From Streptantibioticus cattleyicolor NRRL 8057 = DSM 46488 (GTDB lineage Bacteria > Actinomycetota > Actinomycetes > Streptomycetales > Streptomycetaceae), in assembly GCF_000240165.1 (NCBI RefSeq), contig NC_017586.1, positions 5,407,228 through 5,471,227 of the forward strand: 64,000 nucleotides of DNA. The letters are read 5' to 3'. A program made the translations under genes and the position numbers. The notes beneath the pieces are model-generated. The model was not told the origin of the DNA. It searched no databases and was given only the letters and a program-made list of their open reading frames with translations. Positions 1 through 64,000 of the stretch are shown piece by piece (position 1 is the first letter of the stretch; each line of letters opens with the position of its first letter).

Positions 1-9
1 GAACTGACC

Positions 10-837
10 ATGCGCGCACGGACAACGGCCGCCCTGACGGCCGCCGCCGCGGTCACCGTACTGGCCACCGCGGGGCCCGCCCTCGCGGACGCCACACCCA
101 CCCCGTCCGCCTCCGCCTCGGCCGGCGGCGACACCACGGTCACCACCGCCGGCACCTCGTTCCTGACCGCCACCACCATCCGCCCCGGCCAGCACGCCGA
201 ACTGGCCGCCTCCACCGGCGACTACCTGTACTGGTCGTTCGCCGCCGCGGCCGGGCAGACCGACCACGTCACGGTGGACATCACCCTGCCCCCGGCCGCC
301 GACCGGCACGGCGAGGCCACCTGGACCGTCGAGGTCTTCGACGGGCTCCGCCGCCGCCAGGCGTGCGCGGCCGGCGCGCAGACCGTCACCGCCGACACCG
401 GCGACCAGTCGGTGGCGCTGGACTGCACCTTGCGGCAGATCCGCTCGTGGGCCGAGCCGTGGTCCGGCGACCCACTGCCCGGCACGTACTACCTGCGCGT
501 CTCCGCCACCGACCTGCCCGAGCAGGACCTCGGCCTCGCGGTACGCGCCCAGGTACGGCTCACCGCGAAGAACGGCGACGGGCAGCCGGACGGCGCCTCG
601 CTGAAGGAGCCGTTGTCACCGGCGGTCAACGCCGGTGCCACGGTGGCCCCGGACACCGCGGTCTCCGCGGCCCCCTCCGCCGCCGCCTCGGCGCCCAAGC
701 CGGTGGCTCAGGCCAAGGGGTGGTTCGCCTCGCTGTCCACCCGGTGGCTGTGGACCGCGGCCGGCGGGGTGCTCGCCGCGCTCGCCGGGGTGGGCGGCTA
801 CACCCTCACCCGCCACCCGCGCCGCTGGTTCTCCTGA
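10..837 (+). CDS. Secreted, membrane-anchored protein of unknown function
   Basis: The 275-residue product starts with a clear Sec signal peptide (Arg-rich start, Ala/Val core, cleavage likely after ALA near residue 27). A Ser/Thr/Ala-rich linker leads to a beta-rich domain at about residues 45-185, which contains two Cys that could pair. A Pro/Ala-rich spacer follows, then one C-terminal membrane helix (about residues 243-265) and a short basic tail. The protein should therefore sit on the outer face of the membrane with its tail inside. I do not recognise a catalytic motif. The upstream partner gene, if there is one, lies outside the window. It ends in a strong hairpin shared with the convergent next gene. 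Confidence 0.8.
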   Translation: MRARTTAALTAAAAVTVLATAGPALADATPTPSASASAGGDTTVTTAGTSFLTATTIRPGQHAELAASTGDYLYWSFAAAAGQTDHVTVDITLPPAADRHGEATWTVEVFDGLRRRQACAAGAQTVTADTGDQSVALDCTLRQIRSWAEPWSGDPLPGTYYLRVSATDLPEQDLGLAVRAQVRLTAKNGDGQPDGASLKEPLSPAVNAGATVAPDTAVSAAPSAAASAPKPVAQAKGWFASLSTRWLWTAAGGVLAALAGVGGYTLTRHPRRWFS

Positions 838-842
838 ACCCC

Positions 843-874
843 GGCCGGGCCGCCCACCACCGGGCGGCCCGGCC
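843..874. terminator. Bidirectional hairpin between convergent genes
   Basis: Perfect 13-bp inverted repeat (arms 843-855 and 862-874, GGCCGGGCCGCCC type) with a 6-nt loop. It lies exactly between the stops of two convergent genes (837 and 877). There is no U tract, as is usual for high-GC actinomycete terminators. Confidence 0.75.
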
Positions 875-876
875 CC

Positions 877-1311
877 TCACCCCTCGACCACGCCGTCCAC
901 GTACACCCAGGCGCCCTCGTGGCGGCTGAAGCGGCTGTTCTCCCGCATCTCGCCACGGCGCCCCCGCTCGGTGTACTCGGCGCGGAACTCCACCGTGCCC
1001 TCGGTGTGGAACGCGCTGCCGCCGGTGGTGCCCAGGATCTCCAGCCGCGTCCAGCGCACCCCCGGGGCCGGCTCCACCGCCGGCGGCCGGGTGTCCGGAT
1101 GCCAACTGCGCAGCAGATACGCCTCGTCGCCCACCGCGAACGCGCTGAACCGCGAACGCATCAACTCCTCCGCGGTGGCCGCCCGCGCCGCCCCGCTGTG
1201 CAGCCGCCCGCAGCACCCCGGATACCCGGCACCGCTGCCGCACGGGCACGACGCCGGGGCCGGCGCCGCCGCCGGGCGGGACGGTCTCGGTCGGGAGGTT
1301 CTCTTGCCCAT
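877..1311 (-). CDS. YchJ/UPF0225-family SEC-C protein
   Basis: 144 residues. After a basic, Pro/Ala-rich start comes the Cys-rich signature C-P-C-G-S-G ... Y-P-x-C-C-G-x-L-H (about residues 22-37), the zinc-binding SEC-C-like motif that opens the YchJ family. The conserved M-R-S-R-F-S-A-F segment and the NTF2-like fold region (R-W-T-R-L-E-I, V-E-F-x-A) follow. Family members are near 130-160 residues, so this copy is full length. Their function is unknown. The start is ATG with only a weak ribosome site. Confidence 0.85.
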   Translation of the reverse strand: MGKRTSRPRPSRPAAAPAPASCPCGSGAGYPGCCGRLHSGAARAATAEELMRSRFSAFAVGDEAYLLRSWHPDTRPPAVEPAPGVRWTRLEILGTTGGSAFHTEGTVEFRAEYTERGRRGEMRENSRFSRHEGAWVYVDGVVEG

Positions 1312-1371
1312 GCGTCCATTGTGGGGTCCGGTCTCGCGGCGGCCGGGCCCGGGATGACGGCACGGCGTGGG

Positions 1372-2394
1372 TCACAGGTCCCGGTGGGTCACCAGGTCGG
1401 CGATGAGGTCCAGTGCGCGGGCGCCGGTGGGGGAGGGGCGGGCGGCGGACAGTTCGGTGCGGGCGAGTTCGCGGCGGCGGAGCGCTTCCCGGTGCGCCCA
1501 GTCGCCACCGCCGGCTTCCCGTACCAGGCGGGCGGCTTCGGGGATCCGCGGTTCGGCGAGGGGACCGCGGCCCCGGTACAGCTCGCCGAGGCGGTCGGCG
1601 GCCGGGGTGCCGGCGGTGAGGGCGGCGACCACCGGCAGCGTCTTCTTGCGCCGCCGCAGGTCGGCCCCGGACGCCTTGCCGGTCACCGCCGGGTCGCCCC
1701 AGATGCCCAGCAGGTCGTCGACGAGCTGGAAGGCGAGGCCCAGGTGGTGGCCGAAGCGGCGCAGCGCGGCGACGCGTGCCGGCTCCGCGCCGGCCGCCAG
1801 CGCCCCGAGCGCGCCCGCCGCCGCCAGCAGCGACGCCGTCTTGCCGGCGGCCATCGCCACGCACTCCGCCAGCCCCACGTCGTCGCGCCCTTCGAAGGTC
1901 AGGTCCGCGCTCTGCCCGGCCACCAACGCCCGCAGCGCGTCGCTCAGCTCCCGCGCCGCCGGATACCCGCCGGCCACCAGGTCCCACGCCGCCGCCAGCA
2001 TCGCGTCCCCCGCCGACACCGCCCGCCGGGCGCCGAAGACCGACCACGCGGTGGCCCGGCCGCGCCGGGTACGGTCGCCGTCCATCACGTCGTCGTGGAC
2101 CACCGAGAAGTTGTGCACCAGCTCCACGGCCGCCGCCACCGGCACCGCCTCCGACACCCGCCCGCCCAGCGCCCGCGCCCCCGACAGCACCAGCGCGCCC
2201 CGGATGCCCTTGCCCCAGCCCACCTGAGTGGCCCGCCCCGCCTCGTCCCACCAGCCGAAGTGGTAACCGGCCACCGTACGCACCGGCGCCGCGAACCGGG
2301 CCACCGCGGCGCGCAGCTCCGGCTCGGTGAGCCGCCGCGCCCACCGCAGCAGCTCCCACGCCTCGTCGTTCGCACTCCCCGTGGCCGCCGTCAA
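1372..2394 (-). CDS. Polyprenyl diphosphate synthase (trans-isoprenyl, GGPP-synthase type)
   Basis: 340 residues starting at a TTG preceded by GGAG. The first aspartate-rich motif D-D-V-M-D is at residues 101-105 (context V-V-H-D-D-V-M-D-G-D) and the second is F-Q-L-V-D-D-L-L-G-I-W-G-D, where the usual DDxxD is D-D-L-L-G, as in many actinomycete enzymes. The GKGIRGALVL segment is the substrate-binding region. The enzyme should condense isopentenyl diphosphate with allylic diphosphates to a C15-C20 chain. Chain length cannot be read safely. No terpene cyclase or carotenoid gene is adjacent. A squalene/phytoene-synthase-like gene lies 44 kb away in this window and could use its product, but that is only inference. 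Confidence 0.88.
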   Translation of the reverse strand: MTAATGSANDEAWELLRWARRLTEPELRAAVARFAAPVRTVAGYHFGWWDEAGRATQVGWGKGIRGALVLSGARALGGRVSEAVPVAAAVELVHNFSVVHDDVMDGDRTRRGRATAWSVFGARRAVSAGDAMLAAAWDLVAGGYPAARELSDALRALVAGQSADLTFEGRDDVGLAECVAMAAGKTASLLAAAGALGALAAGAEPARVAALRRFGHHLGLAFQLVDDLLGIWGDPAVTGKASGADLRRRKKTLPVVAALTAGTPAADRLGELYRGRGPLAEPRIPEAARLVREAGGGDWAHREALRRRELARTELSAARPSPTGARALDLIADLVTHRDL

Positions 2395-2537
2395 CGCTCC
2401 GTCCTCGCCGGTACACCGGACGGGCGGACCCGCCGTGCCGTCCGCGCCGTACGTTGCCGGTTACCCGGGCGCGGGCACCGCAAGCACGGCGGAAAACGGC
2501 TCGCGGGTCCCCCGGGCGGGCGCCGTAGAGTCGGGGC

Positions 2538-2939
2538 ATGGCAACAGAGGAAGGGACGACGGGCACCGTACGCGTCGACAGCTGGATCTGGTCGGTGCGC
2601 CTCACCAAGACCCGCTCGCTGGCCGCTGCGGCCTGCCGGGCCGGCCACGTCCGCGTCAACGGGGAACGGGTCAAGCCCGCGCAGCCGGTGCGCGTCGGCG
2701 ACGAGGTCCGCCTGTACCACGCCGGACGGGAACGGGTCGTGGTCGTCTCCCAGGTGCTCCGCAAGCGGGTCGGCGCCCCGGTGGCCGCCACGGCGTACGT
2801 CGACAACAGCCCGCCGCCCCCGCCCCGCGAGGAGACGCTCGCCGTCCCGGTGCGCGACCGCGGCGCCGGACGGCCCACCAAACGCGACCGCCGCGAGATC
2901 GAGCGGCTGCGCGGCCGGATGTTCCCCGGCGGCGTCTGA
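2538..2939 (+). CDS. S4-domain RNA-binding protein (Hsp15-like)
   Basis: 133 residues. The S4 fold occupies about residues 9-70 (V-D-S-W-I-W-S-V-R-L-T-K-T-R-S and the G-H-V-R-V-N-G-E-R-V-K-P hairpin), followed by a basic tail with P-T-K-R-D-R-R-E-I. This is the layout of the heat-shock ribosome-associated protein Hsp15/YrfH, which binds stalled 50S-peptidyl-tRNA. The stop overlaps the ATG of the following nucleotidyltransferase (TGATG at 2937-2941), so the two are probably translationally coupled. Confidence 0.88.
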   Translation: MATEEGTTGTVRVDSWIWSVRLTKTRSLAAAACRAGHVRVNGERVKPAQPVRVGDEVRLYHAGRERVVVVSQVLRKRVGAPVAATAYVDNSPPPPPREETLAVPVRDRGAGRPTKRDRREIERLRGRMFPGGV

Positions 2940-3709
2940 TGGCGGACGACGAGGCGTTCGCCCGGCGGGTCGCCGACCGCCTGGCCGGGCTGCCCGGGGT
3001 CACCGCGGTCGCCCTCGGCGGCTCCCGGGCCCTGGGTACCCAACGACCGGACAGCGACTGGGACTTCGCCGTCTACTACCGCGACGCCTTCGACCCGGAC
3101 GACCTGCGGGCGGTCGGCTGGCCCGGGCAGGTCTCGCCGGTCGGCGGCTGGGGCGGCGGCGTCTTCAACGGCGGCGCCTGGCTCGACGTCGACGGCCACC
3201 ACGTGGACGTGCACTACCGCGACCTCGCCGACGTCGAACACCAGTGGGCGCGCGCCCGGAGCGGTGACTTCGACGTCGAGCGGCTGCTGTTCCACCTGGC
3301 CGGCATCCCCACCTACCTGGTCGTCGGCGAACTCGCGGTCAACCGGGTGCTCCACGGCGAACTCCCGCGCCCCGGCTACCCGGACGAGCTGCGCCGCACC
3401 GCACCGCGCCGCTGGTGGTCCGACGCCCGGCTCACCCTCGGCTACGCCCGCGCCGCGCACGCCGCACGCGGCCACCTCACCGACTGCGCGGGCGCCGTCG
3501 CCACCGCCGCCTGCCAGGCCGCCCACGCGGTCCTCGCCGCCCGGGGCCGCTGGGTCACCAACGAGAAACGCCTGCTCGCCGACGCCGGACTGCGCGAGGT
3601 GGACGCCGTCCTCGCCGGCCGCACCGCCACCCCCGCATCGCTGACCGAGGCGCTGGACGAGGCGGAGGCGCTGCTGGAGACGGCGGTGGAGACGGCGACC
3701 CGGCGGTGA
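2939..3709 (+). CDS. Nucleotidyltransferase-domain protein (MNT/aminoglycoside type)
   Basis: 256 residues. The N-terminal polymerase-beta-like fold shows G-G-S-R-A-L-G-T followed by D-S-D-W-D (about residues 24-42), the G-S...D-x-D metal and nucleotide site. A third acidic position is offered by V-D-V-H (about residue 90). The remainder is helical. Such proteins adenylylate small molecules, antibiotics or toxins, and the substrate here is unknown. The ATG shares its first base with the stop of the S4 protein. The 3' end overlaps the convergent transporter gene by about 155 bp, which is unusual. Confidence 0.8.
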   Translation: MADDEAFARRVADRLAGLPGVTAVALGGSRALGTQRPDSDWDFAVYYRDAFDPDDLRAVGWPGQVSPVGGWGGGVFNGGAWLDVDGHHVDVHYRDLADVEHQWARARSGDFDVERLLFHLAGIPTYLVVGELAVNRVLHGELPRPGYPDELRRTAPRRWWSDARLTLGYARAAHAARGHLTDCAGAVATAACQAAHAVLAARGRWVTNEKRLLADAGLREVDAVLAGRTATPASLTEALDEAEALLETAVETATRR

Positions 3710-4523
3710 ACGGCCGGGCCCGACGCCGCCACCCCGCCGAGCCGGCCGCGGCCACCACCACCGCCAGCACCCCGGCCCACTGCGGCCCGGCCAGCCGCTG
3801 CCCCAGCGCCACCAGCCCCAGCAGCGCCCCGACGGCCGGCTCCAGCGCGCACAACACGGCGAACAGCCGCGGCGGCATCCGGCGCACCGCCAGCAACTGC
3901 AACGAGTACGGCAGCACACTGGCGACCACCGCCACCACGGCGGCCCGCGCCAGCACCCCCGGGTCCAGCAGCCGCGCGCCGGCCCGCACGACCCCGTACG
4001 GCAGGGACAGCAGCGCGGCCCAGGCGACCGCCAGCGCGAGCCCCTGACCGCCCGGCAGACACCCGGCGAGCCGGCGGCCGAGCAGGATGTACCCGGCCCA
4101 GCAGCCGCCCGCCAGCACCGCGCACCCCAGCCCCACCGGGTCCAGCCGCCCGCCGAAGCCACTGAGCGCCACCACCCCCGCCGCCGCCAGCGCCGCCCAC
4201 AACAGGTCCGCCGGGCGGCGTGAGCCGCACAGCGCGACGGCGAACGGACCGGCGAACTCCAGCGTCGTCGCCGCCCCCAGCGGGATCCGCGCCAACGCCT
4301 CGTAGTAGCCCAGGTGATGCGCGGCGAGCAGGGTCCCGGCGGCCACCACGACCAGCCCGCCGCCCGCCGTGGACGGACGCCCCGGCCGCCACACCGCGAC
4401 CAGCACCACGGCCGCGATCAGCAGCCGCAGCGCGACCATCCCGGCCGCGCCCACCACCGGGTACGCCCCGGCGGCCACCACCGCCCCGCCCTGCAACCCC
4501 AGCACACCCGCGACCACCAGCAC
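3555..4523 (-). CDS. EamA-family (DMT) transporter
   Basis: Ten predicted membrane helices in two EamA repeats, with the family signatures R-L-L-I-A-A-V-V-L-V and A-A-G-V-V-A-L-S-G-F-G-G. It resembles the RhtA-like actinomycete exporters of amino acids or metabolites. The start is not settled. A GTG at 4523 gives 322 residues, the first ATG is at 4682, and a strong GGAGGAGG lies at about 4560-4567 but is followed only by GTC-ATC codons, so the true start may be a rare one near 4556. After the last helix an unusual 45-residue Pro/Arg-rich tail runs antisense into the nucleotidyltransferase gene. Confidence 0.75.
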   Translation of the reverse strand: MLVVAGVLGLQGGAVVAAGAYPVVGAAGMVALRLLIAAVVLVAVWRPGRPSTAGGGLVVVAAGTLLAAHHLGYYEALARIPLGAATTLEFAGPFAVALCGSRRPADLLWAALAAAGVVALSGFGGRLDPVGLGCAVLAGGCWAGYILLGRRLAGCLPGGQGLALAVAWAALLSLPYGVVRAGARLLDPGVLARAAVVAVVASVLPYSLQLLAVRRMPPRLFAVLCALEPAVGALLGLVALGQRLAGPQWAGVLAVVVAAAGSAGWRRRARPFTAGSPSPPPSPAAPPPRPAPRSAMRGWRCGRRGRRPPRAVRRRRAGVSRW

Positions 4524-4763
4524 CGGCCCCGGAACACCGGTCGACCCCCGCCCGATGACCTCCTCCTCCCACCGCCACGTCGCCGGGAGCCTGGTAGCCT
4601 CCCTACGTCCACCACAACCGACGCGATCCGCAGCCGCCGGCCCGTCCACCAGGGCTGCGACGCGGGCTCGGGCCCGCCGCACGGCGGACCCCGGGGGCGG
4701 GGGATTCCGTACCGGCAGGGGGTGGGCGCGGCGTGGTCTTTTCCCGGGCTTTACCGGGCGGGG

Positions 4764-6209
4764 TCACCCCTTGACCACGCCGAGCGGTACGAGGCGGGCC
4801 ACCTTGCGGCACAGTCCCGCCCCCTCGGCGGCGGCCACCACCTCGTCGACGTCCTTGTACGCCTGCGGTGCCTCCTCGGCGAGGCCGCGCCAGGAGGAGG
4901 CGCGGACGGCGACGCCGTGGGCCTCCAGTTCGCCGCGGAGCCGGTGGCCGTCGATCTCGCGGGCCGCGCGGTGGCGGCTGCGGACGCGTCCGGCGCCGTG
5001 GCAGGTGGAATGCCACGCGTCCCCGTCGGCCACGCCGGTCAGCACGTAGGAGGCGGTGCCCATGGTGCCGGGGATCAGCACCGGCTGGCCCACCGCGGAC
5101 AGGTCCGCCGGCAGGTCGGGGTGGCCAGGCGGCAGCGCCCGGGTGGCGCCCTTGCGGTGGACGCACAGCAGGCGCGGGGCGGCGTCCTCGCCCACCGGGT
5201 GCCTCTCCAGCTTGGCCATGTTGTGCGAGATGTCGTAGACCAGGTCGAGCCCGCAGCCGACGCTCTCGGCGAAGGCCCGCCGGGCCGCCTCGGCGAGCAA
5301 CTGCCGGTTGGCGCGGGCGTAGTTGGCGGCGGCTGCCATCGCGGCCAGATACGCCCGGCCGGGCCCGGAGTCCACCGGGGCGCAGGCGAGCTGGCGATCG
5401 GGCACCTCGATGCCGTAGCGCGGCATGACCGGGTCCATCGCCCGCACGTGATCGGTGCAGATCTGGTGGCCCAGGCCGCGCGAACCGCAGTGGATCATCA
5501 CGCAGACCTGCCCCGGCGCCAGCCCCATCGCCCGCGCCGCCGCCGCGTCGTGCACCACGTCGACCGCCTGCACCTCCAGGAAGTGGTTGCCCGAACCGAG
5601 GCTGCCGACCTGGCCCAGCCCCCGGTCGACGGCGCGTTCGCCCACCTGGCCGGGGTCGGCGCCGGGCAGCGTGCCGCCGTCCTCGCAACGTTCCAGGTCG
5701 CGGGGGACACCGTGGCCGCGTTCCACCGCGTAACGGGCGCCGTGCGCCAGCACCTCGGCCAGCTCGGCGCGGCTGACGTGCCACACCCCGCCGCGTCCGG
5801 CGCCGCGCGGCACCCGCCGCCCGAGGCCGTCCATCAGCCGCTCCAGCCGCCGCCCGAGCCCGTCCCGGTCACACCCGGCGGCCAGCAGCCGCACCCCGCA
5901 GGAGATGTCGAACCCCACCCCGCCGGGGGAGACCACACCGCCCTCGGCGATGTCGGTGGCGGCGACCCCGCCGATCGGGAACCCGTACCCCCAGTGCACG
6001 TCGGGCATGGCGTAGGAGGCGGTGACGATGCCGGGCAGCGTGGCCACGTCGGCCACCTGCTGGAGCGCCTGGTCGCCGGAGGCCTCCGGCAGCAGCCTGC
6101 GGGTGGCGAAGACCACCCCCGGCACCCGCATCGCGCCACGGCGCGGGATGCGGTAGCGGAACGGTGTCTCGGCGACCGCCTCGGCCACCATGTGTTCGGC
6201 CGGCTTCAC
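4764..6209 (-). CDS. rtcB: RtcB-type RNA-splicing ligase
   Basis: 481 residues. It carries the RtcB core: G-F-P-I-G-G-V-A-A, the metal-binding [18 protein letters not shown] near residues 75-107, [18 protein letters not shown], and the C-terminal guanylylation region with H-R-K-G-A-T-R-A and P-G-T-M-G-T-A-S-Y. RtcB joins RNA 2',3'-cyclic-phosphate or 3'-phosphate ends to 5'-OH ends using GTP and Mn2+, in tRNA or rRNA repair. The start is GTG with a good GGAGG-type site. The archease gene lies 25 bp upstream on the same strand, so the pair is an operon. Confidence 0.95.
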
Positions 6210-6234
6210 GGGACCTCGCCTCCCTCGCCCCCGG

Positions 6235-6684
6235 TCACACGTCCAGCGTCACCGCGCACCGCCACCCCGAGGGGCCGCCGCCGAACTCCAGCCGGTGCCA
6301 GGTGACCGCCTTGGGTACGGCGCCGGTGACGGCCAGCGAGGCGGCGTCGGCCATGGCCAGCCGGACCCGCAGGCCCTCCGGCAGCCAGGTCACCTCGGTG
6401 GCCACCGGCACCTCGCCGGCGCTGTCGAGCCGGTAGACCACCTCGTCGAGCAGGGCGACCAGCCGGTCCTCGGCGCCCGCGCCGCCCAGCTCGACCAGGT
6501 GCTCGCGCGACGGACGGGCCCCGGCCGGGTCGGCGAACGCCTCGACGGTGGCGGCCACCGCCTCGGCCAGGCAGCCTTCCCGGGTCGGGGCCCATGCCTC
6601 GATCCGCAGGTCGGCGGTGTGCGGCAGCGCGCGGTGGCCGCGCTCCGCGCGGTCCCGGCCGGACGTGGGGTCCGCCGCCGTCAT
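6235..6684 (-). CDS. Archease, RtcB activator
   Basis: 149 residues, close to the family norm of 140-150. The archease signature is present: [10 protein letters not shown] near the N-terminus with its conserved Asp, [10 protein letters not shown] in the middle, and A-V-T-W-H-R-L-E with the terminal T-L-D-V, where the end Asp is a metal ligand. Archease speeds RtcB guanylylation and allows several turnovers. An alternative GTG start lies one codon upstream at 6687. The gene immediately precedes rtcB, so both should be made together. Confidence 0.93.
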
Positions 6685-6806
6685 CACCGTGTGTCCGTTC
6701 CGTGTGCCCGTCCGGTGTCGTGTCCGTCCTCTGTGCCCGGTCGCCTGCCCGGCCGTGCCCGTTCCATCCGTGTTCCGTGGCGGGCCGGGCGCACGGCGGG
6801 CGCGGA

Positions 6807-7961
6807 TCAGGTGGTGTAGCCGGAGTTGAGGTCGACGTAGCCGGGTGTGAGGTCGCAGCCGTAGACGGTGAAGCCCGCGTCGCCGATGCCGAGGCCGACC
6901 CGGATCACCACCTCGGAGCCGGACAGGTAGCCACGGGCCGCCTCCAGGGCCGCGTCGTCGGGCTCCTGGGGGTACATCGGCAGGTCACCGTAGGCGATGG
7001 TGACCTTGGCCGGGTCGATGGACGGGTCGTCGTCGAGCTTGCCGATCGCCATGGCGACGCGTCCCCAGTTGGGGTCGGCGCCGTGCACCGAGGTCTTCAC
7101 CAGCGGGGAGTTGACGACCACCTTGGCCACCCGCTTGGCCTGGGCGGCGTCCCGGGCGCCGGTGACCCGCACCTCGATGAGCTTGGTGGCGCCCTCGCCG
7201 TCCGAGGCGATGTCCCGCACCAGCGTCAGCGCCCCCTGGTACAGCACCTCCTCGAAGCGCGCCGGGTCCACCGGTCCGGCCAGCCCGTTGGCGAAGACGG
7301 CGGCCGTGTCGCTGGTGGAGGTGTCGGTGTCGATGCTGAGCGCGTTGAACGTGCGGTCCATCACGCGGCGGAAGAGGGCGTCCAGCTCGGGCGCGGGCAC
7401 GTCGGCGTCGGTGAAGAAGAAGGTGAGCAGGGTGGCCATGTTGGGCTCGATCATGCCCACGCCCTTGGCGATGCCGACCAGGACCGCGTCGCCGCAGCGC
7501 AGCCGGACCACCTTGGGGCGGGTGTCGGTGGTCATGATCGCGGTGGCCGCGGCGTCGTAGTCGGCCGGGTCGAACGGCCAGGACAACTTGGCGATCCCGG
7601 CGCGGATGCCGTCCATCGGGTACGGGCGGCCGATCACCCCGGTGGAGCCGATCACGAGCTGTTCCGGCGCGATCCCGGCCTTCTCGGCGACCAGCCGCCG
7701 TACCTCGGCCGCGTCGGCCTCCCCGGTCGCGCCGGTGGCGACGTTGGCGTTGCGGGAGATCACCACCATGCCCCGGAAGTCCTGCGCGGCGGCCGACGCC
7801 CGGCTGAGCGTCACGCTCGGACCGGCGAACCGCGACCGCGTGAACACCGCGGCCGACACCGCGGGCACCTCCGACACCACCGCCGCGAAATCGTCGGCGT
7901 CGTCCTTCAGCCCCATGTTGGCCGTACAGGAGCGGAACCCTTGCGGCGCGAGCAGGCTCAT
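6807..7961 (-). CDS. argJ: Ornithine/glutamate N-acetyltransferase (ArgJ family, OAT2-like)
   Basis: 384 residues. ArgJ proteins self-cleave before a nucleophilic Thr; here the site is P-N-M-A-T-L-L with Thr177. Other family blocks are S-T-G-V-I-G, T-T-D-T-R-P-K, N-A-L-S-I-D-T-D-T-S-T-S-D and D-P-N-W-G-R. The enzyme moves acetyl groups between N-acetylornithine and glutamate. No other arginine gene is nearby, and in Streptomyces the biosynthetic argJ sits in an argCJBD-type cluster, so this may be a second copy. From memory, its sequence, including the C-terminal L-N-S-x-Y-T-T, resembles the OAT2 protein of the clavulanic acid cluster. A large inverted repeat lies just upstream. Confidence 0.88.
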   Translation of the reverse strand: MSLLAPQGFRSCTANMGLKDDADDFAAVVSEVPAVSAAVFTRSRFAGPSVTLSRASAAAQDFRGMVVISRNANVATGATGEADAAEVRRLVAEKAGIAPEQLVIGSTGVIGRPYPMDGIRAGIAKLSWPFDPADYDAAATAIMTTDTRPKVVRLRCGDAVLVGIAKGVGMIEPNMATLLTFFFTDADVPAPELDALFRRVMDRTFNALSIDTDTSTSDTAAVFANGLAGPVDPARFEEVLYQGALTLVRDIASDGEGATKLIEVRVTGARDAAQAKRVAKVVVNSPLVKTSVHGADPNWGRVAMAIGKLDDDPSIDPAKVTIAYGDLPMYPQEPDDAALEAARGYLSGSEVVIRVGLGIGDAGFTVYGCDLTPGYVDLNSGYTT

Positions 7962-8024
7962 CTGCGCTTCCCTTCCCGGTCGTTGCGTCGTCCCATCTCT
8001 CCGACGCGGCACCGCAGAACGGTA

Positions 8025-8060
8025 GCGCATATCCTTACTCCATTGCGCATGGATATGCGC
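8025..8060. promoter_or_regulatory. Inverted repeat upstream of argJ-like gene
   Basis: Arms GCGCATATCC (8025-8034) and GGATATGCGC (8051-8060) form a perfect 10-bp inverted repeat with a 16-nt spacer, which itself contains a third GCGCAT (8045-8050). It lies 64-100 bp upstream of the argJ-like start. It could be an operator, for example an ArgR-type box, but it does not clearly match the ARG-box consensus. Confidence 0.45.
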
Positions 8061-8112
8061 ATCCTCCCCCCGAACGGCCCCGCACCGCCGCCACGCCTCC
8101 GGTTCTGAGACG

Positions 8113-8670
8113 GTGGACCCATGCGTACGAACGATGGCGCCGGGCGGAGAGGACTCGGCCCCGGGGTGGCCGGGGGCGCCGGAGACCGGGCCGCCGACGG
8201 TTCCCGCGGCCCAGTCGCGGGGCGTGGCGCGGGCCGGGGCGCCGGGCATGCCGGGGATGCCGGCGTGCAAGCCGCCGGGGGCGCCCGGGCCGCGTGGGGG
8301 AGCGGACCCGAGGCGACCGGGGGTCGGGCCGCCTGGCGGGCGGATAACCGGACCGCCGGGGGCGCCGGGATCGCACGGGCCGCCGGGGGTGTCGGGGGTC
8401 GGGCGGCCGGGGGTTTCCGCGGCCTTGTCGCGAGCCGGGCCGCCGGGGGTTTCCGCCGCCCGGTCACCGGGCAGGCCGCACGCCGGGATGCCGGCGCACA
8501 AGCCTCCGGGGGCTCCGGGACCGCCCGGGCGACCGGCGATGCCGGCCCGCAAGCCTCCGGGGGCGCCGACGGGCAAGCCGCCGGGGGTGCCCCGGCCGCG
8601 CGGGGGCACCGGGGTGGGGGGCGGGGGCCTTGGCGGCGACGGGGGGCGTTGCGGCGGCGCCTCGCGCTGA
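8113..8670 (+). CDS. Possible collagen-like Gly-X-Y protein (frame choice uncertain)
   Basis: A GTG-started frame of 185 residues is dominated by collagen-like triplets such as G-A-P-G-M-P-G-M-P, G-P-P-G-A-P-G and K-P-P-G-A-P-G-P. The underlying DNA is a degenerate repeat with the core CCGCCGGGGGCGCC. Two other frames are also open: the in-frame upstream part of the histidine kinase (from ATG 8121) and an antisense frame. All keep mostly G/C third positions, so base use does not decide. No strong ribosome site precedes GTG 8113, and no signal peptide is evident. If translated, its stop overlaps the likely kinase TTG start (8649) by 22 bp, which would couple them. Confidence 0.3.
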   Translation: MDPCVRTMAPGGEDSAPGWPGAPETGPPTVPAAQSRGVARAGAPGMPGMPACKPPGAPGPRGGADPRRPGVGPPGGRITGPPGAPGSHGPPGVSGVGRPGVSAALSRAGPPGVSAARSPGRPHAGMPAHKPPGAPGPPGRPAMPARKPPGAPTGKPPGVPRPRGGTGVGGGGLGGDGGRCGGASR

Positions 8671-10025
8671 TCACCTCGGCCACCGTCGCCCTCGTCCTCC
8701 TCGGCGCCTGCGCCGCCGCCTTCGCGGTGATCCGTTACGAACTCACCCACCAGCTCGACCTGCAACTGACCCAGCAGGCCCACCTCGTCCGCCAGGAAGG
8801 CGTACGGCAGCCACGGGTGCTGCACGGCGACTGCGACTGGCTGGCGGCGCCCGCCTGCGCCCAGGTCGTCCCGGCCGACCCGGCGCAGGACGGCGCCACC
8901 CGCTTCGTCCTCCCGGTCGGCCCGCAGGCGCGGGACGTCGCCGCCGGACGCCACGGCGACCGCCTCACCGACATCACGGTGGCCGGCCACCCGGCCAGGA
9001 TGCTCACCACCCCGGCCGGACCCGGCCGGGCGCTCCAGGTGGCGGTGCGCTCCGACGCCGCCCACGACGCGATCCGGCAGGCCGGCGAGGTGATGGCGGT
9101 GGTCGGCGGGGTCGGCGTCCTGCTGGCCGGCGCCCTCGGCTACGCCGCCGCCCGTACCGGACTCGCCCCGGTGGCCCGGCTGACCGCCACCGCGGAACGG
9201 ATCGCCGCCACCCGCGACGCCCGGCACCGCATCGAACTGCCCCCCGGCCCACCGCACCGCCAGGACGAGGTGACCCGGCTGGCCGCCAGCTTCAACACCA
9301 TGCTGGGCGAGCTGGAGCAGTCCGTGGCCGCCCAGCGCCGCCTGGTCGCCGACGCCTCCCACGAGCTGCGCACCCCGCTCACCGCCCTGCGCACCAACGC
9401 GGAACTCCTCGCCCGCCCCGACCGGCTCACCCCGGCCCAGCGCGACCGGGCCTCCGGCGCCCTCCAGCGCCAGCTGCGCGAGGTCACCCAGCTCGTCGGC
9501 GACCTGGTGGAACTCGCCCGCGACGAGGAACCGCAGCCGCTGCTGGAACACCTGCGCCCGGCCGCGCTCGCCGAGGAGTGCGTCCGCGCCGCCCGCGACC
9601 ACCACCCGGGGACCGCCTTCGAGCTGCGGGTGGCCCCCGGCGCGGCCGGTGCCGTGGTGCGCGGCGTCCCCGCCCGGCTCGCCCGGCTGCTGGGCAACCT
9701 GCTCGACAACGCGGCCAAGTTCAGCCCGCCCGGCGGACCGGTGGAGGTCGCCCTCACCCGCGCCCCGGACGGGGACGCGTTCGAGGTGACGGTACGCGAC
9801 CACGGCCCCGGCATCGCCCCGGAGGACCTGCCGCACATCTTCGACCGCTTCTACCGCGCCTCCGCCGCCCGCGCCCTGCCCGGCTCCGGCCTCGGCCTGG
9901 CCATGGCCCAGCAGATCGCCCGCGCCCACGACGCCGTCCTGACCGCCGCCCCGGCCGACGGCGGCGGAGCGTGCTTCCGGCTCACCCTGCCGGTCACCGG
10001 CGACGACGGCGACGCCCCGTCCTGA
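8649..10025 (+). CDS. Sensor histidine kinase (orphan)
   Basis: From the TTG at 8649 (behind a G-rich run) the product has 458 residues. It shows a first membrane helix (about residues 5-30), a periplasmic-side domain with two Cys, a second helix near 140-165, a HAMP segment, the phosphoacceptor box D-A-S-H-E-L-R-T-P-L, an N box (L-L-D-N-A-A-K-F), G1 (D-H-G-P-G-I) and G2 (G-S-G-L-G-L-A). It should autophosphorylate and signal to a response regulator. None is adjacent, which is unusual for this class. The frame stays open to an ATG at 8121, which would add 176 Gly/Ala-rich residues. I consider that extension unlikely to be kinase sequence. Confidence 0.85.
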   Translation: MRRRLALITSATVALVLLGACAAAFAVIRYELTHQLDLQLTQQAHLVRQEGVRQPRVLHGDCDWLAAPACAQVVPADPAQDGATRFVLPVGPQARDVAAGRHGDRLTDITVAGHPARMLTTPAGPGRALQVAVRSDAAHDAIRQAGEVMAVVGGVGVLLAGALGYAAARTGLAPVARLTATAERIAATRDARHRIELPPGPPHRQDEVTRLAASFNTMLGELEQSVAAQRRLVADASHELRTPLTALRTNAELLARPDRLTPAQRDRASGALQRQLREVTQLVGDLVELARDEEPQPLLEHLRPAALAEECVRAARDHHPGTAFELRVAPGAAGAVVRGVPARLARLLGNLLDNAAKFSPPGGPVEVALTRAPDGDAFEVTVRDHGPGIAPEDLPHIFDRFYRASAARALPGSGLGLAMAQQIARAHDAVLTAAPADGGGACFRLTLPVTGDDGDAPS

Positions 10026-10084
10026 CGCGCCCGGCCCGGCGGTTGTGAGGACGGCTCTTACAAAACCCCGGCACGCTGCCCGCC

Positions 10085-12094
10085 ATGCATGCGATCACCT
10101 CTCATCGGGCCGTACGCGGCCGGCGGCGGGCGGCCGTGGTGGCGCTGACGGCCGCCGCCGCCGTCACGGCGTGCGGGATCACCTGGTCGGTGGCGTCCGG
10201 AGCCCCGGTGGCCACCGGGGTGCGGGTGGCGGACGGGACGGTACGGGTCCCGGTCGACGGGGGCACCGCCGAGGTCGGCACCGACACGCTGGCGGTCACC
10301 GCCCGCGCCGCCGACGGCACGCGGCTGACCCTGTCCGCCCCCGCCACCGCCCGCCTCGGCACCCCCGGGCACGTCGTGGTGGACGGCGGCACCGCCCGCT
10401 GGACGCTCCCGGCGGCCGGGCTGACCGTCACCGCCGGCGCCGAGCACGGGCGGCTGCGCGTCACCGTGCACGGCGACCGCGACGGCTCCACCCTGTCCTG
10501 GCCGGTCACCGGCACCGACCACGACGCGGCCACCGTGCAGCTGCCGCGCGGCGACGGACTGGGCATCCCGGTCGCCGACCCGTGGTGGAACACCGCCCCC
10601 GACGGCCTCGCCGGCCACACCTACGACCTCACCGCCGACCTGACCATGCCGCTGTGGGGCTACACCCTCGGCCGGCACGGGGTGAGTTACCTGGTGCCGA
10701 GCCCGGCGGGCACCTCGGTCGGCTTCACCTCCGCCGGCCGCCGGCTGCGCGCCACCGGTGAACACACCTTCTCCCGGCGCGAGGACACCCGCGACTACAC
10801 CGTCACCTTCGCCCTCACCGCCCCCTCCCCGGTCGCCCCCGCGCTGGACTACCGCGACTGGCTGACCGAGCACGGCCAGTTCGTCCCCCTGCGCCGCAAG
10901 ATCGCCGCCAACCCGGCCGTCGGCAGGCTGCTCGGCGCCTTCCACGCCTACACCTGGGGCGAGGCCCGTACCGAGCAGGGCGTGCGGCGGATGCGGGCGC
11001 TGGGGCTGACCCGGATGTGGCTCGGGTACGACGCCGACGGCGACCCGATGAGCGCGCGGGCCACGGCCGCCGCGCGGCGGGCCGGCTACCTCGTCGGCCC
11101 CTACGACTCGTTCGCCAACGGCCAGGACCCGGCCACCTCCGACGCGCCCACCTCCACCTGGCCGGCCCCGGTCTACCCGGACTACTGCGTGCGCGAGGCC
11201 GACGGCACCGTCAAGTCCGGCTTCCACGGCCGGGGTTGCTACCTCAGCTCGCAGGCGTTCCGGCTCGCCGAACCCACCCGCCACCTGCTGGCCGACCGCA
11301 CCCGGCAGATGACGGCGAACGGCGCCGACAGCTACTTTCTCGACGTGGACGCGGCGGGCGAACTCTTCGACGACCACAGCCCGGCCCACCCGATGAACAA
11401 GCGGCAGGACCAGGCCAACCGGCTGGCCCGGATGCGCACCCTGTCCGGCCCCGACAAGCTCGTCCTCGGCTCGGAGAGCGCCGGCAGCTGGGCGGCGCCG
11501 GTGCTCGACTTCAGCCACGGCTCCGCCACCCCGGTCGCCGACGGGCTGTGGCCACTCGAACGCGACCGGCAGACCTGGGGCGGCTACGCACCGGCCAAGG
11601 CGCCGGGCGTCTACTTCAAGCCCGTCACCCTCCCCGCCGACCTGACCAAGGCCATGTTCGACCCGGTCTACCGGGTGCCGCTGTACGAGACGGCGCTGCA
11701 CGACTCGGTGATCAGCCTGGACCGCTGGGAGCTGTCCTACACCAAGCTTCCGAACGTCCAGACCGACCGGGCGCTGCTCGCCGTGTTGGACAACTCCCCG
11801 CTCAACCTGGTGCTCGACGGCCCCACCCTGGACCGCTACGGACACCAACTCGCGGCGCTGCAACGGTACTTCGCGCCGCTGCACCAGGCCGCCGGCACCC
11901 AGCCGATGACCGGCTACCGGCAGCTGACCGCCGACCGCACCGTGCAGCGGACCACCTTCGGCGACGGTGTGCTCAGCGTCACCGCCAACTTCGGCACCAC
12001 GCCGTACCACGGGCTCCCCGGTGGCTGCGTGGACGCCACCCTGCGCGGCGACCACCACCCGCGACGGCTCTGCCCCGAGCCACTGACCCCGTGA
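10085..12094 (+). CDS. Secreted glycoside-hydrolase-like protein
   Basis: 669 residues with a twin-basic, Ala/Val-rich N-terminal export segment (about residues 8-40). The N-terminal half is beta-rich (about 45-250). From about residue 285 a TIM-barrel-like region follows, with F-H-A-Y-T-W-G, M-W-L-G-Y-D and S-Y-F-L-D-V-D-A-A-G-E, whose acidic residues are candidates for the active site, and L-G-S-E-S-A-G as a second acidic loop. The overall plan resembles large retaining glycosidases such as GH101-like enzymes, but I cannot assign a family. It follows the sensor kinase by 59 bp and ends in a strong hairpin. Confidence 0.6.
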   Translation: MHAITSHRAVRGRRRAAVVALTAAAAVTACGITWSVASGAPVATGVRVADGTVRVPVDGGTAEVGTDTLAVTARAADGTRLTLSAPATARLGTPGHVVVDGGTARWTLPAAGLTVTAGAEHGRLRVTVHGDRDGSTLSWPVTGTDHDAATVQLPRGDGLGIPVADPWWNTAPDGLAGHTYDLTADLTMPLWGYTLGRHGVSYLVPSPAGTSVGFTSAGRRLRATGEHTFSRREDTRDYTVTFALTAPSPVAPALDYRDWLTEHGQFVPLRRKIAANPAVGRLLGAFHAYTWGEARTEQGVRRMRALGLTRMWLGYDADGDPMSARATAAARRAGYLVGPYDSFANGQDPATSDAPTSTWPAPVYPDYCVREADGTVKSGFHGRGCYLSSQAFRLAEPTRHLLADRTRQMTANGADSYFLDVDAAGELFDDHSPAHPMNKRQDQANRLARMRTLSGPDKLVLGSESAGSWAAPVLDFSHGSATPVADGLWPLERDRQTWGGYAPAKAPGVYFKPVTLPADLTKAMFDPVYRVPLYETALHDSVISLDRWELSYTKLPNVQTDRALLAVLDNSPLNLVLDGPTLDRYGHQLAALQRYFAPLHQAAGTQPMTGYRQLTADRTVQRTTFGDGVLSVTANFGTTPYHGLPGGCVDATLRGDHHPRRLCPEPLTP

Positions 12095-12109
12095 CCTCTT
12101 GATCCCGCC

Positions 12110-12148
12110 CCGGGCGCCCCGTGACCGCACCGGCCACGGGGCGCCCGG
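12110..12148 (+). terminator. Hairpin after the glycosidase-like gene
   Basis: A 14-bp perfect stem (12110-12123 with 12135-12148, arms CCGGGCGCCCCGTG and its complement) encloses an 11-nt loop. It starts 16 nt after the stop codon at 12094. Confidence 0.7.
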
Positions 12149-12150
12149 AC

Positions 12151-12164
12151 GTGACCTGGGTCAC
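12151..12164. promoter_or_regulatory. Palindrome GTGACC-TG-GGTCAC
   Basis: Perfect 6-2-6 inverted repeat about 110 bp upstream of the sigma/anti-sigma fusion gene, immediately after the preceding terminator. It may be an operator. No known regulator motif is assigned. Confidence 0.35.
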
Positions 12165-12270
12165 CATCGCCCCGCTCCGGCTAAACCGGTGCTTACCCTT
12201 GCGTATTGAACGAATGCCGCAAGGGGGGCGAGCCGACCGGGACGAGTCGGCGAGCACAGGAGTTGAGCGC

Positions 12271-13815
12271 ATGACCGACCACGCACCGGCCCGTCCGGAG
12301 CGCCACCAGCGCTACCTGCGGGTGCACCAGGACCAGCACCCGGGACTCGTCGCGTACGCACGCACGCTCACCGGTAGCCCCTGGGTCGCCCCCGACGTGG
12401 TCGCCGAGGCCCACTTCCGCCTCTGGCAGGACCCGCCGGCCGACGAGGCCGCCCAGGAGCTGCCCGCCCTCCTCACCCGCCAGGTGCACGACCTCGCGGT
12501 CGCCGCCGACCCCGAGCCCGACCGCCGCTGGTCCTACTCCGACCTGCTGGTCGCCGTCCTCCACCGGCTGCCCCGGCGCTGGGTGACCGCGCTGTGGCTG
12601 ACCCAGGTCGAGCAGGCGTCCACCGCGGTGGTCGCCCGACGGCTGCGGACCGGGCGCGGCGCCGCCACCGCGCTGGCCGGCCGCGCCTTCGACGGCGCCC
12701 GCACCGCCTTCCTGATGGCCCAGCCCGGCACCCCCTGGGACCGCTCCTGCGCCCCGCACTGGGAGCGCATACCGGAGTGCGTGACCGCCGGTGACCAGGC
12801 GTCCGCGCCGGCCCGGGGGACCCTGCTGCACACCGAGGGGTGCGCCGACTGCCGGTCCCGGCTGGCCGCGGTGGGCCGGGCCGCCGAACGCTTCCCGGCG
12901 CTGCTCGGCCCGGCGCTGCTGGCGCTGCTGCTCGGGGGTACGGCGGAGTGGCTCACCCCGCTGATCGGCGCCGTCGAGGCCGACCGCCGCCTCGGTCCGG
13001 TGGGCCGGGTGCTCGCCCGGGCGCCGCGCCGGATGCGCAGCACCCCGGTGGCCGCGGGCACGGCCGGGGTCGCCTGTCTGGCCGGGGTGGGGCTCGGCCT
13101 CGGGCTGACGCTGCCCGGTTCGGCCGGCGGCACCCAGCACGTCTCCGACCCGAACGCCGGGTCGCACGCCGGGGTGCACGCCCCCGCCGACCCCTCGCCC
13201 TCCGCCCGCCCGGCGGCCCCGCAGGACGCGCGGACCTCCGGCCCGCTCCCGTCCGGCTCCGGCCACACGTCGCCGTCGCCCTCGCACGTCACGGTCCCGG
13301 CGGCGCCCGCCCGCCCCGGTGCCGGCACGCCGGGCGGAACGCACACCCCGGCGCCCGCCCCGGACCCGGCCACCCACGCCCCGGCGGCGACGCCGAAGGG
13401 AACCCCGGCCCCGAGCACGCCGACGCCGCGTACGCAGCCGTCGACCCCTCAGCCGTCGAGCCCCGCTCCGGCCACCTCCGCGCCCGCGAGCCCGGCTCCG
13501 TCGAGCCCTCAGCCGTCGAGCCCGGCTCCGGCCACCTCCGCGCCCGCGAGCCCGGCCCCGTCGAGCCCCCAGCCGTCGAGCCCGGCTCCGTCGAGCCCCG
13601 CCCCCGCCACCCCCACGCCCTCCGGCGCCGCCACCTCGCCGTCCCCGGCGGACAGCGGCTCGACCACCACGGCACCGGCCACCACCCCGGCGTCCGGCAG
13701 CCCTTCACAACCGGCCGCCTCCGGCTCGCCGTCGTCCCCGGGCGGCAGCACGGCACCGGCCGGATCCTCCACCCCATCCACCCCGGCGACGGGTACGGAA
13801 CGACCGGCCTCTTGA
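12271..13815 (+). CDS. Membrane-tethered sigma-factor/anti-sigma-like fusion with Pro/Ser repeat tail
   Basis: 514 residues from ATG 12271 (AGGAG 9 nt upstream). Residues 20-150 resemble ECF sigma regions 2 and 4 (L-V-A-Y-A-R-T-L ... A-E-A-H-F-R-L-W-Q, then W-V-T-A-L-W-L-T), but the segments are weak. Residues 187-194 give H-x3-C-x2-C, the zinc signature of ZAS anti-sigma factors, preceded by further Cys and His at 160-170. A membrane helix spans about 260-283. The rest is a Pro/Ser/Thr/Ala tail outside the cell with a 20-residue repeat. Such a chain could be a self-inhibited sigma factor or a tethered regulator. Its operon partner is not evident. Confidence 0.75.
   Translation: MTDHAPARPERHQRYLRVHQDQHPGLVAYARTLTGSPWVAPDVVAEAHFRLWQDPPADEAAQELPALLTRQVHDLAVAADPEPDRRWSYSDLLVAVLHRLPRRWVTALWLTQVEQASTAVVARRLRTGRGAATALAGRAFDGARTAFLMAQPGTPWDRSCAPHWERIPECVTAGDQASAPARGTLLHTEGCADCRSRLAAVGRAAERFPALLGPALLALLLGGTAEWLTPLIGAVEADRRLGPVGRVLARAPRRMRSTPVAAGTAGVACLAGVGLGLGLTLPGSAGGTQHVSDPNAGSHAGVHAPADPSPSARPAAPQDARTSGPLPSGSGHTSPSPSHVTVPAAPARPGAGTPGGTHTPAPAPDPATHAPAATPKGTPAPSTPTPRTQPSTPQPSSPAPATSAPASPAPSSPQPSSPAPATSAPASPAPSSPQPSSPAPSSPAPATPTPSGAATSPSPADSGSTTTAPATTPASGSPSQPAASGSPSSPGGSTAPAGSSTPSTPATGTERPAS
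13441..13590 (+). repeat. 60-bp tandem repeat coding Pro/Ser-rich tail
   Basis: Two full 60-bp units (13441-13500 and 13501-13560) and half a third (13561-13590) differ at only a few bases. Each encodes 20 residues of the S-S-P-Q-P-S-S-P-A-P-A-T-S-A-P type in the extracellular tail of the sigma/anti-sigma-like protein. The copy number is likely to vary between strains. Confidence 0.85.
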
Positions 13816-13924
13816 CGGATACCAACAAGTAGGTACTGTTTCGTCCACTCATCGTCCGGTTGACAACCAGCGCCCACAGTTCGGCGCAGACAGCAAGACG
13901 GGGTCTCACGCAAGGACGGACAAC

Positions 13925-14386
13925 GTGGAACCGACGACACCCCCATCCCCCCGGCCCGCCCGATGGCCCGGCGCGGTGTGCCCACCCGGCGCACCCGGCT
14001 TCGTCCAGTCGGCCAAGGCGTGGCTGTTCGACCTGGCCCCTGCCCGGTGGCGGTACGAAGAGGCGCTCCACACCCATCCCGCCGAACTCGCCACCATGAT
14101 CCGGCTCCACCTCGAAGCCGAGATCACCGCCGTGCAGACCCGGCTGCGCACCCTGCGCGGCGGGGCCCCGGCGGACGGTGGCGGCACCCCCGCGGTCACC
14201 CCGGCGGTGCCCGAGGCGTGCGCGGTCTACGCCCGCGAGCACGCCTGGGCCTGCGCCATGCTCGACCAGGTCAGGCTGATCGAGGACGCCCTGATCACCG
14301 CGTGCCGGGCCGCCGCGGGACGGCGCCGGGCCGGCGGCGCGCCGCGCCGCGCCGCCGTACCCGCCCCGCGTCCGGCCACCGGCTGA
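13925..14386 (+). CDS. Conserved actinomycete protein of unknown function
   Basis: 153 residues from GTG 13925, which has AAGGA 10 nt upstream. After a Pro-rich start, the core (about residues 22-125) is helical, with W-L-F-D-L-A-P-A-R-W-R-Y-E and H-L-E-A-E-I-T-A-V-Q-T-R-L-R. The tail is basic and Ala/Arg-rich. It has no signal peptide or membrane segment, so it is cytoplasmic. It lies 109 bp behind the membrane-tethered regulator in the same direction. No function can be stated. Confidence 0.65.
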   Translation: MEPTTPPSPRPARWPGAVCPPGAPGFVQSAKAWLFDLAPARWRYEEALHTHPAELATMIRLHLEAEITAVQTRLRTLRGGAPADGGGTPAVTPAVPEACAVYAREHAWACAMLDQVRLIEDALITACRAAAGRRRAGGAPRRAAVPAPRPATG

Positions 14387-14400
14387 GCCGGGCCGCGCCG

Positions 14401-14955
14401 TCAGCCCCCGGCCGGACGGCCGGCCGGGGCGCGCGCGTCGGTGCGCAGCGGCGTGATCTGGTGGATGTCGTAACGCTCCCGCAGTTCGGCGATGGCCGCC
14501 GGGTCGGGCGGGCCGCCGCCGTCGAGGATCTCCAGCAGTTCCTCGAAGTACCGCTCGTGGGCCGGGGGCGGCGCCGACTGGAAGAGCATCCTGGCCGGCT
14601 CGTCGGTGGGGTTGGCGAACGCGTGCGGGCACCCCGGCGGCACGTGGGCCACCGATCCGGGGCCGGCCCGCACCACCGTCGAGCCGTCCGGGCCCTGCCA
14701 CGACCGCCAGCCGTGCGGGGTGCGCTCCCGGGGCTCGAAGGCGAGCAGGTCCAGCTCCCCTTCCAGGATGTAGAAGACCTCCTCGCTGTGCGCGTGGGCG
14801 TGGGCGCCCACGTCGAACCCGGGCGGCACCACCACCTCGAAGACCGAACCGACCGCGCTGTGTTCCCCGGTGACTTTGAAGGTCACCTCGTGGGCGGGGG
14901 TCACGAAGCGCCGGCCGGCCCCCGGGGGCAGCACCAGACCGTTGAGCACGCTCAT
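14401..14955 (-). CDS. Cupin monooxygenase-like protein of the rppA operon (MomA-like)
   Basis: 184 residues with one cupin barrel. The first cupin motif is G-A-H-A-H-A-H-S-E-E-V-F-Y-I-L-E-G-E-L (about residues 50-68), giving His and Glu metal ligands, and the second is H-V-P-P-G-C-P-H-A-F-A-N (about 110-121). It is the last gene of the rppA-P450-cupin operon, 16 bp after the P450 stop. In S. coelicolor the equivalent position (SCO1208) holds a quinone-forming monooxygenase that oxidises tetrahydroxynaphthalene to flaviolin. I infer the same role from motif and context. Confidence 0.85.
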   Translation of the reverse strand: MSVLNGLVLPPGAGRRFVTPAHEVTFKVTGEHSAVGSVFEVVVPPGFDVGAHAHAHSEEVFYILEGELDLLAFEPRERTPHGWRSWQGPDGSTVVRAGPGSVAHVPPGCPHAFANPTDEPARMLFQSAPPPAHERYFEELLEILDGGGPPDPAAIAELRERYDIHQITPLRTDARAPAGRPAGG

Positions 14956-14971
14956 CGCCGTCCTCCTTCCG

Positions 14972-16210
14972 TCACCAGGTCACCGGGAGCGCGTGGGGGC
15001 CGCGGATCAGCTCACCGCGCCGCCACTCGATCTCCTCCGGGGCGACCGCCAGCCGCAACCGCGGGAAGCGGTCCAGCAGCCCGCCCAGCATGACCTCGCA
15101 CTCCATCTTCGCCAGCGACGCGCCCACGCAGTAGTGCGGCCCGCTGCCGAACGACACGTGCGGGTTGAACGTCCGGTCGAAGTCCATCCGGTGCGGGCAG
15201 GAGAACTTCTCCGGGTCCCGGTTGGCCGCCAGGTACGACACGTAGATGGGGTCGCCGCGACGCACCGTCACGTCGCCGAGGCGCACGTCCTCCACCGCGA
15301 CCCGGGCCATGCCGACGGCGTTGCGGTGCGGGACGAAACGCAGCAGCTCGTCCACGGCCTGCGGCAGCAGCTCGCGCTCCGCGCGCAGTCTGGCCAGGTG
15401 GTCGGGGTGGGTGAGCAGCAGATACACCATGTTGCTGCTGTTGAACCGCACCGAGTTGGTGCCGCTGATCTGCATCAGCACGGCGAACGCGACCAGTTCC
15501 TGGTGGGTCAGGCGGCCGTCGCGCTCCGCCGCCGCCATGTGACTGAGCACGTCGTCGCGGGGTTCGGCGAGGCGTTGTGCCGCCAGGTCGGCGAAGTAGG
15601 CGCCGATGTCGTGCTTGGCCTGCTCGCTGGCCTCCCGGCCGGCCTCGGCGGATATCACCAGCCGGGCCCACTTGGCCATCTTCGGCCAGTCCTCCTCCGG
15701 AACGCCCATCAGCTCGCTCATCCCGCCCAGTGCGAACGGGGTGTTGAGGTGCTCCATCACATCGGCCGGCGGCCCGGCCCGTTCCATGGTGTCCAGCAGG
15801 CGGCCGGCGATCTCCTCGGCGCGTGGCCGCAGTTTCTCGATCCGCCGGTGGGTGAACATCGCCGCCACCGTCTTGCGCATCCTGGTGTGTTCCGGCGGGT
15901 CGGCGAAGCCCACCGCGTCGTCCAGCGGGATGAAGTGCGGTGCCAGCCGGGTCACATCCCGTCCGACCAGCGCCTCCCGGCTGAACCGCGGATCGGAGGT
16001 GACCAGCTTGACGTCGTCGTACCGGGCGGCGACCCAGGCCGGTTCGGTACCGTGCGGCAGCTTGACGAGGGCCGGCGAGTCCTGCTGGAGCAGCTCCTCC
16101 ATGAACGGGTCGAAGTCCATCGCCTCGACCTCGTCCACCGACCAGAAACGCACCGGGGGAGCGTCGTCCCGCCCGGTTTCCCGGCTCTCCTCGTGGGGTC
16201 GGGTGGTCAT
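14972..16210 (-). CDS. Cytochrome P450, CYP158-like (flaviolin coupling)
   Basis: 412 residues. The heme loop is F-G-S-G-P-H-Y-C-V-G with Cys361; the K-helix E-L-L-R is at 288-291. The I-helix segment reads I-S-G-T-N-S (248-253), so the usual acidic residue and Thr are replaced by Asn and Ser. CYP158 enzymes of S. coelicolor also deviate at the conserved Thr and use the substrate hydroxyls for oxygen activation. The expected reaction is oxidative C-C coupling of flaviolin to dimers and trimers, the pigment step. Its ATG shares a base with the rppA stop (TGATG at 16208-16212), so the genes are coupled. GGAGG precedes the start. Confidence 0.9.
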   Translation of the reverse strand: MTTRPHEESRETGRDDAPPVRFWSVDEVEAMDFDPFMEELLQQDSPALVKLPHGTEPAWVAARYDDVKLVTSDPRFSREALVGRDVTRLAPHFIPLDDAVGFADPPEHTRMRKTVAAMFTHRRIEKLRPRAEEIAGRLLDTMERAGPPADVMEHLNTPFALGGMSELMGVPEEDWPKMAKWARLVISAEAGREASEQAKHDIGAYFADLAAQRLAEPRDDVLSHMAAAERDGRLTHQELVAFAVLMQISGTNSVRFNSSNMVYLLLTHPDHLARLRAERELLPQAVDELLRFVPHRNAVGMARVAVEDVRLGDVTVRRGDPIYVSYLAANRDPEKFSCPHRMDFDRTFNPHVSFGSGPHYCVGASLAKMECEVMLGGLLDRFPRLRLAVAPEEIEWRRGELIRGPHALPVTW

Positions 16211-17307
16211 CAGGCGTACCTCCTGTCGGAACGGGGCTGCTCGGTACGGACCCCGCCGTCCCCGTCGACCCAGGTGCCCAGGGCCATCTCGGCGGTGATC
16301 CCGGGGCCGAAGCCGGCGAGCAGGCCGCGGCCCGACTCGCCCACCGAGTCCTCCTCGAACATGCGGCCGAGCGCGTCCAGCACCACGGCGCTGGCGATGT
16401 TGCCGTACTCGGTGAGCGTGGCCCGGCTGAAGCGGAACGCCTCCGCGGGCACGTCGAGGAACCGGCACAGGTCGTCCAGGATCCGCGGGCCGCCCGCGTG
16501 CACGATGTAGAAGTCCAGCGCGGAGGCGTCCCAGTGGTGTTGGGCCGCCACCGCCTGGAGCGCCGGGCTGAGGGGTTCCATCGTCCCCGGCACCCGCTTG
16601 TCGAGCTGGAAGTGGAAACCGGTGGGGCGCACCGCGTAGGAGATCCACCCCTCGGTGTGCGGGATCAGGTACGACCCGTTGCGTTCCAGCCGCACCCCGG
16701 TGCCGCCCCGGCCGCGGACCACGGCGGCGGCGATGCCGTCCCCGAAGAGCCCGTTGGACAGCAGCGAGCCCACGCCGAGGTCGGTGGGCTGGTAGCACAG
16801 CGAGCAGAACTCGCAGGCGACGATGAGTGCGTTGGCGTCCGGATAGGCGACGCAGAAGTCATGGGCCCGGTTGATGGCGGCGCCGCCGGCCGCGCAGCCG
16901 AGCTGGGCGATGGGCATCTGCCGGGTCTCGTAACGGAACCCCATCTCGTTGATGAGCCAGGCCGTCAGCGACGGCATCATGAAGCCGGTGCACGAGACGT
17001 AGACGATCAGGTCGATGTCGGCCGGCTCGGTCCCGGCGTTGTCCAGCGCACGGCGCACCACCTGCGGTACGCGGGCCTTGGACTCCCTCTCGTAGATCTC
17101 GCTTCGTACGTCGAAGCCGGGGTGTCTGAGCACGTCGTCCAACGGCTGCACCAGGTGACGTTCCTTGACCCCGGTGTGTTCGATCAGGCGTAGCACCAGT
17201 CCGAGTTGTGAGTGGTGGGCGTGGAGGTCCCGGGCCAGTTCGAGGGTGTCTTCCATCGTGATGACGTGGTCCGGAACGGCGACTGCGGGTTTGCACAGGA
17301 CCGCCAT
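16210..17307 (-). CDS. rppA: RppA type III polyketide synthase (1,3,6,8-tetrahydroxynaphthalene synthase)
   Basis: 365 residues, typical for the family. The catalytic triad is visible as Cys138 (Q-L-G-C-A-A-G-G), His270 (Y-I-V-H-A-G-G-P) and Asn303 (E-Y-G-N-I-A-S), with the same numbering as characterised RppA proteins. Five malonyl-CoA are joined, cyclised and aromatised to tetrahydroxynaphthalene, which oxidises to flaviolin and pigment. Its ATG has GGAGGAG at 8 nt. It leads an operon with the P450 and cupin genes. A complete acetyl-CoA carboxylase operon reads away from the same 0.5 kb intergenic region, which suggests supply of its substrate. Confidence 0.96.
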   Translation of the reverse strand: MAVLCKPAVAVPDHVITMEDTLELARDLHAHHSQLGLVLRLIEHTGVKERHLVQPLDDVLRHPGFDVRSEIYERESKARVPQVVRRALDNAGTEPADIDLIVYVSCTGFMMPSLTAWLINEMGFRYETRQMPIAQLGCAAGGAAINRAHDFCVAYPDANALIVACEFCSLCYQPTDLGVGSLLSNGLFGDGIAAAVVRGRGGTGVRLERNGSYLIPHTEGWISYAVRPTGFHFQLDKRVPGTMEPLSPALQAVAAQHHWDASALDFYIVHAGGPRILDDLCRFLDVPAEAFRFSRATLTEYGNIASAVVLDALGRMFEEDSVGESGRGLLAGFGPGITAEMALGTWVDGDGGVRTEQPRSDRRYA

Positions 17308-17801
17308 GGATCCGCTCCTCCTGAACGGTTCGATTCACACGGCTCGACCCGGTCGGCGGCGGTGACCATCTGCGTCGGTGGGGCGACGGCGCGCGTCGGC
17401 GGCGCGGGAAGCGCGGAACGCGGATACGTGACTGGACAACGCGCCGACGCGGGCCCTGGTCGGGTGGCCGACGCGGTTGTCGCTCGGTCCACGCTACGTC
17501 AGATGGCCTACCCCCGCATGCCGGACTCCGGGGTGCCCGTCGGGCCGGGGAGTGGTAGCCGTGTCACGTCGTCCGCTGTGCCGTGTCGTGCCGTGTCGTG
17601 TCGCGTCGGCGCGGGTGCCTGCTCCGGTTGCGGGGTGGTGGGGGCCGGAGGAACATCGGACAGGTGCGGTCCCGGCGACCGCCGTCCCGAACCGGCCCGG
17701 CCGTCCGTCCACCGGACGCCGGAAGGCCGGTCGCAGCCACGGTCGCTGCCGCCTCGGAAGCTCCCGATCCCGGTGAACCGACGGGGACCGCTGGAGGACA
17801 G
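17308..17801. other. Divergent promoter region between rppA and accDA
   Basis: 494 bp with no credible gene. It must carry the promoters of both the rppA operon (left) and the acc operon (right). A short tandem of CGTGTCGTGC-like units is at about 17580-17610. I see no clear -35/-10 pair or palindromic operator. Confidence 0.5.
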
Positions 17802-19592
17802 ATGCCCGACAGACCCCCGACAGCCGCCCTCTCCGTGACCAGCCCGGCCCCCGCGACCGGGGTGGAGTGGGCGCGCTGTCACAACTGCCAGGCGATCGTC
17901 TACGGCCGCTCGTTCGCACGGGCCGCCAAGACCTGCCCGGAATGCGGCAGACACGCGCAGCTGACCGCCGCCGAACGCATCGCGCAACTGCTCGACGACG
18001 GCACCGGCGAACCGCTGGAACCCGGTCGCACGCTTCAGGATCCGCTCGGCTTCACCGACTCCCGGCCCTACCCCGAGCGACTGGCCGAGGCCCGCGCGCA
18101 CACCGGCGCCGACTCGGCCGTGCTCGCCGCCACCGGGCTGATCCAGGGCAGCCCGGTGGTGATCGCCGCGATGGACTTCCGGTTCATGGGCGGCAGCATG
18201 GGCAGCGCCGAGGGGGAGGCGGTGACCACCGCCGCCGAGGCCGCGCTGGCCCGCCGCATCCCGCTGGTCATCGCCACCGCGTCGGGCGGCGCGCGGATGC
18301 AGGAGGGCGTCTACTCGCTGTTCCAGATGGCCAAGACCGCGCAGGCGCTGGCCGCGCTGGACGAGGCCGGGGTGCTCACCGTGAGCATCGTCTCCGACCC
18401 CACCTACGGCGGTGTCGCCGCCTCCTTCGCCACCCTCACCGACGTCATCATCGCCGAACCCGGCGCCCGGATGGGGTTCGCCGGACCGCGGGTGATCGAG
18501 CAGACCATCCGCGAACGCCTCCCGGACGGCTTCCAGACCGCCGAGTTCCTCCTCGCCCACGGCCTGGTCGACGCCGTGCTGCCGCGTTCCCGCCACCGCG
18601 ACGCGCTGGCCACCCTGGTGCGCGCCGCCACCCGGCGGGACGCCCCGGCCGGCGGCCCGGCCGACCACGGCGCCATCGTGCGCGACCCGGCGCTGCTGCC
18701 CGTCCGCCCGGCCTGGGACGCGGTACGGACCGCCCGGGACACCGCCCGCCCGACCACCTTGGACCATCTCGGCCGCCTGCTGGACGAGTTCGTGGAGCTG
18801 CACGGCGACCGGGCGAGCGGCGACTGCCGTGCGGTGGTCGCCGGACTCGGGCTCCTCGACGGCCGCCCGCTGGCCGTCATCGGCCACCAGAAGGGCCACA
18901 CCACCAAGGAACTGGCCGACCACGAATTCGGTCTGGCCACCCCGGACGGCTACCGCAAGGCGGCCCGGGTGATGCGGCTCGCCGCCAAACTCGGCGTCCC
19001 GGTGCTCACCCTCATCGACACCCCCGGCGCCTACCCCGGTGTGGACGCCGAGCGCAACGGCCAGGCGGTCGCCATCGCGGAGAACCTGCGGCTGATGTCC
19101 CAGCTGCCGGTCCCGCTGGTGGCCGTCGTGCTGGGCGAGGGCGGCAGCGGCGGCGCCCTCGCGCTGGCTGTCGCCGACCGGGTGCTGGTCGGCGAGAACG
19201 CCGTCTACTCGGTGATCAGCCCGGAGGGTTGCGCCGCCATCCTGTGGCACGACCGCGCCGCCGCCCCGGAAGCCGCCGAGGCGCTCGGGCTGGACGCCCG
19301 CTCGCTGCTCGGCCACGGCCTGGTGGACGGGGTCGTCCCGGAACCCGAAGGGGGCGCCCAGCGCGACCCGGACCAGGCCGCGGAACGGCTGCGCGGGGCG
19401 GTACGGGCCGCCTTCGGCGAGCTGGCCGGCGTTCCGGCGCCGGAGCTGGTCGCGGCCAGGCGCCGCCGGTTCCGCCGGACCGGGGTGGCCCCGCCCGGCG
19501 GGTCGGAACGCCGTCCCGGCCGTTCCCCGGACCTCACCTCCCCACCCCCGGACCCACCCTTCGATCCGCCCGAGGACAAGGACCTGGCATGA
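17802..19592 (+). CDS. accDA: Acetyl-CoA carboxylase carboxyltransferase, fused beta and alpha subunits
   Basis: 596 residues from ATG 17802 (GGAGG at 8 nt). The N-terminal half is AccD-like: a four-Cys zinc ribbon (C26, C29, C45, C48), [13 protein letters not shown] and S-G-G-A-R-M-Q-E-G. The second half (from about residue 320) is AccA-like, with [11 protein letters not shown]-type start, G-A-Y-P-G-V-D-A-E and G-E-G-G-S-G-G-A. It transfers CO2 from carboxybiotin to acetyl-CoA to make malonyl-CoA. A Pro-rich tail ends in ATGA overlap with accB. Primary Streptomyces ACC uses a different AccA/AccB/AccE set, and fused accDA genes usually accompany aromatic polyketide clusters. Confidence 0.92.
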
Positions 19593-20206
19593 CCACCAAT
19601 CACTACGCCAAGGAGTTCGAACCCTTGAAGACCGGCCAGGACGCCATCCCGGAGCTGACCCCGGGAGCGGCGGCCGAACGGCTCGCGCACACCGCGACCC
19701 GGCTGGCGCACGCCCTCGACGCCCCGCTGCGCCGCATCCGCGTCCAGCAGGGCGAGACCAGCGTCGAGCTGGAATGGCCCGAATACGGCGCCCCCGAGGC
19801 CGAGGCGGTGACGGCCCGAGCCGAAGCGGCGGCCACCGCGCCGGCCCATCTCACCGGCGCCGCCGCGGAGGCCACCGGCCCGGCCGGCGATCCGCCCGGC
19901 GCGTGTGTCACCGCGCCCATGGTCGGCACCTTCTACCACGCCCCCGAACCGGGTGCCGCCCCCTTCGTCCAGGTCGGCGACCTGGTGGAGAAGGGCCAGC
20001 AGATCGGCATCGTGGAGGCGATGAAGCTGATGAACCCCATCGAGTCCGACACCCGCGGCCGGGTCACCGCCCTGCTGGTGGAGGACGGCCGCCCGGTCGA
20101 GTACGACCAGCCGCTGGTGGCCCTCGAACCGGTGGCCGACGACGAGGCCGACGCCTCCGACCCGGCCCCCGGCCCGTCCGCCCTGTCCGCCCGTGAACCC
20201 GTGTGA
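19589..20206 (+). CDS. accB: Biotin carboxyl carrier protein
   Basis: 205 residues. The biotinyl domain is at the C-terminal half (about residues 105-180): [13 protein letters not shown], then the biotin site E-A-M-K-L-M-N with Lys146. An Ala/Pro-rich linker (about 68-104) joins it to an N-terminal helical part, the normal BCCP layout, and a 25-residue acidic tail is extra. It carries CO2 between the biotin carboxylase and the carboxyltransferase encoded on either side. Its ATG overlaps the accDA stop. Confidence 0.94.
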
Positions 20207-20210
20207 GCGC

Positions 20211-21590
20211 ATGTTCTCCAACGTCCTGATAGCGAACCGGGGCGAGATCGCCGTCCGGGTGGCCCGGGCCTGCCGCGAACTCGGCATCCGCAGCATCGCC
20301 GTGCACTCCACCGCGGACCAGGGCTCCGAGGTGCTGCGGCTCGCCGACGAGACCGTGCAGATCGGCCCGGCCGCCGCCCGCCGCAGCTACCTCAACCCGG
20401 CCGCCGTGATCTCCGCCGCCCTGCAGACCGGTGCCGAGGCGATCCACCCGGGGTACGGCTTCCTCTCCGAGGACCCCGACTTCGCGGAGATCTGCGAGGC
20501 GTACGGCATCACCTTCATCGGCCCGCCCGCGCCGCTCATGCGCGACCTGGGCGACAAGGCCCGGGCCCGCGCGCTGATGGCCCGCGCCGGGCTGCCCACG
20601 CTGCCCGGCAGCGACGGCCCGGTGCAGGACGAGGCCGCCGTCGAGGCGGTCGCCGCCGAGGTCGGCTTCCCGCTGATCGTCAAGGCGGTGGCGGGCGGCG
20701 GCGGACGCGGCATGGCCGTGGTGCACGACGCCGCCGAACTGCTGCCGGTCTACCGCAAGACCCGGGCCGGCGCCCAACTGCTCTTCGGCGACGGCCGGGT
20801 CTACCTGGAGCGCTACCTGCCCACCGCACGCCACGTCGAGGTGCAGGTCCTCGCCGACGCGCATGGCAACGTTGTCCACCTCGGCGAGCGGGACTGCTCC
20901 GTCCAGCGCCGCCACCAGAAGCTGCTGGAGGAGACCCCGGCACCCAACCTGCCGGCCGAAGTGACCGGGCGGATGGGCGAGATGGCCGTGCGGGGCGTGC
21001 GGGCCCTGGGCTACACCGGGGTGGGCACCTTCGAGTTCCTGGTGGACGAGGCGGGCCGGTTCACCTTCATGGAGATCAACGGCCGCATCCAGGTGGAGCA
21101 CCCGGTGACCGAGCAGGTGACCGGGATCGACCTGGTCCAGGAGCAGATCAAGGCCGCCGCCGGGGTGCCGCTCGCCATCCGCCAGGAGGACGTGCGGCGC
21201 ACCGGCGTGGCCATGGAGTGCCGGGTCAACACCGAGGACCCGGCCCGCGACTTCACCCCGACCGCGGGCACGCTCACCGACTTCCGGGTGCCCGGCGGCC
21301 CGTTCACCCGGGTCGACTCGCACGCCTACACCGGCTGGCGGGTCCCGGCCGACTACGACTCGCTGCTGGCCAAGGTGGTGGTGTGGGCGCCGGACCGGGC
21401 GGGCGCGGTGGCCCGGATGGACCGGGCCCTGGCCGAACTGGTGGTTTCCGGCCCCGGGGTGCACACCACGGCGGACTTCCTGCGCGCCGTCCTCGCCGAG
21501 GAGTCGTTCCGGGCCGGCCGCCACACCACGTCCATCGTGGCGTCGATGGCGGCGGTCGGCGCCGACGGTCACCGCCGCCCCGGCGGTTAG
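20211..21590 (+). CDS. accC: Biotin carboxylase subunit of acetyl-CoA carboxylase
   Basis: 459 residues from ATG 20211; a GTG at 20193 would add six. The family start M-F-S-N-V-L-I-A-N-R-G-E-I-A fits the ATG. The ATP-grasp parts are present: the Gly-rich A-G-G-G-G-R-G-M loop, H-P-G-Y-G-F-L-S-E, E-R-D-C-S-V-Q-R-R-H-Q-K and N-G-R-I-Q-V-E-H-P-V-T-E; in the last, the usual N-P-R or N-T-R is N-G-R. It carboxylates biotin on AccB with ATP and bicarbonate. The C-terminal BCCP found in the primary actinobacterial alpha subunit is absent, consistent with a separate accB. It is four bases downstream of accB, last in the operon. Confidence 0.94.
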   Translation: MFSNVLIANRGEIAVRVARACRELGIRSIAVHSTADQGSEVLRLADETVQIGPAAARRSYLNPAAVISAALQTGAEAIHPGYGFLSEDPDFAEICEAYGITFIGPPAPLMRDLGDKARARALMARAGLPTLPGSDGPVQDEAAVEAVAAEVGFPLIVKAVAGGGGRGMAVVHDAAELLPVYRKTRAGAQLLFGDGRVYLERYLPTARHVEVQVLADAHGNVVHLGERDCSVQRRHQKLLEETPAPNLPAEVTGRMGEMAVRGVRALGYTGVGTFEFLVDEAGRFTFMEINGRIQVEHPVTEQVTGIDLVQEQIKAAAGVPLAIRQEDVRRTGVAMECRVNTEDPARDFTPTAGTLTDFRVPGGPFTRVDSHAYTGWRVPADYDSLLAKVVVWAPDRAGAVARMDRALAELVVSGPGVHTTADFLRAVLAEESFRAGRHTTSIVASMAAVGADGHRRPGG

Positions 21591-21597
21591 CGCCGCG

Positions 21598-22452
21598 TCA
21601 GTCGCGGGCGCGCACCTCGATGTGGCCGTCGCGCACCCGGGTCTCGTACACCGGCTGCGGGGAGGAGGCCGGGCCGTGCACCACGGTGCCGTCGGCGAGC
21701 GAGAAGGTGCTGCCGTGCCAGGGGCAGGTGACGCAGCCGCCGGAGATCTTCCCCTGGTCGAGCGGGCCGCCCAGGTGGCTGCAGGTGTTGGCGAGGGCGT
21801 GGATCGCACCGCCGGAGCGGTGCAGCAGCACCACCGCGTCCCCGGCCCGCACCGCGCGCTGCGCTCCCTCGCCGAGTTCCGACTCGGCCAGCACCGGCGT
21901 CCACTCGCCGGGACGCTGCTCGAACGCGGTGCGGTTGGCGTTGACCACGTCCACGAAGGTCAGGTGGCCGCCGAGGTAGCCGCCGGCCATCAGCGCCCCG
22001 AGGCCGGCCAGCCCCAGCACCCGGCCCCGGCCGCGCCGCCCGGCGCACCGCGCGGCCAGCGACGCCGTGTAGAGCACCAGCGCCGCCGAGTTGGCCGCCG
22101 CGTGCGCCACCCCGACCCGGCGGGCCCCGCCCTTGGTGTCCGACCAGTCGTTCCACCCGGCCGCGGCGGTCGGCAGCGCGGAGAGGACCCCGGTGACCAC
22201 CAGCAGGTCGGCGGCGCGGCGGGAGCGGCGCCCGCCGGCCAGGTCCAGCAGCGCGGACATCGACCACGCCCCGATCGGCACGTCGGTGAGCACCGGGTGC
22301 AGCGGGTGGCCGAGGTTGGTGCCGCTGAGCAGGTCACGCAGCGGCTGGCGGCGGGCGAGGAAGCCGCGTACCGCCCGGGAGAGCGGTTCGGCTGCCGCGT
22401 CGAGCGCCGTCATGTGCTCCAGACGCTTGGCGAGTTGGTGAAGGACGGCCAT
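21598..22452 (-). CDS. DUF2231 membrane domain fused to Rieske 2Fe-2S domain
   Basis: 284 residues. Residues 1-165 form a DUF2231 domain with four likely membrane helices (G-H-P-L-H-P-V-L-T-D-V-P-I-G-A-W is the signature). Residues 180-284 form a Rieske domain with C-S-H-L-G-G and C-P-W-H-G-S-T-F, giving two Cys and two His ligands for a 2Fe-2S cluster. It is probably a membrane-bound electron carrier or redox sensor; no redox partner is adjacent. It converges with accC (8 bp between stops). The ATG has GGGAG upstream. Confidence 0.88.
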   Translation of the reverse strand: MAVLHQLAKRLEHMTALDAAAEPLSRAVRGFLARRQPLRDLLSGTNLGHPLHPVLTDVPIGAWSMSALLDLAGGRRSRRAADLLVVTGVLSALPTAAAGWNDWSDTKGGARRVGVAHAAANSAALVLYTASLAARCAGRRGRGRVLGLAGLGALMAGGYLGGHLTFVDVVNANRTAFEQRPGEWTPVLAESELGEGAQRAVRAGDAVVLLHRSGGAIHALANTCSHLGGPLDQGKISGGCVTCPWHGSTFSLADGTVVHGPASSPQPVYETRVRDGHIEVRARD

Positions 22453-22574
22453 CGCGTGCACTCCCTGTCGGACGGGTCGGTGTGCTGCGTTCGGTGGTGC
22501 TGCGTGCCCCCCAGGGGTAACCGGAGCGGCCGGAGGGCAAACGCACCAACCGGGTGGGCGCCGCCCGGCCACGG

Positions 22575-23504
22575 TCAGCGACGCGCGCCCGCGTCGCGCG
22601 CGCCGCCCGGCGAACGCGGCGTACCGGAGGCGTCGGGGGTCTCCTGCTCCAGCAACGGCGAACGCCCGAGCACCAGCACCGCGGTGACCACCGCCGCCCC
22701 GCCGGCCAGCGCCACCAGCAGATACCAGCCGCCCCGCACCTGCTCGTGGAAGACGAGCACCCCCCACAGCACCGACACCAGCGGGTCGGTGAGGGTGAGC
22801 CCCGGCTGCGCGGCCAGCAGGTTGCCCGAGTGCAGCGCCGCCTGGAGCAGCATCATGCCGATCAGCCCGGTGCCCACCATGACGTACAGCTGCCAGGAGG
22901 TGACGACCGCGCCGACGCCCTGGTCGGAACGGCTCATCGCGCCCTTCATCAGCGCCGCGGTCAGCCCGAACTGCGCCCCGGCGGCCACCCCGTAGGCCGC
23001 CGCCGACCTGCTGCCGCCCGCCGTGCCGTCCCGCGTCCGGCCGGTGCGCCCCCACCGGACGAGGACGGCGACCACGAGGAGGTTGACCCCGACCGCCAGC
23101 ACCCACTCGTACCAGGGCACCGTGAGCGCGTCGCCGGGGGAGGGGTCGAGCGCGTAGAGCAGCGCGGCGAGTCCGGCGGTCATGGCGATGGCCGGCACCC
23201 ACTCCCGGGACCGCAGCCTGGCGCCGAACACCCACGAGGCGGTCAGCAGCGTCAGCGGCAGCTCGAAGACGAGGATCGGCTCGACCACCGACAGATCGCC
23301 ATGGGCCAGCGCGGTGGCCTGGAGCAGGAAGCCGGCGATCACCGCCAGGACGCCCAGGCACCACACCGGGCGGCGCAGCAGCACCAGGATCAGCCCGGGC
23401 CCCGGCCCGTGACCGGACGGCAGCTCCCGGTTGGCCTTGCGCTGGAGCACCGAGGCGGCGGCGTTGGCGCACGCCGCGAGCACGGCCAGCAGATAGGTCA
23501 GCAA
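22575..23504 (-). CDS. DMT-family integral membrane transporter
   Basis: From the TTG at 23504 (AGGAGAAGG at 6 nt) the product has 309 residues; the frame is open further upstream but that part is Pro/Arg-rich and unlikely to be coding. About nine to ten membrane helices are evident, starting L-T-Y-L-L-A-V-L-A-A-C-A-N-A. The segments V-L-Q-R-K-A-N and E-P-I-L-V-F-E-L-P-L-T-L are typical of the actinomycete DMT group also seen next to redox genes. The cargo is unknown. It ends with an acidic/basic cytoplasmic tail. It lies 122 bp upstream of the Rieske gene on the same strand and may be co-transcribed with it. Confidence 0.82.
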   Translation of the reverse strand: MLTYLLAVLAACANAAASVLQRKANRELPSGHGPGPGLILVLLRRPVWCLGVLAVIAGFLLQATALAHGDLSVVEPILVFELPLTLLTASWVFGARLRSREWVPAIAMTAGLAALLYALDPSPGDALTVPWYEWVLAVGVNLLVVAVLVRWGRTGRTRDGTAGGSRSAAAYGVAAGAQFGLTAALMKGAMSRSDQGVGAVVTSWQLYVMVGTGLIGMMLLQAALHSGNLLAAQPGLTLTDPLVSVLWGVLVFHEQVRGGWYLLVALAGGAAVVTAVLVLGRSPLLEQETPDASGTPRSPGGARDAGARR

Positions 23505-23837
23505 CGCAGCCTTCTCCTGCCTCGCGTACCGGAACGGGACCTCGCGTCCGGCGTGGCCAGTCCCCGTGCAGTGTCGCACGGGGACGTCGGGGCGGCCCGA
23601 CGGGTGGTGCGGTGTCCTCCCCGGTCCACGGGTTCCCCCGACGCCTCGCGGGTACCCGCCTGGCGCGACGGTCATGGCCGGGCACCCGGCCGCCCGGCCG
23701 TCCGTTGGCTCCGGCGGAGGCGTATGAGTGAAGAGAACTCGGGTAATTCATCACATTACGTACATATCTCAGTACCGTGTGAGGTAGGGATCGGCTCTGC
23801 GGGCTGCCGAGCAGACCCTCAACGACGAGGAGCGTCC
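23505..23837. other. Divergent intergenic region
   Basis: 333 bp between the DMT transporter and the SDR gene. It has the most A+T-rich stretch of this part (about 23742-23780, with ATTCATCACATTACGTACAT), a likely promoter site for one of the two divergent genes. I see no gene or strong hairpin. Confidence 0.45.
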
Positions 23838-24692
23838 ATGCGGGACCGCGCGCCCTTGGAAACGGCCCGGACGGCCACGGCGGGGACGGCGCCACGCCGG
23901 GCCCCGGTGGTCACCCCGATCCGGCCGCGTGCCGCCGGCCCGGGCACGGCCCCGGTCGCCATGGTCACCGGCGCCTCCTCCGGCATCGGCGCCGCGGTGG
24001 CCGCCCGGCTCGGCACGGCCGGGGACTGGGAACTGCTGCTCAACGGCCGGGACGTGGAACGCCTGGCCGCCGTCGCCGGCCGCACCGGCGGCATCTCGCT
24101 CCCCGGCGACCTGTCCACCCCCGAGCGCTGCCGCCAACTCGCGGACCGCGCGCTCGGCGTGCACGGCCGGGTCGACGTGCTCATCGCCAACGCCGGCATC
24201 GGCTGGGCCGGCCGCTTCACCGACATGCCCGCCGACGCCGTCGACCGGCTGCTCGCGGTCAACCTCGCCTCCCCGGTGCACCTGGTACGGGCGCTCCTGC
24301 CCGGCATGGTGCGGCGCGGCGGCGGCCACGTGGTGCTGGTGGCCTCCATCGCCGGAAGCGTCGGGGTGGGCGAGGAGGCGGTCTACTCGGCGACCAAGGC
24401 CGCCGTGTGCGCCTTCGCCGACAGCCTGCGGTACGAGGTCAGCGGCGACGGCGTCCACGTCTCGGTGGTCGTCCCCGGCGTCGTCGACACCCCGTTCTTC
24501 GCCCGCCGCGGCGCCCTGTACACCCGGCAGGCCCCGCGCCCCGTGCCGCCCGAACGCGTCGCCGCGGCCGTCCACGGGGTGCTGCGCAGGCCCCGCGAGG
24601 AGGTCTTCGTCCCCGGCTGGATGCGGCTCCCGGCCCGCCTGCACGGCGCCGCCCCCACGGTGTTCCGCCGCCTGGCCGCCAGATTCGCCTGA
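23838..24692 (+). CDS. Short-chain dehydrogenase/reductase
   Basis: 284 residues from ATG 23838 (GAGGAG at 6 nt). A 38-residue Arg/Ala/Pro-rich start precedes the Rossmann fold: T-G-A-S-S-G-I-G (about 44-51), N-A-G, the catalytic Ser in V-A-S-I-A-G-S and the Y-S-A-T-K catalytic Tyr/Lys. It should be an NAD(P)-dependent oxidoreductase; the substrate is unknown. The C-terminal R-L-P-A-R-L-H-G and helix resemble membrane-associated SDRs acting on lipids. Confidence 0.88.
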   Translation: MRDRAPLETARTATAGTAPRRAPVVTPIRPRAAGPGTAPVAMVTGASSGIGAAVAARLGTAGDWELLLNGRDVERLAAVAGRTGGISLPGDLSTPERCRQLADRALGVHGRVDVLIANAGIGWAGRFTDMPADAVDRLLAVNLASPVHLVRALLPGMVRRGGGHVVLVASIAGSVGVGEEAVYSATKAAVCAFADSLRYEVSGDGVHVSVVVPGVVDTPFFARRGALYTRQAPRPVPPERVAAAVHGVLRRPREEVFVPGWMRLPARLHGAAPTVFRRLAARFA

Positions 24693-24737
24693 CGGACGCG
24701 GGTATTCGGCCCGCAGGCCGGCACCGGACCGCCGGGG

Positions 24738-25877
24738 TCAGCGGGGCGGGGGGTGCGGGGTGGCTACGGGGGAGTCGGCGAGGCCGGCGGCGCGGGCCAC
24801 GAGGGCGGCCGGGTCGGCGGTGAACAGGGCGCGGCCGGCGGCTATCCGGGCCCGGCGCAGGGGGCCGTCGGCGGCGAGGGCGGTCACCTCCGCCAGCAGC
24901 CGCCCGGGGCGCTCGACATGGCTGGAGAGCCCGTCGGCGGCCATCCGGCGGGCCCCGTCCACCCCGTGCCCGGGGATCGGACGGTAGCCGACCACCGGAA
25001 CCCCGGCGGCCAGCGCCTGCGCCGCGGTCTGCCCGGCCGCGTTCTCCACCAGCACCCGCACCGCGGAGAGCACCGCCGGCATGTCGTCCACCCACCCCAG
25101 CGGCAGCGCCCCGGGTATCCGCGCGACCCGCCTGCGCAACGCCTCGTTGCGACCGCACAGCACCACCGGCAGGCAGCCGCCCCGGCTCAGCGTCTCCACC
25201 GTCCGCGCCAGCCCCGCGCCCACCCCCCAGGCCCCGCTGGAGACCAGCACCGGGGTACGCCCCGGGGCCCGCCGCCCGAACCACCCGGCGTACCCGGCGT
25301 CGGGCGGGCCCCCGGCGACCTCCTCGAACCCCGGTGGCACCACCGGCCCCGGGGCGCGGGCGTCGCCGCCGCCCAGCGCGCGCACCTGCTCGGCGACCCG
25401 CGGCGTCGGACACAGATGCAGGTCGTTGGCGGGGTGCACCCACTGCCGGTGCGCGGCGAAGTCGGTGACCACCACCACGCTGGGCACCTGGAGCTGCCCG
25501 GCCGCGCGCAGCCGCCCGCACGCCTGCGCCGCCAGGTGGAACGTGGAGACCACCGCCCGCGGCGGCCGGTCCGCCCGGGCCAGCAGCCGGGCCAGCGCGC
25601 GCGCCGCCGGGACCACCACCGGCGAGGTGTCGGCCACCGGACGGCCGCGCGGGGTGAAGAACGCCCGGTAGATCCCCTCGTACAGCGGTGGCGCGTACCG
25701 CACGGTGGTGGCGTAGAAGGCCCGCAGCGCCGCCCCCGACCGCCCCGGCAGCAGCCCGAGGACGTCCACGATCCACGGCGCCGCCCCCCGCTCGCCCAGC
25801 CGCCGGGCCAGTTCGCCGGCCACCGCGTCATGGCCGGCGCCCATCCCGGCGCTGAGGATCACCACCCGTTCCGCCAC
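24738..25877 (-). CDS. MGDG-synthase-like glycosyltransferase (GT28)
   Basis: 379 residues from GTG 25877 (AAGG upstream). The N-terminus A-E-R-V-V-I-L-S-A-G-M-G-A-G-H-D is the sugar-lipid acceptor loop of MGDG synthases and MurG-like enzymes. The C-terminal half has V-S-S-G-A-W-G-V-G, a nucleotide-sugar region (G-W-V-D-D-M-P) and E-N-A-A-G-Q-T-A-A-Q-A-L-A-A-G-V-P-V-V-G-Y. It should glycosylate a membrane lipid such as diacylglycerol. No signal peptide is present; it would bind the inner membrane face. The divergent neighbour is a polysaccharide deacetylase, suggesting envelope glycan work. Confidence 0.85.
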   Translation of the reverse strand: MAERVVILSAGMGAGHDAVAGELARRLGERGAAPWIVDVLGLLPGRSGAALRAFYATTVRYAPPLYEGIYRAFFTPRGRPVADTSPVVVPAARALARLLARADRPPRAVVSTFHLAAQACGRLRAAGQLQVPSVVVVTDFAAHRQWVHPANDLHLCPTPRVAEQVRALGGGDARAPGPVVPPGFEEVAGGPPDAGYAGWFGRRAPGRTPVLVSSGAWGVGAGLARTVETLSRGGCLPVVLCGRNEALRRRVARIPGALPLGWVDDMPAVLSAVRVLVENAAGQTAAQALAAGVPVVGYRPIPGHGVDGARRMAADGLSSHVERPGRLLAEVTALAADGPLRRARIAAGRALFTADPAALVARAAGLADSPVATPHPPPR

Positions 25878-26212
25878 GTTTCCACCGCCTTGTCCGGCCC
25901 CCCGGCGCCACGGCCGCCGAACCGGCCGCGAAACCGTGCGTGCCCTTGCTCCTTCCGGGTACCCCGTACCCTTGCCGACCCCCGCCGGGGCGCTGAGCCA
26001 CCAGTACCCCGGCGGAACGTTCCGAACCGGCCAGGCCGTCCCGCACGGCCCCGGCGCCGCGGCGTCATCCGCAGTCGAAGGGAGCCACGACGCGTAACGC
26101 GACCACGGCACCGCGCACCGTCCGCCCCGGCCGTCCGGCGAGCCCACCGGCCGGGGCGGCGGCGGACGCGCGGGCCCCACGTACCGCACGGGCGGGTCTG
26201 GCGGCGGCGGCC
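25878..26212. other. Divergent region, possibly including the true deacetylase start
   Basis: 335 bp. A good GAAGGGAG ribosome-like site is at about 26077-26084, and the deacetylase frame is open from there, but no ATG/GTG/TTG follows at the proper distance. The deacetylase may therefore start upstream of its first ATG. Otherwise I see only the expected promoters. Confidence 0.4.
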
Positions 26213-26896
26213 ATGGTGGCGGCCTGGCACATCGGGCCGGCCGCCACCTGGTTGCCGCCGGTGCGCCGCGTGCTGTGGCCGGCGCTCGACGGGCGGGGCA
26301 GGGCCGACCACGTCGCCCTGACCTTCGACGACGGCCCCGATCCGGTGAGCACGCCGCTGTTCTTGGACACCCTGGACCGGCTGGGCGTCCGTGCCACGTT
26401 CTTCGTGCTCGGCCGGCCGCTGCGCCGCGACCCCTGGGTCGCCCGCGAACTGGTCGCCCGCGGCCACGAGGTGGCCGTGCACGGCTGGGAGCACCGCCGT
26501 CCCTGGCGGCCCGGGCCGCGGCGCGATCTGCGGGAGACCGGCTGGGCGGTGGAGGCGGTCACCGAGGTGTGCGGGACCCCGCCGCGGTGGTACCGCCCGC
26601 CCTACGGCATCCTCACCGGCGGGCTGTGGGCCGCCGCCCGCCACCACGGGCTGCGGCCGGTGCTGTGGTCGGCGTGGGGCCGCGACTGGGTCGCCGGGGC
26701 CACCGCGCGCGGGGTCCTGGACACCCTCGCCCCGGGGCTGCGGGGCGGGGCGACCGTGCTGCTGCACGACTCCGACCGCACCTCGGCCCCGCGCTCCTGG
26801 CAGGCCACGCACGCCGCCCTTCCCGCCCTGATATCCCGCTGCCGCGAACTCGGCCTGACGGTGGGCCCGTTGAGCGACCACCAGGTGGACGGCTGA
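26213..26896 (+). CDS. Polysaccharide deacetylase (NodB homology domain)
   Basis: 227 residues from the first ATG. The NodB motifs are T-F-D-D-G-P-D (catalytic base Asp39 and metal Asp40), H-G-W-E-H (metal His pair near 88-92), R-P-P-Y-G and a late L-L-H-D-S. This is a metal-dependent N-deacetylase of peptidoglycan or chitin-like chains. An Ala-rich hydrophobic segment precedes the domain; together with in-frame codons upstream it may form a signal anchor, so the enzyme is likely exported. The real start may be upstream because no ribosome site precedes 26213. Confidence 0.85.
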   Translation: MVAAWHIGPAATWLPPVRRVLWPALDGRGRADHVALTFDDGPDPVSTPLFLDTLDRLGVRATFFVLGRPLRRDPWVARELVARGHEVAVHGWEHRRPWRPGPRRDLRETGWAVEAVTEVCGTPPRWYRPPYGILTGGLWAAARHHGLRPVLWSAWGRDWVAGATARGVLDTLAPGLRGGATVLLHDSDRTSAPRSWQATHAALPALISRCRELGLTVGPLSDHQVDG

Positions 26897-26908
26897 CGGT
26901 GCCGGGGC

Positions 26909-28285
26909 TCAGCGCGGACGCTCGTCCACCACGCGGCGTATCTTGCCCACCGACCGCTCCAGCGTGCCGGGGTCGACCACCTCGACCTCCACGCTGACCC
27001 CGACGCCGTCCTTGACCCCCCGGGCTATCCGGGCGGCGGCGCGGCCGCGTTGATCCGCGTCGGCGTCGGGGCGGGCCTCGACGCGCACCGTCATGTGGTC
27101 CATGCGTCCGCGGCGGGCCAGCCGGATCTGGAAGTGCGGGGCCACCGCGGGGGTGCGCAGCACCACCTCCTCGATCTGGGTGGGGAAGACGTTGACACCG
27201 CGCAGGATGATCAGGTCGTCGCAGCGGCCGGTGACCTTCTCCATGCGCCGGAACGCGGGCCGGGCGGTGCCGGGCAGCAGCCGGGTCAGGTCGCCGGTGC
27301 GGTAACGGACGACGGGCAGCGCCTCCTTGGTCAGCGAGGTGAGGACCAGCTCCCCGGCCTGGCCGGCGGGCGGGGCGGCGTCGGTGAGCGGATCGACGGT
27401 CTCCGGGTAGAAGTGGTCCTCCCAGATGTGCAGCCCGTCCTTGGACTCCACGCACTCCTGGGCGACCCCGGGGCCGATCACCTCGGAGAGCCCGTAGATG
27501 TCGACCGCGTGGAGGTCCAGCCGTTCCTCCATCTCGCGGCGCATCTCCTCGGTCCACGGCTCGGCGCCGAAGATGCCGACGCGCAGGGAGGTGGAGCGCG
27601 GGTCGACGCCCTGGCGCTCGAACTCGTCGAGCAGGGTGAGCATGTAGGAGGGGGTGACCATGATGATCTCGGGGCGGAAGTCCTGGATCAGCTGGACCTG
27701 GCGGGCGGTCATGCCGCCGGAGGCGGGTATGACGGTGCAGCCCGCGCGTTCGGCGCCGTAGTGGGCGCCGAGGCCGCCGGTGAACAGGCCGTAGCCGTAG
27801 GAGACGTGCACCTTGTGGCCGGGGCGCCCGCCCGCCGCGCGGATCGAGCGGGCGACCACGTCGGCCCACACCGACAGGTCGTGATCGGTGTAGCCGACCA
27901 CGGTGGGCCGGCCCGTGGTGCCGGACGAGGCGTGGATGCGGCGCACCCGTTCCATCGGGACGGCGAACATCCCGAACGGATACGTCTCCCGCAGGTCGGC
28001 CTTGGTGGTGAAGGGGAAGCGGGCCAGGTCGTCGAGGGTGCGGCAGTCGTCGGGGGTGACCCCGGCGGCGTCGAACTTGACGCGGTACAGCTCGACGTTG
28101 TCGTAGGCGTGGCGCAACGTGGCCCGCAGATCGGCGAGTTGGCGGGCGCGCAGCTCGTCCACGCTCAGCCGCTCGCCCGCGTCCAGCAGCGCGGCCGGCG
28201 GCGGATCGCCCAGCCGCGCCCCGGCACCACGGGCGGGGGCGGCCTGCCCGGGCCTGCTCACCGGGGACATCGGCTCGCCGCTCAT
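26909..28285 (-). CDS. paaK: Phenylacetate-CoA ligase
   Basis: 458 residues from ATG 28285 (GAGGAG at 5 nt; a GTG at 28291 is less well placed). The AMP-binding signature S-S-G-T-T-G-R-P-T is at about 115-123, with the PaaK-type H-A and Y-G-L-S-E-V-I-G-P and Y-R-T-G-D. The C-terminal region G-R-C-D-D-L-I-I-L-R-G-V-N-V-F-P-T-Q-I-E completes the fold. It activates phenylacetate to phenylacetyl-CoA. The paaABCDE oxygenase genes are not in the window, so here it stands alone. A perfect palindrome lies 34 bp upstream. Confidence 0.92.
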   Translation of the reverse strand: MSGEPMSPVSRPGQAAPARGAGARLGDPPPAALLDAGERLSVDELRARQLADLRATLRHAYDNVELYRVKFDAAGVTPDDCRTLDDLARFPFTTKADLRETYPFGMFAVPMERVRRIHASSGTTGRPTVVGYTDHDLSVWADVVARSIRAAGGRPGHKVHVSYGYGLFTGGLGAHYGAERAGCTVIPASGGMTARQVQLIQDFRPEIIMVTPSYMLTLLDEFERQGVDPRSTSLRVGIFGAEPWTEEMRREMEERLDLHAVDIYGLSEVIGPGVAQECVESKDGLHIWEDHFYPETVDPLTDAAPPAGQAGELVLTSLTKEALPVVRYRTGDLTRLLPGTARPAFRRMEKVTGRCDDLIILRGVNVFPTQIEEVVLRTPAVAPHFQIRLARRGRMDHMTVRVEARPDADADQRGRAAARIARGVKDGVGVSVEVEVVDPGTLERSVGKIRRVVDERPR

Positions 28286-28318
28286 CACCACTCCTCGGGT
28301 GCCGGGGTCGCGCTACCG

Positions 28319-28332
28319 ACCGAACATTCGGT
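28319..28332. promoter_or_regulatory. Likely TetR-type operator upstream of paaK
   Basis: ACCGAA-CA-TTCGGT is a perfect 6-2-6 palindrome 34-47 bp upstream of the paaK start. Its ACCG...CGGT ends resemble the sites of TetR-type paa regulators. Regulation by a phenylacetyl-CoA-sensing repressor is an inference; no such regulator is encoded beside it. Confidence 0.55.
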
Positions 28333-28476
28333 TAGCCTGTGATGCAGTCAAACCCGCCCCCGGAGCGACTGTCAAGGGGGCGCACACACCACGCAACAGG
28401 AGCGCCCGTGCCGCCGCGCGCCCCCCGCACCACGCCCCCGGACGCCCCAGGCCCGGAAGGACGGCCCCCAGCCCCC

Positions 28477-29109
28477 TCACCCCACCGGCATGTCCTGCTG
28501 CCGCACCTCCACGTGGCCGTGGGTGAGCGCCGACAGGTCGCGGCGGGCACGGGCGAGGTCGCCGTGGACGCCGACCTCGACGACGCCGCGGGTCCAGGAC
28601 TTCTCGTCACCGGTGGAGACCGAGACGAGCTGGTAACCGGTGCTCTTGTCGGGTCGGCTGAGCAGCGGTTCGACCTCGGCGCGGAACTCCTGGAGTTCGC
28701 GCTGGGAACGGGGGGCGTCGCGCAGCGCGATGCGCTGGCCGGTGTGCAGCTTGGCCAGGGCGGCGTCAAAGGCGGCGCTCGGCTTGCGGTAGACCACCAG
28801 GCGGTCGCCCTCGTTGTCGACCGACAGACCCGTGTAGCTGTCCGGGTAGGAGGCGCCGAGCTGCTCGACCGCGTTGGCGGCCTTGTCCAGCTCCTCCTGG
28901 TGCGGCCAGGCGGACTGGACCGGGCGGGCCGGGGTCGCCGAGGAGGAGGCCGGGGCGGGCGTCGCCGGGGTGGCCGGGTGGCCGGCGGCCCGCTGGCCAC
29001 CGCACCCCGCGGCCAGCAGCACCGCGCCGACCGCCAGCACCGTACCGGCGGCCCGCAGCGCCATGGACGGCGTACGAGCGGACGACAACGGCGTACGAGC
29101 AGATGACAT
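28477..29109 (-). CDS. Lipoprotein of unknown function
   Basis: 210 residues from ATG 29109 (AAGGCGG at about 10 nt). The signal peptide ends in the lipobox L-L-A-A-G-C with Cys36, so the protein is lipid-anchored outside the membrane. A Pro/Ala/Thr spacer (about 40-65) is followed by a mixed alpha/beta domain of about 140 residues with repeated L-x-V-x-N-E-G-D-R-L-V-V-Y and V-G-V-H-G-D-L blocks, suggesting two related folds. No catalytic motif is evident. A CaiB-type gene is divergent to it. Confidence 0.8.
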   Translation of the reverse strand: MSSARTPLSSARTPSMALRAAGTVLAVGAVLLAAGCGGQRAAGHPATPATPAPASSSATPARPVQSAWPHQEELDKAANAVEQLGASYPDSYTGLSVDNEGDRLVVYRKPSAAFDAALAKLHTGQRIALRDAPRSQRELQEFRAEVEPLLSRPDKSTGYQLVSVSTGDEKSWTRGVVEVGVHGDLARARRDLSALTHGHVEVRQQDMPVG

Positions 29110-29335
29110 GGGACAACCGCCTTGTCTCGACACCAACGTGGACCTGGCTCCCGCACCGGGGGCCGGCCGGACGCGCCACCCGCCGGACCGGCGTACCGCC
29201 ACCCCGGCCCTGGACGACCCGGCCGGTGCCCCACCGTAGCCTCCCGGCGCACAATGACCGGCACCACGACGTGATCAACGCACAGGACGACCGATTCCGA
29301 CCGTTCGCCGCCGACCAGTGAAAGGCACCGGTGAC

Positions 29336-30511
29336 GTGACCCACGACCGGCCATCCCCCGCGGACCCGCGCTCCCCGCTCGACGGCATACTCGTCGCCGA
29401 CTTCGGACGGGTGCTCGCCGCCCCCTACGCGACCATGCTCCTGGCCGACCTCGGAGCCGACGTGATCAAGATCGAGCATCCGGACGGCGACGACACCCGC
29501 GCCTGGGGGCCGCCGTACGCGCACGACGAGGCCACCTACTTCCTCTCCGTCAACCGCAACAAGCGCTCGTTCCAGGCCGATCTGCGGCAGCCCGCGACCC
29601 TTGGGCACGTCACCGAACTCGTCCGCCGCGCCGACGTCCTGGTGGAGAACTTCCGCCCCGGCACCATGGACAAGTACGGCCTCGGACCCGCCGAGGCCCG
29701 CCGGCTCAACCCCGGCCTCGTCTACTGCTCGGTCACCGGATTCGGCGCCGGGAAGGGGGCCGCGCTGCCCGGGTACGACCTGCTGCTGCAAGCCGTCGGC
29801 GGGCTGATGAGCGTCACCGGGCCGGGCCCCGGGCAGCCGGTGAAGGCCGGGGTGGCGCTGGTGGACGTGCTCACCGGGCTCCACGCGACGGTCGGCGTCC
29901 TCGCCGCGCTGCGCCACCGCGACGCCACCGGCGAGGGCCAGCACGTCGAGGTGAACCTGCTGACCACCCTGCTGTCCAGCATGGTCAACCAGTCCGCCGG
30001 ATACACCCTCGCCGGGGCCGTCCCCGGCATCCTCGGCAACCGCCACCCGTCCGTCGCCCCCTACGAACTCTTCGCCGCCGCCGACCGGCCGATCGTCGTC
30101 GCGGTGGGCAACGACCGCCAGTTCGCCGCCCTGTGCCGCGCGCTGGACGTCCCCCACCTGGCCACCGACCCGCGCTTCTCCACCAACTCCGGCCGGGTGG
30201 CGCACTGCGGCCGACTCGCCGCGCTCCTCGGCGAACGGCTGCGGCAGCGCACCGCCGCCGAGTGGTTCGAACTGCTCACCCCGCTCGGCGTGCCGTGCGG
30301 CCCGGTCAACGACCTCGCCGACGCCTTCGCCCTCGCCGAACGGCTCGGACTCGACCCGCTGGTACGCCTCGACGGCCCCGGCGAGGAACCGATGGACCTG
30401 GTGGCCAACCCCATCGGGCTCTCCCGCACCCCGCCGCGCTACCGGCGCCGGCCACCCCGGCTCGGCGAACACACCGACGACCTCACCGCCTGGCTGGAGG
30501 GCCCGCCCTGA
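29336..30511 (+). CDS. CaiB/BaiF family CoA-transferase
   Basis: 391 residues from GTG 29336 (GAAAGG at about 10 nt); a GTG at 29318 would add six. Class III CoA-transferase features are L-D-G-I-L-V-A-D-F-G-R-V-L-A-A-P, I-K-I-E-H-P-D-G-D-D-T-R, N-R-N-K-R-S and N-F-R-P-G-T-M, with the nucleophilic Asp in Y-D-L-L-L-Q-A. It moves CoA between carboxylic acids. The acid is unknown; formyl-, succinyl- or aromatic acid pathways are possible, and paaK lies 1 kb away. Confidence 0.9.
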   Translation: MTHDRPSPADPRSPLDGILVADFGRVLAAPYATMLLADLGADVIKIEHPDGDDTRAWGPPYAHDEATYFLSVNRNKRSFQADLRQPATLGHVTELVRRADVLVENFRPGTMDKYGLGPAEARRLNPGLVYCSVTGFGAGKGAALPGYDLLLQAVGGLMSVTGPGPGQPVKAGVALVDVLTGLHATVGVLAALRHRDATGEGQHVEVNLLTTLLSSMVNQSAGYTLAGAVPGILGNRHPSVAPYELFAAADRPIVVAVGNDRQFAALCRALDVPHLATDPRFSTNSGRVAHCGRLAALLGERLRQRTAAEWFELLTPLGVPCGPVNDLADAFALAERLGLDPLVRLDGPGEEPMDLVANPIGLSRTPPRYRRRPPRLGEHTDDLTAWLEGPP

Positions 30512-30569
30512 CCCCGTCCGGCCCGCCGGTGCTGGCCAGGGCCGGGCGGCTGCGGCAAGGTCGCCTGCC

Positions 30570-31376
30570 ATGGACGACGACCCCGGTTTCCTCGCCCTGA
30601 CCCGGCACCGCACCACCACCGGCCAACTCCTCGCCGACGCCGCCCGCCGCCGGGGCATGGCGGTCCGCACCCTGCCCGGCGGCCGGGTGCCGCCGGAGCT
30701 GCGGGGCCGCCGCGACGCCCACTACTTCGGCGGCCCCCGCTACGGTGCCGCCGTCGCCGGTGACCTGGGCGTCGCGCTGCTCGCCCCGCCCGACGCGTGG
30801 CTGACCACGCTGCCGTACGAGTTCACCGGGCGCCGCATCACCGCGGCGACCCTCGCCGAGGCCCGGGCGCTCACCCGGCCCGCGTTCGTCAAACCGCCCA
30901 GCGACAAGAGCTTCACCGCCGCCGTCTACCCCGACGGCGGCGCCGTGCCGCACACCGCCCGGCTCGCCCCCGGCACCCCGGTGCAGATCGCCGAACCGGT
31001 CCACTTCGCCGCCGAGTTCCGCCTGTTCGTGCTCGACGGCGCGGTGCGCACGGGCAGCCAGTACGCGCGCCACGGGGTGCCGCGGGCGGCGCCGCTGGAC
31101 GGCCATCCGCACCGGGAGGCGGTGCACGCCTTCGCCCGCCGGCTGCTGGATGCCTGCGGCGGGACGCTGCCCAGCGCGGTGGTCGTGGACGTCGGGCTGA
31201 TGCGCCGCCCGGACGGCGGCGAGCCGCGGTGGGCGGTGGTGGAGGCCAACATGGCGTGGTTCAGCAACGCCTACGCCGCCGACCCCGAGCGCGTCCTGGA
31301 CGTCGTGCTGCGCGCCGCCGGGCCCCGGCACCGGGTGGAACCCCGGGACCTGGCGTTCACCGGCGGGACGGGGTGA
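30570..31376 (+). CDS. ATP-grasp domain protein (DUF4343-like)
   Basis: 268 residues. The central part has R-P-A-F-V-K-P-P-S-D-K-S-F (an ATP-binding lysine), the E-F-R-L-F-V segment and V-V-E-A-N-M-A-W-F-S-N-A-Y near the end, whose Glu and Asn fit the ATP-grasp metal site. These small actinomycete proteins probably ligate an amine to a carboxylate; no substrate is known. It follows the CoA-transferase by 58 bp in the same direction. Confidence 0.75.
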   Translation: MDDDPGFLALTRHRTTTGQLLADAARRRGMAVRTLPGGRVPPELRGRRDAHYFGGPRYGAAVAGDLGVALLAPPDAWLTTLPYEFTGRRITAATLAEARALTRPAFVKPPSDKSFTAAVYPDGGAVPHTARLAPGTPVQIAEPVHFAAEFRLFVLDGAVRTGSQYARHGVPRAAPLDGHPHREAVHAFARRLLDACGGTLPSAVVVDVGLMRRPDGGEPRWAVVEANMAWFSNAYAADPERVLDVVLRAAGPRHRVEPRDLAFTGGTG

Positions 31377-31394
31377 GACGGGGGAGGGGCGGCC

Positions 31395-31652
31395 TCACTC
31401 CTCCGCGGTGCGGTCGCGTTCGGCCCGCAGCATGGCCGCCTGCCACATCGCCAGGGTGTCCTCGCGGGTGCTCCCGGCGTCGGCGGCCCAGCCGGTGAGG
31501 CTCTCCGCGCTGCGGGCGGCGAGGCGGGCCACCAGACGCCGGAGGTCCCCGGCGTTCATCGGCAGGACGAGCGCGGCGAGTCCGTCCGCGTCGTCGCGCA
31601 GCGCGCACGCGATCGCCGCGTCGGCGGTCCGGTCGAGATCATGGCCATCCAT
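31395..31652 (-). CDS. Small hypothetical protein
   Basis: 85 residues from ATG 31652, with a strong GGAGGTG 7 nt upstream. It is soluble, acidic and mostly helical, with D-A-A-I-A-C-A-L-R-D-D-A-D-G-L and L-R-R-L-V-A-R-L-A-A-R. It has no Cys pairs or membrane segment. Similar 80-90-residue proteins are common in Streptomyces without known function. It converges with the ATP-grasp gene. Confidence 0.6.
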   Translation of the reverse strand: MDGHDLDRTADAAIACALRDDADGLAALVLPMNAGDLRRLVARLAARSAESLTGWAADAGSTREDTLAMWQAAMLRAERDRTAEE

Positions 31653-31759
31653 GCGCCACCTCCGGCGGGATCGTGCCCATCCGTCCGCTCCGTCAAGCCC
31701 CTGACCGCCACCTTTCCGCCGTACGTGGTCCCCGGCGTACCCCGGCGCGCGCGGCACCG

Positions 31760-33088
31760 TCAGCCGCAGCGCAGCAGCCCGGCCCGCTCCTTGGCGACCA
31801 GGACGTGCCGGGCGCCGCGTCCGACGGCGGCGCGCAGCCCGGCGTCGGAGGGGAGCCGGGCCAGGACGGCGGCCGTCATGGCGGGCAGCGAGGCGGGGTC
31901 GGCGGTGAGCACCAGGTCGCCGCCGGCGCCGAGGAAGTCCACGGCGCGGTCCCCGGGCGGCACCGCCCGTACCGCGGCGGCGTGCCCCAGGTCGTCCGAG
32001 ACGACGACGCCGTCGAACCCCAGGTCGCCGCGGAGCATGTCGCCGATGACGACGGGGGAGAAGGCCGCGAGGTGCGCCGCGTCGATGCGCGGGTAGCGGG
32101 CCGAGGAGATCATCACCAGCGGGACGCCGGCCCGCACGGCCCGCCGGAACGGGGCCAGGAACGCGTCGTCGCGCGTGGTCGTCGCATCGGTCACGTCCGC
32201 CGTGAAGTCGGTGTTGCCGGTGACCCGCCCGAGCCCGGGGAAGTGCTTGGCGGTGGCGAGCACCCCGGCCTGGTCCAGCCCGCGCAGGAACGCCGTGCTG
32301 TGGGCGGCGACGGCGGCCGGGTCGTCGCCGTACTCGCGGGAGAGCCGGCCGATCGGGGCGTTGGCCGCGCCCAGCCCGGGCGGCACGGTGTCGGCCACCG
32401 GGGCCAGGTCCACCGTGACCCCGGCGGAGCGCAGCTGACGGCCCCACCCGGCGGCCAGCTCCTGGAGGCGTTCCGGGGCCAGCCGACCCTGCCGCACGGC
32501 GGACGGGATCGTGGTGAACCCCGGCCCGCCGAGCACCTGCACGGTGCCGCCCTCCTGATCGGTGGCGACCAGCGGCGGCACCCGGACCCCGCCGGCCGTC
32601 ACGGCGAGCGCGTCGAGCGCGCGGGTGACCTCCCGCACCCGGGCCACCCCGGCGGTGCTGTGGCCCATCAGCATCACCGACCCCACCGCGTGCGCCCGCA
32701 GCGGGGCCTGGCCGCCGCCCGTGGTGGGCGCCGAGACCATGAACACCTGCCCCACCCGCTGGACGTCGCTCATCCCGGCGAGCACCCGCCCCACGCAGTC
32801 CGGCGCGGACGGGGCACCGGTCGGGGCCGGCGTCGCGGGGGAGTTGGCCGACGGCCGCACGGTCGGGGTCACGCTCGGGGCCGCACGCGTCACCGACGGC
32901 GCCATCGGCGGCGGCACCGGGGAACCCGCCGCCGTGCGGGCGGCCGTCCGGCCACCCCCGCCCCCACCGCAACCGGCCACGGCCACCGCCACGGCCAGCA
33001 CCACCCCGACGGCCCCGGCCCGCCGCCCGGTACGGACCGTACGGCACCCTCCGGCACCCGACGCGCGGGAACTCCTCGACCCGGCCAC
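31760..33088 (-). CDS. Lipoprotein glycoside hydrolase family 3 (NagZ-like beta-N-acetylhexosaminidase)
   Basis: 442 residues from GTG 33088 (AAAGG upstream). The signal ends at A-V-A-G-C (Cys40), a lipobox, followed by a Pro/Thr-rich spacer to about residue 95. The GH3 barrel follows: D-Q-E-G-G-T-V, A-K-H-F-P-G-L-G, the loop G-N-T-D-F, and the nucleophile in F-D-G-V-V-V-S-D-D-L. The C-terminal beta-sandwich domain is absent, as in NagZ. It should act outside the membrane on cell-wall or chitin-derived GlcNAc. It is divergent to the amino-acid permease. Confidence 0.88.
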   Translation of the reverse strand: MAGSRSSRASGAGGCRTVRTGRRAGAVGVVLAVAVAVAGCGGGGGGRTAARTAAGSPVPPPMAPSVTRAAPSVTPTVRPSANSPATPAPTGAPSAPDCVGRVLAGMSDVQRVGQVFMVSAPTTGGGQAPLRAHAVGSVMLMGHSTAGVARVREVTRALDALAVTAGGVRVPPLVATDQEGGTVQVLGGPGFTTIPSAVRQGRLAPERLQELAAGWGRQLRSAGVTVDLAPVADTVPPGLGAANAPIGRLSREYGDDPAAVAAHSTAFLRGLDQAGVLATAKHFPGLGRVTGNTDFTADVTDATTTRDDAFLAPFRRAVRAGVPLVMISSARYPRIDAAHLAAFSPVVIGDMLRGDLGFDGVVVSDDLGHAAAVRAVPPGDRAVDFLGAGGDLVLTADPASLPAMTAAVLARLPSDAGLRAAVGRGARHVLVAKERAGLLRCG

Positions 33089-33272
33089 GACCCGACGCCA
33101 CCTTTCGTCGACAACGGCGAACCCTGCCCATCCGGCGTTCCCCAGCGCACCACACCCCCGGCGCCACCGCACCTCGTGCACCCCGCCCCGCCGCAACACC
33201 CCACAAGCGGCGTTCCGTCCCTCCGCGCCGCAGACTGACAGTGGGGACAGCACAGGTTGGGGTGCATGCCGT

Positions 33273-34919
33273 ATGGAACTCAACGCCGCGACCGCGCCGG
33301 TGGCGCCGCGTAATCCGGGGCTGAGGCGGGACATCGGGCTGATCGGGCTGATCTGGACCTCGGAGGGGTCGATCATCGGGTCGGGCTGGCTGTTCGGGGC
33401 GCTCTTCGCGGCGCAGGCGGCCGGCACGGCGGCGCTGGTCTCCTGGGGGATCGGCGCGCTGGCGATCATCGTGCTCGCCTTCGTGCACGCCGAACTCGGC
33501 GCGACGTACCCGGTGGCGGGCGGTACCGCGCGCTTCCCGCACTACGCGTTCGGCAGCGTCGCCGGTGCCTCCTTCGGCTGGTTCTCCTGGCTCCAGGCGG
33601 TCACCGTCGCCCCCATCGAGGTGATGGCCTCGCTCAACTACCTGAGCGTGCACGCCCCCTGGGTGCAGTCCGGCAAGAACCACCTCACCGGCGCCGGCTA
33701 CGGCCTCGCCGTCGCCTTCATGGCCTTCTTCGTCGTCGTCAACCACTTCGGCGTCAAGTGGCTCGCCCACACCAACAGCGCCGCCACCTGGTGGAAGGTG
33801 GCCGTACCGGTGCTCACCATCGTGGTGCTGGCGGTCACCGCGTTCCACGGCGGGAACTTCGCCCACCAGGGTTTCTCGCCGTTCGGCGCGCGTGGCGTGC
33901 TCTCCGCCATCAGCACCAGCGGCATCATCTTCGCCCTGCTCGGCTTCGAACAGGCCGACCAGCTCGCCGGGGAGAGCCGCGACCCGGCCCGGGACATCCC
34001 GCGCGCGGTCATCGGCTCCATCCTCATCGGCGCCCTGGTCTACTGCGCCCTCCAGGTGGTCTTCATCGCCGCCCTGCCGCCCGGCGCGTTCGCGCACGGC
34101 TGGGCCGACCTCACCTTCAGCGGCAAGGCCGGACCGTTCGCCGGGCTGGCCACCACCGTCGGCCTGGGCTGGCTGGCCACCCTGCTCTACGTCGACGCGG
34201 TGATCTCCCCGAGCGGCACCGGGCTGATCTACACCACCGCCACCTCCCGCGTCTCCTACGGGCTCTCCCGCAACGGCTACGTCCCGGCCGTCTTCGAACG
34301 CACCACGCGGCGCGGCGTGCCCTGGGTCGGCCTGCTGTTCGCCTTCGTGGTCGGCCTGCTGATCTTCCTGCCGTTCCCCACCTGGCAGAAGCTGGTCGGC
34401 TTCGTGACCTCGGCGAGCGTGCTGATGTACGCCGGGGCGCCGCTGGCGTTCGGCGCGCTGCGCAAGCAGGACCCGGACCGGCCGCGTCCGTACCGGCTGC
34501 CGGCCGGCGGGTTCTGGGCGCCGGTGGCCTTCGTGGTCGCCAACCTGATCATCTACTGGGCCGGCTGGGACACCCTGTGGCGGCTGGGCGCCGCCATCGT
34601 GCTGGGCTACCTGCTCCTCGGCGCCTGCGTGGTGCTCCGGCTCAACCCCGAGGTGCCGCGCCTGGACTGGCGCTCCGCGAGCTGGCTGCCGGCGTATCTG
34701 CTGGGCATGGGCGTCATCTCCTGGCAGGGCGGCTTCTGCAGCACCGGACCGGCCGCCACCCGGGCCTGCGGCGCCACCGGACGGCTGCCGCTGTGGTGGG
34801 ACGTCCTCACCATCGCCGCCTTCAGCCTGGCCATCTACTACTGGGCCCGGTGCGTCCGGCTGCCGGACGCCAGGACGCACGCGTACATCGGCTCGGTGGA
34901 GACCGTCTCCGCCGGATGA
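33273..34919 (+). CDS. APC-family amino acid/amine permease
   Basis: 548 residues with 12 membrane helices. The substrate region I-W-T-S-E-G-S-I-I-G-S-G-W-L-F-G (residues 23-38) contains the unwound G-S-G of helix 1, and F-E-Q-A-D-Q-L-A-G-E marks helix 6. It resembles proton-coupled importers of amino acids or amines. The last 60 residues include an extra pair of helices with two Cys. The start is ATG 33273 with a G-rich but imperfect ribosome site. The PP2C regulator gene begins 86 bp downstream. Confidence 0.88.
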   Translation: MELNAATAPVAPRNPGLRRDIGLIGLIWTSEGSIIGSGWLFGALFAAQAAGTAALVSWGIGALAIIVLAFVHAELGATYPVAGGTARFPHYAFGSVAGASFGWFSWLQAVTVAPIEVMASLNYLSVHAPWVQSGKNHLTGAGYGLAVAFMAFFVVVNHFGVKWLAHTNSAATWWKVAVPVLTIVVLAVTAFHGGNFAHQGFSPFGARGVLSAISTSGIIFALLGFEQADQLAGESRDPARDIPRAVIGSILIGALVYCALQVVFIAALPPGAFAHGWADLTFSGKAGPFAGLATTVGLGWLATLLYVDAVISPSGTGLIYTTATSRVSYGLSRNGYVPAVFERTTRRGVPWVGLLFAFVVGLLIFLPFPTWQKLVGFVTSASVLMYAGAPLAFGALRKQDPDRPRPYRLPAGGFWAPVAFVVANLIIYWAGWDTLWRLGAAIVLGYLLLGACVVLRLNPEVPRLDWRSASWLPAYLLGMGVISWQGGFCSTGPAATRACGATGRLPLWWDVLTIAAFSLAIYYWARCVRLPDARTHAYIGSVETVSAG

Positions 34920-35005
34920 CCGATCCCGCACCGGGTACCCGTACGGTTGCCCCGCCCGGGGCACGGGCCGATCATGGAAGGACGACAGCACGGTGGGCTG
35001 ATGCC

Positions 35006-37432
35006 ATGAACGCATGGGACGCGGCGGACAGCGGCGATTTCCGGGGCCCCCTCGACGTGCGCGAAGCGGCCACCGTGGTGGTCGACGCGGCCGGCGTGGT
35101 CACCGGATGGAGCCCCAGCGCCACGGAACTGCTCGGCCACCCGGCCGACGAGATGCTGGGCCGCCCGCTGCGCGAGCTGCTGGTGGACTCCGCCCCGGCA
35201 CGCGACGAGACCTGGCCGGACGGCCTCCTCGGCGACGGCACGGTCCGCAGCGGCGCGCTGGAACTGCGCCACCGGGACGGCCGCGCGGTCCGCATCGCCA
35301 TGGCCGTCTGCCCGCTCGCCGAGTCCGGGCACGGCGCCGCCGCCGTACTCGTCGCCGCCGAGCTGTGCGCGCTGCGCCAGTGGGAGGGCACCCAGGCGAT
35401 GCTGCGCGGCCTGGCCACCCAGTCGCCGGTCGGGCTGAGCATCTACAACACCGATCTGCGCATCGTGTGGGCCAACGCGGCGGCCTGGCAGGAACTCGGC
35501 GGACCGCTGGCCCAATTCGCCGACCAGGGCGCCGACGAACTCTTCCCCGAAGGCCGGGTGATCTCCCCGGAGCACCCGGAGAGCCTGGAGGAGCTGATGC
35601 GCCAGGTCCTCGAAGGCGGCGAACCCGTGGTCGACCTGCACTACCGGGGGCGCACCCCGGCCGACCCGGAGCACGAGTGCGTCTGGTCCTGCTCGTACTA
35701 CCGGCTGCTGGACGCCCGGGGCGAACCGCTCGGGGTGTGCGAGGAGTCCGTCGACATCACCGACCGCTACCGGGCCCAGCAGCGGCTCGGGCTGCTGGTG
35801 CGCGCCGGGGCCCGGATCGGCAACTCCCTGGAAGTGGCCGACACCGCCCGGGAGCTGGCCGCGGTGTGCGTACCGCAGTTCGCCGACAGCGTGCTCGTGG
35901 AGGTGGTCGAGCCGGTGCTGGACGGCCGGGAACCCGGACCCGGCGGGGCGGCCGGCCGGCGGCTGGTCCGGATCGAGGAGCCCGGCCGCGCCGGACCCGG
36001 TACCCCGCGCACCCCGGTGGACTACCCGCCCTCCTCCCCGCAGGCCCGCAGCCTCGCCTCCGGCCGGGCCATCATGGACCCCCCGGTGCGCACCGCGCCC
36101 CCCGGCGACCCGGCCGGCGGCGCCCGGCTCTACGTGCCGTTGCGCGCCCGCGGCTCCACCATGGGGCTGGTCACCTGGTGCCGGGAACGCGAACGCGACC
36201 CGTTCGACGTCGGTGAGCTGGCGCTCGCCGACGAACTCGCCGCCCGCACCGCCGTCTGCTTCGACAACGCCCGCCGCTACACCCGCGAACACGCCGCCGC
36301 CCTCACCCTCCAGCGCAACCTGCTGCCCCGGCACGTGCCCTGCCGCACCGCGGTCGAGGTGGCCCACCGTTACCTGCCCGCCGACAGCCGGTTCGGGGTG
36401 GGCGGCGACTGGTTCGACGTGATCCCGCTGTCCAGCACCCGGGTCGGGCTGGTCGTCGGCGATGTGGTCGGCCACGGCCTCCAGGCGGCGGCCACCATGG
36501 GCCGGCTGCGCACCACGGTCCGGGCGCTGGCCCAACTCGACCTGGCGCCCGACGAGTTGCTGTCCCGCCTCGACGACCAGATCCAGCAGACCGACGCCCC
36601 CGGCGGCCCGGACGACGCCGCCGAGGAGGCCGAACCGGCCGGCATGACGTTGCTGTACGCCGTCTACGACCCGGTCTCCGGACGCTGCTGCCTGGCCCGG
36701 GCCGGCCATCCGCTGCCCGCCGTGGTGGACCCGGAGGGCAAGGTCACCTTCCCTGAACTCCCCGCCGGACCACCGCTCGGCCTGGGCGGGCTGCCCTTCG
36801 AGACCGCCACCGTGCACCTGCCCGAAGGCAGCCTGCTGGCGCTCTTCACCGACGGCCTGGTGCAGGCCCACGAACGCGACCCGGACATCGGCCTCGGCCG
36901 CCTGGCCGCCGTCCTGGCCGACAACCGGCGCCCGCTGGAGGAGTTGTGCGACGAGGCGCTGGCCATCCTGCCGGCTGGCCCGCCCCGGGACGACGCCGCG
37001 CTGCTGCTGGTGCGCACCCGCGCGCTCGACCCGGAGCGGATCGCCGAGTGCGAGCTGGCCACCCGGCCCGCCGCGGTGCAGGACGCCCGTGCCTTCGCCG
37101 GCGAGCGGCTGCGCCACTGGGGCCTGGACGACCTGGTCTTCACCACCGAACTCGTCGTCAGCGAACTGGTCACCAACGCCATCCGGCACGCGGTCGGCCC
37201 GGTGCGGCTGCGGCTGATCCGCGAGTCCGCGCTGATCTGCGAGGTCTCCGACGGCGGCCACACCTCCCCGCACCTGCGGCACGCCGCCACCGACGAGGAG
37301 GGCGGGCGCGGGCTCTTCCTGGTCGCCCAGCTCACCCAGCGCTGGGGCACCCGCTACACCGCCACGGGCAAGACCATCTGGACCGAACAGGCCCTCCCCG
37401 AGCGGGAGTTCCGCAGCCGCCACGCTGCCTGA
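35006..37432 (+). CDS. PAS-GAF-PP2C (SpoIIE) phosphatase with HATPase domain
   Basis: 808 residues: PAS domain (about 20-120), a second PAS (about 125-250), GAF (about 265-425), PP2C/SpoIIE phosphatase (about 440-670, with V-G-G-D-W-F-D and V-G-D-V-V-G-H-G for metal binding) and a C-terminal anti-sigma-type kinase fold (about 680-800, with S-E-L-V-T-N-A-I-R-H-A and G-G-R-G-L-F-L-V). This arrangement controls SigB/SigF-like sigma factors by acting on anti-sigma-factor antagonists, both removing and adding phosphate. No antagonist gene is next to it. The input signal is unknown. Confidence 0.92.
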   Translation: MNAWDAADSGDFRGPLDVREAATVVVDAAGVVTGWSPSATELLGHPADEMLGRPLRELLVDSAPARDETWPDGLLGDGTVRSGALELRHRDGRAVRIAMAVCPLAESGHGAAAVLVAAELCALRQWEGTQAMLRGLATQSPVGLSIYNTDLRIVWANAAAWQELGGPLAQFADQGADELFPEGRVISPEHPESLEELMRQVLEGGEPVVDLHYRGRTPADPEHECVWSCSYYRLLDARGEPLGVCEESVDITDRYRAQQRLGLLVRAGARIGNSLEVADTARELAAVCVPQFADSVLVEVVEPVLDGREPGPGGAAGRRLVRIEEPGRAGPGTPRTPVDYPPSSPQARSLASGRAIMDPPVRTAPPGDPAGGARLYVPLRARGSTMGLVTWCRERERDPFDVGELALADELAARTAVCFDNARRYTREHAAALTLQRNLLPRHVPCRTAVEVAHRYLPADSRFGVGGDWFDVIPLSSTRVGLVVGDVVGHGLQAAATMGRLRTTVRALAQLDLAPDELLSRLDDQIQQTDAPGGPDDAAEEAEPAGMTLLYAVYDPVSGRCCLARAGHPLPAVVDPEGKVTFPELPAGPPLGLGGLPFETATVHLPEGSLLALFTDGLVQAHERDPDIGLGRLAAVLADNRRPLEELCDEALAILPAGPPRDDAALLLVRTRALDPERIAECELATRPAAVQDARAFAGERLRHWGLDDLVFTTELVVSELVTNAIRHAVGPVRLRLIRESALICEVSDGGHTSPHLRHAATDEEGGRGLFLVAQLTQRWGTRYTATGKTIWTEQALPEREFRSRHAA

Positions 37433-37433
37433 C

Positions 37434-37650
37434 GTAGCGTTAGGTAAACGTTACGGCAGGTGTTGGCGAGGAAGCTCCGGCCAGTCTTGACGGCGGCGGT
37501 CACGGCCGCTTTGCTGTGCGTGATCACACAGGTCCATTGCTGTGACGCCGTACCACACCGGCCACTTGCGTGTCGCCGGAGGAGCACCTGCCGAGCGGAC
37601 GCCCCGACCAGGCATCCGGAGGGGACGTACGCCGTGGAGGAAGCCCGCAC
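37434..37650. promoter_or_regulatory. Promoter/operator region of the amine oxidase operon
   Basis: About 217 bp before the hypothetical-permease-amine oxidase genes. It contains a direct repeat CGTTAGG/CGTTACG (37438-37455) and a palindrome GTGATCAC within TGTGCGTGATCACACA (about 37516-37531). Either may bind a regulator; neither matches a motif I can name with confidence. Confidence 0.35.
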
Positions 37651-38601
37651 ATGACGCCTCCACCGCCCTGGCGCCGGATGCGTCACGCGGACGGCCCGGC
37701 CCTCGACCCCGCCCTGGACGACACCCCGCTGGCCACCGTGCGCGACGCGCTGGCCCGGGGCCGCTGGGCCGAGGTACGCGCCCTGCTCGCCGAGACCGGC
37801 GAGGACTGGGACCGCCGCGGCCACCGCCTGGTGGTGCTCGGCGAAGGCAACGCCAGCGCGGTGTGGGCCCGCGAATGGCAACTGGCCGAACCGGACAGCC
37901 CGGACGCCGCCGCGCTGCTCGCCTGCGCCACCGTCTTCCAGGCCGTCCGCGGCAAGGAGACCCCCGACACCGCCCGCCGCCACTGCCTCACCGCCGCCAC
38001 GCTCGCCCCCGCCGACCCCTCACCCTGGCTCGGCCTGCTCATCCTCGCCCGCCGCACCGGCACCGACGACGAACGCGCCCGCGCCTTCGACCAGGTCCGC
38101 GCCCGCCACCGGGAACACCACCACGCCCACCACCTGATGGCCGCCTGCCTCGCCGAACACCACGAGGCCCACGACGACCCGCTGCACGAGGTCTACGACT
38201 TCGCCGCCTGGGCCGCCGAACAGGCCCCCGCCGACTCGCCGTTGGCCGTCCTGCCGGTGGTCGCCCACGCCGAGCGCTACCGGGTCCTCGCCCGGGCCGG
38301 CGCCGCCGCCGGCGACCCGGCGGCCTCCGGGCACTGGACCACCCGTCGCGCCCGCCAGGTGATGAAGGCAGCCTTCGACTGGTGGCTCGAATGGGGCGGC
38401 GAGGACCACCACCACCCCCGGCACAAGGTGGACCTCAACTACCTCGCCCACGCCAAGTACCACGCCGGCCGGCTCGCCGAGGCCGCCACCCTGATCACCC
38501 GCATCGGCCCGCACGTCACCCATGCCCCCTGGAGCTACCCGGACCGGGACCCGGCCGCCGAGTTCCGCGCCGCGGCCGACGCGGCCCTCGGCCCCGGCTG
38601 A
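37651..38601 (+). CDS. Hypothetical helical (TPR-like) protein in amine oxidase operon
   Basis: 316 residues from ATG 37651 (GGAGGAAG at about 8 nt). It is soluble and almost wholly helical, rich in Ala, His and Arg, with paired-helix segments (A-L-A-R-G-R-W-A-E-V-R-A-L-L, A-A-L-L-A-C-A-T-V-F-Q-A-V) like TPR repeats. A His-rich stretch E-H-H-H-A-H-H lies near residue 155 and D-H-H-H-P-R-H near 255, which could bind metal. It leads the set with an APC permease (60 bp on) and a copper amine oxidase, so a role in amine use or copper supply is possible, but this is conjecture. Confidence 0.6.
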   Translation: MTPPPPWRRMRHADGPALDPALDDTPLATVRDALARGRWAEVRALLAETGEDWDRRGHRLVVLGEGNASAVWAREWQLAEPDSPDAAALLACATVFQAVRGKETPDTARRHCLTAATLAPADPSPWLGLLILARRTGTDDERARAFDQVRARHREHHHAHHLMAACLAEHHEAHDDPLHEVYDFAAWAAEQAPADSPLAVLPVVAHAERYRVLARAGAAAGDPAASGHWTTRRARQVMKAAFDWWLEWGGEDHHHPRHKVDLNYLAHAKYHAGRLAEAATLITRIGPHVTHAPWSYPDRDPAAEFRAAADAALGPG

Positions 38602-38661
38602 CCGGCGGCCCACCCACCCGGCACGCCGCCCCCGTTCCGACCGACCCGGAAGGACCAGCCC

Positions 38662-40191
38662 ATGCTGACCGGCAGTACCAGCGAGATCAGCACCTACCTC
38701 GGCCAGGGAAGGCGGCTGCGCGCCGACCGGATCGGGCTGGCCGGACTCCTGCTGTCGGTGCTCGCCGCCAGCGCCCCGCTGATGGTGGTGGCCGGCGTCA
38801 TGCCCACCACCTACGGCGTGATGGGCATCGTCGGCCAGCCGCTGCTCTTCGTCATCCTCGGCGTCGTCCTCGTCCTGTTCAGCTTCGGCTACGCGGAGAT
38901 GAGCCGGCACGTGCACAACGCCGGTGCCTTCTACGCCTACATCGCCCGCGGCCTGGGCGGCACCGCGGGCGCCGGCGCCTCGGTGGTGGCCCTGGTCGCC
39001 TACAGCGCCATGCAGGTGGGCATCTACGGCATCTTCGGCTTCGAGATCTCCACCCTGCTCGCCGAGCACCTGCACACCACCCTCCCGTGGTGGGTGCCGG
39101 CGCTGGCCGCGGTCGCCGGCACCGGGGTGCTCGGCTGGCTCAAGATCGACATCAACGCCAAGGTGCTCGGCGCGCTGCTGCTGATCGAGGTGGCGCTGGT
39201 GGCCGTCTTCGACGCCGGCTGGCTGGCCTCGCCCGGACCTCAGGGCCTCTCCCTGCACGCCTTCGACCCCGCCACCCTCGGCGGCGCCGGCCTGGGCACC
39301 GCGCTCTGCTTCGCCATCGCCGCCTTCGTCGGCTTCGAGCAGGCCCCGGTCTACGCCGAGGAGGCCAGCCGCCCGCAGGTCGTGGTGGCCCGCGCGATGT
39401 TCCTCACCGTCACCTTCGTCGCCCTCTTCTTCGCCCTCAGCTCCTGGATCCTCGGCGTGGCGACCGGCCCCGCGCACATCGTCGACGCCGCCCGCAAGCA
39501 AGGCTCCGAGCTGCTGTTCACCCTCAGCCACGCCCGGCTCGGGACGGGCTTCACCGACGTGCTGGAACTCTTCCTCGTCACCGGCATCTTCGCCGCCATG
39601 CTCAGCTTCCACAACGTGGTCGCCCGCTACGCCTTCGCCATGGGCCGCGAGGGGCTGCTGCCGGCCGCCTTCGGCCGCACCAGCCGCACCTCCGGCGCCC
39701 CCGCCTCCGGCTCACTGCTGCAAACGGCCGTCTCCCTCGTGGTGGTCGCCGTCTTCGCGGTCACCGACCACGGCCCGGCCGGCGACCCCACCGCGCCGGT
39801 GCTCCACCTGTTCACCTGGATGGGCAACGTCGGCGCGCTCGGCATCATCCTGCTGATGGCCGCCGCCTCCTTCTCCGTCATCGCCTTCTTCACCCGCCGC
39901 GGCGCCGCCCGGGCCCAGGCCGCCCGGATCGTCAGCGCCGCGCTCGCCGGGCTCGCCCTGCTGGCCATCACCGTCTTCACCGTCAAGGACTTCGGCGTGC
40001 TGCTCGGCGCCGACCCCGGCTCGCCGCTGAGCTGGATCCTGCCCGGCGTCGTCGGCGCGGCCGTCGTCGTCGGCCTCGGCTACGGCCTCGTGCTCAAGGC
40101 GGTACGGCCACGGGTGCACGCCCGCATCGGCCTGGGCAACGAGGCGTTCCAGCTCGAACGCGCCGCCGAGGCCGCCGACCGTACCGCCTGA
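38662..40191 (+). CDS. APC-family permease, probable amine importer
   Basis: 509 residues with 12 membrane helices. Helix 1 has A-P-L-M-V-V-A-G-V-M-P-T-T-Y and helix 6 G-F-E-Q-A-P-V-Y-A-E-E-A-S-R, both typical of the APC fold and of the polyamine/amino-acid branch. It lies 38 bp upstream of a copper amine oxidase in the same direction, so I infer that it brings in the amine that the oxidase uses. The C-terminal tail is short and cytoplasmic. It is unlike the permease at 33273, so the region has two APC transporters. Confidence 0.88.
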   Translation: MLTGSTSEISTYLGQGRRLRADRIGLAGLLLSVLAASAPLMVVAGVMPTTYGVMGIVGQPLLFVILGVVLVLFSFGYAEMSRHVHNAGAFYAYIARGLGGTAGAGASVVALVAYSAMQVGIYGIFGFEISTLLAEHLHTTLPWWVPALAAVAGTGVLGWLKIDINAKVLGALLLIEVALVAVFDAGWLASPGPQGLSLHAFDPATLGGAGLGTALCFAIAAFVGFEQAPVYAEEASRPQVVVARAMFLTVTFVALFFALSSWILGVATGPAHIVDAARKQGSELLFTLSHARLGTGFTDVLELFLVTGIFAAMLSFHNVVARYAFAMGREGLLPAAFGRTSRTSGAPASGSLLQTAVSLVVVAVFAVTDHGPAGDPTAPVLHLFTWMGNVGALGIILLMAAASFSVIAFFTRRGAARAQAARIVSAALAGLALLAITVFTVKDFGVLLGADPGSPLSWILPGVVGAAVVVGLGYGLVLKAVRPRVHARIGLGNEAFQLERAAEAADRTA

Positions 40192-40229
40192 CCGCCCCCG
40201 CGACCCGTACCCGTACCGGAAGAGCCGAC

Positions 40230-42182
40230 ATGACCGACTGCTGCCACCCGCGACCCCAGGCCGGACCGCACACCGCCGCGGCGCGGCCGGCGCCGCACCC
40301 GCTCGACCCGCTGACCGCCGAGGAGATCACCGCGGCCCGCCGCGTCCTGGCCGAGGCCGGGAAGGTCACCGACGACACCCGCTTCCCGCTGGTGCTGCTG
40401 GACGAGCCCGACCGGCACGCGGTCACCGCCCACCGGGACGGCGACCCGGTCCCGCGCCGACTGCGGGTCACCCTGCTCGACGCGGCCACCGGCGCCGCCG
40501 CCGAGGCACTGGTGGACGTCACCGCCTCCGTCCTGCTGAGCCACCGCGACCTCGACCCGGCCGCCGAGGGCCAACCGCCGCTCACCTTCGAGGAGTACGA
40601 CATCGTCGAGGCCGTGGTCAAGGCCGACCCCGGCTGGCGCAAGGCGATGGCCGACCGCGGCGTCGCCGACCCCGGCCTCGCCATGTGCGCCCCGCTCGCG
40701 GCCGGCTGCGCGGACCCGGCCGCCCCGCCCGGCCACCGGGTGCTGCGCTCGCTGACCTGGATGCGCTGCTCGGCCACCGACAACCCGTGGTCCCACCCGG
40801 TCGGCGGCCTCGTCGCCGACGTCGACCTGATCGAACGCCGCGTGATCCGGCTGATCGACACCGGCGCCGTACCACTGCCGCCCCGATGCGACCGCTACGA
40901 ACCGGAGTTCAACGGACCGCCCCGCACCGACCTCGAACCACTGGAGATCCGCCAGCCCGACGGCCCCTCCTTCCACCTCGACGGCAACCAACTGACCTGG
41001 CAGGGCTGGCACTTACGCATCGACTTCAACGCCCGCGAGGGACTCGTCCTCCACCAGATCACCCTGCGCGACGGCGACCGCCGACGCTCCGTGCTCCACC
41101 GCGCCTCACTCGCCGAGATGGCCGTGGTCTACGGCGACCCCGACCCGGTACGCAACTGGGTCTCCTTCCTGGACGCCGGCGAATACTCCCTCGGCCGCAA
41201 CGCCAACGCGCTGCGCCTCGGCTGCGACTGCCTCGGCGAGATCCGCTACCTCGACGCCGTCCTCGCCGACGACCACGGCCGCCCGCAGACCCTGCCCAAC
41301 GCCGTCTGCGTCCACGAAGAAGACATCGGCCTGCTGTGGAAACACACCGACATCTTCAACGACATGCGCGCCGAGTCCCGCCGCGCCCGCCGCCTGGTCG
41401 TCTCCTTCATCGCCACCGTCGGCAACTACGACTACGCCTTCTACTGGTACTTCCACCAGGACGGCACCATCGCCTTCGAGGCCAAGTCCACCGGCATCGT
41501 GCAGACCAGCGCCGTCGAACCGGGCACCGGCTCGCCCCACGGCACCGAACTCGCCCCCGGCCTCCTCGCCCCCTACCACCAACACCTGTTCTGCGTAAGG
41601 CTGGACGCGGCGGTGGACGGCCCCGCCAACACCGTCGAGGAGGTCGACGTCGTACCGCTGCCGGAAGGCCCCGGCAACCCCAACGGCAACGCCTTCACGA
41701 TCCGCGCCACCCCGATCACCGACTCCGCTCACGCCGGACGCCTCGCCGACCCGCTCGCCGGACGCCGCTGGCGCATCACCAACCCCGCCTCACCCGGCCG
41801 CGACGGACAACCCGCCGCCTACACCCTCATCCCCCAACCCGGCCCGGTCCTACTGGCCCGTCCCGGCTCCCCGGTCGCCCGCCGCATGGCCTACGCCACC
41901 AAACACCTCTGGATCACCCGCCACCACCCCACCCGCCGCTACCCGGCCGGCGACTACCCCAACCAACACCCCGGCGGCGCGGGACTTCCTCGGTGGACCA
42001 CCGCCGGCGAACCCCTGGACAACACCCAACTGACCCTGTGGCACACCTTCGGCCCCACCCACCTCCCCCGCCCCGAGGACTGGCCCGTGATGCCGGTCGA
42101 CCACTGCGGCTTCACCCTGAAGCCCACCGGCTTCTTCGACCGCAACCCGACGCTGGACGTGCCGGCGGAACGCGGTCGCTGA
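40230..42182 (+). CDS. Copper-containing primary-amine oxidase
   Basis: 650 residues from ATG 40230 (GGAAGAG at 6 nt). The topaquinone tyrosine is Tyr400 in T-V-G-N-Y-D-Y. The catalytic base is Asp315 (V-S-F-L-D-A-G-E-Y). Copper ligands are His450 and His452 (Y-H-Q-H-L-F) and His625 (V-D-H-C-G-F). It therefore has the full set for oxidising primary amines to aldehydes with release of H2O2 and ammonia. It has no signal peptide, like the cytoplasmic Arthrobacter-type enzymes. Substrate (tyramine, phenylethylamine or others) is not readable. The aldehyde of phenylethylamine would lead to phenylacetate, and paaK is 12 kb away. Confidence 0.93.
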   Translation: MTDCCHPRPQAGPHTAAARPAPHPLDPLTAEEITAARRVLAEAGKVTDDTRFPLVLLDEPDRHAVTAHRDGDPVPRRLRVTLLDAATGAAAEALVDVTASVLLSHRDLDPAAEGQPPLTFEEYDIVEAVVKADPGWRKAMADRGVADPGLAMCAPLAAGCADPAAPPGHRVLRSLTWMRCSATDNPWSHPVGGLVADVDLIERRVIRLIDTGAVPLPPRCDRYEPEFNGPPRTDLEPLEIRQPDGPSFHLDGNQLTWQGWHLRIDFNAREGLVLHQITLRDGDRRRSVLHRASLAEMAVVYGDPDPVRNWVSFLDAGEYSLGRNANALRLGCDCLGEIRYLDAVLADDHGRPQTLPNAVCVHEEDIGLLWKHTDIFNDMRAESRRARRLVVSFIATVGNYDYAFYWYFHQDGTIAFEAKSTGIVQTSAVEPGTGSPHGTELAPGLLAPYHQHLFCVRLDAAVDGPANTVEEVDVVPLPEGPGNPNGNAFTIRATPITDSAHAGRLADPLAGRRWRITNPASPGRDGQPAAYTLIPQPGPVLLARPGSPVARRMAYATKHLWITRHHPTRRYPAGDYPNQHPGGAGLPRWTTAGEPLDNTQLTLWHTFGPTHLPRPEDWPVMPVDHCGFTLKPTGFFDRNPTLDVPAERGR

Positions 42183-42260
42183 GCGCGGTGCGCCCGCCCC
42201 TGGCCTCCGGCTCGTCCGCGGCGTGGACACCCGGTGGGCCAAGGGGGGCGGCGCCGCTTC

Positions 42261-42467
42261 TCAGGCCGTCAGAAACCCGCGGAACGGCGCGGGGCGAGTG
42301 CCGTCACCGTGACAGCTCGGACACGTCACCTCGGTGCCGCCGGAAGGATCGGCAAGAAACCGGGTGCCGCGCCCTTGGCAGGGCCCGCACGACACGCGCG
42401 GCGTGGTGGCCCGATGCCGGTGGATGGCCTCGACCGTTGCCGCGTACTTCGGATCGACCCAGCCCAT
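42261..42467 (-). CDS. Small zinc-ribbon protein (DnaJ-like CxxCxGxG)
   Basis: 68 residues from ATG 42467, with an ideal AGGAGG 7 nt upstream. It carries C-G-P-C-Q-G-R-G and C-P-S-C-H-G-D-G, the paired CxxCxGxG motifs of DnaJ-type zinc ribbons, after a start M-G-W-V-D-P-K-Y-A-A-T-V. Such small proteins occur beside the preceding gene family in Streptomyces. The function is unknown. It overlaps the upstream gene by 164 bp in another frame. Confidence 0.7.
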   Translation of the reverse strand: MGWVDPKYAATVEAIHRHRATTPRVSCGPCQGRGTRFLADPSGGTEVTCPSCHGDGTRPAPFRGFLTA

Positions 42468-43011
42468 GGAATGCCTCCTGTCGTTCCGGCCAGGGTACGG
42501 CCCGAGCGTTCTCCTTGCGGGGGTCTCGCGGCTCGGGCATGGGCTCGATCGCGCGCTCTTCGGAGTGCTGGCAATTGGCCGCGACCGGAATGGTGCCGTC
42601 CGCCGGGCTGCGCCACAGGTCCGTGTCGATGTCGAACCCCACGCTGCGGATCCGGGCCTGTGTGCGGGACAGGATGTCCGGGTCGTAGAACGTAGGGTCG
42701 TACCCGGGCGAGTGGTGGACGAACGGGCCGAAGCGGTCACACAGCGCGGCGTACAGGCGGGTGTGGAGGATCAGAGCGTGCCATCCCTCGTCCACGACGC
42801 GGCTGGGCGCCAGGGGGACGCCGGGGAAGTTGGCGGCGGCTACGACGAATTTGATCCCCTCGGTGACGATGCGGCCGGCCATGTCCTCGGTCATGCCGGG
42901 GTTGTTGCCGAGCGCGGTCGCGCGGACGGCGTCGAACTCCCGCTCAGTGAGGATGTTGCGGGCCCCGGCCGGAGCGGCGGCCGTCCCGGGGACGTTCGGT
43001 TGTACGCTCAT
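42304..43011 (-). CDS. GRDP-like (glycine-rich-domain) protein, unknown function
   Basis: 235 residues from ATG 43011 (AAGGAG at 7 nt). The core (about residues 20-125) has the V-D-E-G-W-H-A-L-I-L-H-T-x-x-Y and F-V-H-H-S-P-G-Y blocks seen in GRDP-like/DUF1399 proteins; several His could bind metal. The last 54 residues (from about 182) are Arg/His-rich and run through the downstream zinc-ribbon gene in a different frame. Because the intact ribosome site of that gene lies inside this frame, the natural stop may have been lost by a frameshift. Confidence 0.65.
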   Translation of the reverse strand: MSVQPNVPGTAAAPAGARNILTEREFDAVRATALGNNPGMTEDMAGRIVTEGIKFVVAAANFPGVPLAPSRVVDEGWHALILHTRLYAALCDRFGPFVHHSPGYDPTFYDPDILSRTQARIRSVGFDIDTDLWRSPADGTIPVAANCQHSEERAIEPMPEPRDPRKENARAVPWPERQEAFHGLGRSEVRGNGRGHPPASGHHAARVVRALPRARHPVSCRSFRRHRGDVSELSR

Positions 43012-43187
43012 TCCGATCTCCTTCGGAGGTTGCCGCTCCGGTGCCGCGGATCCTTGACAGATGTGGCGGCACCGGAGCGGGTGCGATACGGACGTGCTGA
43101 GCCCGGTCCAGTCATGCGGGTGCGGGCCCGGTACGGACGCTGAGGTCCACCTGCGCAAGGAATCCCCAGCGCCGTACGGCAGTTGGC

Positions 43188-43424
43188 TCAGTCAGGACGT
43201 TTGATCGGGACGGCTCGCGGTGCTGGCGGGAAGGCCCATGCCATCCCCGGGCGCGTCCGCGGGATCCCGTCCTTGAAGGGAAGATCCGTGAGTGGGATCA
43301 GCCCCAGCTCGGTTCGGCAGTCGAGGCAGGCGTAGTAGGACGGCCCGGTGATCGTCGCCCCCTGCTCGAAGCCGACGAGAACGAGGTCCGGCCCCGGGCC
43401 CCGGTGCCACGAACATACGTTCAC
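43188..43424 (-). CDS. Small Cys-containing hypothetical protein
   Basis: 78 residues from GTG 43424, which overlaps the recombinase-like stop (GTGA), so the two are coupled; a GTG at 43433 would add three. The sequence begins M-N-V-C-S-W-H-R-G-P-G-P-D-L-V and has Y-Y-A-C-L-D-C, giving C...C-x2-C and His for a possible zinc site. Similar short proteins accompany XRE regulators in Streptomyces. Function unknown. Confidence 0.6.
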   Translation of the reverse strand: MNVCSWHRGPGPDLVLVGFEQGATITGPSYYACLDCRTELGLIPLTDLPFKDGIPRTRPGMAWAFPPAPRAVPIKRPD

Positions 43425-43888
43425 CCGGTCCACCCGCCCGTAAGCGGGACGCCGAGTGCGTCCCTCCCCGGGGCGGGGAGGTGCCGCGGCACCCCAGTCG
43501 GATTGCTCACCGACTTCCGGTGGTCGTCCGGCGTGACGCGTTCACCGAAACATGTCTCCACCCGTGCACCGAGCCCCACGAGCCGCCGCACGAGGATGTC
43601 ACGCTTCGCCCGGTCGTTGCTGATCCGGTCCCAGTCGAGAACTAGGCACACGCGGACGCGTTCCTTGTCGGCCGCCGCGATGGCGCGCATCAGCCGCTCG
43701 AAGTTGGGACGTTGGTTGAGCAGCAACGCCGCGTCGCCGGTGTCCACGAACCAGCCGCCGACGTCCCAGCCTTGGTCGTCGGCGTAGGCGGCGCAGGTTC
43801 TGGCCCGCATGGTGAGCAGGGCCTTGTTGCCGGCCAAGTGCCGGTCGTAGACGAACGCCAGGGGCGGTGCGGTTGCTCTGATCGTCAT
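43421..43888 (-). CDS. Serine-recombinase-like protein lacking the catalytic serine
   Basis: 155 residues from ATG 43888 (GGAG at 8 nt). It has the resolvase N-terminal fold: Y14-x-R16 at the start, F-V-D-T-G-D, R-P-N-F-E-R-L-M-R-A-I and L-D-W-D-R-I-S. At the position of the nucleophilic Ser (after Y-x-R) there is H-L-A, so recombination should not be possible. There is no C-terminal DNA-binding HTH. It may be a non-catalytic regulator in a small cassette with the gene after it and the XRE regulator upstream. Confidence 0.7.
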   Translation of the reverse strand: MTIRATAPPLAFVYDRHLAGNKALLTMRARTCAAYADDQGWDVGGWFVDTGDAALLLNQRPNFERLMRAIAAADKERVRVCLVLDWDRISNDRAKRDILVRRLVGLGARVETCFGERVTPDDHRKSVSNPTGVPRHLPAPGRDALGVPLTGGWTG

Positions 43889-43990
43889 GGGCGGCTCCAT
43901 GGACGCTGCGTGTTGTGTTGGTCACAGCGTGCCGATGGGGCGGGAGGGCGAGTTTCACCGAACGGTGCAACTCCCCACCATCAAACCGTG

Positions 43991-45187
43991 CTAGACCCCC
44001 ACCCACTCCGCGTAGTGCGCCAACGAACTGCTGCGGATCCGCTCACGCCGCTTCAGCATCAGTACCGTCTCGCGCACCGTCGGGTGATATCTGGTCTGCT
44101 GAGGCGCGATCTTGCGCGCTCGCAGCAGGCAGGCCAACGCTTTGTCCGGATGCCCGGCCCACGCGTGCACCCGTCCCAGGTCCATCCAGTGATGCCCGGA
44201 CCTGGACCTCGACCAGCCGGCCGGGATCCGTACGTTCTCCGCCAGGCGGATCGCCTGGTCCCATTGTTCCAACTCGGAGGCGATCGCCACCGCGTGCACG
44301 CCCACGTTCGGTGTGCCCCAGGTCAGTCCGTAGTCGGGAAGCTCGCCCGTCCGCTCGGCGATCGCCGCGGCTTCGGCCAGGCGAGCCTGCGCGGAGTCCT
44401 GGTCCTTCGCCCGGCCGGAGAGGACCGCGGCCCGCAGATGCAGGCTTCCACGCAGCGCGTCGATGCTTTGCGGCCGACGCGCATCCTGCCCGTCGAGCTC
44501 GCGCAGCGCCCGGTCGACCACCCTCAGCCCGACGTCGTACCGGCCCGACGACAGGACCGTCTGCGCCCGCAAATAAGCGTGGATGGCGGCCAGGCCGGGC
44601 TCGTCGGCCGGCGGGGCGCAGATGGCGATCCGGTCGAGGGCGACCGTTGCCAGGTCGATGTATCCGAAGCTCCAGGCCAGGGTGAACACGCAGCGGAACG
44701 CCCCGGCCAGGCACTCGTGTGCCAGCCTGCGCGCTTCGCCGTCGGTGGTGTGGACGGCGTGCACGGTCTCATCGATCAGGGCGGGCAGATCACGGGCCAT
44801 GGGTACGTAATCGGCCTCACGGCGCTGATCGAGGGCGCGTTGGATGTCCGCGCGGATGAGGGGGACCGGCCGAGGCGGCGTGTCCCAATCCAGGGGAACG
44901 TCCCAGTTCTCCATGCCGATACGGATGGGTTGAACAAGGTCGTCCATGCGGTCACGGCGCAGTTCCTCGACGTAGGGCTGGCCCAGGAGGTCGGAGGTGG
45001 TGACGCTCAGGGCCCGCGCACATGCAGCGATCAGCGCGGGGGAGGCGGGCTTGTGCCCGGCCTCGACCTTGGAGAGCAGGGATTTCGAGATGTGGGCGCG
45101 CATCGCCAGGCCTTGTTGCGTGAGACCTCGCTGCTTGCGGTAGCGCGCCAGCCGTGCGCCAGTGTGCTCGTCAGCGTGCTGCGGCAT
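43991..45187 (-). CDS. XRE-family regulator with TPR-like C-terminal domain
   Basis: 398 residues from ATG 45187 (CGGAGAA at 6 nt). The HTH is at about residues 13-68 (L-A-R-Y-R-K-Q-R-G-L-T-Q-Q-G-L-A ... S-K-S-L-L-S-K-V-E-A-G-H-K). The remainder is helical with repeated A-x-x-L-x-x-A blocks (A-R-L-A-E-A-A-A-I-A-E-R-T) like TPR peptide-sensing regulators. It is the upstream gene of a leftward set of small proteins (102 bp to the recombinase-like gene) and may control them or a peptide/hormone response. Confidence 0.82.
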   Translation of the reverse strand: MPQHADEHTGARLARYRKQRGLTQQGLAMRAHISKSLLSKVEAGHKPASPALIAACARALSVTTSDLLGQPYVEELRRDRMDDLVQPIRIGMENWDVPLDWDTPPRPVPLIRADIQRALDQRREADYVPMARDLPALIDETVHAVHTTDGEARRLAHECLAGAFRCVFTLAWSFGYIDLATVALDRIAICAPPADEPGLAAIHAYLRAQTVLSSGRYDVGLRVVDRALRELDGQDARRPQSIDALRGSLHLRAAVLSGRAKDQDSAQARLAEAAAIAERTGELPDYGLTWGTPNVGVHAVAIASELEQWDQAIRLAENVRIPAGWSRSRSGHHWMDLGRVHAWAGHPDKALACLLRARKIAPQQTRYHPTVRETVLMLKRRERIRSSSLAHYAEWVGV

Positions 45188-45290
45188 GCTGGTTCTCCGT
45201 TCCGGCCTTCGACACACAGAACCGTACCCCCGCCCGCCAGCCATGACGCTCACGGGACGTAGACGCCCGCCCCCCGCCCCGCGGGCGCGG

Positions 45291-46199
45291 TCAGCGCAGG
45301 GCGCGGGCCCGGCGGCGTTCGCGCCACAGGACGCGCAGGGCGCCGGGCAGGGGCGGGCTCGCGGAGCCGCTCAGCAGGGCGGGGCCCTTGGCTTCGGCGG
45401 CGTCGGCGGTGAGGAGTTCGACGTCGATCAGGGCGGAGACCAGGGGCCGGCCGCCGGGTACGGCGAGGGTGGTGAGGGGACGGGCGGAGCGCAGGGTGGT
45501 GCGGGCCTGCTCCAGCAGATGGCGCAACAGCTCGCGTACCGCGGGGAGGTCGCGGCCGGCGGCCAGGTCCTCGGGGGTGACCGAGAAGCGCTGAAGGGTC
45601 TCGCGCGGTACGGCGAGGCGGCCGGCCCGCAGGTCTTCGGCGAGGTCGTTGACGAAGTCCAGGCGCTGGCTGCCGTCGATGTAGGTGCGGCAGGCGGCGC
45701 GGTAGCCGTCCGGGTCGTCCTCGGGCGCCAGCAGGCAGGCCACCAGCATGAAGGCGGGGAGCGAGTAGGCGTCGACGTACGCCTGGTAGTCCGCCTCGGT
45801 GTCGAAACCGGCGAACTCCAGTTCAGCGGTGGCCGTTTGGAGATAGTGTTCGACGTGGTCGCGCAGCCGGGGATGGGCCGCCACGGTGGCCAGCAGGGTG
45901 CGGATCAGCGGGTCGGCGCTCTCCCCGGTGGCCAGCGCGGCCCGCACCTGGTCGCGCCAGGCCGCGTAGGCGGCGGGACGTTCCTGCGGCGGGCCGCTGT
46001 CCAGCAGGTTGTCGCCGTGGTGCATGAAGGCGGTGGCGGCGATGACGTGGGGCACCAGCGCCCTGGGCAGCAGCAGCCGCGCGGCCAGGTACGAGGTACG
46101 GCGGAACCGGGCGACCACTTGGCGCTGTGCGCCGAAGTCGGAACGGATGCCGGGGTCACGAAGGCCGGCGGCGTCGAGAGCCTGGTTCCACGCGTTCAT
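45291..46199 (-). CDS. Squalene/phytoene synthase-family protein
   Basis: 302 residues from ATG 46199. Both aspartate motifs are kept: D63-N-L-L-D67 (H-H-G-D-N-L-L-D-S-G) and D181-F-V-N-D185-L-A-E-D189, so head-to-head prenyl coupling is chemically possible. The sequence is shorter than squalene synthases and lacks a membrane tail. No carotenoid desaturase or hopanoid gene is present. A divergent FAD oxidoreductase starts 64 bp away, so the pair may share a promoter and a terpenoid product. Substrate not known. Confidence 0.82.
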   Translation of the reverse strand: MNAWNQALDAAGLRDPGIRSDFGAQRQVVARFRRTSYLAARLLLPRALVPHVIAATAFMHHGDNLLDSGPPQERPAAYAAWRDQVRAALATGESADPLIRTLLATVAAHPRLRDHVEHYLQTATAELEFAGFDTEADYQAYVDAYSLPAFMLVACLLAPEDDPDGYRAACRTYIDGSQRLDFVNDLAEDLRAGRLAVPRETLQRFSVTPEDLAAGRDLPAVRELLRHLLEQARTTLRSARPLTTLAVPGGRPLVSALIDVELLTADAAEAKGPALLSGSASPPLPGALRVLWRERRRARALR

Positions 46200-46263
46200 G
46201 GGGATGATCGTAGGGTGTGCGGGCCCTGGGGGTTCCGACGGGACCATCGGTGGGGAGTGACGG

Positions 46264-47583
46264 ATGCGGCAAGCTGTCGTACTGGGGTCGAGCATCGCGG
46301 GACTGCTGGCGGCACGGGTGCTGGCCGAACACACCGAGGACGTGGCGGTCCTCGAACCGGATGACATGGCGGCGGACGGCGCGTTGCGTCCCGGCGCACC
46401 GCAGGGCGTCCAGCTCCACGTCCTGCTCGACATGGGGCGTATACAACTGGAGCGATGGTTCCCGGGGCTCACCGCCGCGCTGGTGGCCGACGGCGCCGTC
46501 CACGCCCAGGGCACCGAATTTCACTCGTACGTGGACGGGGCGCTCAAGGTACCGGTGCCCGGCCACGAGATGATCGGCGCCACCCGCCCCTTCATCGAGC
46601 ACCGGATCCGCCGCCGCGTGCTGGCGCTGCCCAACGTCCGTACCGTGCGCGGCCGGGCCGACCGGCTCGTCCTCACCGGCGGCCGGGTCACCGGCGTCGG
46701 CTACCGCACCGCCGACGGCGGCCGGGCGGAACTCACCGCCGACTTCGTGGTGGACGCCACCGGCCGGGCCAGCCGGCTCGGCGCCTGGCTCACCGAGGCG
46801 GGGTGGCCGGCCCCGCCGGTGCGGCGCATGCCGATCGACCTGGGGTACGCCACCGCGTACTTCCGCCGCGGCGCCGAACTCCCCGGCGTCAAGATCGCCG
46901 CCTCCGTGGTCAGCCCGCCGCGCCCGGGCGAGGCGCAGCGGGACGGCAACGCCATGGCCGAGGTGGAGGGCGGCCGGTGGATGGTGATGATCGGCGCCTA
47001 CGCGGACGGCCGGCCCGGCAAGGACCCCGACGAGTTCCGCGACCGCCTCGCGCGGGCCGCCGCGGCGCCGTTCCGCACGGTCGCCGCCGAGTGCGAGATG
47101 CTCGGCGACGTGGCGGTGCACCGGACCCCGGACAGCCGCCGCCGGGAGTTCACCGCGCTGGACCGCTTCCCCGGCGGGCTGGTGGCGGCCGGGGACGCGG
47201 TGGCCGCCTTCAACCCCGTCTACGGGCAGGGGATGTCCTCGGCGGCGCTGCACGCCTCCTGCCTGTCGGCGTACCTGCGCTCGGGGGCGGCGCCCGGGGA
47301 GCCGGCCCTGGGGTACTTCCGGCGGATACGGGTGGTGGTGGACGCCGCCTGGTCGCTGTCCACCCTCGGCGACCTCGCCCAGCCGCACGTGCCCGGCCCC
47401 TACCCGCCCGGCTACCGGATCAGCCAGTGGTACAGCACCCTGCTGGTCCGGGCCACCGTCACCGACCAGGAGACGCACCGCCGCTTCCTGGACGTGGTGA
47501 ACATGCGCGCCCACCCGAGGCTGCTCTCCCGGCCCGACACGGTGTGGCGGGTGGCCAGAGCGCTGTGGTCCGCGCCGAACTGA
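46264..47583 (+). CDS. FAD-dependent oxidoreductase (monooxygenase/epoxidase type)
   Basis: 439 residues. The N-terminal Rossmann motif is V-V-L-G-S-S-I-A-G-L-L-A-A-R (GxSxxG, residues 6-19), the second FAD motif is G-G-L-V-A-A-G-D-A-V-A-A-F-N-P-V-Y-G-Q-G-M-S (split around residue 310), and D-A-T-G-R-A-S-R lies between. This is the class A flavin monooxygenase/squalene epoxidase-like fold. Divergent from a squalene/phytoene-synthase-like gene, so I infer that it oxidises the terpene or another isoprenoid. The alternative is a lipid or quinone hydroxylase. Confidence 0.82.
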   Translation: MRQAVVLGSSIAGLLAARVLAEHTEDVAVLEPDDMAADGALRPGAPQGVQLHVLLDMGRIQLERWFPGLTAALVADGAVHAQGTEFHSYVDGALKVPVPGHEMIGATRPFIEHRIRRRVLALPNVRTVRGRADRLVLTGGRVTGVGYRTADGGRAELTADFVVDATGRASRLGAWLTEAGWPAPPVRRMPIDLGYATAYFRRGAELPGVKIAASVVSPPRPGEAQRDGNAMAEVEGGRWMVMIGAYADGRPGKDPDEFRDRLARAAAAPFRTVAAECEMLGDVAVHRTPDSRRREFTALDRFPGGLVAAGDAVAAFNPVYGQGMSSAALHASCLSAYLRSGAAPGEPALGYFRRIRVVVDAAWSLSTLGDLAQPHVPGPYPPGYRISQWYSTLLVRATVTDQETHRRFLDVVNMRAHPRLLSRPDTVWRVARALWSAPN

Positions 47584-47590
47584 CGATACG

Positions 47591-48808
47591 TCAGCTCTGG
47601 ACGGCCGGGCCGGTCTCGTTGCGCCGCTCGGCCAGCACCTCCCGTACCAGCGGATGGCCGAGCGCCCGCGCCACCCGTACCAGATGGGCGCGTTCGCGCT
47701 CCGGGGCCACGTCGGCGGGGCGCGGCGTGGCCCGGTAGCCGGGCGGTTCGCCCCGCCCCTTGCGTTCGACGGCGTCCAGCAGCATGGCCGCCGACGCCAG
47801 CGCCCGCACCTCCTCGGGCGGCAACCGGCGCCGCCGGCCCGCCTCTTCGGCCACCACCGCCAGCCGCGGGTTCATCCACGGGGACAACGCCCGCTCCGCG
47901 TCGCAGATGTCGGCCAGCCGCCGCAGCAGCAGCCACGCCCCGGCGCTCAGCAGCGACCAGCGCTCCACCAGCCGGCCGGGCGGGGCGAGCGCCACCGTGC
48001 GTTCCGCGCCGCCCACCGCCGTCTCCCACAGCACCCGCAGCCGCCGGTAGTCACGGCGGTCCCGCCACCAGGTCTGCACCGTGGAGCCGGACATCCCCCA
48101 GTTGAGGATGACCGCCCCCACCGTCCCGGACAGCGAGCCCACGTCCGTCAGCACGTCCAGTTGGTGGTGGCCGGCCGCCGCGCAGGCCAGCGACGGGCCG
48201 GCGAAGACCACGTACCCGAAGATGAAGAGCGAGGCCACGCTGATGTGTCGCAGCCCCCTGCGCAGCCGGGGGTTGTCGGTACGGGCGCCCCGGCGGCACT
48301 CCCAGGCGGCGGAGAGCATCGAGTACGACAGCCCGGCCATGAAGACCACCAGGAAGACGACGGTGTCCGGGTCGTCGGCGTGGCTGACGTTGAACGCCAG
48401 CGGCCGTTCCGGACCGCCGCCCCGGGTGCGCCAGAACGCCGCCCACATCGCCGCCAGGATCACCGCGTAGCTGACCAGGTGGACCACGATGCGCACCCGG
48501 GGCACCGGGGTGTGCCCGACCTCGGCGGCCCAGACCACCGCCAGCATGTGGCCGTGGGCGCCGTACAGCACGATGCACGAGTAGACGATCAGCGAGGCGA
48601 AGCCGATGCGCCCGGCCGCGCCGTCCAGCGTCCGGTAGACCACCGGGGCCTGCACGAAGAACGCGGAGACCCCGGTGATCAGGGAGGAGGTGATCACCAG
48701 CACCGAGAGCGAGAAGCCACGGCGCAGCGCGGCCACCTTGATCCCGGCGCTGGCGATGCCGAGGACGGCGATCACCAGGTAGAGCACGTCGGCCGTCCGC
48801 TCAGACAC
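47591..48808 (-). CDS. MAB_1171c-family membrane protein
   Basis: 405 residues. Seven or so membrane helices fill the first 245 residues (A-D-V-L-Y-L-V-I-A-V-L-G-I-A and F-I-F-G-Y-V-V-F-A-G-P-S). The cytoplasmic C-terminal part (about 250-405) has W-W-R-D-R-R-D-Y-R-R-L-R-x-L-W and R-L-V-E-R-W. Proteins of this family are encoded next to ImmA/IrrE genes in many actinomycetes; the 'transporter' label is tentative. GTG 48808 overlaps the stop of the upstream ImmA/IrrE gene by 8 bp, so the two are coupled. Confidence 0.85.
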   Translation of the reverse strand: MSERTADVLYLVIAVLGIASAGIKVAALRRGFSLSVLVITSSLITGVSAFFVQAPVVYRTLDGAAGRIGFASLIVYSCIVLYGAHGHMLAVVWAAEVGHTPVPRVRIVVHLVSYAVILAAMWAAFWRTRGGGPERPLAFNVSHADDPDTVVFLVVFMAGLSYSMLSAAWECRRGARTDNPRLRRGLRHISVASLFIFGYVVFAGPSLACAAAGHHQLDVLTDVGSLSGTVGAVILNWGMSGSTVQTWWRDRRDYRRLRVLWETAVGGAERTVALAPPGRLVERWSLLSAGAWLLLRRLADICDAERALSPWMNPRLAVVAEEAGRRRRLPPEEVRALASAAMLLDAVERKGRGEPPGYRATPRPADVAPERERAHLVRVARALGHPLVREVLAERRNETGPAVQS

Positions 48809-49328
48809 CTGGCCTCCGGTTCTCCAGCGCCCAGGTGTAGGCGCCGGTGGCGGCCCGGCCCGGGGTCAGGTCGAGCATCTGCATCAGCTCGGTGCCCCCG
48901 ATCTCGGCCAGGCGCTCCACCGCGTCGTGGTCCTCCGCGCCGGCCAGGCAGCGGCCGAGCAGCACCATCTCCACCATGTCCGCCCCGAGGCCGGGCATGA
49001 GGGCCCGGGCGGTCTCCTGGTCGATCGGGCCGTCGTCGGGCGGCGCGTCGTCGTGGAGCAGATGGAACAACTCATGGCAGACGATGACGATCTGGAGGAA
49101 CGGCGGCGCGGTCTCGTCGACCACGATGACGTCCCGGTCGGGCTGGACCGCGCAGAACCCGGTGACCCGGGGGGCGAGTCTGCGCCGGACGATCTCGATC
49201 GGCTTGCCGCTCCGGGCCGCGCCGACCGCGTCGACGAGGTCGGCGAGCGTGAGCGGGCGGCCCTGGGGGAGGGCGAGTTTCTCGCGTATGTACTTACGGG
49301 CTCGGCGCCGGTCGCTGCTGATGCCCAT
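48801..49328 (-). CDS. ImmA/IrrE-type metallopeptidase (ParH-like)
   Basis: 175 residues from ATG 49328 (AGGAGGGG at 6 nt). The zinc motif H85-E-L-F-H89 is in I-V-C-H-E-L-F-H-L-L-H. ImmA/IrrE peptidases cleave repressors, often XRE proteins, to switch on genes. An HTH protein is encoded 199 bp upstream on the same strand and could be the target. The gene overlaps the start of the MAB_1171c-like membrane protein downstream. Confidence 0.87.
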   Translation of the reverse strand: MGISSDRRRARKYIREKLALPQGRPLTLADLVDAVGAARSGKPIEIVRRRLAPRVTGFCAVQPDRDVIVVDETAPPFLQIVIVCHELFHLLHDDAPPDDGPIDQETARALMPGLGADMVEMVLLGRCLAGAEDHDAVERLAEIGGTELMQMLDLTPGRAATGAYTWALENRRPGV

Positions 49329-49527
49329 CAGTCCCCTCCTGTAGCGCGTCACATGGCCCGGTCGGTTCGCAGCGGCGTTGACGCCGATCGTAGTGGCCGT
49401 CACTGACAACGCGTGGCCGCGCGGCTGCGCTCCGCCCACCCGGTCCGGAATGTCCCGCCCCGGTGCGGCGTCCGCGCGGGACGCCCGCGCCGGTCCGTGG
49501 GCGCCGGTCCGGCGCCCGCGTTCTCCG

Positions 49528-50328
49528 TCAGCCCGGCCAGCGCTTGTTGAGCACCCGGCCCACCACGCGCTGGACCCGCTCGTCGCGCAGCGCGATCAGC
49601 ATCCGCAGCGAGTCCTCGATCTCCCGCACCGCGGGCGAGTCGTCCTCCGCGGTCAGGTAGACCTCGGCCACCAGGAAGTGCTGGGCCACCGGACGCACCG
49701 GGCCGTGCACGAAGTAGGGCAGGCCGACGTCGAAGAAGTGGGCCAGCGCGGTGGCCACCGGCAGCCCGGGTTCGTTGAGCCCGGCCCGCAGGTTGCCGAT
49801 GTACTGCCCCGACTTGCCGACCGCCGCGCCCACCTCGCGGTTGGAGTAGGGGCGGCCGGTCGCCGGGGATATCCGCAGGCACAACTGGTCGAGGCGGGCG
49901 GCGAAGGCGTCGCCGGCCGGCGGCACCGCCGCGCACATCCGGCGGATCTCCTCCACCGGCACCCCGGCCGCCTCGGCCACCTCCTGGTGTGTCCAGGGGC
50001 CGCGGCCGGCCGGGTAGATGTCGGAGAAGAGCAGGTTGAGCCGGCGGGCGAGGCGCTGGGCGGTGCCGATCAGCGGGGCGTCCTCCGGCGCGGTCAGCCA
50101 CTCCTCGGCCACCCGGAAGTGCCGGGCCACCGCGCCGACCGCCGCCTCGTCGGCCAACTCCGCGCCGGTCAGCAGCCGTTCGACCTCGGCCAGCGGAAGA
50201 CGGCAGGACTCGGCGACCTCCTGCGGCGTCCAGGGGCCGCGGCCGGCCGGGTGGACGTCGGCGAAGAGGGCGCGCAGCCGACGGGCGATGCGCCGGGCAC
50301 GCTCGTCGGCGGGCTTGCGCATGCTCAT
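49528..50328 (-). CDS. Triple-repeat XRE/EspR-like DNA-binding protein
   Basis: 266 residues. Three similar HTH-like units follow each other: residues about 16-78 (R-R-L-R-A-L-F-A-D-V-H-P-A-G-R-G-P-W-T), about 90-135 (R-R-L-N-L-L-F-S-D-I-Y-P-A-G-R-G-P-W-T) and about 143-215 (L-D-Q-L-C-L-R-I-S-P-A-T-G-R-P-Y-S). The third reads as an XRE HTH (N-R-E-V-G-A-A-V-G-K-S-G-Q-Y-I-G-N-L-R), as in mycobacterial EspR, with a helical tail. The first two are close copies of each other, so the gene arose by internal duplication. An ATG six bases downstream is an alternative start. Confidence 0.82.
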   Translation of the reverse strand: MSMRKPADERARRIARRLRALFADVHPAGRGPWTPQEVAESCRLPLAEVERLLTGAELADEAAVGAVARHFRVAEEWLTAPEDAPLIGTAQRLARRLNLLFSDIYPAGRGPWTHQEVAEAAGVPVEEIRRMCAAVPPAGDAFAARLDQLCLRISPATGRPYSNREVGAAVGKSGQYIGNLRAGLNEPGLPVATALAHFFDVGLPYFVHGPVRPVAQHFLVAEVYLTAEDDSPAVREIEDSLRMLIALRDERVQRVVGRVLNKRWPG

Positions 50329-50418
50329 TCGGCGGTCGCTCTCTTCCGGCGGTGCGGGGCCGGCACCGGTCTCCTCCGTGCGTCACGGGCCACCCCGCAC
50401 GGTATCTGACGACCGGTC

Positions 50419-50583
50419 ATGATCACGCCGGGTGACACTGCGCGCTCCTTGATCTTGGCTCCTACTGTGGCAGCGCCGGTCAGGCTCCGGCAAGAGCCGC
50501 AGCACGTCGCGGCCCGTGCGCACCGGCCGGAACTGCTCGCGTGGGCACGGGACTTGGCTGATCAGGGCAACGCGGACGGGTGA
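50419..50583 (+). CDS. Possible small protein (54 residues)
   Basis: ATG 50419 to TGA 50581-50583. The last half has a credible helical segment (R-A-H-R-P-E-L-L-A-W-A-R-D-L-A-D-Q-G-N). No ribosome site precedes the ATG, so the start or the gene itself is uncertain. It could be the end of a broken gene. Confidence 0.3.
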   Translation: MITPGDTARSLILAPTVAAPVRLRQEPQHVAARAHRPELLAWARDLADQGNADG

Positions 50584-50593
50584 AAGTATACTT
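50584..50593. promoter_or_regulatory. Palindrome AAGTATACTT
   Basis: A perfect 10-bp A+T-rich palindrome in very G+C-rich DNA, extended by TG...TGACA to the right. Such TATAC-centred palindromes are typical sites of GntR/XRE regulators of integrative elements in Streptomyces; assignment is inference. Confidence 0.4.
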
Positions 50594-50697
50594 GACAAGG
50601 TATCGGCCCGTGGATCAGGATCGAGCCAACGGCAACTGATGGTCCCCGGTTCGTCACGGAGGCCCTCGGGTGCCTGGTATCGGGGGTAGTCGCAGCT

Positions 50698-50722
50698 CAA
50701 GGCGCACATCCGGTGCGCCTTG
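50698..50722. terminator. Hairpin CAAGGCGCAC/GTGCGCCTTG
   Basis: Perfect 10-bp stem with a 5-nt loop (ATCCG), no U tract. Could end transcription of the small reading frame before it or protect the PP2C gene from read-through. Confidence 0.5.
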
Positions 50723-50922
50723 AACTGTGGCTCCGACGCATCCCCCGCCCCCGGGGCGCCGCCGTGCGCCCGGCTGGGTGTCGCGCGCCCCTCTCACGCG
50801 CTCCTCACCACTCTCCGTTGTCACTCGCGCCCCCTGCGTTCCGTGTCCCTCCCCGGCTCCGGATGAGAGACTGGACAAAAGCGCGCAAAATTGTTATGCG
50901 GCATCGTTCGGAAAGGGCAGCG

Positions 50923-53559
50923 ATGGCGGCGCAGACGGACGCGGAGGCCGGGCCGGCCCGCGGGCCCACCGGCCGGCGGCGCGGCGCCCGCTCGTCGTGC
51001 GCCCGCCGGGCCGGCGCCCTCGCCCGCCTCCTCACCTCACCCGATCTGGCGACCCTGGTCACCGAGGCGATGTCCGCCGGGCTCACCGACGCGGGGGCCA
51101 CCGGCGCCGTGCTCTACCTCACCGCGGACGACGCCACCCTGCGCCCCGCCGCCGGCACCGGGGCCGGCGCCAGGGCCACCGCCGAGCCCGAACCGCTCCC
51201 CGCCGACGCCCCGCACCCGGCCGCCACCGCCGTCCGCACCCGCCACCCCGCCCACGCCCAGGACCCCGCGCGGTCCTCCTCGGTCGCCTTCCCGCTGCTC
51301 ACCGACGGACGCTGCCTCGGCGCGCTGCTGATCGTCCGCCCCACCACAGCGCCGCCGGACCAGGACGGGACGGCGGCCATCGAAGCGGTGGCCGCGGTCT
51401 GCGCCCACCGGATCGACCGGCTCCTCGCCCCCGAACCCCTCCCCGCCCCCTCGGTCGGACCCGCACTCGACCTCGCGCTGCGCCGGGTCGCCGGCGCCAC
51501 CCGCGCCGCCCGCCTCGAACTCGCCATGAGCAGCGCCGACATCGGCGCCTTCGACTGGGACATGACCACCGGCTCGGTGCTGTGGGACGAACGGCTGTGC
51601 CGCCTGTTCGGCCTGGACCCCAAGGAGTTCGACGAACGCATCGAGACCTTCTTCGAGGCCGTCCACCCCGCCGACCGGCCCCGGGTGGAACGGGCCGTCG
51701 CCGACAGCCGGCGCACCGGCGAGTTCGCCGTCGACTACCGCATCGTCCGCCCCGACGGCGTCCTGCGCTGGCTCACCGCCAAGGGCCACGTCCTCGACGA
51801 CCGCGAGGGCCGGTCCACCCGCATGGTCGGCGTCGCCCAGGACCGCACCGACGAACGCGAACGCCAGCGCCGGGAACGCGAACGCCAGCGCCGCGAGCGG
51901 GAACGCCGCGAATTCGTCCTCACCACCACCCGCGCCTTCACCGCCGGCAGCACCACCCGCGACGTGGTCGACACCATGACCGGCATCGTGCTGCCCGCCC
52001 TCGGCGCCAGCGCCCTCGCCCTCCACGTCGAACAGCACGGCCGGCTGCGGCTCGCCGGCGCCCGCGGCTACTCCGCCGACGGCATGCGCCGCCTCGGCGA
52101 GATCGGCCGGCTCGACGCCACCACCCCGCTGACCGCCGCGCTCGCCTCCGGCCGCCCGCTGTTCATCACCTCCCGCCGCCGCTACCTCGCCGCCTTCCCC
52201 GGCACCGGCGCCCTGCCCGAACCACGCCACCACGCCTGGGCCGTGCTGCCGCTCACCGCCGGCCACGCGGTCGTCGGCACCTGTGTCATCTCCTACGACG
52301 CGCCACGCCACTTCACCGAGGACGACGAGGCCCAGGCCACCGCGCTCTCCGGGATTTTGGCCCAATCCCTCGCCCGCGCCCGGCTGTCCGACGAACGCCG
52401 CCGCCAGATGACCGAGCTGCAACGCATGATGCTGCCCCGTTCGCTCCCCGACCTGCCCGGCCTCGCGGTCGCGGTGCGCTACCTGCCCGGCACCGCGGGG
52501 CTCGACGTCGGCGGCGACTGGTACGACATCCTGCCGCTCGCCGACGGCCGGGTCGGGGTGGTCATCGGTGACGTCCAGGGCCACAGCGTCCAGGCCGCCG
52601 CCGTGATGGGCCAGGTCCGCACCGCGCTGCGCGCCTACGCCGCCGAGGGCCACGACCCGGCCACGGTGATGTCGCGCACCAACACCATGCTGTGCGCCCT
52701 GGACACCGAACTCTTCGCCACCGCCGCCTACGTGGAGATCGACGGCGAGGCCGACCGCGCCCGGGTGGTCCGGGCCGGCCACCCCTACCCGGTGCGCATC
52801 CAGGCCGGCGGCGCGGTGGACGAGGTGCAGGCGGCCGGCGGCCTCCCGCTGGGCTGCGAGGCCCGGCAGGAATACCCGGTCCACGAGGTCGAACTGCCGC
52901 CCGGCGCGGGGCTGTTGCTCTACACCGACGGCCTGGTGGAGCGCCGTTCCGTCTCCTACGACGCATCCGTCGAGCAGCTGCTGCGGGTGCTCGCCGGCTG
53001 GAGCGGCACCGGCTCGCCCGACGACCCGCGCCAGGAGCTGGAACTCCTCGCCGACCACGTCACCGCCGCGGCGGCGTCCATGGCGGAACGCGACGACGTC
53101 GCGGTGCTGCTGGTGCGCCGGCACCACCCCGGGGGGTGCCCGCGGCCCGCGGCCGGCCGCCGCGCCGACTGGCGGATCGCCCCCGGCGACCTGCGCGGCG
53201 CCCACCGCGCCCGGCACGCCCTCGACCGGGAACTGGCCCACTGGGGCTTGTCCGCCGTCGGCCCGGACGCCGCACTGCTCACCGGTGAACTCCTCGCCAA
53301 CGCCGTCCAGCACACCGAGGGCCCGGTCGAACTGTGCGCCCGCCACACCCCGGGCACCCTCCGCGTCGACGTCCTCGACCACAGCCACCACCGGCCGCTG
53401 CCGCCGCGGCCGGCGGTCGGCAGCGCCTCGCTGCTCGGCCGCGGGCTGCGGGTGGTGGACGCCGTCGCCGACCGCTGGGGGTGGGAGCCGCGCGGGGAAC
53501 GCAAGTCGGTCTGGTTCGAACTGGGCACCGGGGAGCGGCGCGAGGCCGGCCGGCCGTGA
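50923..53559 (+). CDS. GAF-PAS-GAF-PP2C (SpoIIE) phosphatase with HATPase domain
   Basis: 878 residues from ATG 50923 (GAAAGGG at about 7 nt); ATGs at 50863 and 50896 are in frame. Order: GAF (about 25-165), PAS (about 190-305; F-D-W-D-M-T-T-G-S-V-L-W-D-E), an Arg/Glu-rich coiled-coil linker with R-E-R-E-R-Q repeats (about 308-330), GAF (about 330-480), PP2C (about 500-735; V-G-G-D-W-Y-D and I-G-D-V-Q-G-H) and a kinase-like fold (about 755-870; G-E-L-L-A-N-A-V-Q-H). It would set the phosphorylation of an anti-anti-sigma factor. It is the second such protein in the window. It ends one base from the convergent CDF gene. Confidence 0.9.
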   Translation: MAAQTDAEAGPARGPTGRRRGARSSCARRAGALARLLTSPDLATLVTEAMSAGLTDAGATGAVLYLTADDATLRPAAGTGAGARATAEPEPLPADAPHPAATAVRTRHPAHAQDPARSSSVAFPLLTDGRCLGALLIVRPTTAPPDQDGTAAIEAVAAVCAHRIDRLLAPEPLPAPSVGPALDLALRRVAGATRAARLELAMSSADIGAFDWDMTTGSVLWDERLCRLFGLDPKEFDERIETFFEAVHPADRPRVERAVADSRRTGEFAVDYRIVRPDGVLRWLTAKGHVLDDREGRSTRMVGVAQDRTDERERQRRERERQRRERERREFVLTTTRAFTAGSTTRDVVDTMTGIVLPALGASALALHVEQHGRLRLAGARGYSADGMRRLGEIGRLDATTPLTAALASGRPLFITSRRRYLAAFPGTGALPEPRHHAWAVLPLTAGHAVVGTCVISYDAPRHFTEDDEAQATALSGILAQSLARARLSDERRRQMTELQRMMLPRSLPDLPGLAVAVRYLPGTAGLDVGGDWYDILPLADGRVGVVIGDVQGHSVQAAAVMGQVRTALRAYAAEGHDPATVMSRTNTMLCALDTELFATAAYVEIDGEADRARVVRAGHPYPVRIQAGGAVDEVQAAGGLPLGCEARQEYPVHEVELPPGAGLLLYTDGLVERRSVSYDASVEQLLRVLAGWSGTGSPDDPRQELELLADHVTAAAASMAERDDVAVLLVRRHHPGGCPRPAAGRRADWRIAPGDLRGAHRARHALDRELAHWGLSAVGPDAALLTGELLANAVQHTEGPVELCARHTPGTLRVDVLDHSHHRPLPPRPAVGSASLLGRGLRVVDAVADRWGWEPRGERKSVWFELGTGERREAGRP

Positions 53560-54621
53560 TCAGTGCTCGTGGGGCTCGTCGCGGTGGACGGGGCCGTGCG
53601 CGTCGGCGCAGTGGCCGCCGTCGCCCCCGTCGGCGTGGCGGGCGCCGGGCGGGATCAGCGCGAGGATCTGCTCGGGGGCGTGGTCGACCTGGAGCGTGGC
53701 GTGCGTGATGCCGTACTCCTCACGCAGCACGTCCTCCATGTCGCGGCGCACCGCGTGGCAGTCCTCGTCCGGCTCCACCAGGATGTGCGCGGAGAGCGCG
53801 GGCTGGCCGGAGGTGATCTGCCAGACGTGCAGGTCGTGCACCTCGACGACGTTGGGCCGGGAGACCAGGCGGTCGCCGAGCGCGTCCGGGTCGATGCCGG
53901 CCGGCGCCGCCTCCAGGAAGATCCGGCCCGACTCGCGCACCAGCCCGGTGCCCGCCTTGAGCATCAGCACCACCACGACCAGCGAGGCGATCGCGTCCGC
54001 CCGGGAGAACCCGGTGGTCAGCACCACCAGACCGGCCACCGCGGTGGCGATGAAGCCGTACAGGTCGGTGAGGATGTGCTGGAAGGCGCCCTCGACGTTG
54101 AGCGAGGTGCGGTTGGCGCGGGAGATGCACCACGCGGCGGCCACGTTGACCACCACCCCGACGAGCGCGGTCACCAGCACCGGACCGCCGGTGACGGCGG
54201 GCGGCGAGATCAGCCGGCGCACCGCCTCGTACCCCAGCCACACCGACAGCAGCAGCAGGGTGATGCCGTTGGCCTGCGCGGAGAGGATCTCGGCGCGTTT
54301 GAGGCCGTAGGTGAAGCCGCCGCGGGCGGGGCGGGCGGAGAGCCGCATGGCGACCAGGGCCAGCACGATGGAGGCGGCGTCGGTGAGCATGTGCGCCGCG
54401 TCCGACAGCAGCGCGAGCGAGTGGGCCAGCAGCCCGACCACCACTTCGGCCGCCATGTAGACCACGATCAGGGCGAGCGCGATGGTCAGCCAGCGCCGGT
54501 CGGCGTCGGCGGCGACCCCGTGCGAGTGGCCGCCGTGCCCGTGATCGTGGTCGTGGGCGGCCCCGTGCTGCTTGCCGTCGGCGTGCGCGTGCCCGTCGCC
54601 GTGGTGCGTCTCGGCACTCAT
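53560..54621 (-). CDS. CDF-family metal exporter (CzcD/ZitB type)
   Basis: 353 residues from ATG 54621. A His/Asp-rich N-terminus (about residues 5-35) is followed by six membrane helices with the metal site H-M-L-T-D in helix 2 (L-S-D-A-A-H-M-L-T-D) and H-I-L-T-D in helix 5, both HxxxD. The cytoplasmic domain has V-E-V-H-D-L-H-V-W. A second His-rich tail closes the protein. It exports zinc or cobalt by proton exchange. Its stop touches that of the PP2C gene. Confidence 0.92.
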   Translation of the reverse strand: MSAETHHGDGHAHADGKQHGAAHDHDHGHGGHSHGVAADADRRWLTIALALIVVYMAAEVVVGLLAHSLALLSDAAHMLTDAASIVLALVAMRLSARPARGGFTYGLKRAEILSAQANGITLLLLSVWLGYEAVRRLISPPAVTGGPVLVTALVGVVVNVAAAWCISRANRTSLNVEGAFQHILTDLYGFIATAVAGLVVLTTGFSRADAIASLVVVVLMLKAGTGLVRESGRIFLEAAPAGIDPDALGDRLVSRPNVVEVHDLHVWQITSGQPALSAHILVEPDEDCHAVRRDMEDVLREEYGITHATLQVDHAPEQILALIPPGARHADGGDGGHCADAHGPVHRDEPHEH

Positions 54622-54853
54622 CCCGTGTCCGTTCCCCTTCGCCGCAGTGCACCGGCCCGTGCTGTCCGTACCACGGGTACCCGGGCGCCTTCGCGCGCCC
54701 GGCCCCCATGCAGTCAACCGTGAATCGGCGGGAGATCCAAAGACTGCACTGGCAACGGTTATCGGCAGCGGTAGCACGGCGCTGACCTGCGGTTTTCTCA
54801 GGAGGACCGATTCACCCGGACGGCCGTGCCGGACGGGTTCGGGGACGGGCGCG
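54622..54853. other. Intergenic region upstream of the CDF gene
   Basis: 232 bp separates the CDF start from the cobL stop on the same strand. It must hold the CDF promoter. I looked for a metal-responsive palindrome and saw none clearly. Confidence 0.4.
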
Positions 54854-56080
54854 TCAGCGCTTGGTGACCGCCCACTGGGTCACCGGCATCGCCGGGCGCC
54901 AGCCGGTGAAGCCGCCCACCGGGGCCGCCGAGGCGACCGCGATACGGACCAGGTCGCCGCCGTGCTCGCGGTGCCAGGCGGCGAGGACGGCCTCGGACTC
55001 CACGGTGACCGCGTTGGAGACCAGCCGCCCGCCCGGGCGCAGCGCCGACCAGCAGGCGGCCAGCAGCCCGTCCACGGTCGCGCCGCCGCCGACGAAGACC
55101 GCGTCCGGCGCCGGGAGCCCGTCCAGCGCCCGCGGCGCCGGGCCGACGACCACCCGCAGCCCGGGCACGCCGAGGGCCTCGGCGTTGCGCTCGGCGCGGG
55201 CCGCCCGCACCGGGTCCCGTTCGACCGCCACCGCCCGGCAACCGCGGTGCGCCCGCATCCACTCCACCGCGACGCTGCCGGAGCCGGCCCCGACGTCCCA
55301 CAGCAGTTCGCCCGGCGCGGGGGCCAGCGCGGCCAGGGTGACCGCGCGCACGTGGCGCTTGGTGAGCTGTCCGTCGTGTTCGTACGCCGCGTCCGGCAGC
55401 CCGGGGACCAGGGAGAGCCGCGGCGTGCCGGGGGCGGCCCGGCACTCCAGGGCGATGACGTTGAGCGGATCGCCGGGCGGGTGCGGCCAGTCGTGCGCGG
55501 TGCCCTCGACGCGGCGTTCGGCGGGGCCGCCGAGCTGTTCGAGCACGGTGAGCGCGCTGGGGCCGAAGCCCCGGTCGCACAGGAGCGCGGCGACCTCGGC
55601 CGGGGTCGCGGCGCCGGCGCTGAGCACCAGCAGCCGACGGCCGTGGTGGAGCGCCGCGGCGAGGGCGGCGGCGGGCCGCCCCACCAGGCTGACCACCTCC
55701 GTCTCGTCCAGCGGCCAGCCCAGCCGGGCGCAGGCGTAGCTCACCGAGGACGGATGGGGCAGCACCCGCAGCCGGTCCGCCCCGGCGACCTCGGCCAGGG
55801 CCCGGCCGATGCCGAAGAACATCGGGTCACCGCTGGCCAGTACGGCGACCTCGCGGCCGGCGTGACGGGCGAGCAGACCGGGCACGGCGGGCCGCAGCGG
55901 GGAGGGCCACTCGACCCGTTCCCCCGGGCATTGCGGCGGCAGGAGGGCGAGTTGACGCGCGCCGCCGATCACCACCTCGGCCCTCGTCAGCGCCTCCCGG
56001 GCGGCCGGCGGCAGCCCCGCCCAGCCGTCGGCACCCACGCCGACGACGGTCAGGGAACCGGCTGCGTCTGCACTGGACAC
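54854..56080 (-). CDS. cobL: Precorrin-6Y C5,15-methyltransferase (decarboxylating)
   Basis: 408 residues, the size of the fused CobL. Residues about 10-205 are the CbiE tetrapyrrole methylase (V-V-G-V-G-A-D-G-W, L-A-S-G-D-P-M-F-F-G-I-G) and about 225-400 the CbiT part (D-V-G-A-G-S-G-S-V-A-V-E-W). It methylates C5 and C15 of precorrin-6B and removes the acetate side chain in the aerobic B12 route. Start GTG 56080 (GAGGTG upstream). Other cob genes are not in the window. Confidence 0.93.
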   Translation of the reverse strand: MSSADAAGSLTVVGVGADGWAGLPPAAREALTRAEVVIGGARQLALLPPQCPGERVEWPSPLRPAVPGLLARHAGREVAVLASGDPMFFGIGRALAEVAGADRLRVLPHPSSVSYACARLGWPLDETEVVSLVGRPAAALAAALHHGRRLLVLSAGAATPAEVAALLCDRGFGPSALTVLEQLGGPAERRVEGTAHDWPHPPGDPLNVIALECRAAPGTPRLSLVPGLPDAAYEHDGQLTKRHVRAVTLAALAPAPGELLWDVGAGSGSVAVEWMRAHRGCRAVAVERDPVRAARAERNAEALGVPGLRVVVGPAPRALDGLPAPDAVFVGGGATVDGLLAACWSALRPGGRLVSNAVTVESEAVLAAWHREHGGDLVRIAVASAAPVGGFTGWRPAMPVTQWAVTKR

Positions 56081-56150
56081 GTCGAAACACCTCGGGGTTC
56101 ACGGCGGCGGGGGTCCGCAAGGAACCCTACTTGCGGGCCACCGGACGCGA

Positions 56151-56189
56151 GAACCGGGTGCGGGTCCGCTGTGGACCCGCACCCGGTTC
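56151..56189 (-). terminator. Strong hairpin after the SSI gene
   Basis: Perfect 17-bp stem (56151-56167 with 56173-56189) with a 5-nt loop, placed between the SSI stop (56219) and the cobL start (56080). It should end SSI transcription. Confidence 0.8.
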
Positions 56190-56218
56190 CCGGTGATGCG
56201 GTGCTACCTGCGCGGTGT

Positions 56219-56659
56219 TCAGAACGCGAACACGTAGCGGCTCGCGTCCTGTGCCCGGCACGCGTTGGGGTACACGTGGCTGTAGGAGACCCGCTGGCCG
56301 TGCCAGACGCCCTCGGCGGTCAGGACGACCGGGTTCCACAGGTCCGGGCAGATCCGGCCGGAGTGGGTGTCGACCAGCGCCGCGAAGTCGCCCTGGGCGG
56401 CGTTGAGTTCGGCGCACGCGTCGGCCGGTGCCGGGTGGTCGCCGCCCGGGGTGGGCGTACAGCGCAGCGAGACCGCCCGCTGCACGGCGGCGTTGGTGGT
56501 CGTCTGGCCCTTGCCGATGGTCAGTACGAGCTCGGTGGGCGCGTACAGACTCGTCGGACGCGCGGGCGCGGCGTGGGCCGTGGCCGTGCCGGCCAGCGTC
56601 CCGGTGAGGCAGACCGCCGCAGCCGCCATCACGCCCAACGCCCTCTTGGTGTACCGCAT
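56219..56659 (-). CDS. Subtilisin inhibitor-like protease inhibitor (SSI) with Asp at P1
   Basis: 146 residues from ATG 56659 (GAGGAG at 8 nt). The signal peptide is cleaved after A-H-A at residue 30. The mature part has the four SSI cysteines (67, 82, 104, 138-region) and ends in Y-V-F-A-F, like the family's V-F-A-F. The reactive loop reads C104-P-D-L-W-N-P. By comparison with SSI (C-P-M-V-Y-D-P) the P1 residue is Asp106 and P1' Leu. Known SSI proteins have Met, Lys or Arg at P1, so the target may be an acidic-residue-specific serine protease. It ends in a strong hairpin. Confidence 0.93.
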   Translation of the reverse strand: MRYTKRALGVMAAAAVCLTGTLAGTATAHAAPARPTSLYAPTELVLTIGKGQTTTNAAVQRAVSLRCTPTPGGDHPAPADACAELNAAQGDFAALVDTHSGRICPDLWNPVVLTAEGVWHGQRVSYSHVYPNACRAQDASRYVFAF

Positions 56660-56943
56660 TTCGAACACTCCTCAGTGCCTGGTCGCGGATATCGGACGGA
56701 AGTCTTATGGAAGATTCGGAGGAACGCACATCGAACGATCGCTTTTGGTCACCGTCCGCCATGTTTTGGTGGCGCATTGGTGACCAAGCGTCGCCCGTGG
56801 ATCCCGTTCTGACCAGTGCGGCCGGATTTTCGGGCGTACCGTACGAGCGTTCGGTCGACGCGCTCCAGTCGCCCCAGCTCGACCGGATAGTGCCGGTGTA
56901 CGGGCAATGGCGGGGTAACGGCGGACGAATGCGGATGTAACAA

Positions 56944-57017
56944 AGACCCCGCACCCCACAACGGCCAGGGACCGCGCCGCGCAACGGTCAAGACCCCGCA
57001 CCGCACAACGGCCAGGG
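56944..57017. repeat. 27-bp direct repeat
   Basis: Copies at 56944-56970 and 56991-57017 (core AGACCCCGCACC...AACGGCCAGGG) differ at one base. The second copy runs into the terminator arm, so it may be a partly duplicated terminator. Confidence 0.75.
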
Positions 57018-57047
57018 CCCCCGGCGCACACGCGCCGGGGGCCCTGG
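57012..57047 (-). terminator. Terminator of the MprF-like gene
   Basis: Perfect 16-bp stem (57012-57027 with 57032-57047) and a 4-nt loop (ACAC), 22 bp past the stop of the leftward gene at 57069. Confidence 0.85.
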
Positions 57048-57068
57048 AGGAGGGGTGGGAGGGCGGCC

Positions 57069-58853
57069 TCAGCCGTCCCTGCGCAGCCGGGCCAGCGGCG
57101 CCGGGGCGACGATGAACCCCTCGGCCCGCGCGCTCGCCAGGCCGATCCGCGGCAGCTGCGAACTCTTCTCGAACAGCAGGAAGCGCGGCTCCCAGATCGG
57201 GCGGTACTTGGCGTTGGCCCGGTACAGCGACTCCAGCTGCCACCAGCGGGAGAAGAACATCAGCGCCGACCGCCACATCCGCAGCACCGGGCCGGCGCCA
57301 AGCCGCGCGCCCTGCTCGAAGACCGAGCGGAACATGGCGAAGTTGAGCGACAGCCGCTCCACCCCGACCTGCGCCGAACCCTGGATCAGATCCAGCACCA
57401 TGAACTCCACCAACCCGTTGTCCGAGTTGCGGTCGCGGCGCATCAGGTCCAGCGAGAGCCCCTTGGGACCCCACGGCACGAAGCTGAGCAGCGCGCGCAG
57501 TTCGCCCTCGGCGTCGTGGCACTCCACCATCACGCACTGGCCGTCGGCCGGGTCGCCCAGGCGCCCCAGCGCCATCGAGAAGCCGCGTTCGGTCTGGCCG
57601 TCCCGCCAGCGGTCGGCGGCGGCCAGCAACTCGGCCATCTCCTCGGCCGGGATGTCGGTGTGGCGGCGGATGCGGGTGGTGTAGCCGGCCCGCTTGATCC
57701 GGTTGTACGCCTGGCGCACCCCGCGCATCGCGCGCCCCTCCAGGGTGAAGTCGGCGGTCTCCACGATGGCCTCGTCGCCGAGTTCCAGCGCGTCCAGGCC
57801 GTGCCGGGCGTAGACGTTGCCGCCCTCCTCGCTGGCGCCCATCACCGCCGGGATCCACGCGTGCTCACGGGCCTCCGCCAGCCACGCGTCGATCGCCCCC
57901 GGCCACGCCTCCACGTCGCCGATCGGGTCGCCGGAGGCCAGCGTCACCCCGCCCACCACCCGGTAGGTGATGGCGGCCTTGCCGGACGGCGAGAAGATCA
58001 CCGACTTGTCGCGGCGCAACGCGAAGTAGCCCAGCGAGTCCCGGGCGCCGTGCTTGTCCAGCAGCGCGCGCAGCCGGTCCTCGTCGTCCCGGTCGAGCAG
58101 CTCCCGGCCGCGCGGCGAGCGGAAGAGCGCGTAGAGCACGGCGAGGAAGAGCAGCAGACCGGTCAGGTTGATACCGGTGCTCACCCAGGCGGCCACCCGC
58201 AGGGTGGGGAAGTCCTGGTCGCTGCTGAGCGTGGCCAGCCGCAGCGCCACGTACCACACCCGGTCGCCGACGCTCGTCTGGTCCGTCCCCGCGGCGGTCA
58301 CCAGCGTGGTGCCGACCAGGACGGAGACGAGCGCGCCCGCGCCCAGCACCGCCAGCGCCAGCTGCGGGTTGGTCGGGTCGCCCTTGGCGTGGTTCTCCCG
58401 GCGGCCCAGCACCGCGAAGGCCAGCACCACCACGGTGATCGCGGTGGAGATCCAGTTGAACGGGTGCTCCCGGTACTCGGGGAACGTCAGCAGCCACACC
58501 GACAACGCCGCGTAACCACCGCACAGCAGCATGAAGACGATCCACGCCACCCGCTTGCGCCGGGCCAGCATCATCGCCATGAAGATCGCCGCCGCCGCCG
58601 AGCCGAACCCGGCGAAGAGCATGAACGGGGTGAACAGCTCACCGGAGTTGTGGTGGTGCACCTGCTCACGCAGGGGGAACGACACGGCGGTGAGCAAGTT
58701 CACCAGGCCGACCAGGCGCAGGTACCAGATCGGTACGGCGGCACTGCGCCGGGACAGCGCACCGCCCCGGCCCGACTTCCGTGGCTGCTGCCCGCCCGAC
58801 CCCGCCCCGGTGCCGTTGTCGGCACGCGACGGGACCTTGACAGCATTGCTCAT
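57069..58853 (-). CDS. MprF/LysX-like membrane protein (phosphatidylglycerol aminoacyltransferase domain)
   Basis: 594 residues. After a basic start, about six membrane helices (40-240) precede a DUF2156/GNAT-like domain (about 280-580) with G-G-V-T-L-A-S-G-D-P-I-G, F-V-P-W-G-P-K-G-L-S-L-D-L-M-R and S-L-N-F-A-M-F-R. Members move an aminoacyl group, often lysine, from tRNA to phosphatidylglycerol, lowering surface negative charge and giving resistance to cationic peptides. The substrate amino acid is not readable. It lacks the separate lysyl-tRNA synthetase domain of LysX. Confidence 0.85.
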   Translation of the reverse strand: MSNAVKVPSRADNGTGAGSGGQQPRKSGRGGALSRRSAAVPIWYLRLVGLVNLLTAVSFPLREQVHHHNSGELFTPFMLFAGFGSAAAAIFMAMMLARRKRVAWIVFMLLCGGYAALSVWLLTFPEYREHPFNWISTAITVVVLAFAVLGRRENHAKGDPTNPQLALAVLGAGALVSVLVGTTLVTAAGTDQTSVGDRVWYVALRLATLSSDQDFPTLRVAAWVSTGINLTGLLLFLAVLYALFRSPRGRELLDRDDEDRLRALLDKHGARDSLGYFALRRDKSVIFSPSGKAAITYRVVGGVTLASGDPIGDVEAWPGAIDAWLAEAREHAWIPAVMGASEEGGNVYARHGLDALELGDEAIVETADFTLEGRAMRGVRQAYNRIKRAGYTTRIRRHTDIPAEEMAELLAAADRWRDGQTERGFSMALGRLGDPADGQCVMVECHDAEGELRALLSFVPWGPKGLSLDLMRRDRNSDNGLVEFMVLDLIQGSAQVGVERLSLNFAMFRSVFEQGARLGAGPVLRMWRSALMFFSRWWQLESLYRANAKYRPIWEPRFLLFEKSSQLPRIGLASARAEGFIVAPAPLARLRRDG

Positions 58854-59217
58854 CTACGACGCCTCTCGAAATCCGCTGAACTCCTGGCCACCCGGCGCTG
58901 CGCTCCCCCCGTCGCGACGGCGTGCCACACCGTCGGCCGACGATACCAACCGCACGAAAAAGGCGACACCCACTCGTGTTCGGGCAAAGCGTCACGCACA
59001 GGCGCATAAGTGGCATCCGACGCCGCACGGGCGCGCGCGGCGGCTCGTAACCAAGACGACGTGCGCCCGCCGGAGGTTGCCTCCCGGCTCACAGGTCACG
59101 TGGCGTGACCGCTTGGTGACGCCGGGACCGCACCGCCGATTGCGTCACGCGCAACGACGCCGGGGTCGCCCGGGCGCCGGAGGTGGCCTCGGCCCGCGGG
59201 GCCGCTACTGTGCTGGC
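58854..59217. other. Divergent region between the MprF-like and repeat-containing genes
   Basis: 364 bp with no gene seen. It contains the palindrome GGTCACG-TGG-CGTGACC at 59094-59110, 108 bp before the rightward start. Confidence 0.5.
59094..59110. promoter_or_regulatory. Palindrome GGTCACG-N3-CGTGACC
   Basis: Perfect 7-3-7 inverted repeat; a likely dimer-binding operator. A related GTGACC/GGTCAC pair lies at 12151-12164 upstream of the sigma/anti-sigma-like gene. Confidence 0.45.
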
Positions 59218-61302
59218 ATGGCGACCAACGGGGCGGAACACGGCGGACCCGGCTACGTGTTGCTGCTGGCCTCGGCACCACCGGGCCGGCACCGCGTACT
59301 GGACACCGAGGCGGCGCTCGCCCAGCTCGCCGCGGTGCCCCCGGGGCGGCTCACCGGTTCCGCCGCCGGCACCAGCGTCGTCCAGCTCGTGGACCCGGTG
59401 GACGCCAACACCGTCACCACCCACCTGCGGACCGCCGCCGCGGCACCCGGCCCGCTGCTCGTCCACGTCTGCGGGCAGCTCACCTTCGACCGACGCCAGC
59501 GCCTGCCGCACCTCACCCTGGGCCGCACCACACAGGCCACCGTGCGCTACACCGCGCTGCCCTGGCACTGGCTGGCCGCCGCCTTCCAGGGCCGCCCGCC
59601 GGGCACCACCACCGTCCTGGTCGACGTGGTCGCCGACGCGGGCGCCTGGCCGCGGCTGGCCGCCGAACCGGACCTGCTCACCCGCGAACTCGCCGCCGGC
59701 GGCGCCGCCGTGCACGGCCTCCTCGGCCCCCCGCCGGCCAAACGCACCACCGCCCCCTGCGGTTACACCAAGGCTCTCGCCGAACTCCTGCGCACCACCG
59801 CGCACCGCCCCGGCACCGCCGCCCTCCATCACGACGCCCTCGCCGCCACCCCCGGCCTCACCGGCCACGAGATCCCCCTCTCCGCGCTCCCCTCCCTCCC
59901 CGCCGCGCACCTGGCGCCCGCGGTGCCGTTGGCGGTGGGCGACGGGGGCGCGGTTCCGGCGCCGTCCGGCCCGCCGGTGTGGGAGTCGTTCGTCGCGGAA
60001 GTGGAAGTGGCGCCTGCGGTGAGCCAGGGCGCGGCGGTGCCGTTGGCGCGGCCGGAGGAGTCCGTGGGGGACCGGGGTGCCGTCCCGGCACCGCCTGCCG
60101 TGTCGGCCGTGCCGCCCGTGCGGCTGGTGAAGTCGTCGGACGAGGAGCCTGCGACTGCCGGCGCGCGGGCGGGGTCGGACGCGGTGCCCGCGGCGGGCGA
60201 GGGTGCGGTTGTACCTCCGGCGCGGCCGGGGGAGTCCGTGGGGGACCGGGACGCGCTTCCGGCGCCGTCCGGCCCGCCGGTGCGGGATGTTGTGTCCGCG
60301 GAGTCGTCCGTCGCGGAGGCGGACGGGGGCCCCGCGCCGGACGGGGGTGCGACGCTGCCTCCGGCGCGGCCGGGGGAGTCCGTGGGGGACCGGGACGCGC
60401 TTCCGGCGCCGTCCGGCCCGCCGGTGCGGGATGTTGTGTCCGCGGAGTCGTCCGTCGCGGAGGCGGACGGGGGCCCCGCGCCGGACGGGGGTGCGACGCT
60501 GCCTCCGGCGCGGCCGGGGGAGTCCGTGGGGGACCGGGACGCGCTTCCGGCGCCGTCCGGCCCGCCGGTGCGGGATGTTGTGTCCGCGGAGGCGGGCGAG
60601 GGTGCGGCGGGGCCGTCGGCGCGGCCGGAGGAGTCTCCCGCCGCGGAGGCGGTCCCCGCGCCGGTGGTGCCGTCGGCGCGGCCGGGGGAGGGTGGCGTTG
60701 CGGCGGCGCCTGCCGTGGGGCTGCCGGCGGGGGCCGGGGCGGAGGCGGGTTCCCGGGCGGCGGATCCGATCGCGGTGGCTCAGGCGTACGCGGCGGAGCA
60801 GGCGGCGCCGGCGCCGTTGGTGGTGCCGTTGCCGCCGAGTGTGCCGCCGGGGGCGCGGCGGGGGGACCCGCACGCGTTGATCCGGGACGCGGCGCGGGCC
60901 GGACGGCACGGGGAGGCCGCCGCGATCGCCGCCGCGTGGGAGCAGGAGGCGTTGCGGGCGGGGGGTCCGGGGTCGCCGGACGCGATCCACTGGGTGGAGG
61001 TCCGCGCCGACCTGGCGATGCTCTCCGGGGACACCGCCCGCGCCTGCGAGTTGTGGATGACCGCGGCGTCCGCCCGGCTCAGCGCAGGCCAGGACGCGCG
61101 GGAGGACGCGGTGGCCGACGCGGTCGACCGGGCCCACCACTGCTGGACGCGGATCGCCGACCACCGCCGGGCGCGTGCCGTCGCCGCGGAACTGCTGCGG
61201 CTGCGCACCCGGGTGCCCGGGCGCCGGCCGGGCGCGCTCCAGGCGCTGCGGCAGCGGATGGAGCTGCTCGACACGGCACCGGACGGCGACCCCGTCCGGT
61301 GA
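59218..61302 (+). CDS. Unknown multidomain protein with degenerate caspase/CHAT-like N-terminus and 144-bp repeats
   Basis: 694 residues from ATG 59218. The N-terminal 220 residues are alpha/beta (G-Y-V-L-L-L-A-S-A, P-L-L-V-H-V-C-G-Q-L, T-T-V-L-V-D-V-V-A-D) and recall a caspase/CHAT fold, with His in the L-V-H-V-C-G place but no Cys at the expected D-x-C site, so it would be inactive as a protease. A disordered Pro/Ala/Glu stretch (about 235-555) contains 48-residue repeats. The last 140 residues (H-A-L-I-R-D-A-A-R-A-G-R-H-G-E-A-A) are helical repeats of the TPR kind. I do not know the function; the parts suggest a scaffold. Confidence 0.65.
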   Translation: MATNGAEHGGPGYVLLLASAPPGRHRVLDTEAALAQLAAVPPGRLTGSAAGTSVVQLVDPVDANTVTTHLRTAAAAPGPLLVHVCGQLTFDRRQRLPHLTLGRTTQATVRYTALPWHWLAAAFQGRPPGTTTVLVDVVADAGAWPRLAAEPDLLTRELAAGGAAVHGLLGPPPAKRTTAPCGYTKALAELLRTTAHRPGTAALHHDALAATPGLTGHEIPLSALPSLPAAHLAPAVPLAVGDGGAVPAPSGPPVWESFVAEVEVAPAVSQGAAVPLARPEESVGDRGAVPAPPAVSAVPPVRLVKSSDEEPATAGARAGSDAVPAAGEGAVVPPARPGESVGDRDALPAPSGPPVRDVVSAESSVAEADGGPAPDGGATLPPARPGESVGDRDALPAPSGPPVRDVVSAESSVAEADGGPAPDGGATLPPARPGESVGDRDALPAPSGPPVRDVVSAEAGEGAAGPSARPEESPAAEAVPAPVVPSARPGEGGVAAAPAVGLPAGAGAEAGSRAADPIAVAQAYAAEQAAPAPLVVPLPPSVPPGARRGDPHALIRDAARAGRHGEAAAIAAAWEQEALRAGGPGSPDAIHWVEVRADLAMLSGDTARACELWMTAASARLSAGQDAREDAVADAVDRAHHCWTRIADHRRARAVAAELLRLRTRVPGRRPGALQALRQRMELLDTAPDGDPVR
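60214..60591 (+). repeat. 144-bp tandem repeats (2.6 copies) in coding sequence
   Basis: Units start at 60214, 60358 and 60502 (the last is partial to about 60591). The first two units match over nearly all of their length by eye. Each encodes 48 residues of the type P-A-R-P-G-E-S-V-G-D-R-D-A-L-P. Such exactness means recent duplication; copy number may differ between strains or assemblies. Confidence 0.9.
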
Positions 61303-61314
61303 CCGGGGCCGCCC

Positions 61315-62889
61315 TCAGCGCGCGTCGCGCCGCGGCCGTTCCAGGGTGAACCGGTCCACCGGCACCATCGCCCCGGCCGGGCCGGTCACCGCGTAGTAGG
61401 TGACGTGGATCCGGGTCCGGCCGCCCGGCGTTCCCGGGTCGACGTCGAAGGCGCAGAACCCGTACGGGTTCTCCTTGTCCCGGAAGGCCGACCACGGGGC
61501 CTCCTCGTGGACGTAGACGGGCTGGTAGTGGCCGTTGGGGCCGGGCGTCCGGGTGTCGCCGCGGGCCACGATCACCTTGGCGGAGGGCCGGTCGCCGAGC
61601 TTGCCGTTGGAGCTGATGCCCATCCCGCCGCCGCCGATCACCAGGTGCACCGTGCCCTTGCCGGTGTCGGCCACCGCGCGGTCGGTGGAGACCGGTATCG
61701 GGGTCGCCGTGGCGTTGGGCAGCTGACCGCGGATCGGCAGTGACCGCTCGTAGTGGTGTTCGTGGCCGCAGACCACCAGGTCGACCCCGTACCGGTCGAA
61801 CAGCGGCAGCCACGCCTGACGCACCCCGAGGTCGGCGCCGTTGAAGTCGGCGGTGGAGATGACCACTTGGTGCATGCAGACCACGATCCAGTCGATGTCC
61901 GCGTCGGCCCGGGTGCGCCGCAGTTCGCGTTCGAGCCAGCGCTGCTGGGCGCCGCCGGAGTAGCCGTGGATGTAGGAGCCGCCGGCGTCCTGGTAGGCCA
62001 CGTCGTCGTTCTGCAGCACGATCACCCGCACCGAGCCGGCCGTGAAGGCGTACCACAGCCCCCGGAACTCCTCCTCGGCGCCGTTGCCGGGCAGGTCGAA
62101 GTAGGTCTGGTAGCCGCGGAAGCCGATCGGGCCGTTGCCCAGCTCGTTCTCGTGGTTGCCGGCGGCCGGCATCCACGGCCGGTTCCGGGCCGAGCGGCTG
62201 TTGTTGGCGAACCAGTCGCGCCACACCCGGGTCGGGTCGGCCGACAGTTGCGCGTAGCACAGGTCCCCGTTGAGCAGGTGGAACAGGGGCGCGACGCGCT
62301 CCACCGCGCTGGTGGTGTCCCCGGCGTACTGCGAGCCGAAGTTGTCCTGGCCCCACAGCCCGTTGCCCTGGGCCTTGTTGACCTGTGGGGTGGCCTGGTC
62401 GCCGAAGCTGGTGAAGGTGAACGGACGCCGGCCGCGCGGCGCGGTGCGCAGCGTGCCCGCTTCCGGGGTGGCCCCGTCGTGCACGGCCACGTACAGGTAC
62501 TCGGTCTCCGGGCGCAGGCCGGTGAGGCGGGCGTGGTGGGCGTGGACCTCCTCGCCGGTCACCGGGTCCCGGTACGTCCTGGTGTGCGCCGCGACGCTGT
62601 GGCCGACGCCGTCGCCGACGGTGCCGAGCAGCACCCGGGGCCTGCGTACCGGGATGGGGGTCTGCCAGGAGACGGTGGCCTCGGTGGCGGCGTCGGCGCC
62701 GAACTGGAGGTGCACCCCGCTCAGCGACGGGGCGTCCAGCCGGCTCGGGCCGCGCAGCAGGAGCGGGGAGGGGGCGCCGGCCACCGAGGGGGAGGCCGCC
62801 GCGGGGGAGGGCACCGCGAGCGCGGAGGCGCCGGCCCCGGCCGCGGCGAGCAGCCCGCGGCGGGAGACGGAGGTTTCGCTACGACTCAT
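61315..62889 (-). CDS. Tat-exported purple acid phosphatase
   Basis: 524 residues. The N-terminus S-R-R-G-L-L-A-A-A-G has a twin-arginine signal, so it should be exported folded with its metals. An Fn3-like domain (about 50-160) is followed by the metallophosphatase: F-G-D-Q, N-G-D-L-C-Y, G-N-H-E-N, V-C-M-H-Q and G-H-E-H-H-Y-E-R, which supply the seven metal ligands of purple acid phosphatases. It frees phosphate from organic esters outside the cell. It converges with the repeat protein (12 bp between stops). No PHO box was identified. Confidence 0.92.
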   Translation of the reverse strand: MSRSETSVSRRGLLAAAGAGASALAVPSPAAASPSVAGAPSPLLLRGPSRLDAPSLSGVHLQFGADAATEATVSWQTPIPVRRPRVLLGTVGDGVGHSVAAHTRTYRDPVTGEEVHAHHARLTGLRPETEYLYVAVHDGATPEAGTLRTAPRGRRPFTFTSFGDQATPQVNKAQGNGLWGQDNFGSQYAGDTTSAVERVAPLFHLLNGDLCYAQLSADPTRVWRDWFANNSRSARNRPWMPAAGNHENELGNGPIGFRGYQTYFDLPGNGAEEEFRGLWYAFTAGSVRVIVLQNDDVAYQDAGGSYIHGYSGGAQQRWLERELRRTRADADIDWIVVCMHQVVISTADFNGADLGVRQAWLPLFDRYGVDLVVCGHEHHYERSLPIRGQLPNATATPIPVSTDRAVADTGKGTVHLVIGGGGMGISSNGKLGDRPSAKVIVARGDTRTPGPNGHYQPVYVHEEAPWSAFRDKENPYGFCAFDVDPGTPGGRTRIHVTYYAVTGPAGAMVPVDRFTLERPRRDAR

Positions 62890-63213
62890 GTGCCACGACG
62901 ATGCCGACGCGCGGTTGCCGTGACGCGTCCCCCGGGCGTGCGGCAGGCGACACCACGGCGAAGTCCGCCGGTGCCCGGGCCCCCTCCGCCGCCGGACCCC
63001 GGTCCAAGGTTGTGTGCACCAAGCAGTGTCGTTTCACGCTATGCTTGCTGGGCACAAGCAATGCGCGGTGGTGCCGCATTCTCCCGCACCACGATTCCGA
63101 CATGACGTACCGGACACAGCGTACCGATGGCGACGCACCGGACATGACATGCGCGACATGACATGACACACCGAACTTGATGTTCAGGGTATGACGTACG
63201 AAAGCGGAGGGCG
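62890..63213. promoter_or_regulatory. Divergent control region with MarR-type operator candidates
   Basis: 324 bp between the phosphatase and the marR-like gene. It has an inverted repeat TGCTTG-N7-CAAGCA (63042-63060) and, further right, three or four copies of GACATGAC/ATGACGTAC (about 63098-63205). The first is a good candidate operator for the adjacent MarR-type regulator; the second set sits directly at the gene start. Confidence 0.5.
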
Positions 63214-63765
63214 ATGGACAAGGGGACGGTCCATGGCGGCGTTCCGGCCACCCCGGAGGTCACGGCCGCGTCGAGCCTGGCCGACGCGGCGGCCGGACTG
63301 GGGACCGAGATCGTCCGGTTCACCCGGCTGATCGCGGCCTGGAAGCAGCGCGCCAAGCACGAGCCCGGGGCGGCCGACCGGGTCCTGCTCGCCCGGCTGG
63401 TGCTCGGAGGGGAGCGGAGGGCGACGGACCTGGCCGCCGACGCCTTCCTCGACCTGTCGACGGTCAGCCGCCAGGTCCGCTCGCTGGTCGAGCGCGGCCT
63501 GGTGGCACGCCACCCCGACCCGGAGGACCGGCGCGGCTCGCTGCTGTCGGCGACCGAGAGCGGACGGGCCGCCTTCGAGATGTACCGCAAGCAGCGGGAC
63601 AGCGAACTCGCCAGCCTGCTTCGGACGTGGTCACCGCAGGACCGTGCCGACCTGATCAGGCTGCTGGCACGCCTCAACAACGACTTGGTGGAACAACAAC
63701 AGGCGACGCAGTGCCCCGGCAAGGTCCCGGGCAGCGCGGCGGAGCAGGGAGACATACGAGTATGA
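63214..63765 (+). CDS. MarR-family transcriptional regulator
   Basis: 183 residues from ATG 63214 (AAGCGGAGGGCG upstream). The winged-helix core (about 55-125) has A-T-D-L-A-A-D-A-F-L-D-L-S-T-V-S-R-Q-V-R-S-L-V-E-R-G-L-V and the wing D-P-E-D-R-R-G-S. MarR proteins repress efflux genes and release DNA on binding drugs. Its stop overlaps the ATG of the MFS gene (ATGA), so both are one operon, and it probably represses itself. Confidence 0.93.
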   Translation: MDKGTVHGGVPATPEVTAASSLADAAAGLGTEIVRFTRLIAAWKQRAKHEPGAADRVLLARLVLGGERRATDLAADAFLDLSTVSRQVRSLVERGLVARHPDPEDRRGSLLSATESGRAAFEMYRKQRDSELASLLRTWSPQDRADLIRLLARLNNDLVEQQQATQCPGKVPGSAAEQGDIRV

Positions 63766-64000
63766 GCACTACCGCGTCCCCGCCGACCGGGGGAGCAACG
63801 GCGGCGGCCCCGCCAGGGGCGTTGAGCCACCGGCAGATCCTGACCATCCTCAGCGGTCTGATGCTGGGCATGTTCCTGGCCGCGCTGGACCAGACGATCG
63901 TCAGCACCTCGATCCGGACCATAGCCGACGACCTGCACGGCCTCAGCCAGCAGGCGTGGGCGACCACGGCCTACCTGATCACCTCGACGATCGCCACCCC
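63762..64000 (+). CDS. MFS efflux transporter, DHA2 type (N-terminal part, cut by window edge)
   Basis: Only the first 79 codons are in the window. The first helix, I-L-S-G-L-M-L-G-M-F-L-A-A-L-D-Q-T-I-V-S-T-S, holds the L-D-x-T-I-V motif (D1) of 14-helix drug/proton antiporters of the EmrB/QacA type. The overlap with the marR-like gene makes it its likely target. Confidence 0.9.
   Translation, partial: MSTTASPPTGGATAAAPPGALSHRQILTILSGLMLGMFLAALDQTIVSTSIRTIADDLHGLSQQAWATTAYLITSTIAT

Follow-up and report, generated by a model that had tools for sequence, protein, structure and literature searches.

An rppA-P450-cupin pigment operon and a divergent acetyl-CoA carboxylase gene set as its putative malonyl-CoA source in Streptantibioticus cattleyicolor

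Gene content of the locus

Two gene sets reading away from each other were identified in a 64,000-nucleotide stretch of DNA (the window) from Streptantibioticus cattleyicolor NRRL 8057 = DSM 46488. One is a naphthalene pigment operon and the other encodes an acetyl-CoA carboxylase (ACC). The organism is a soil actinomycete, and malonyl-CoA is the sole building block of the dark naphthalene pigment. The features are as follows.

14401..14955, minus strand: cupin (Pfam Cupin_2, 1.5e-14), candidate quinone-forming oxygenase in the Stmo/MomA/SCO1208 position
14972..16210, minus strand: CYP158A2-like cytochrome P450, candidate biflaviolin synthase
16210..17307, minus strand: rppA, type III polyketide synthase (PKS), predicted 1,3,6,8-tetrahydroxynaphthalene (THN) synthase from its 1u0m match and C138/H270/N303
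17308..17801, no strand: divergent intergenic region between rppA and accDA, 494 bp, with two conserved elements
17802..19592, plus strand: accDA, fused carboxyltransferase (CT) beta and alpha of ACC (TIGR00515, NF041504)
19589..20206, plus strand: accB, biotin carboxyl carrier protein (BCCP; TIGR00531)
20211..21590, plus strand: accC, biotin carboxylase (BC; NF006367)

The original prediction read rppA, a CYP158-like P450 and a cupin as one coupled operon, and the gene layout bears this out: all three lie on the minus strand (14401-17307), one base is common to the rppA stop and the P450 start, and 16 nt separate the P450 from the cupin, the third gene. Compared with solved structures, RppA matched 1u0m best (618.9 bits, 2.7e-185; runner-up 137 bits), which we take to be SCO1206 THN synthase, a Streptomyces type III PKS. 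The predicted catalytic residues Cys138, His270 and Asn303 are all present in a motif check numbered after the accessible text of PMC8773403, as are Cys106, Cys171 and Tyr224. The nearest solved P450 is indeed CYP158A2, biflaviolin synthase (448.5 bits, 2.2e-133), and the heme-Cys motif FGSGPHYCVG was found. Matches of the cupin to the PDB are weak; both metal motifs (HxH...E...G and PxGxxHxxxN) are present, and the copies in five related blocks are 73-77% identical to it.

The divergent genes had been described as a complete ACC distinct from the primary one, and both parts of that description stand. AccDA passed the curated NCBIfam cut-offs for AccD (TIGR00515, 329 bits against 317) and AccA_sub (NF041504, 326 against 300), AccB that for BCCP (TIGR00531, 128.6 against 115) and AccC that for PRK08591 (NF006367, 618.5 against 597). 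Three curated cut-offs were missed by 3-5%: TIGR00513 and NF004344 for AccA, and TIGR00514 for AccC (597 bits, cut-off 626.5). Zn-ribbon cysteines (C26/29/45/48) occur in AccDA, the biotin motif AMKL at residue 144 of AccB, and the biotin carboxylase motifs GGGGRGM and EINGRIQVEHPVTE in AccC, such that CT-beta, CT-alpha, BCCP and BC of an E. coli-type multi-subunit ACC are all there with key motifs intact. The genome has seven Carboxyl_trans loci, of which accDA gives the weakest score against that model (139 bits) while being the sole strong-range AccA match (PF03255, 1.7e-102; up to five candidates scored). Acetyl-CoA is the predicted substrate of AccDA/B/C. The genes are tightly packed, with a 4-nt accDA/accB overlap and a 4-nt accB-accC gap; an upstream GTG at 20193 is a possible alternative accC start.

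Both sets read away from a common region of about 0.5 kb, as proposed, which measures 494 bp (17308-17801). MAFFT alignment revealed two elements conserved in 6/6 blocks, TACGNCAG...GCATG from 17495 and CTCCGGTTGC at 17622-17631; some conservation is expected by descent because the six blocks are related. In the stretches preceding rppA at 40 other loci (500 bp or less each), exact CTCCGGTTGC occurred in none and TACGNCAG in two. A sigma-70 consensus scan of the intergenic region gave no match, and Pfam searches of the long ORFs at 12.1-14.4 kb of the window returned nothing.

Recurrence and separate origins of the rppA-acc linkage

Streptomyces humicola (L078/L138) has the six-gene divergent block as well, as does a metagenome-assembled genome (MAG; L079/L142) as far as its contig reaches, the end falling inside accDA; one set of relatives comprised the best 80 of 408. 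Three Streptantibioticus-group genomes (G012, G025 and G034) carry the cupin and P450 genes divergent from accDA-accB-accC without rppA. No rppA remnant was detected in their intergenic regions, and rppA is located elsewhere in all three genomes, in two of them beside a different P450 (45-46%). Loss of rppA from the block is possible.

In the 48 kb surrounding the S. humicola copy, all matches of frames of at least 100 aa to the window (E<=1e-25) fell inside the block. The flanks of the three Streptantibioticus-group blocks (20 kb each) held nothing else in common with the window, and a separate search of the MAG contig likewise matched only block genes. Plain conserved synteny was rejected, as in the flanks read the similarity is confined to the block. 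A recent transfer is not favored, given that dS of the block genes, 0.48-0.72 when the window is compared with its relatives, falls in a range overlapping the 0.53-0.79 of rtcB, the one control gene. In the pairs compared, dN/dS ranged from 0.03 to 0.44; the block genes are under purifying selection. A putative argJ-like gene of the window was unusable as a second dS control because its relatives look like paralogues.

A second arrangement occurs in Embleya. In two genomes (G030/L207 and G004/L259), rppA-accDA-accB-accC lie on one strand, with no P450 or cupin match within the 20 kb read. Two plasmid-collection records, Embleya NBC_00888 (L235) and NBC_00896 (L298), display the order rppA-cupin-accDA-accB-accC, with cupins 65% identical to that of the window. 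Overlapping ORF calls join the pigment and acc sets in NBC_00888, and in NBC_00896 it is the second of its acc places that directly follows rppA-cupin. The AccD and AccA halves of NBC_00896 are in different reading frames, and this copy may therefore not be intact. Embleya also retains another ACC, next to its type II ketosynthase alpha (KS-alpha).

Phylogenetic analysis of accDA covered 109 of 114 rows, themselves limited to matches >450 aa, with a careful tree of 41 chosen rows. A single clade of linked ACCs was rejected (AU p 1.7e-6; nine rows, NBC_00896 not included), as was a single clade of the six rppA-linked rows (AU p 1.3e-7; again without NBC_00896). A later quick tree with NBC_00896 is indicative only, as that row was read in one frame with its AccA half out of frame. 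The two linked groups were also placed apart in a quick rppA tree of 67 rows, a selection from the 225 rppA genomes, in which the window side carried no starred support. Because the trees reject one origin of the linked ACCs, the rppA-acc linkage arose at least twice independently, in one divergent and one co-directional arrangement. The adjacency is more than chance, given that further genera have it and that it recurs under a second arrangement.

Co-occurrence and type II PKS context

Co-occurrence of acc with rppA elsewhere, on which the original prediction had been staked, held in part. Adjacency was found in the two arrangements, and genome-level enrichment was not: rppA occurs in 31/58 genomes with strong AccA versus 225/394 overall (Fisher p 0.57; up to five candidates scored per genome in the PF03255 and rppA family searches). 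Genome-wide co-occurrence is not used as support for this reason. Linkage is rare (5/225 rppA genomes), and 26 of the 31 genomes with both have rppA and acc on different contigs or far apart. Uniform placement would put 0.08 of the 31 within 10 kb, versus five seen; counted as two origins, P is ~0.003. Outside the family, acc was near rppA in 0/20 rppA loci, six of which end early at contig ends.

That such an ACC is frequent in type II clusters was also anticipated correctly: KS-alpha and KS-beta lie within ~9 kb of 50 of the 58 other family acc loci, and the window ACC groups among type II PKS-linked sequences in the accDA trees. In the window genome, however, no type II KS-alpha was found, the best candidates reaching 38-43% versus 61-86% where type II genes exist. 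The 64-kb window gave no type II KS match, and no KS-alpha/KS-beta partner was found in cluster or genome. RppA is therefore the only aromatic-PKS partner recognized. S. humicola, G012, G025 and G034 have a type II KS-alpha elsewhere in the genome (61-80%) and no second strong AccA match among up to five candidates per genome, so in these four genomes the ACC might serve a type II PKS in trans.

Proposed function and alternatives

We consider it probable that the rppA-P450-cupin operon, for flaviolin or HPQ-melanin, has a malonyl-CoA source of its own. In favor of this reading is the second Embleya record, whereas the type II KS-alpha genes of S. humicola and the Streptantibioticus group weigh against it. 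AccC would carboxylate biotin on AccB, and AccDA would transfer the carboxyl group to acetyl-CoA, yielding malonyl-CoA. RppA would condense five malonyl-CoA to THN, which the cupin may oxidize to flaviolin for coupling by the P450. The divergent layout could allow one 0.5-kb control region to switch on supply and use together, presumably at times of limitation by the growth-linked primary ACC. These enzyme activities, the co-expression and the dependence of the pigment on the ACC are predictions. More tentatively, type III PKS pigment operons may repeatedly have captured a separately regulated malonyl-CoA supply, allowing pigment formation with the primary ACC off and possibly delivering malonyl-CoA preferentially to RppA.

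The locus could instead be a remnant: its ACC would have arrived with a type II aromatic PKS, stayed beside rppA by chance, and would now supply malonyl-CoA either to the general pool or, in trans, to a type II PKS. The type II neighborhoods of the family, the position of the window ACC in the trees and the KS-alpha genes elsewhere in S. humicola and the Streptantibioticus group fit such a history. We nevertheless regard it as rather unlikely, in view of two separate rppA-acc linkages, block edges that stay constant against differing flanks, as far as examined (with divergence in a range that rtcB, one control gene, overlaps), the overlapping ORFs of both sets in NBC_00888, the second, type II-linked ACC of Embleya and the lack of a KS-alpha match in the window genome. 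There is a small chance that the ACC serves the CYP158-cupin pair, or some other product made by it, rather than RppA, with rppA optional. The three genomes that keep cupin-P450 divergent from accDA-accB-accC, with rppA displaced and twice beside another P450, point that way; yet all three still have rppA in trans, no other PKS was recognized in the block, and Embleya G004 and G030 link rppA to acc with neither a P450 nor a cupin matched across the 20 kb read. Clusters for ACC inhibitors can contain spare carboxylase genes, but THN and flaviolin are, to our knowledge, not ACC inhibitors, and no inhibitor biosynthesis genes were recognized among the scanned neighbors. A back-up ACC for self-resistance, as proposed for andrimid-type antibiotics, is thus very improbable here; andrimid-like inhibitors of fatty-acid synthesis are the subject of PMC13151354, going by its accessible portion.

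Comparison with known systems here draws on the accessible parts of the papers cited. SCO1206-SCO1207-SCO1208 (rppA-CYP158A2-cupin; PMC10879549) and the rppA-rppB-stmo clusters of Streptomyces, with stmo as the cupin (PMC8773403), agree with the pigment operon in all three enzyme kinds and in their order. For neither is an ACC described in the text available ('carboxylase' is absent from that of PMC8773403), whereas in the window a complete ACC reads from the same intergenic region. Type II PKS clusters with pathway-linked ACCs have been described, and perHIJ of persiamycin encodes the same kind (carboxyl transferase, BC and BCCP) for malonyl-CoA (PMC7296137); it is partnered with a type II minimal PKS, rather than with a type III PKS as in the window. 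In agreement with the claim that no type III cluster was known with such an ACC, the literature searched, as far as accessible, describes no multi-subunit ACC in one. Nearest is the type I/III hybrid cluster of kendomycin B, which also pairs a type III PKS with an acyl-CoA carboxylase gene; the gene in question, for propionyl-CoA carboxylase beta, neighbors methylmalonyl-CoA mutase genes and presumably serves the type I PKS, and the available text describes no AccDA/B/C set, present in full in the window (PMC8708025).

That related bacteria brought these two gene sets together independently on at least two occasions suggests a fuel supply belonging to the pigment pathway itself, and such repeated capture of an ACC suggests that malonyl-CoA supply can limit the pathway in nature and be selected on. 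The system offers a genetic test of a separate precursor pool for secondary metabolism. RppA is in use as a reporter of malonyl-CoA (PMC12303837, accessible part), which may also make natural RppA-ACC pairs useful. According to the same portion of that paper, engineered E. coli forms flaviolin in step with malonyl-CoA; in the text available of PMC11101304, overexpressing ACC raised an anthracyclinone titer about twofold.

Pigment and carboxylase genes in the window

The window (G000:C2:5407228-5471227 in an 8.1-Mb genome) contains two divergent gene sets, confirming the original observation of an rppA-P450-cupin operon divergent to a complete multi-subunit acetyl-CoA carboxylase (ACC). The genes lie as follows, and the catalytic and cofactor motifs of their proteins are all intact.

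Genes of the divergent block
14401-14955, leftward (-), cupin
14972-16210, leftward (-), CYP158A2-like P450; best solved relative CYP158A2
16210-17307, leftward (-), rppA; best solved relative 1u0m
17802-19592, rightward (+), fused accDA; AccA and AccD chains are the best solved relatives of its two halves
19589-20206, rightward (+), accB
20211-21590, rightward (+), accC

Against curated NCBIfam cut-offs, the ACC passed AccD, BCCP, AccA_sub, and AccC PRK08591, and was 3-5% short of TIGR00513, NF004344, and TIGR00514. It is extra to the usual carboxylase enzymes, as had been proposed: its locus scores lowest of the seven Carboxyl_trans loci in the window genome for that model, and its accDA is the genome's sole row in the strong AccA range among the candidates scored. 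The second RppA-like match in this genome reaches only 31% identity. A type II KS-alpha query returned only 38-43% matches from the window genome, compared with 61-86% in genomes with type II genes, and none in the 64-kb window; the genome thus offers no recognised type II PKS partner for the window ACC.

Passages of PMC8773403 describe the conversion of five malonyl-CoA to 1,3,6,8-tetrahydroxynaphthalene (THN) by RppA, of THN to flaviolin by the stmo cupin, and the oligomerization of flaviolin by P450s. Elsewhere, excerpts report that SCO1206-1208 adjoin one another (PMC10879549), that flaviolin output serves as a malonyl-CoA readout (PMC12303837), that ACC genes lie within type II clusters (PMC7296137), and that extra ACC raises polyketide titre (PMC11101304). 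The claim that no type III cluster had been described with a multi-subunit ACC agrees with the portions of open-licence full texts searched, in which none was found with rppA or another type III cluster. The closest case comes from the kendomycin B hybrid cluster, which contains a propionyl-CoA carboxylase beta gene (PMC8708025).

Several neighboring features were also recorded. A gene for a DUF2231 and Rieske [2Fe-2S] protein (21598-22452), outside the conserved block, is convergent with accC, with 7 nt between their ends. Next to the cupin gene, the long ORFs tested in ~2.3 kb (12121-14400) gave no Pfam match. At 4764-6684, an archease gene directly precedes rtcB, which encodes an RNA ligase; the two are known to act jointly. 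A gene of the Streptomyces subtilisin inhibitor (SSI) family lies at 56219-56659.

Linkage of rppA and acc across genomes

Among 394 Streptomycetaceae genomes, evenly drawn out of a larger group, rppA (E<=1e-90) was present in 225, and strong AccA (E<=1.4e-81) gave 61 rows from 58 genomes. The predicted association was borne out in part: rppA adjoins acc, in two arrangements, in five of the 31 genomes carrying both (the window genome, Streptomyces humicola RB6PN25, a Streptomycetaceae MAG, and Embleya G004 and G030), but co-occurrence at the genome level is not enriched (31 of 58, Fisher p 0.57). Uniform placement, which ignores the clustering of secondary-metabolite genes, predicts 0.08 pairs within 10 kb per 31 genomes. 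In the remaining 26, the two are far apart or on separate contigs, and contig ends in fragmented assemblies could mask links.

KS-alpha and KS-beta lie within ~9 kb of 50 of the 58 other family acc loci fetched; the other eight comprise two linked to rppA, three linked to P450-cupin, and three in a different setting. At class level, rppA occurs in 41 of 394 genomes, and none of the 20 loci outside the family has acc nearby (six stretches being truncated at contig ends). Of 408 accDA relatives from named genomes, the 80 best include three with rppA in the fetched flank (L138, S. humicola; L142, the MAG; L207, Embleya hyalina NBRC 13850, which corresponds to G030) and three with P450-cupin but no rppA there (L139-L141). 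More distant accDA-accB-accC genes (AccDA identity 50-52%) share one operon-like setting in three Streptomycetaceae genomes (L082, L084, L085), with type II ketosynthases absent from the stretch read.

A conserved block and separate origins

The window shares the order cupin-P450-rppA divergent to accDA(-accB-accC) with S. humicola and with the MAG, where the contig stops within accDA. In three genomes of a Streptantibioticus group (G012, G025, G034; loci L140, L141, L139, also numbered L097, L124, and L125), cupin-P450 diverges from accDA-accB-accC with rppA missing. These three genomes each carry one phylogenetically different rppA elsewhere. In two of them its neighbor is a different P450 (45-46%), and in G025 and G034 a type II KS-alpha lies ~29-32 kb away from it.

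The block is a unit. Frames of at least 100 aa, taken from the 48 kb surrounding the S. humicola copy and from 20 kb surrounding each of the Streptantibioticus-group copies, gave window matches (E<=1e-25) confined to ~14440-21554. Purifying selection acts on the block genes (dN/dS 0.03-0.44 across the pairs compared); between the window and S. humicola, accB has the highest value (0.44), with accC and rppA at ~0.2. Their synonymous divergence overlaps with the values for rtcB, the sole usable control gene. Within the intergenic region, CTCCGGTTGC and TACGNCAG...GCATG (together spanning 17495-17631) are kept in six of six blocks, including those without rppA, while the rest has mostly drifted. 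Upstream of rppA at 40 other loci, the former occurs in none and the latter in two; both elements are possible promoter or operator sites.

In two of four Embleya genomes (G004, G030), rppA, accDA, accB, and accC instead share one strand, with rppA immediately upstream of accDA. Of the other two, G019 contains two copies of rppA with no acc in the 20 kb read, and G037 gave no rppA match. Both plasmid-collection Embleya records read rppA-cupin-accDA-accB-accC. In NBC_00888 (L235), the called ORFs overlap at the rppA/cupin, cupin/accDA, and accDA/accB junctions. In NBC_00896 (L298 13614-15243), the AccD and AccA matches of the accDA linked to rppA fall in different reading frames, whether because the pair is unfused, because of a frameshift, or through sequencing error; this copy may not be intact.

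A 41-row tree built from concatenated AccDA and AccC joins the ACCs of the window, S. humicola, the MAG, and the Streptantibioticus group in a single clade (100/100). The Embleya rppA-linked ACCs group with ten others, of which nine are type II-linked. When NBC_00896 was added, with one frame only, it fell among the remaining Embleya sequences. A single clade was rejected for all nine linked rows (AU p 1.7e-6) and for the six rppA-linked rows (AU p 1.3e-7). A quick tree of rppA likewise sets the two linked groups apart, the window side lacking starred support. Probably, rppA loci have on at least two occasions acquired ACC sets of the type common in type II clusters.

Proposed malonyl-CoA supply and other polyketide synthases

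Several findings count against a simple obligate pairing of rppA with ACC: the linkage is rare, genome-level co-occurrence is lacking, some carriers also have type II PKS genes, and the block exists without rppA. The best reading is that the adjacent ACC would supply RppA with malonyl-CoA, as originally predicted, a proposal based on genome context that has gained comparative support. In S. humicola and the Streptantibioticus group, the ACC of the block may be shared between PKSs, since all four genomes have a type II KS-alpha elsewhere and none has a second strong AccA row. In Embleya G004, G030, and NBC_00896, a separate ACC adjoins a type II KS-alpha (L108, L109, L234), so that each PKS seems to have its own ACC.
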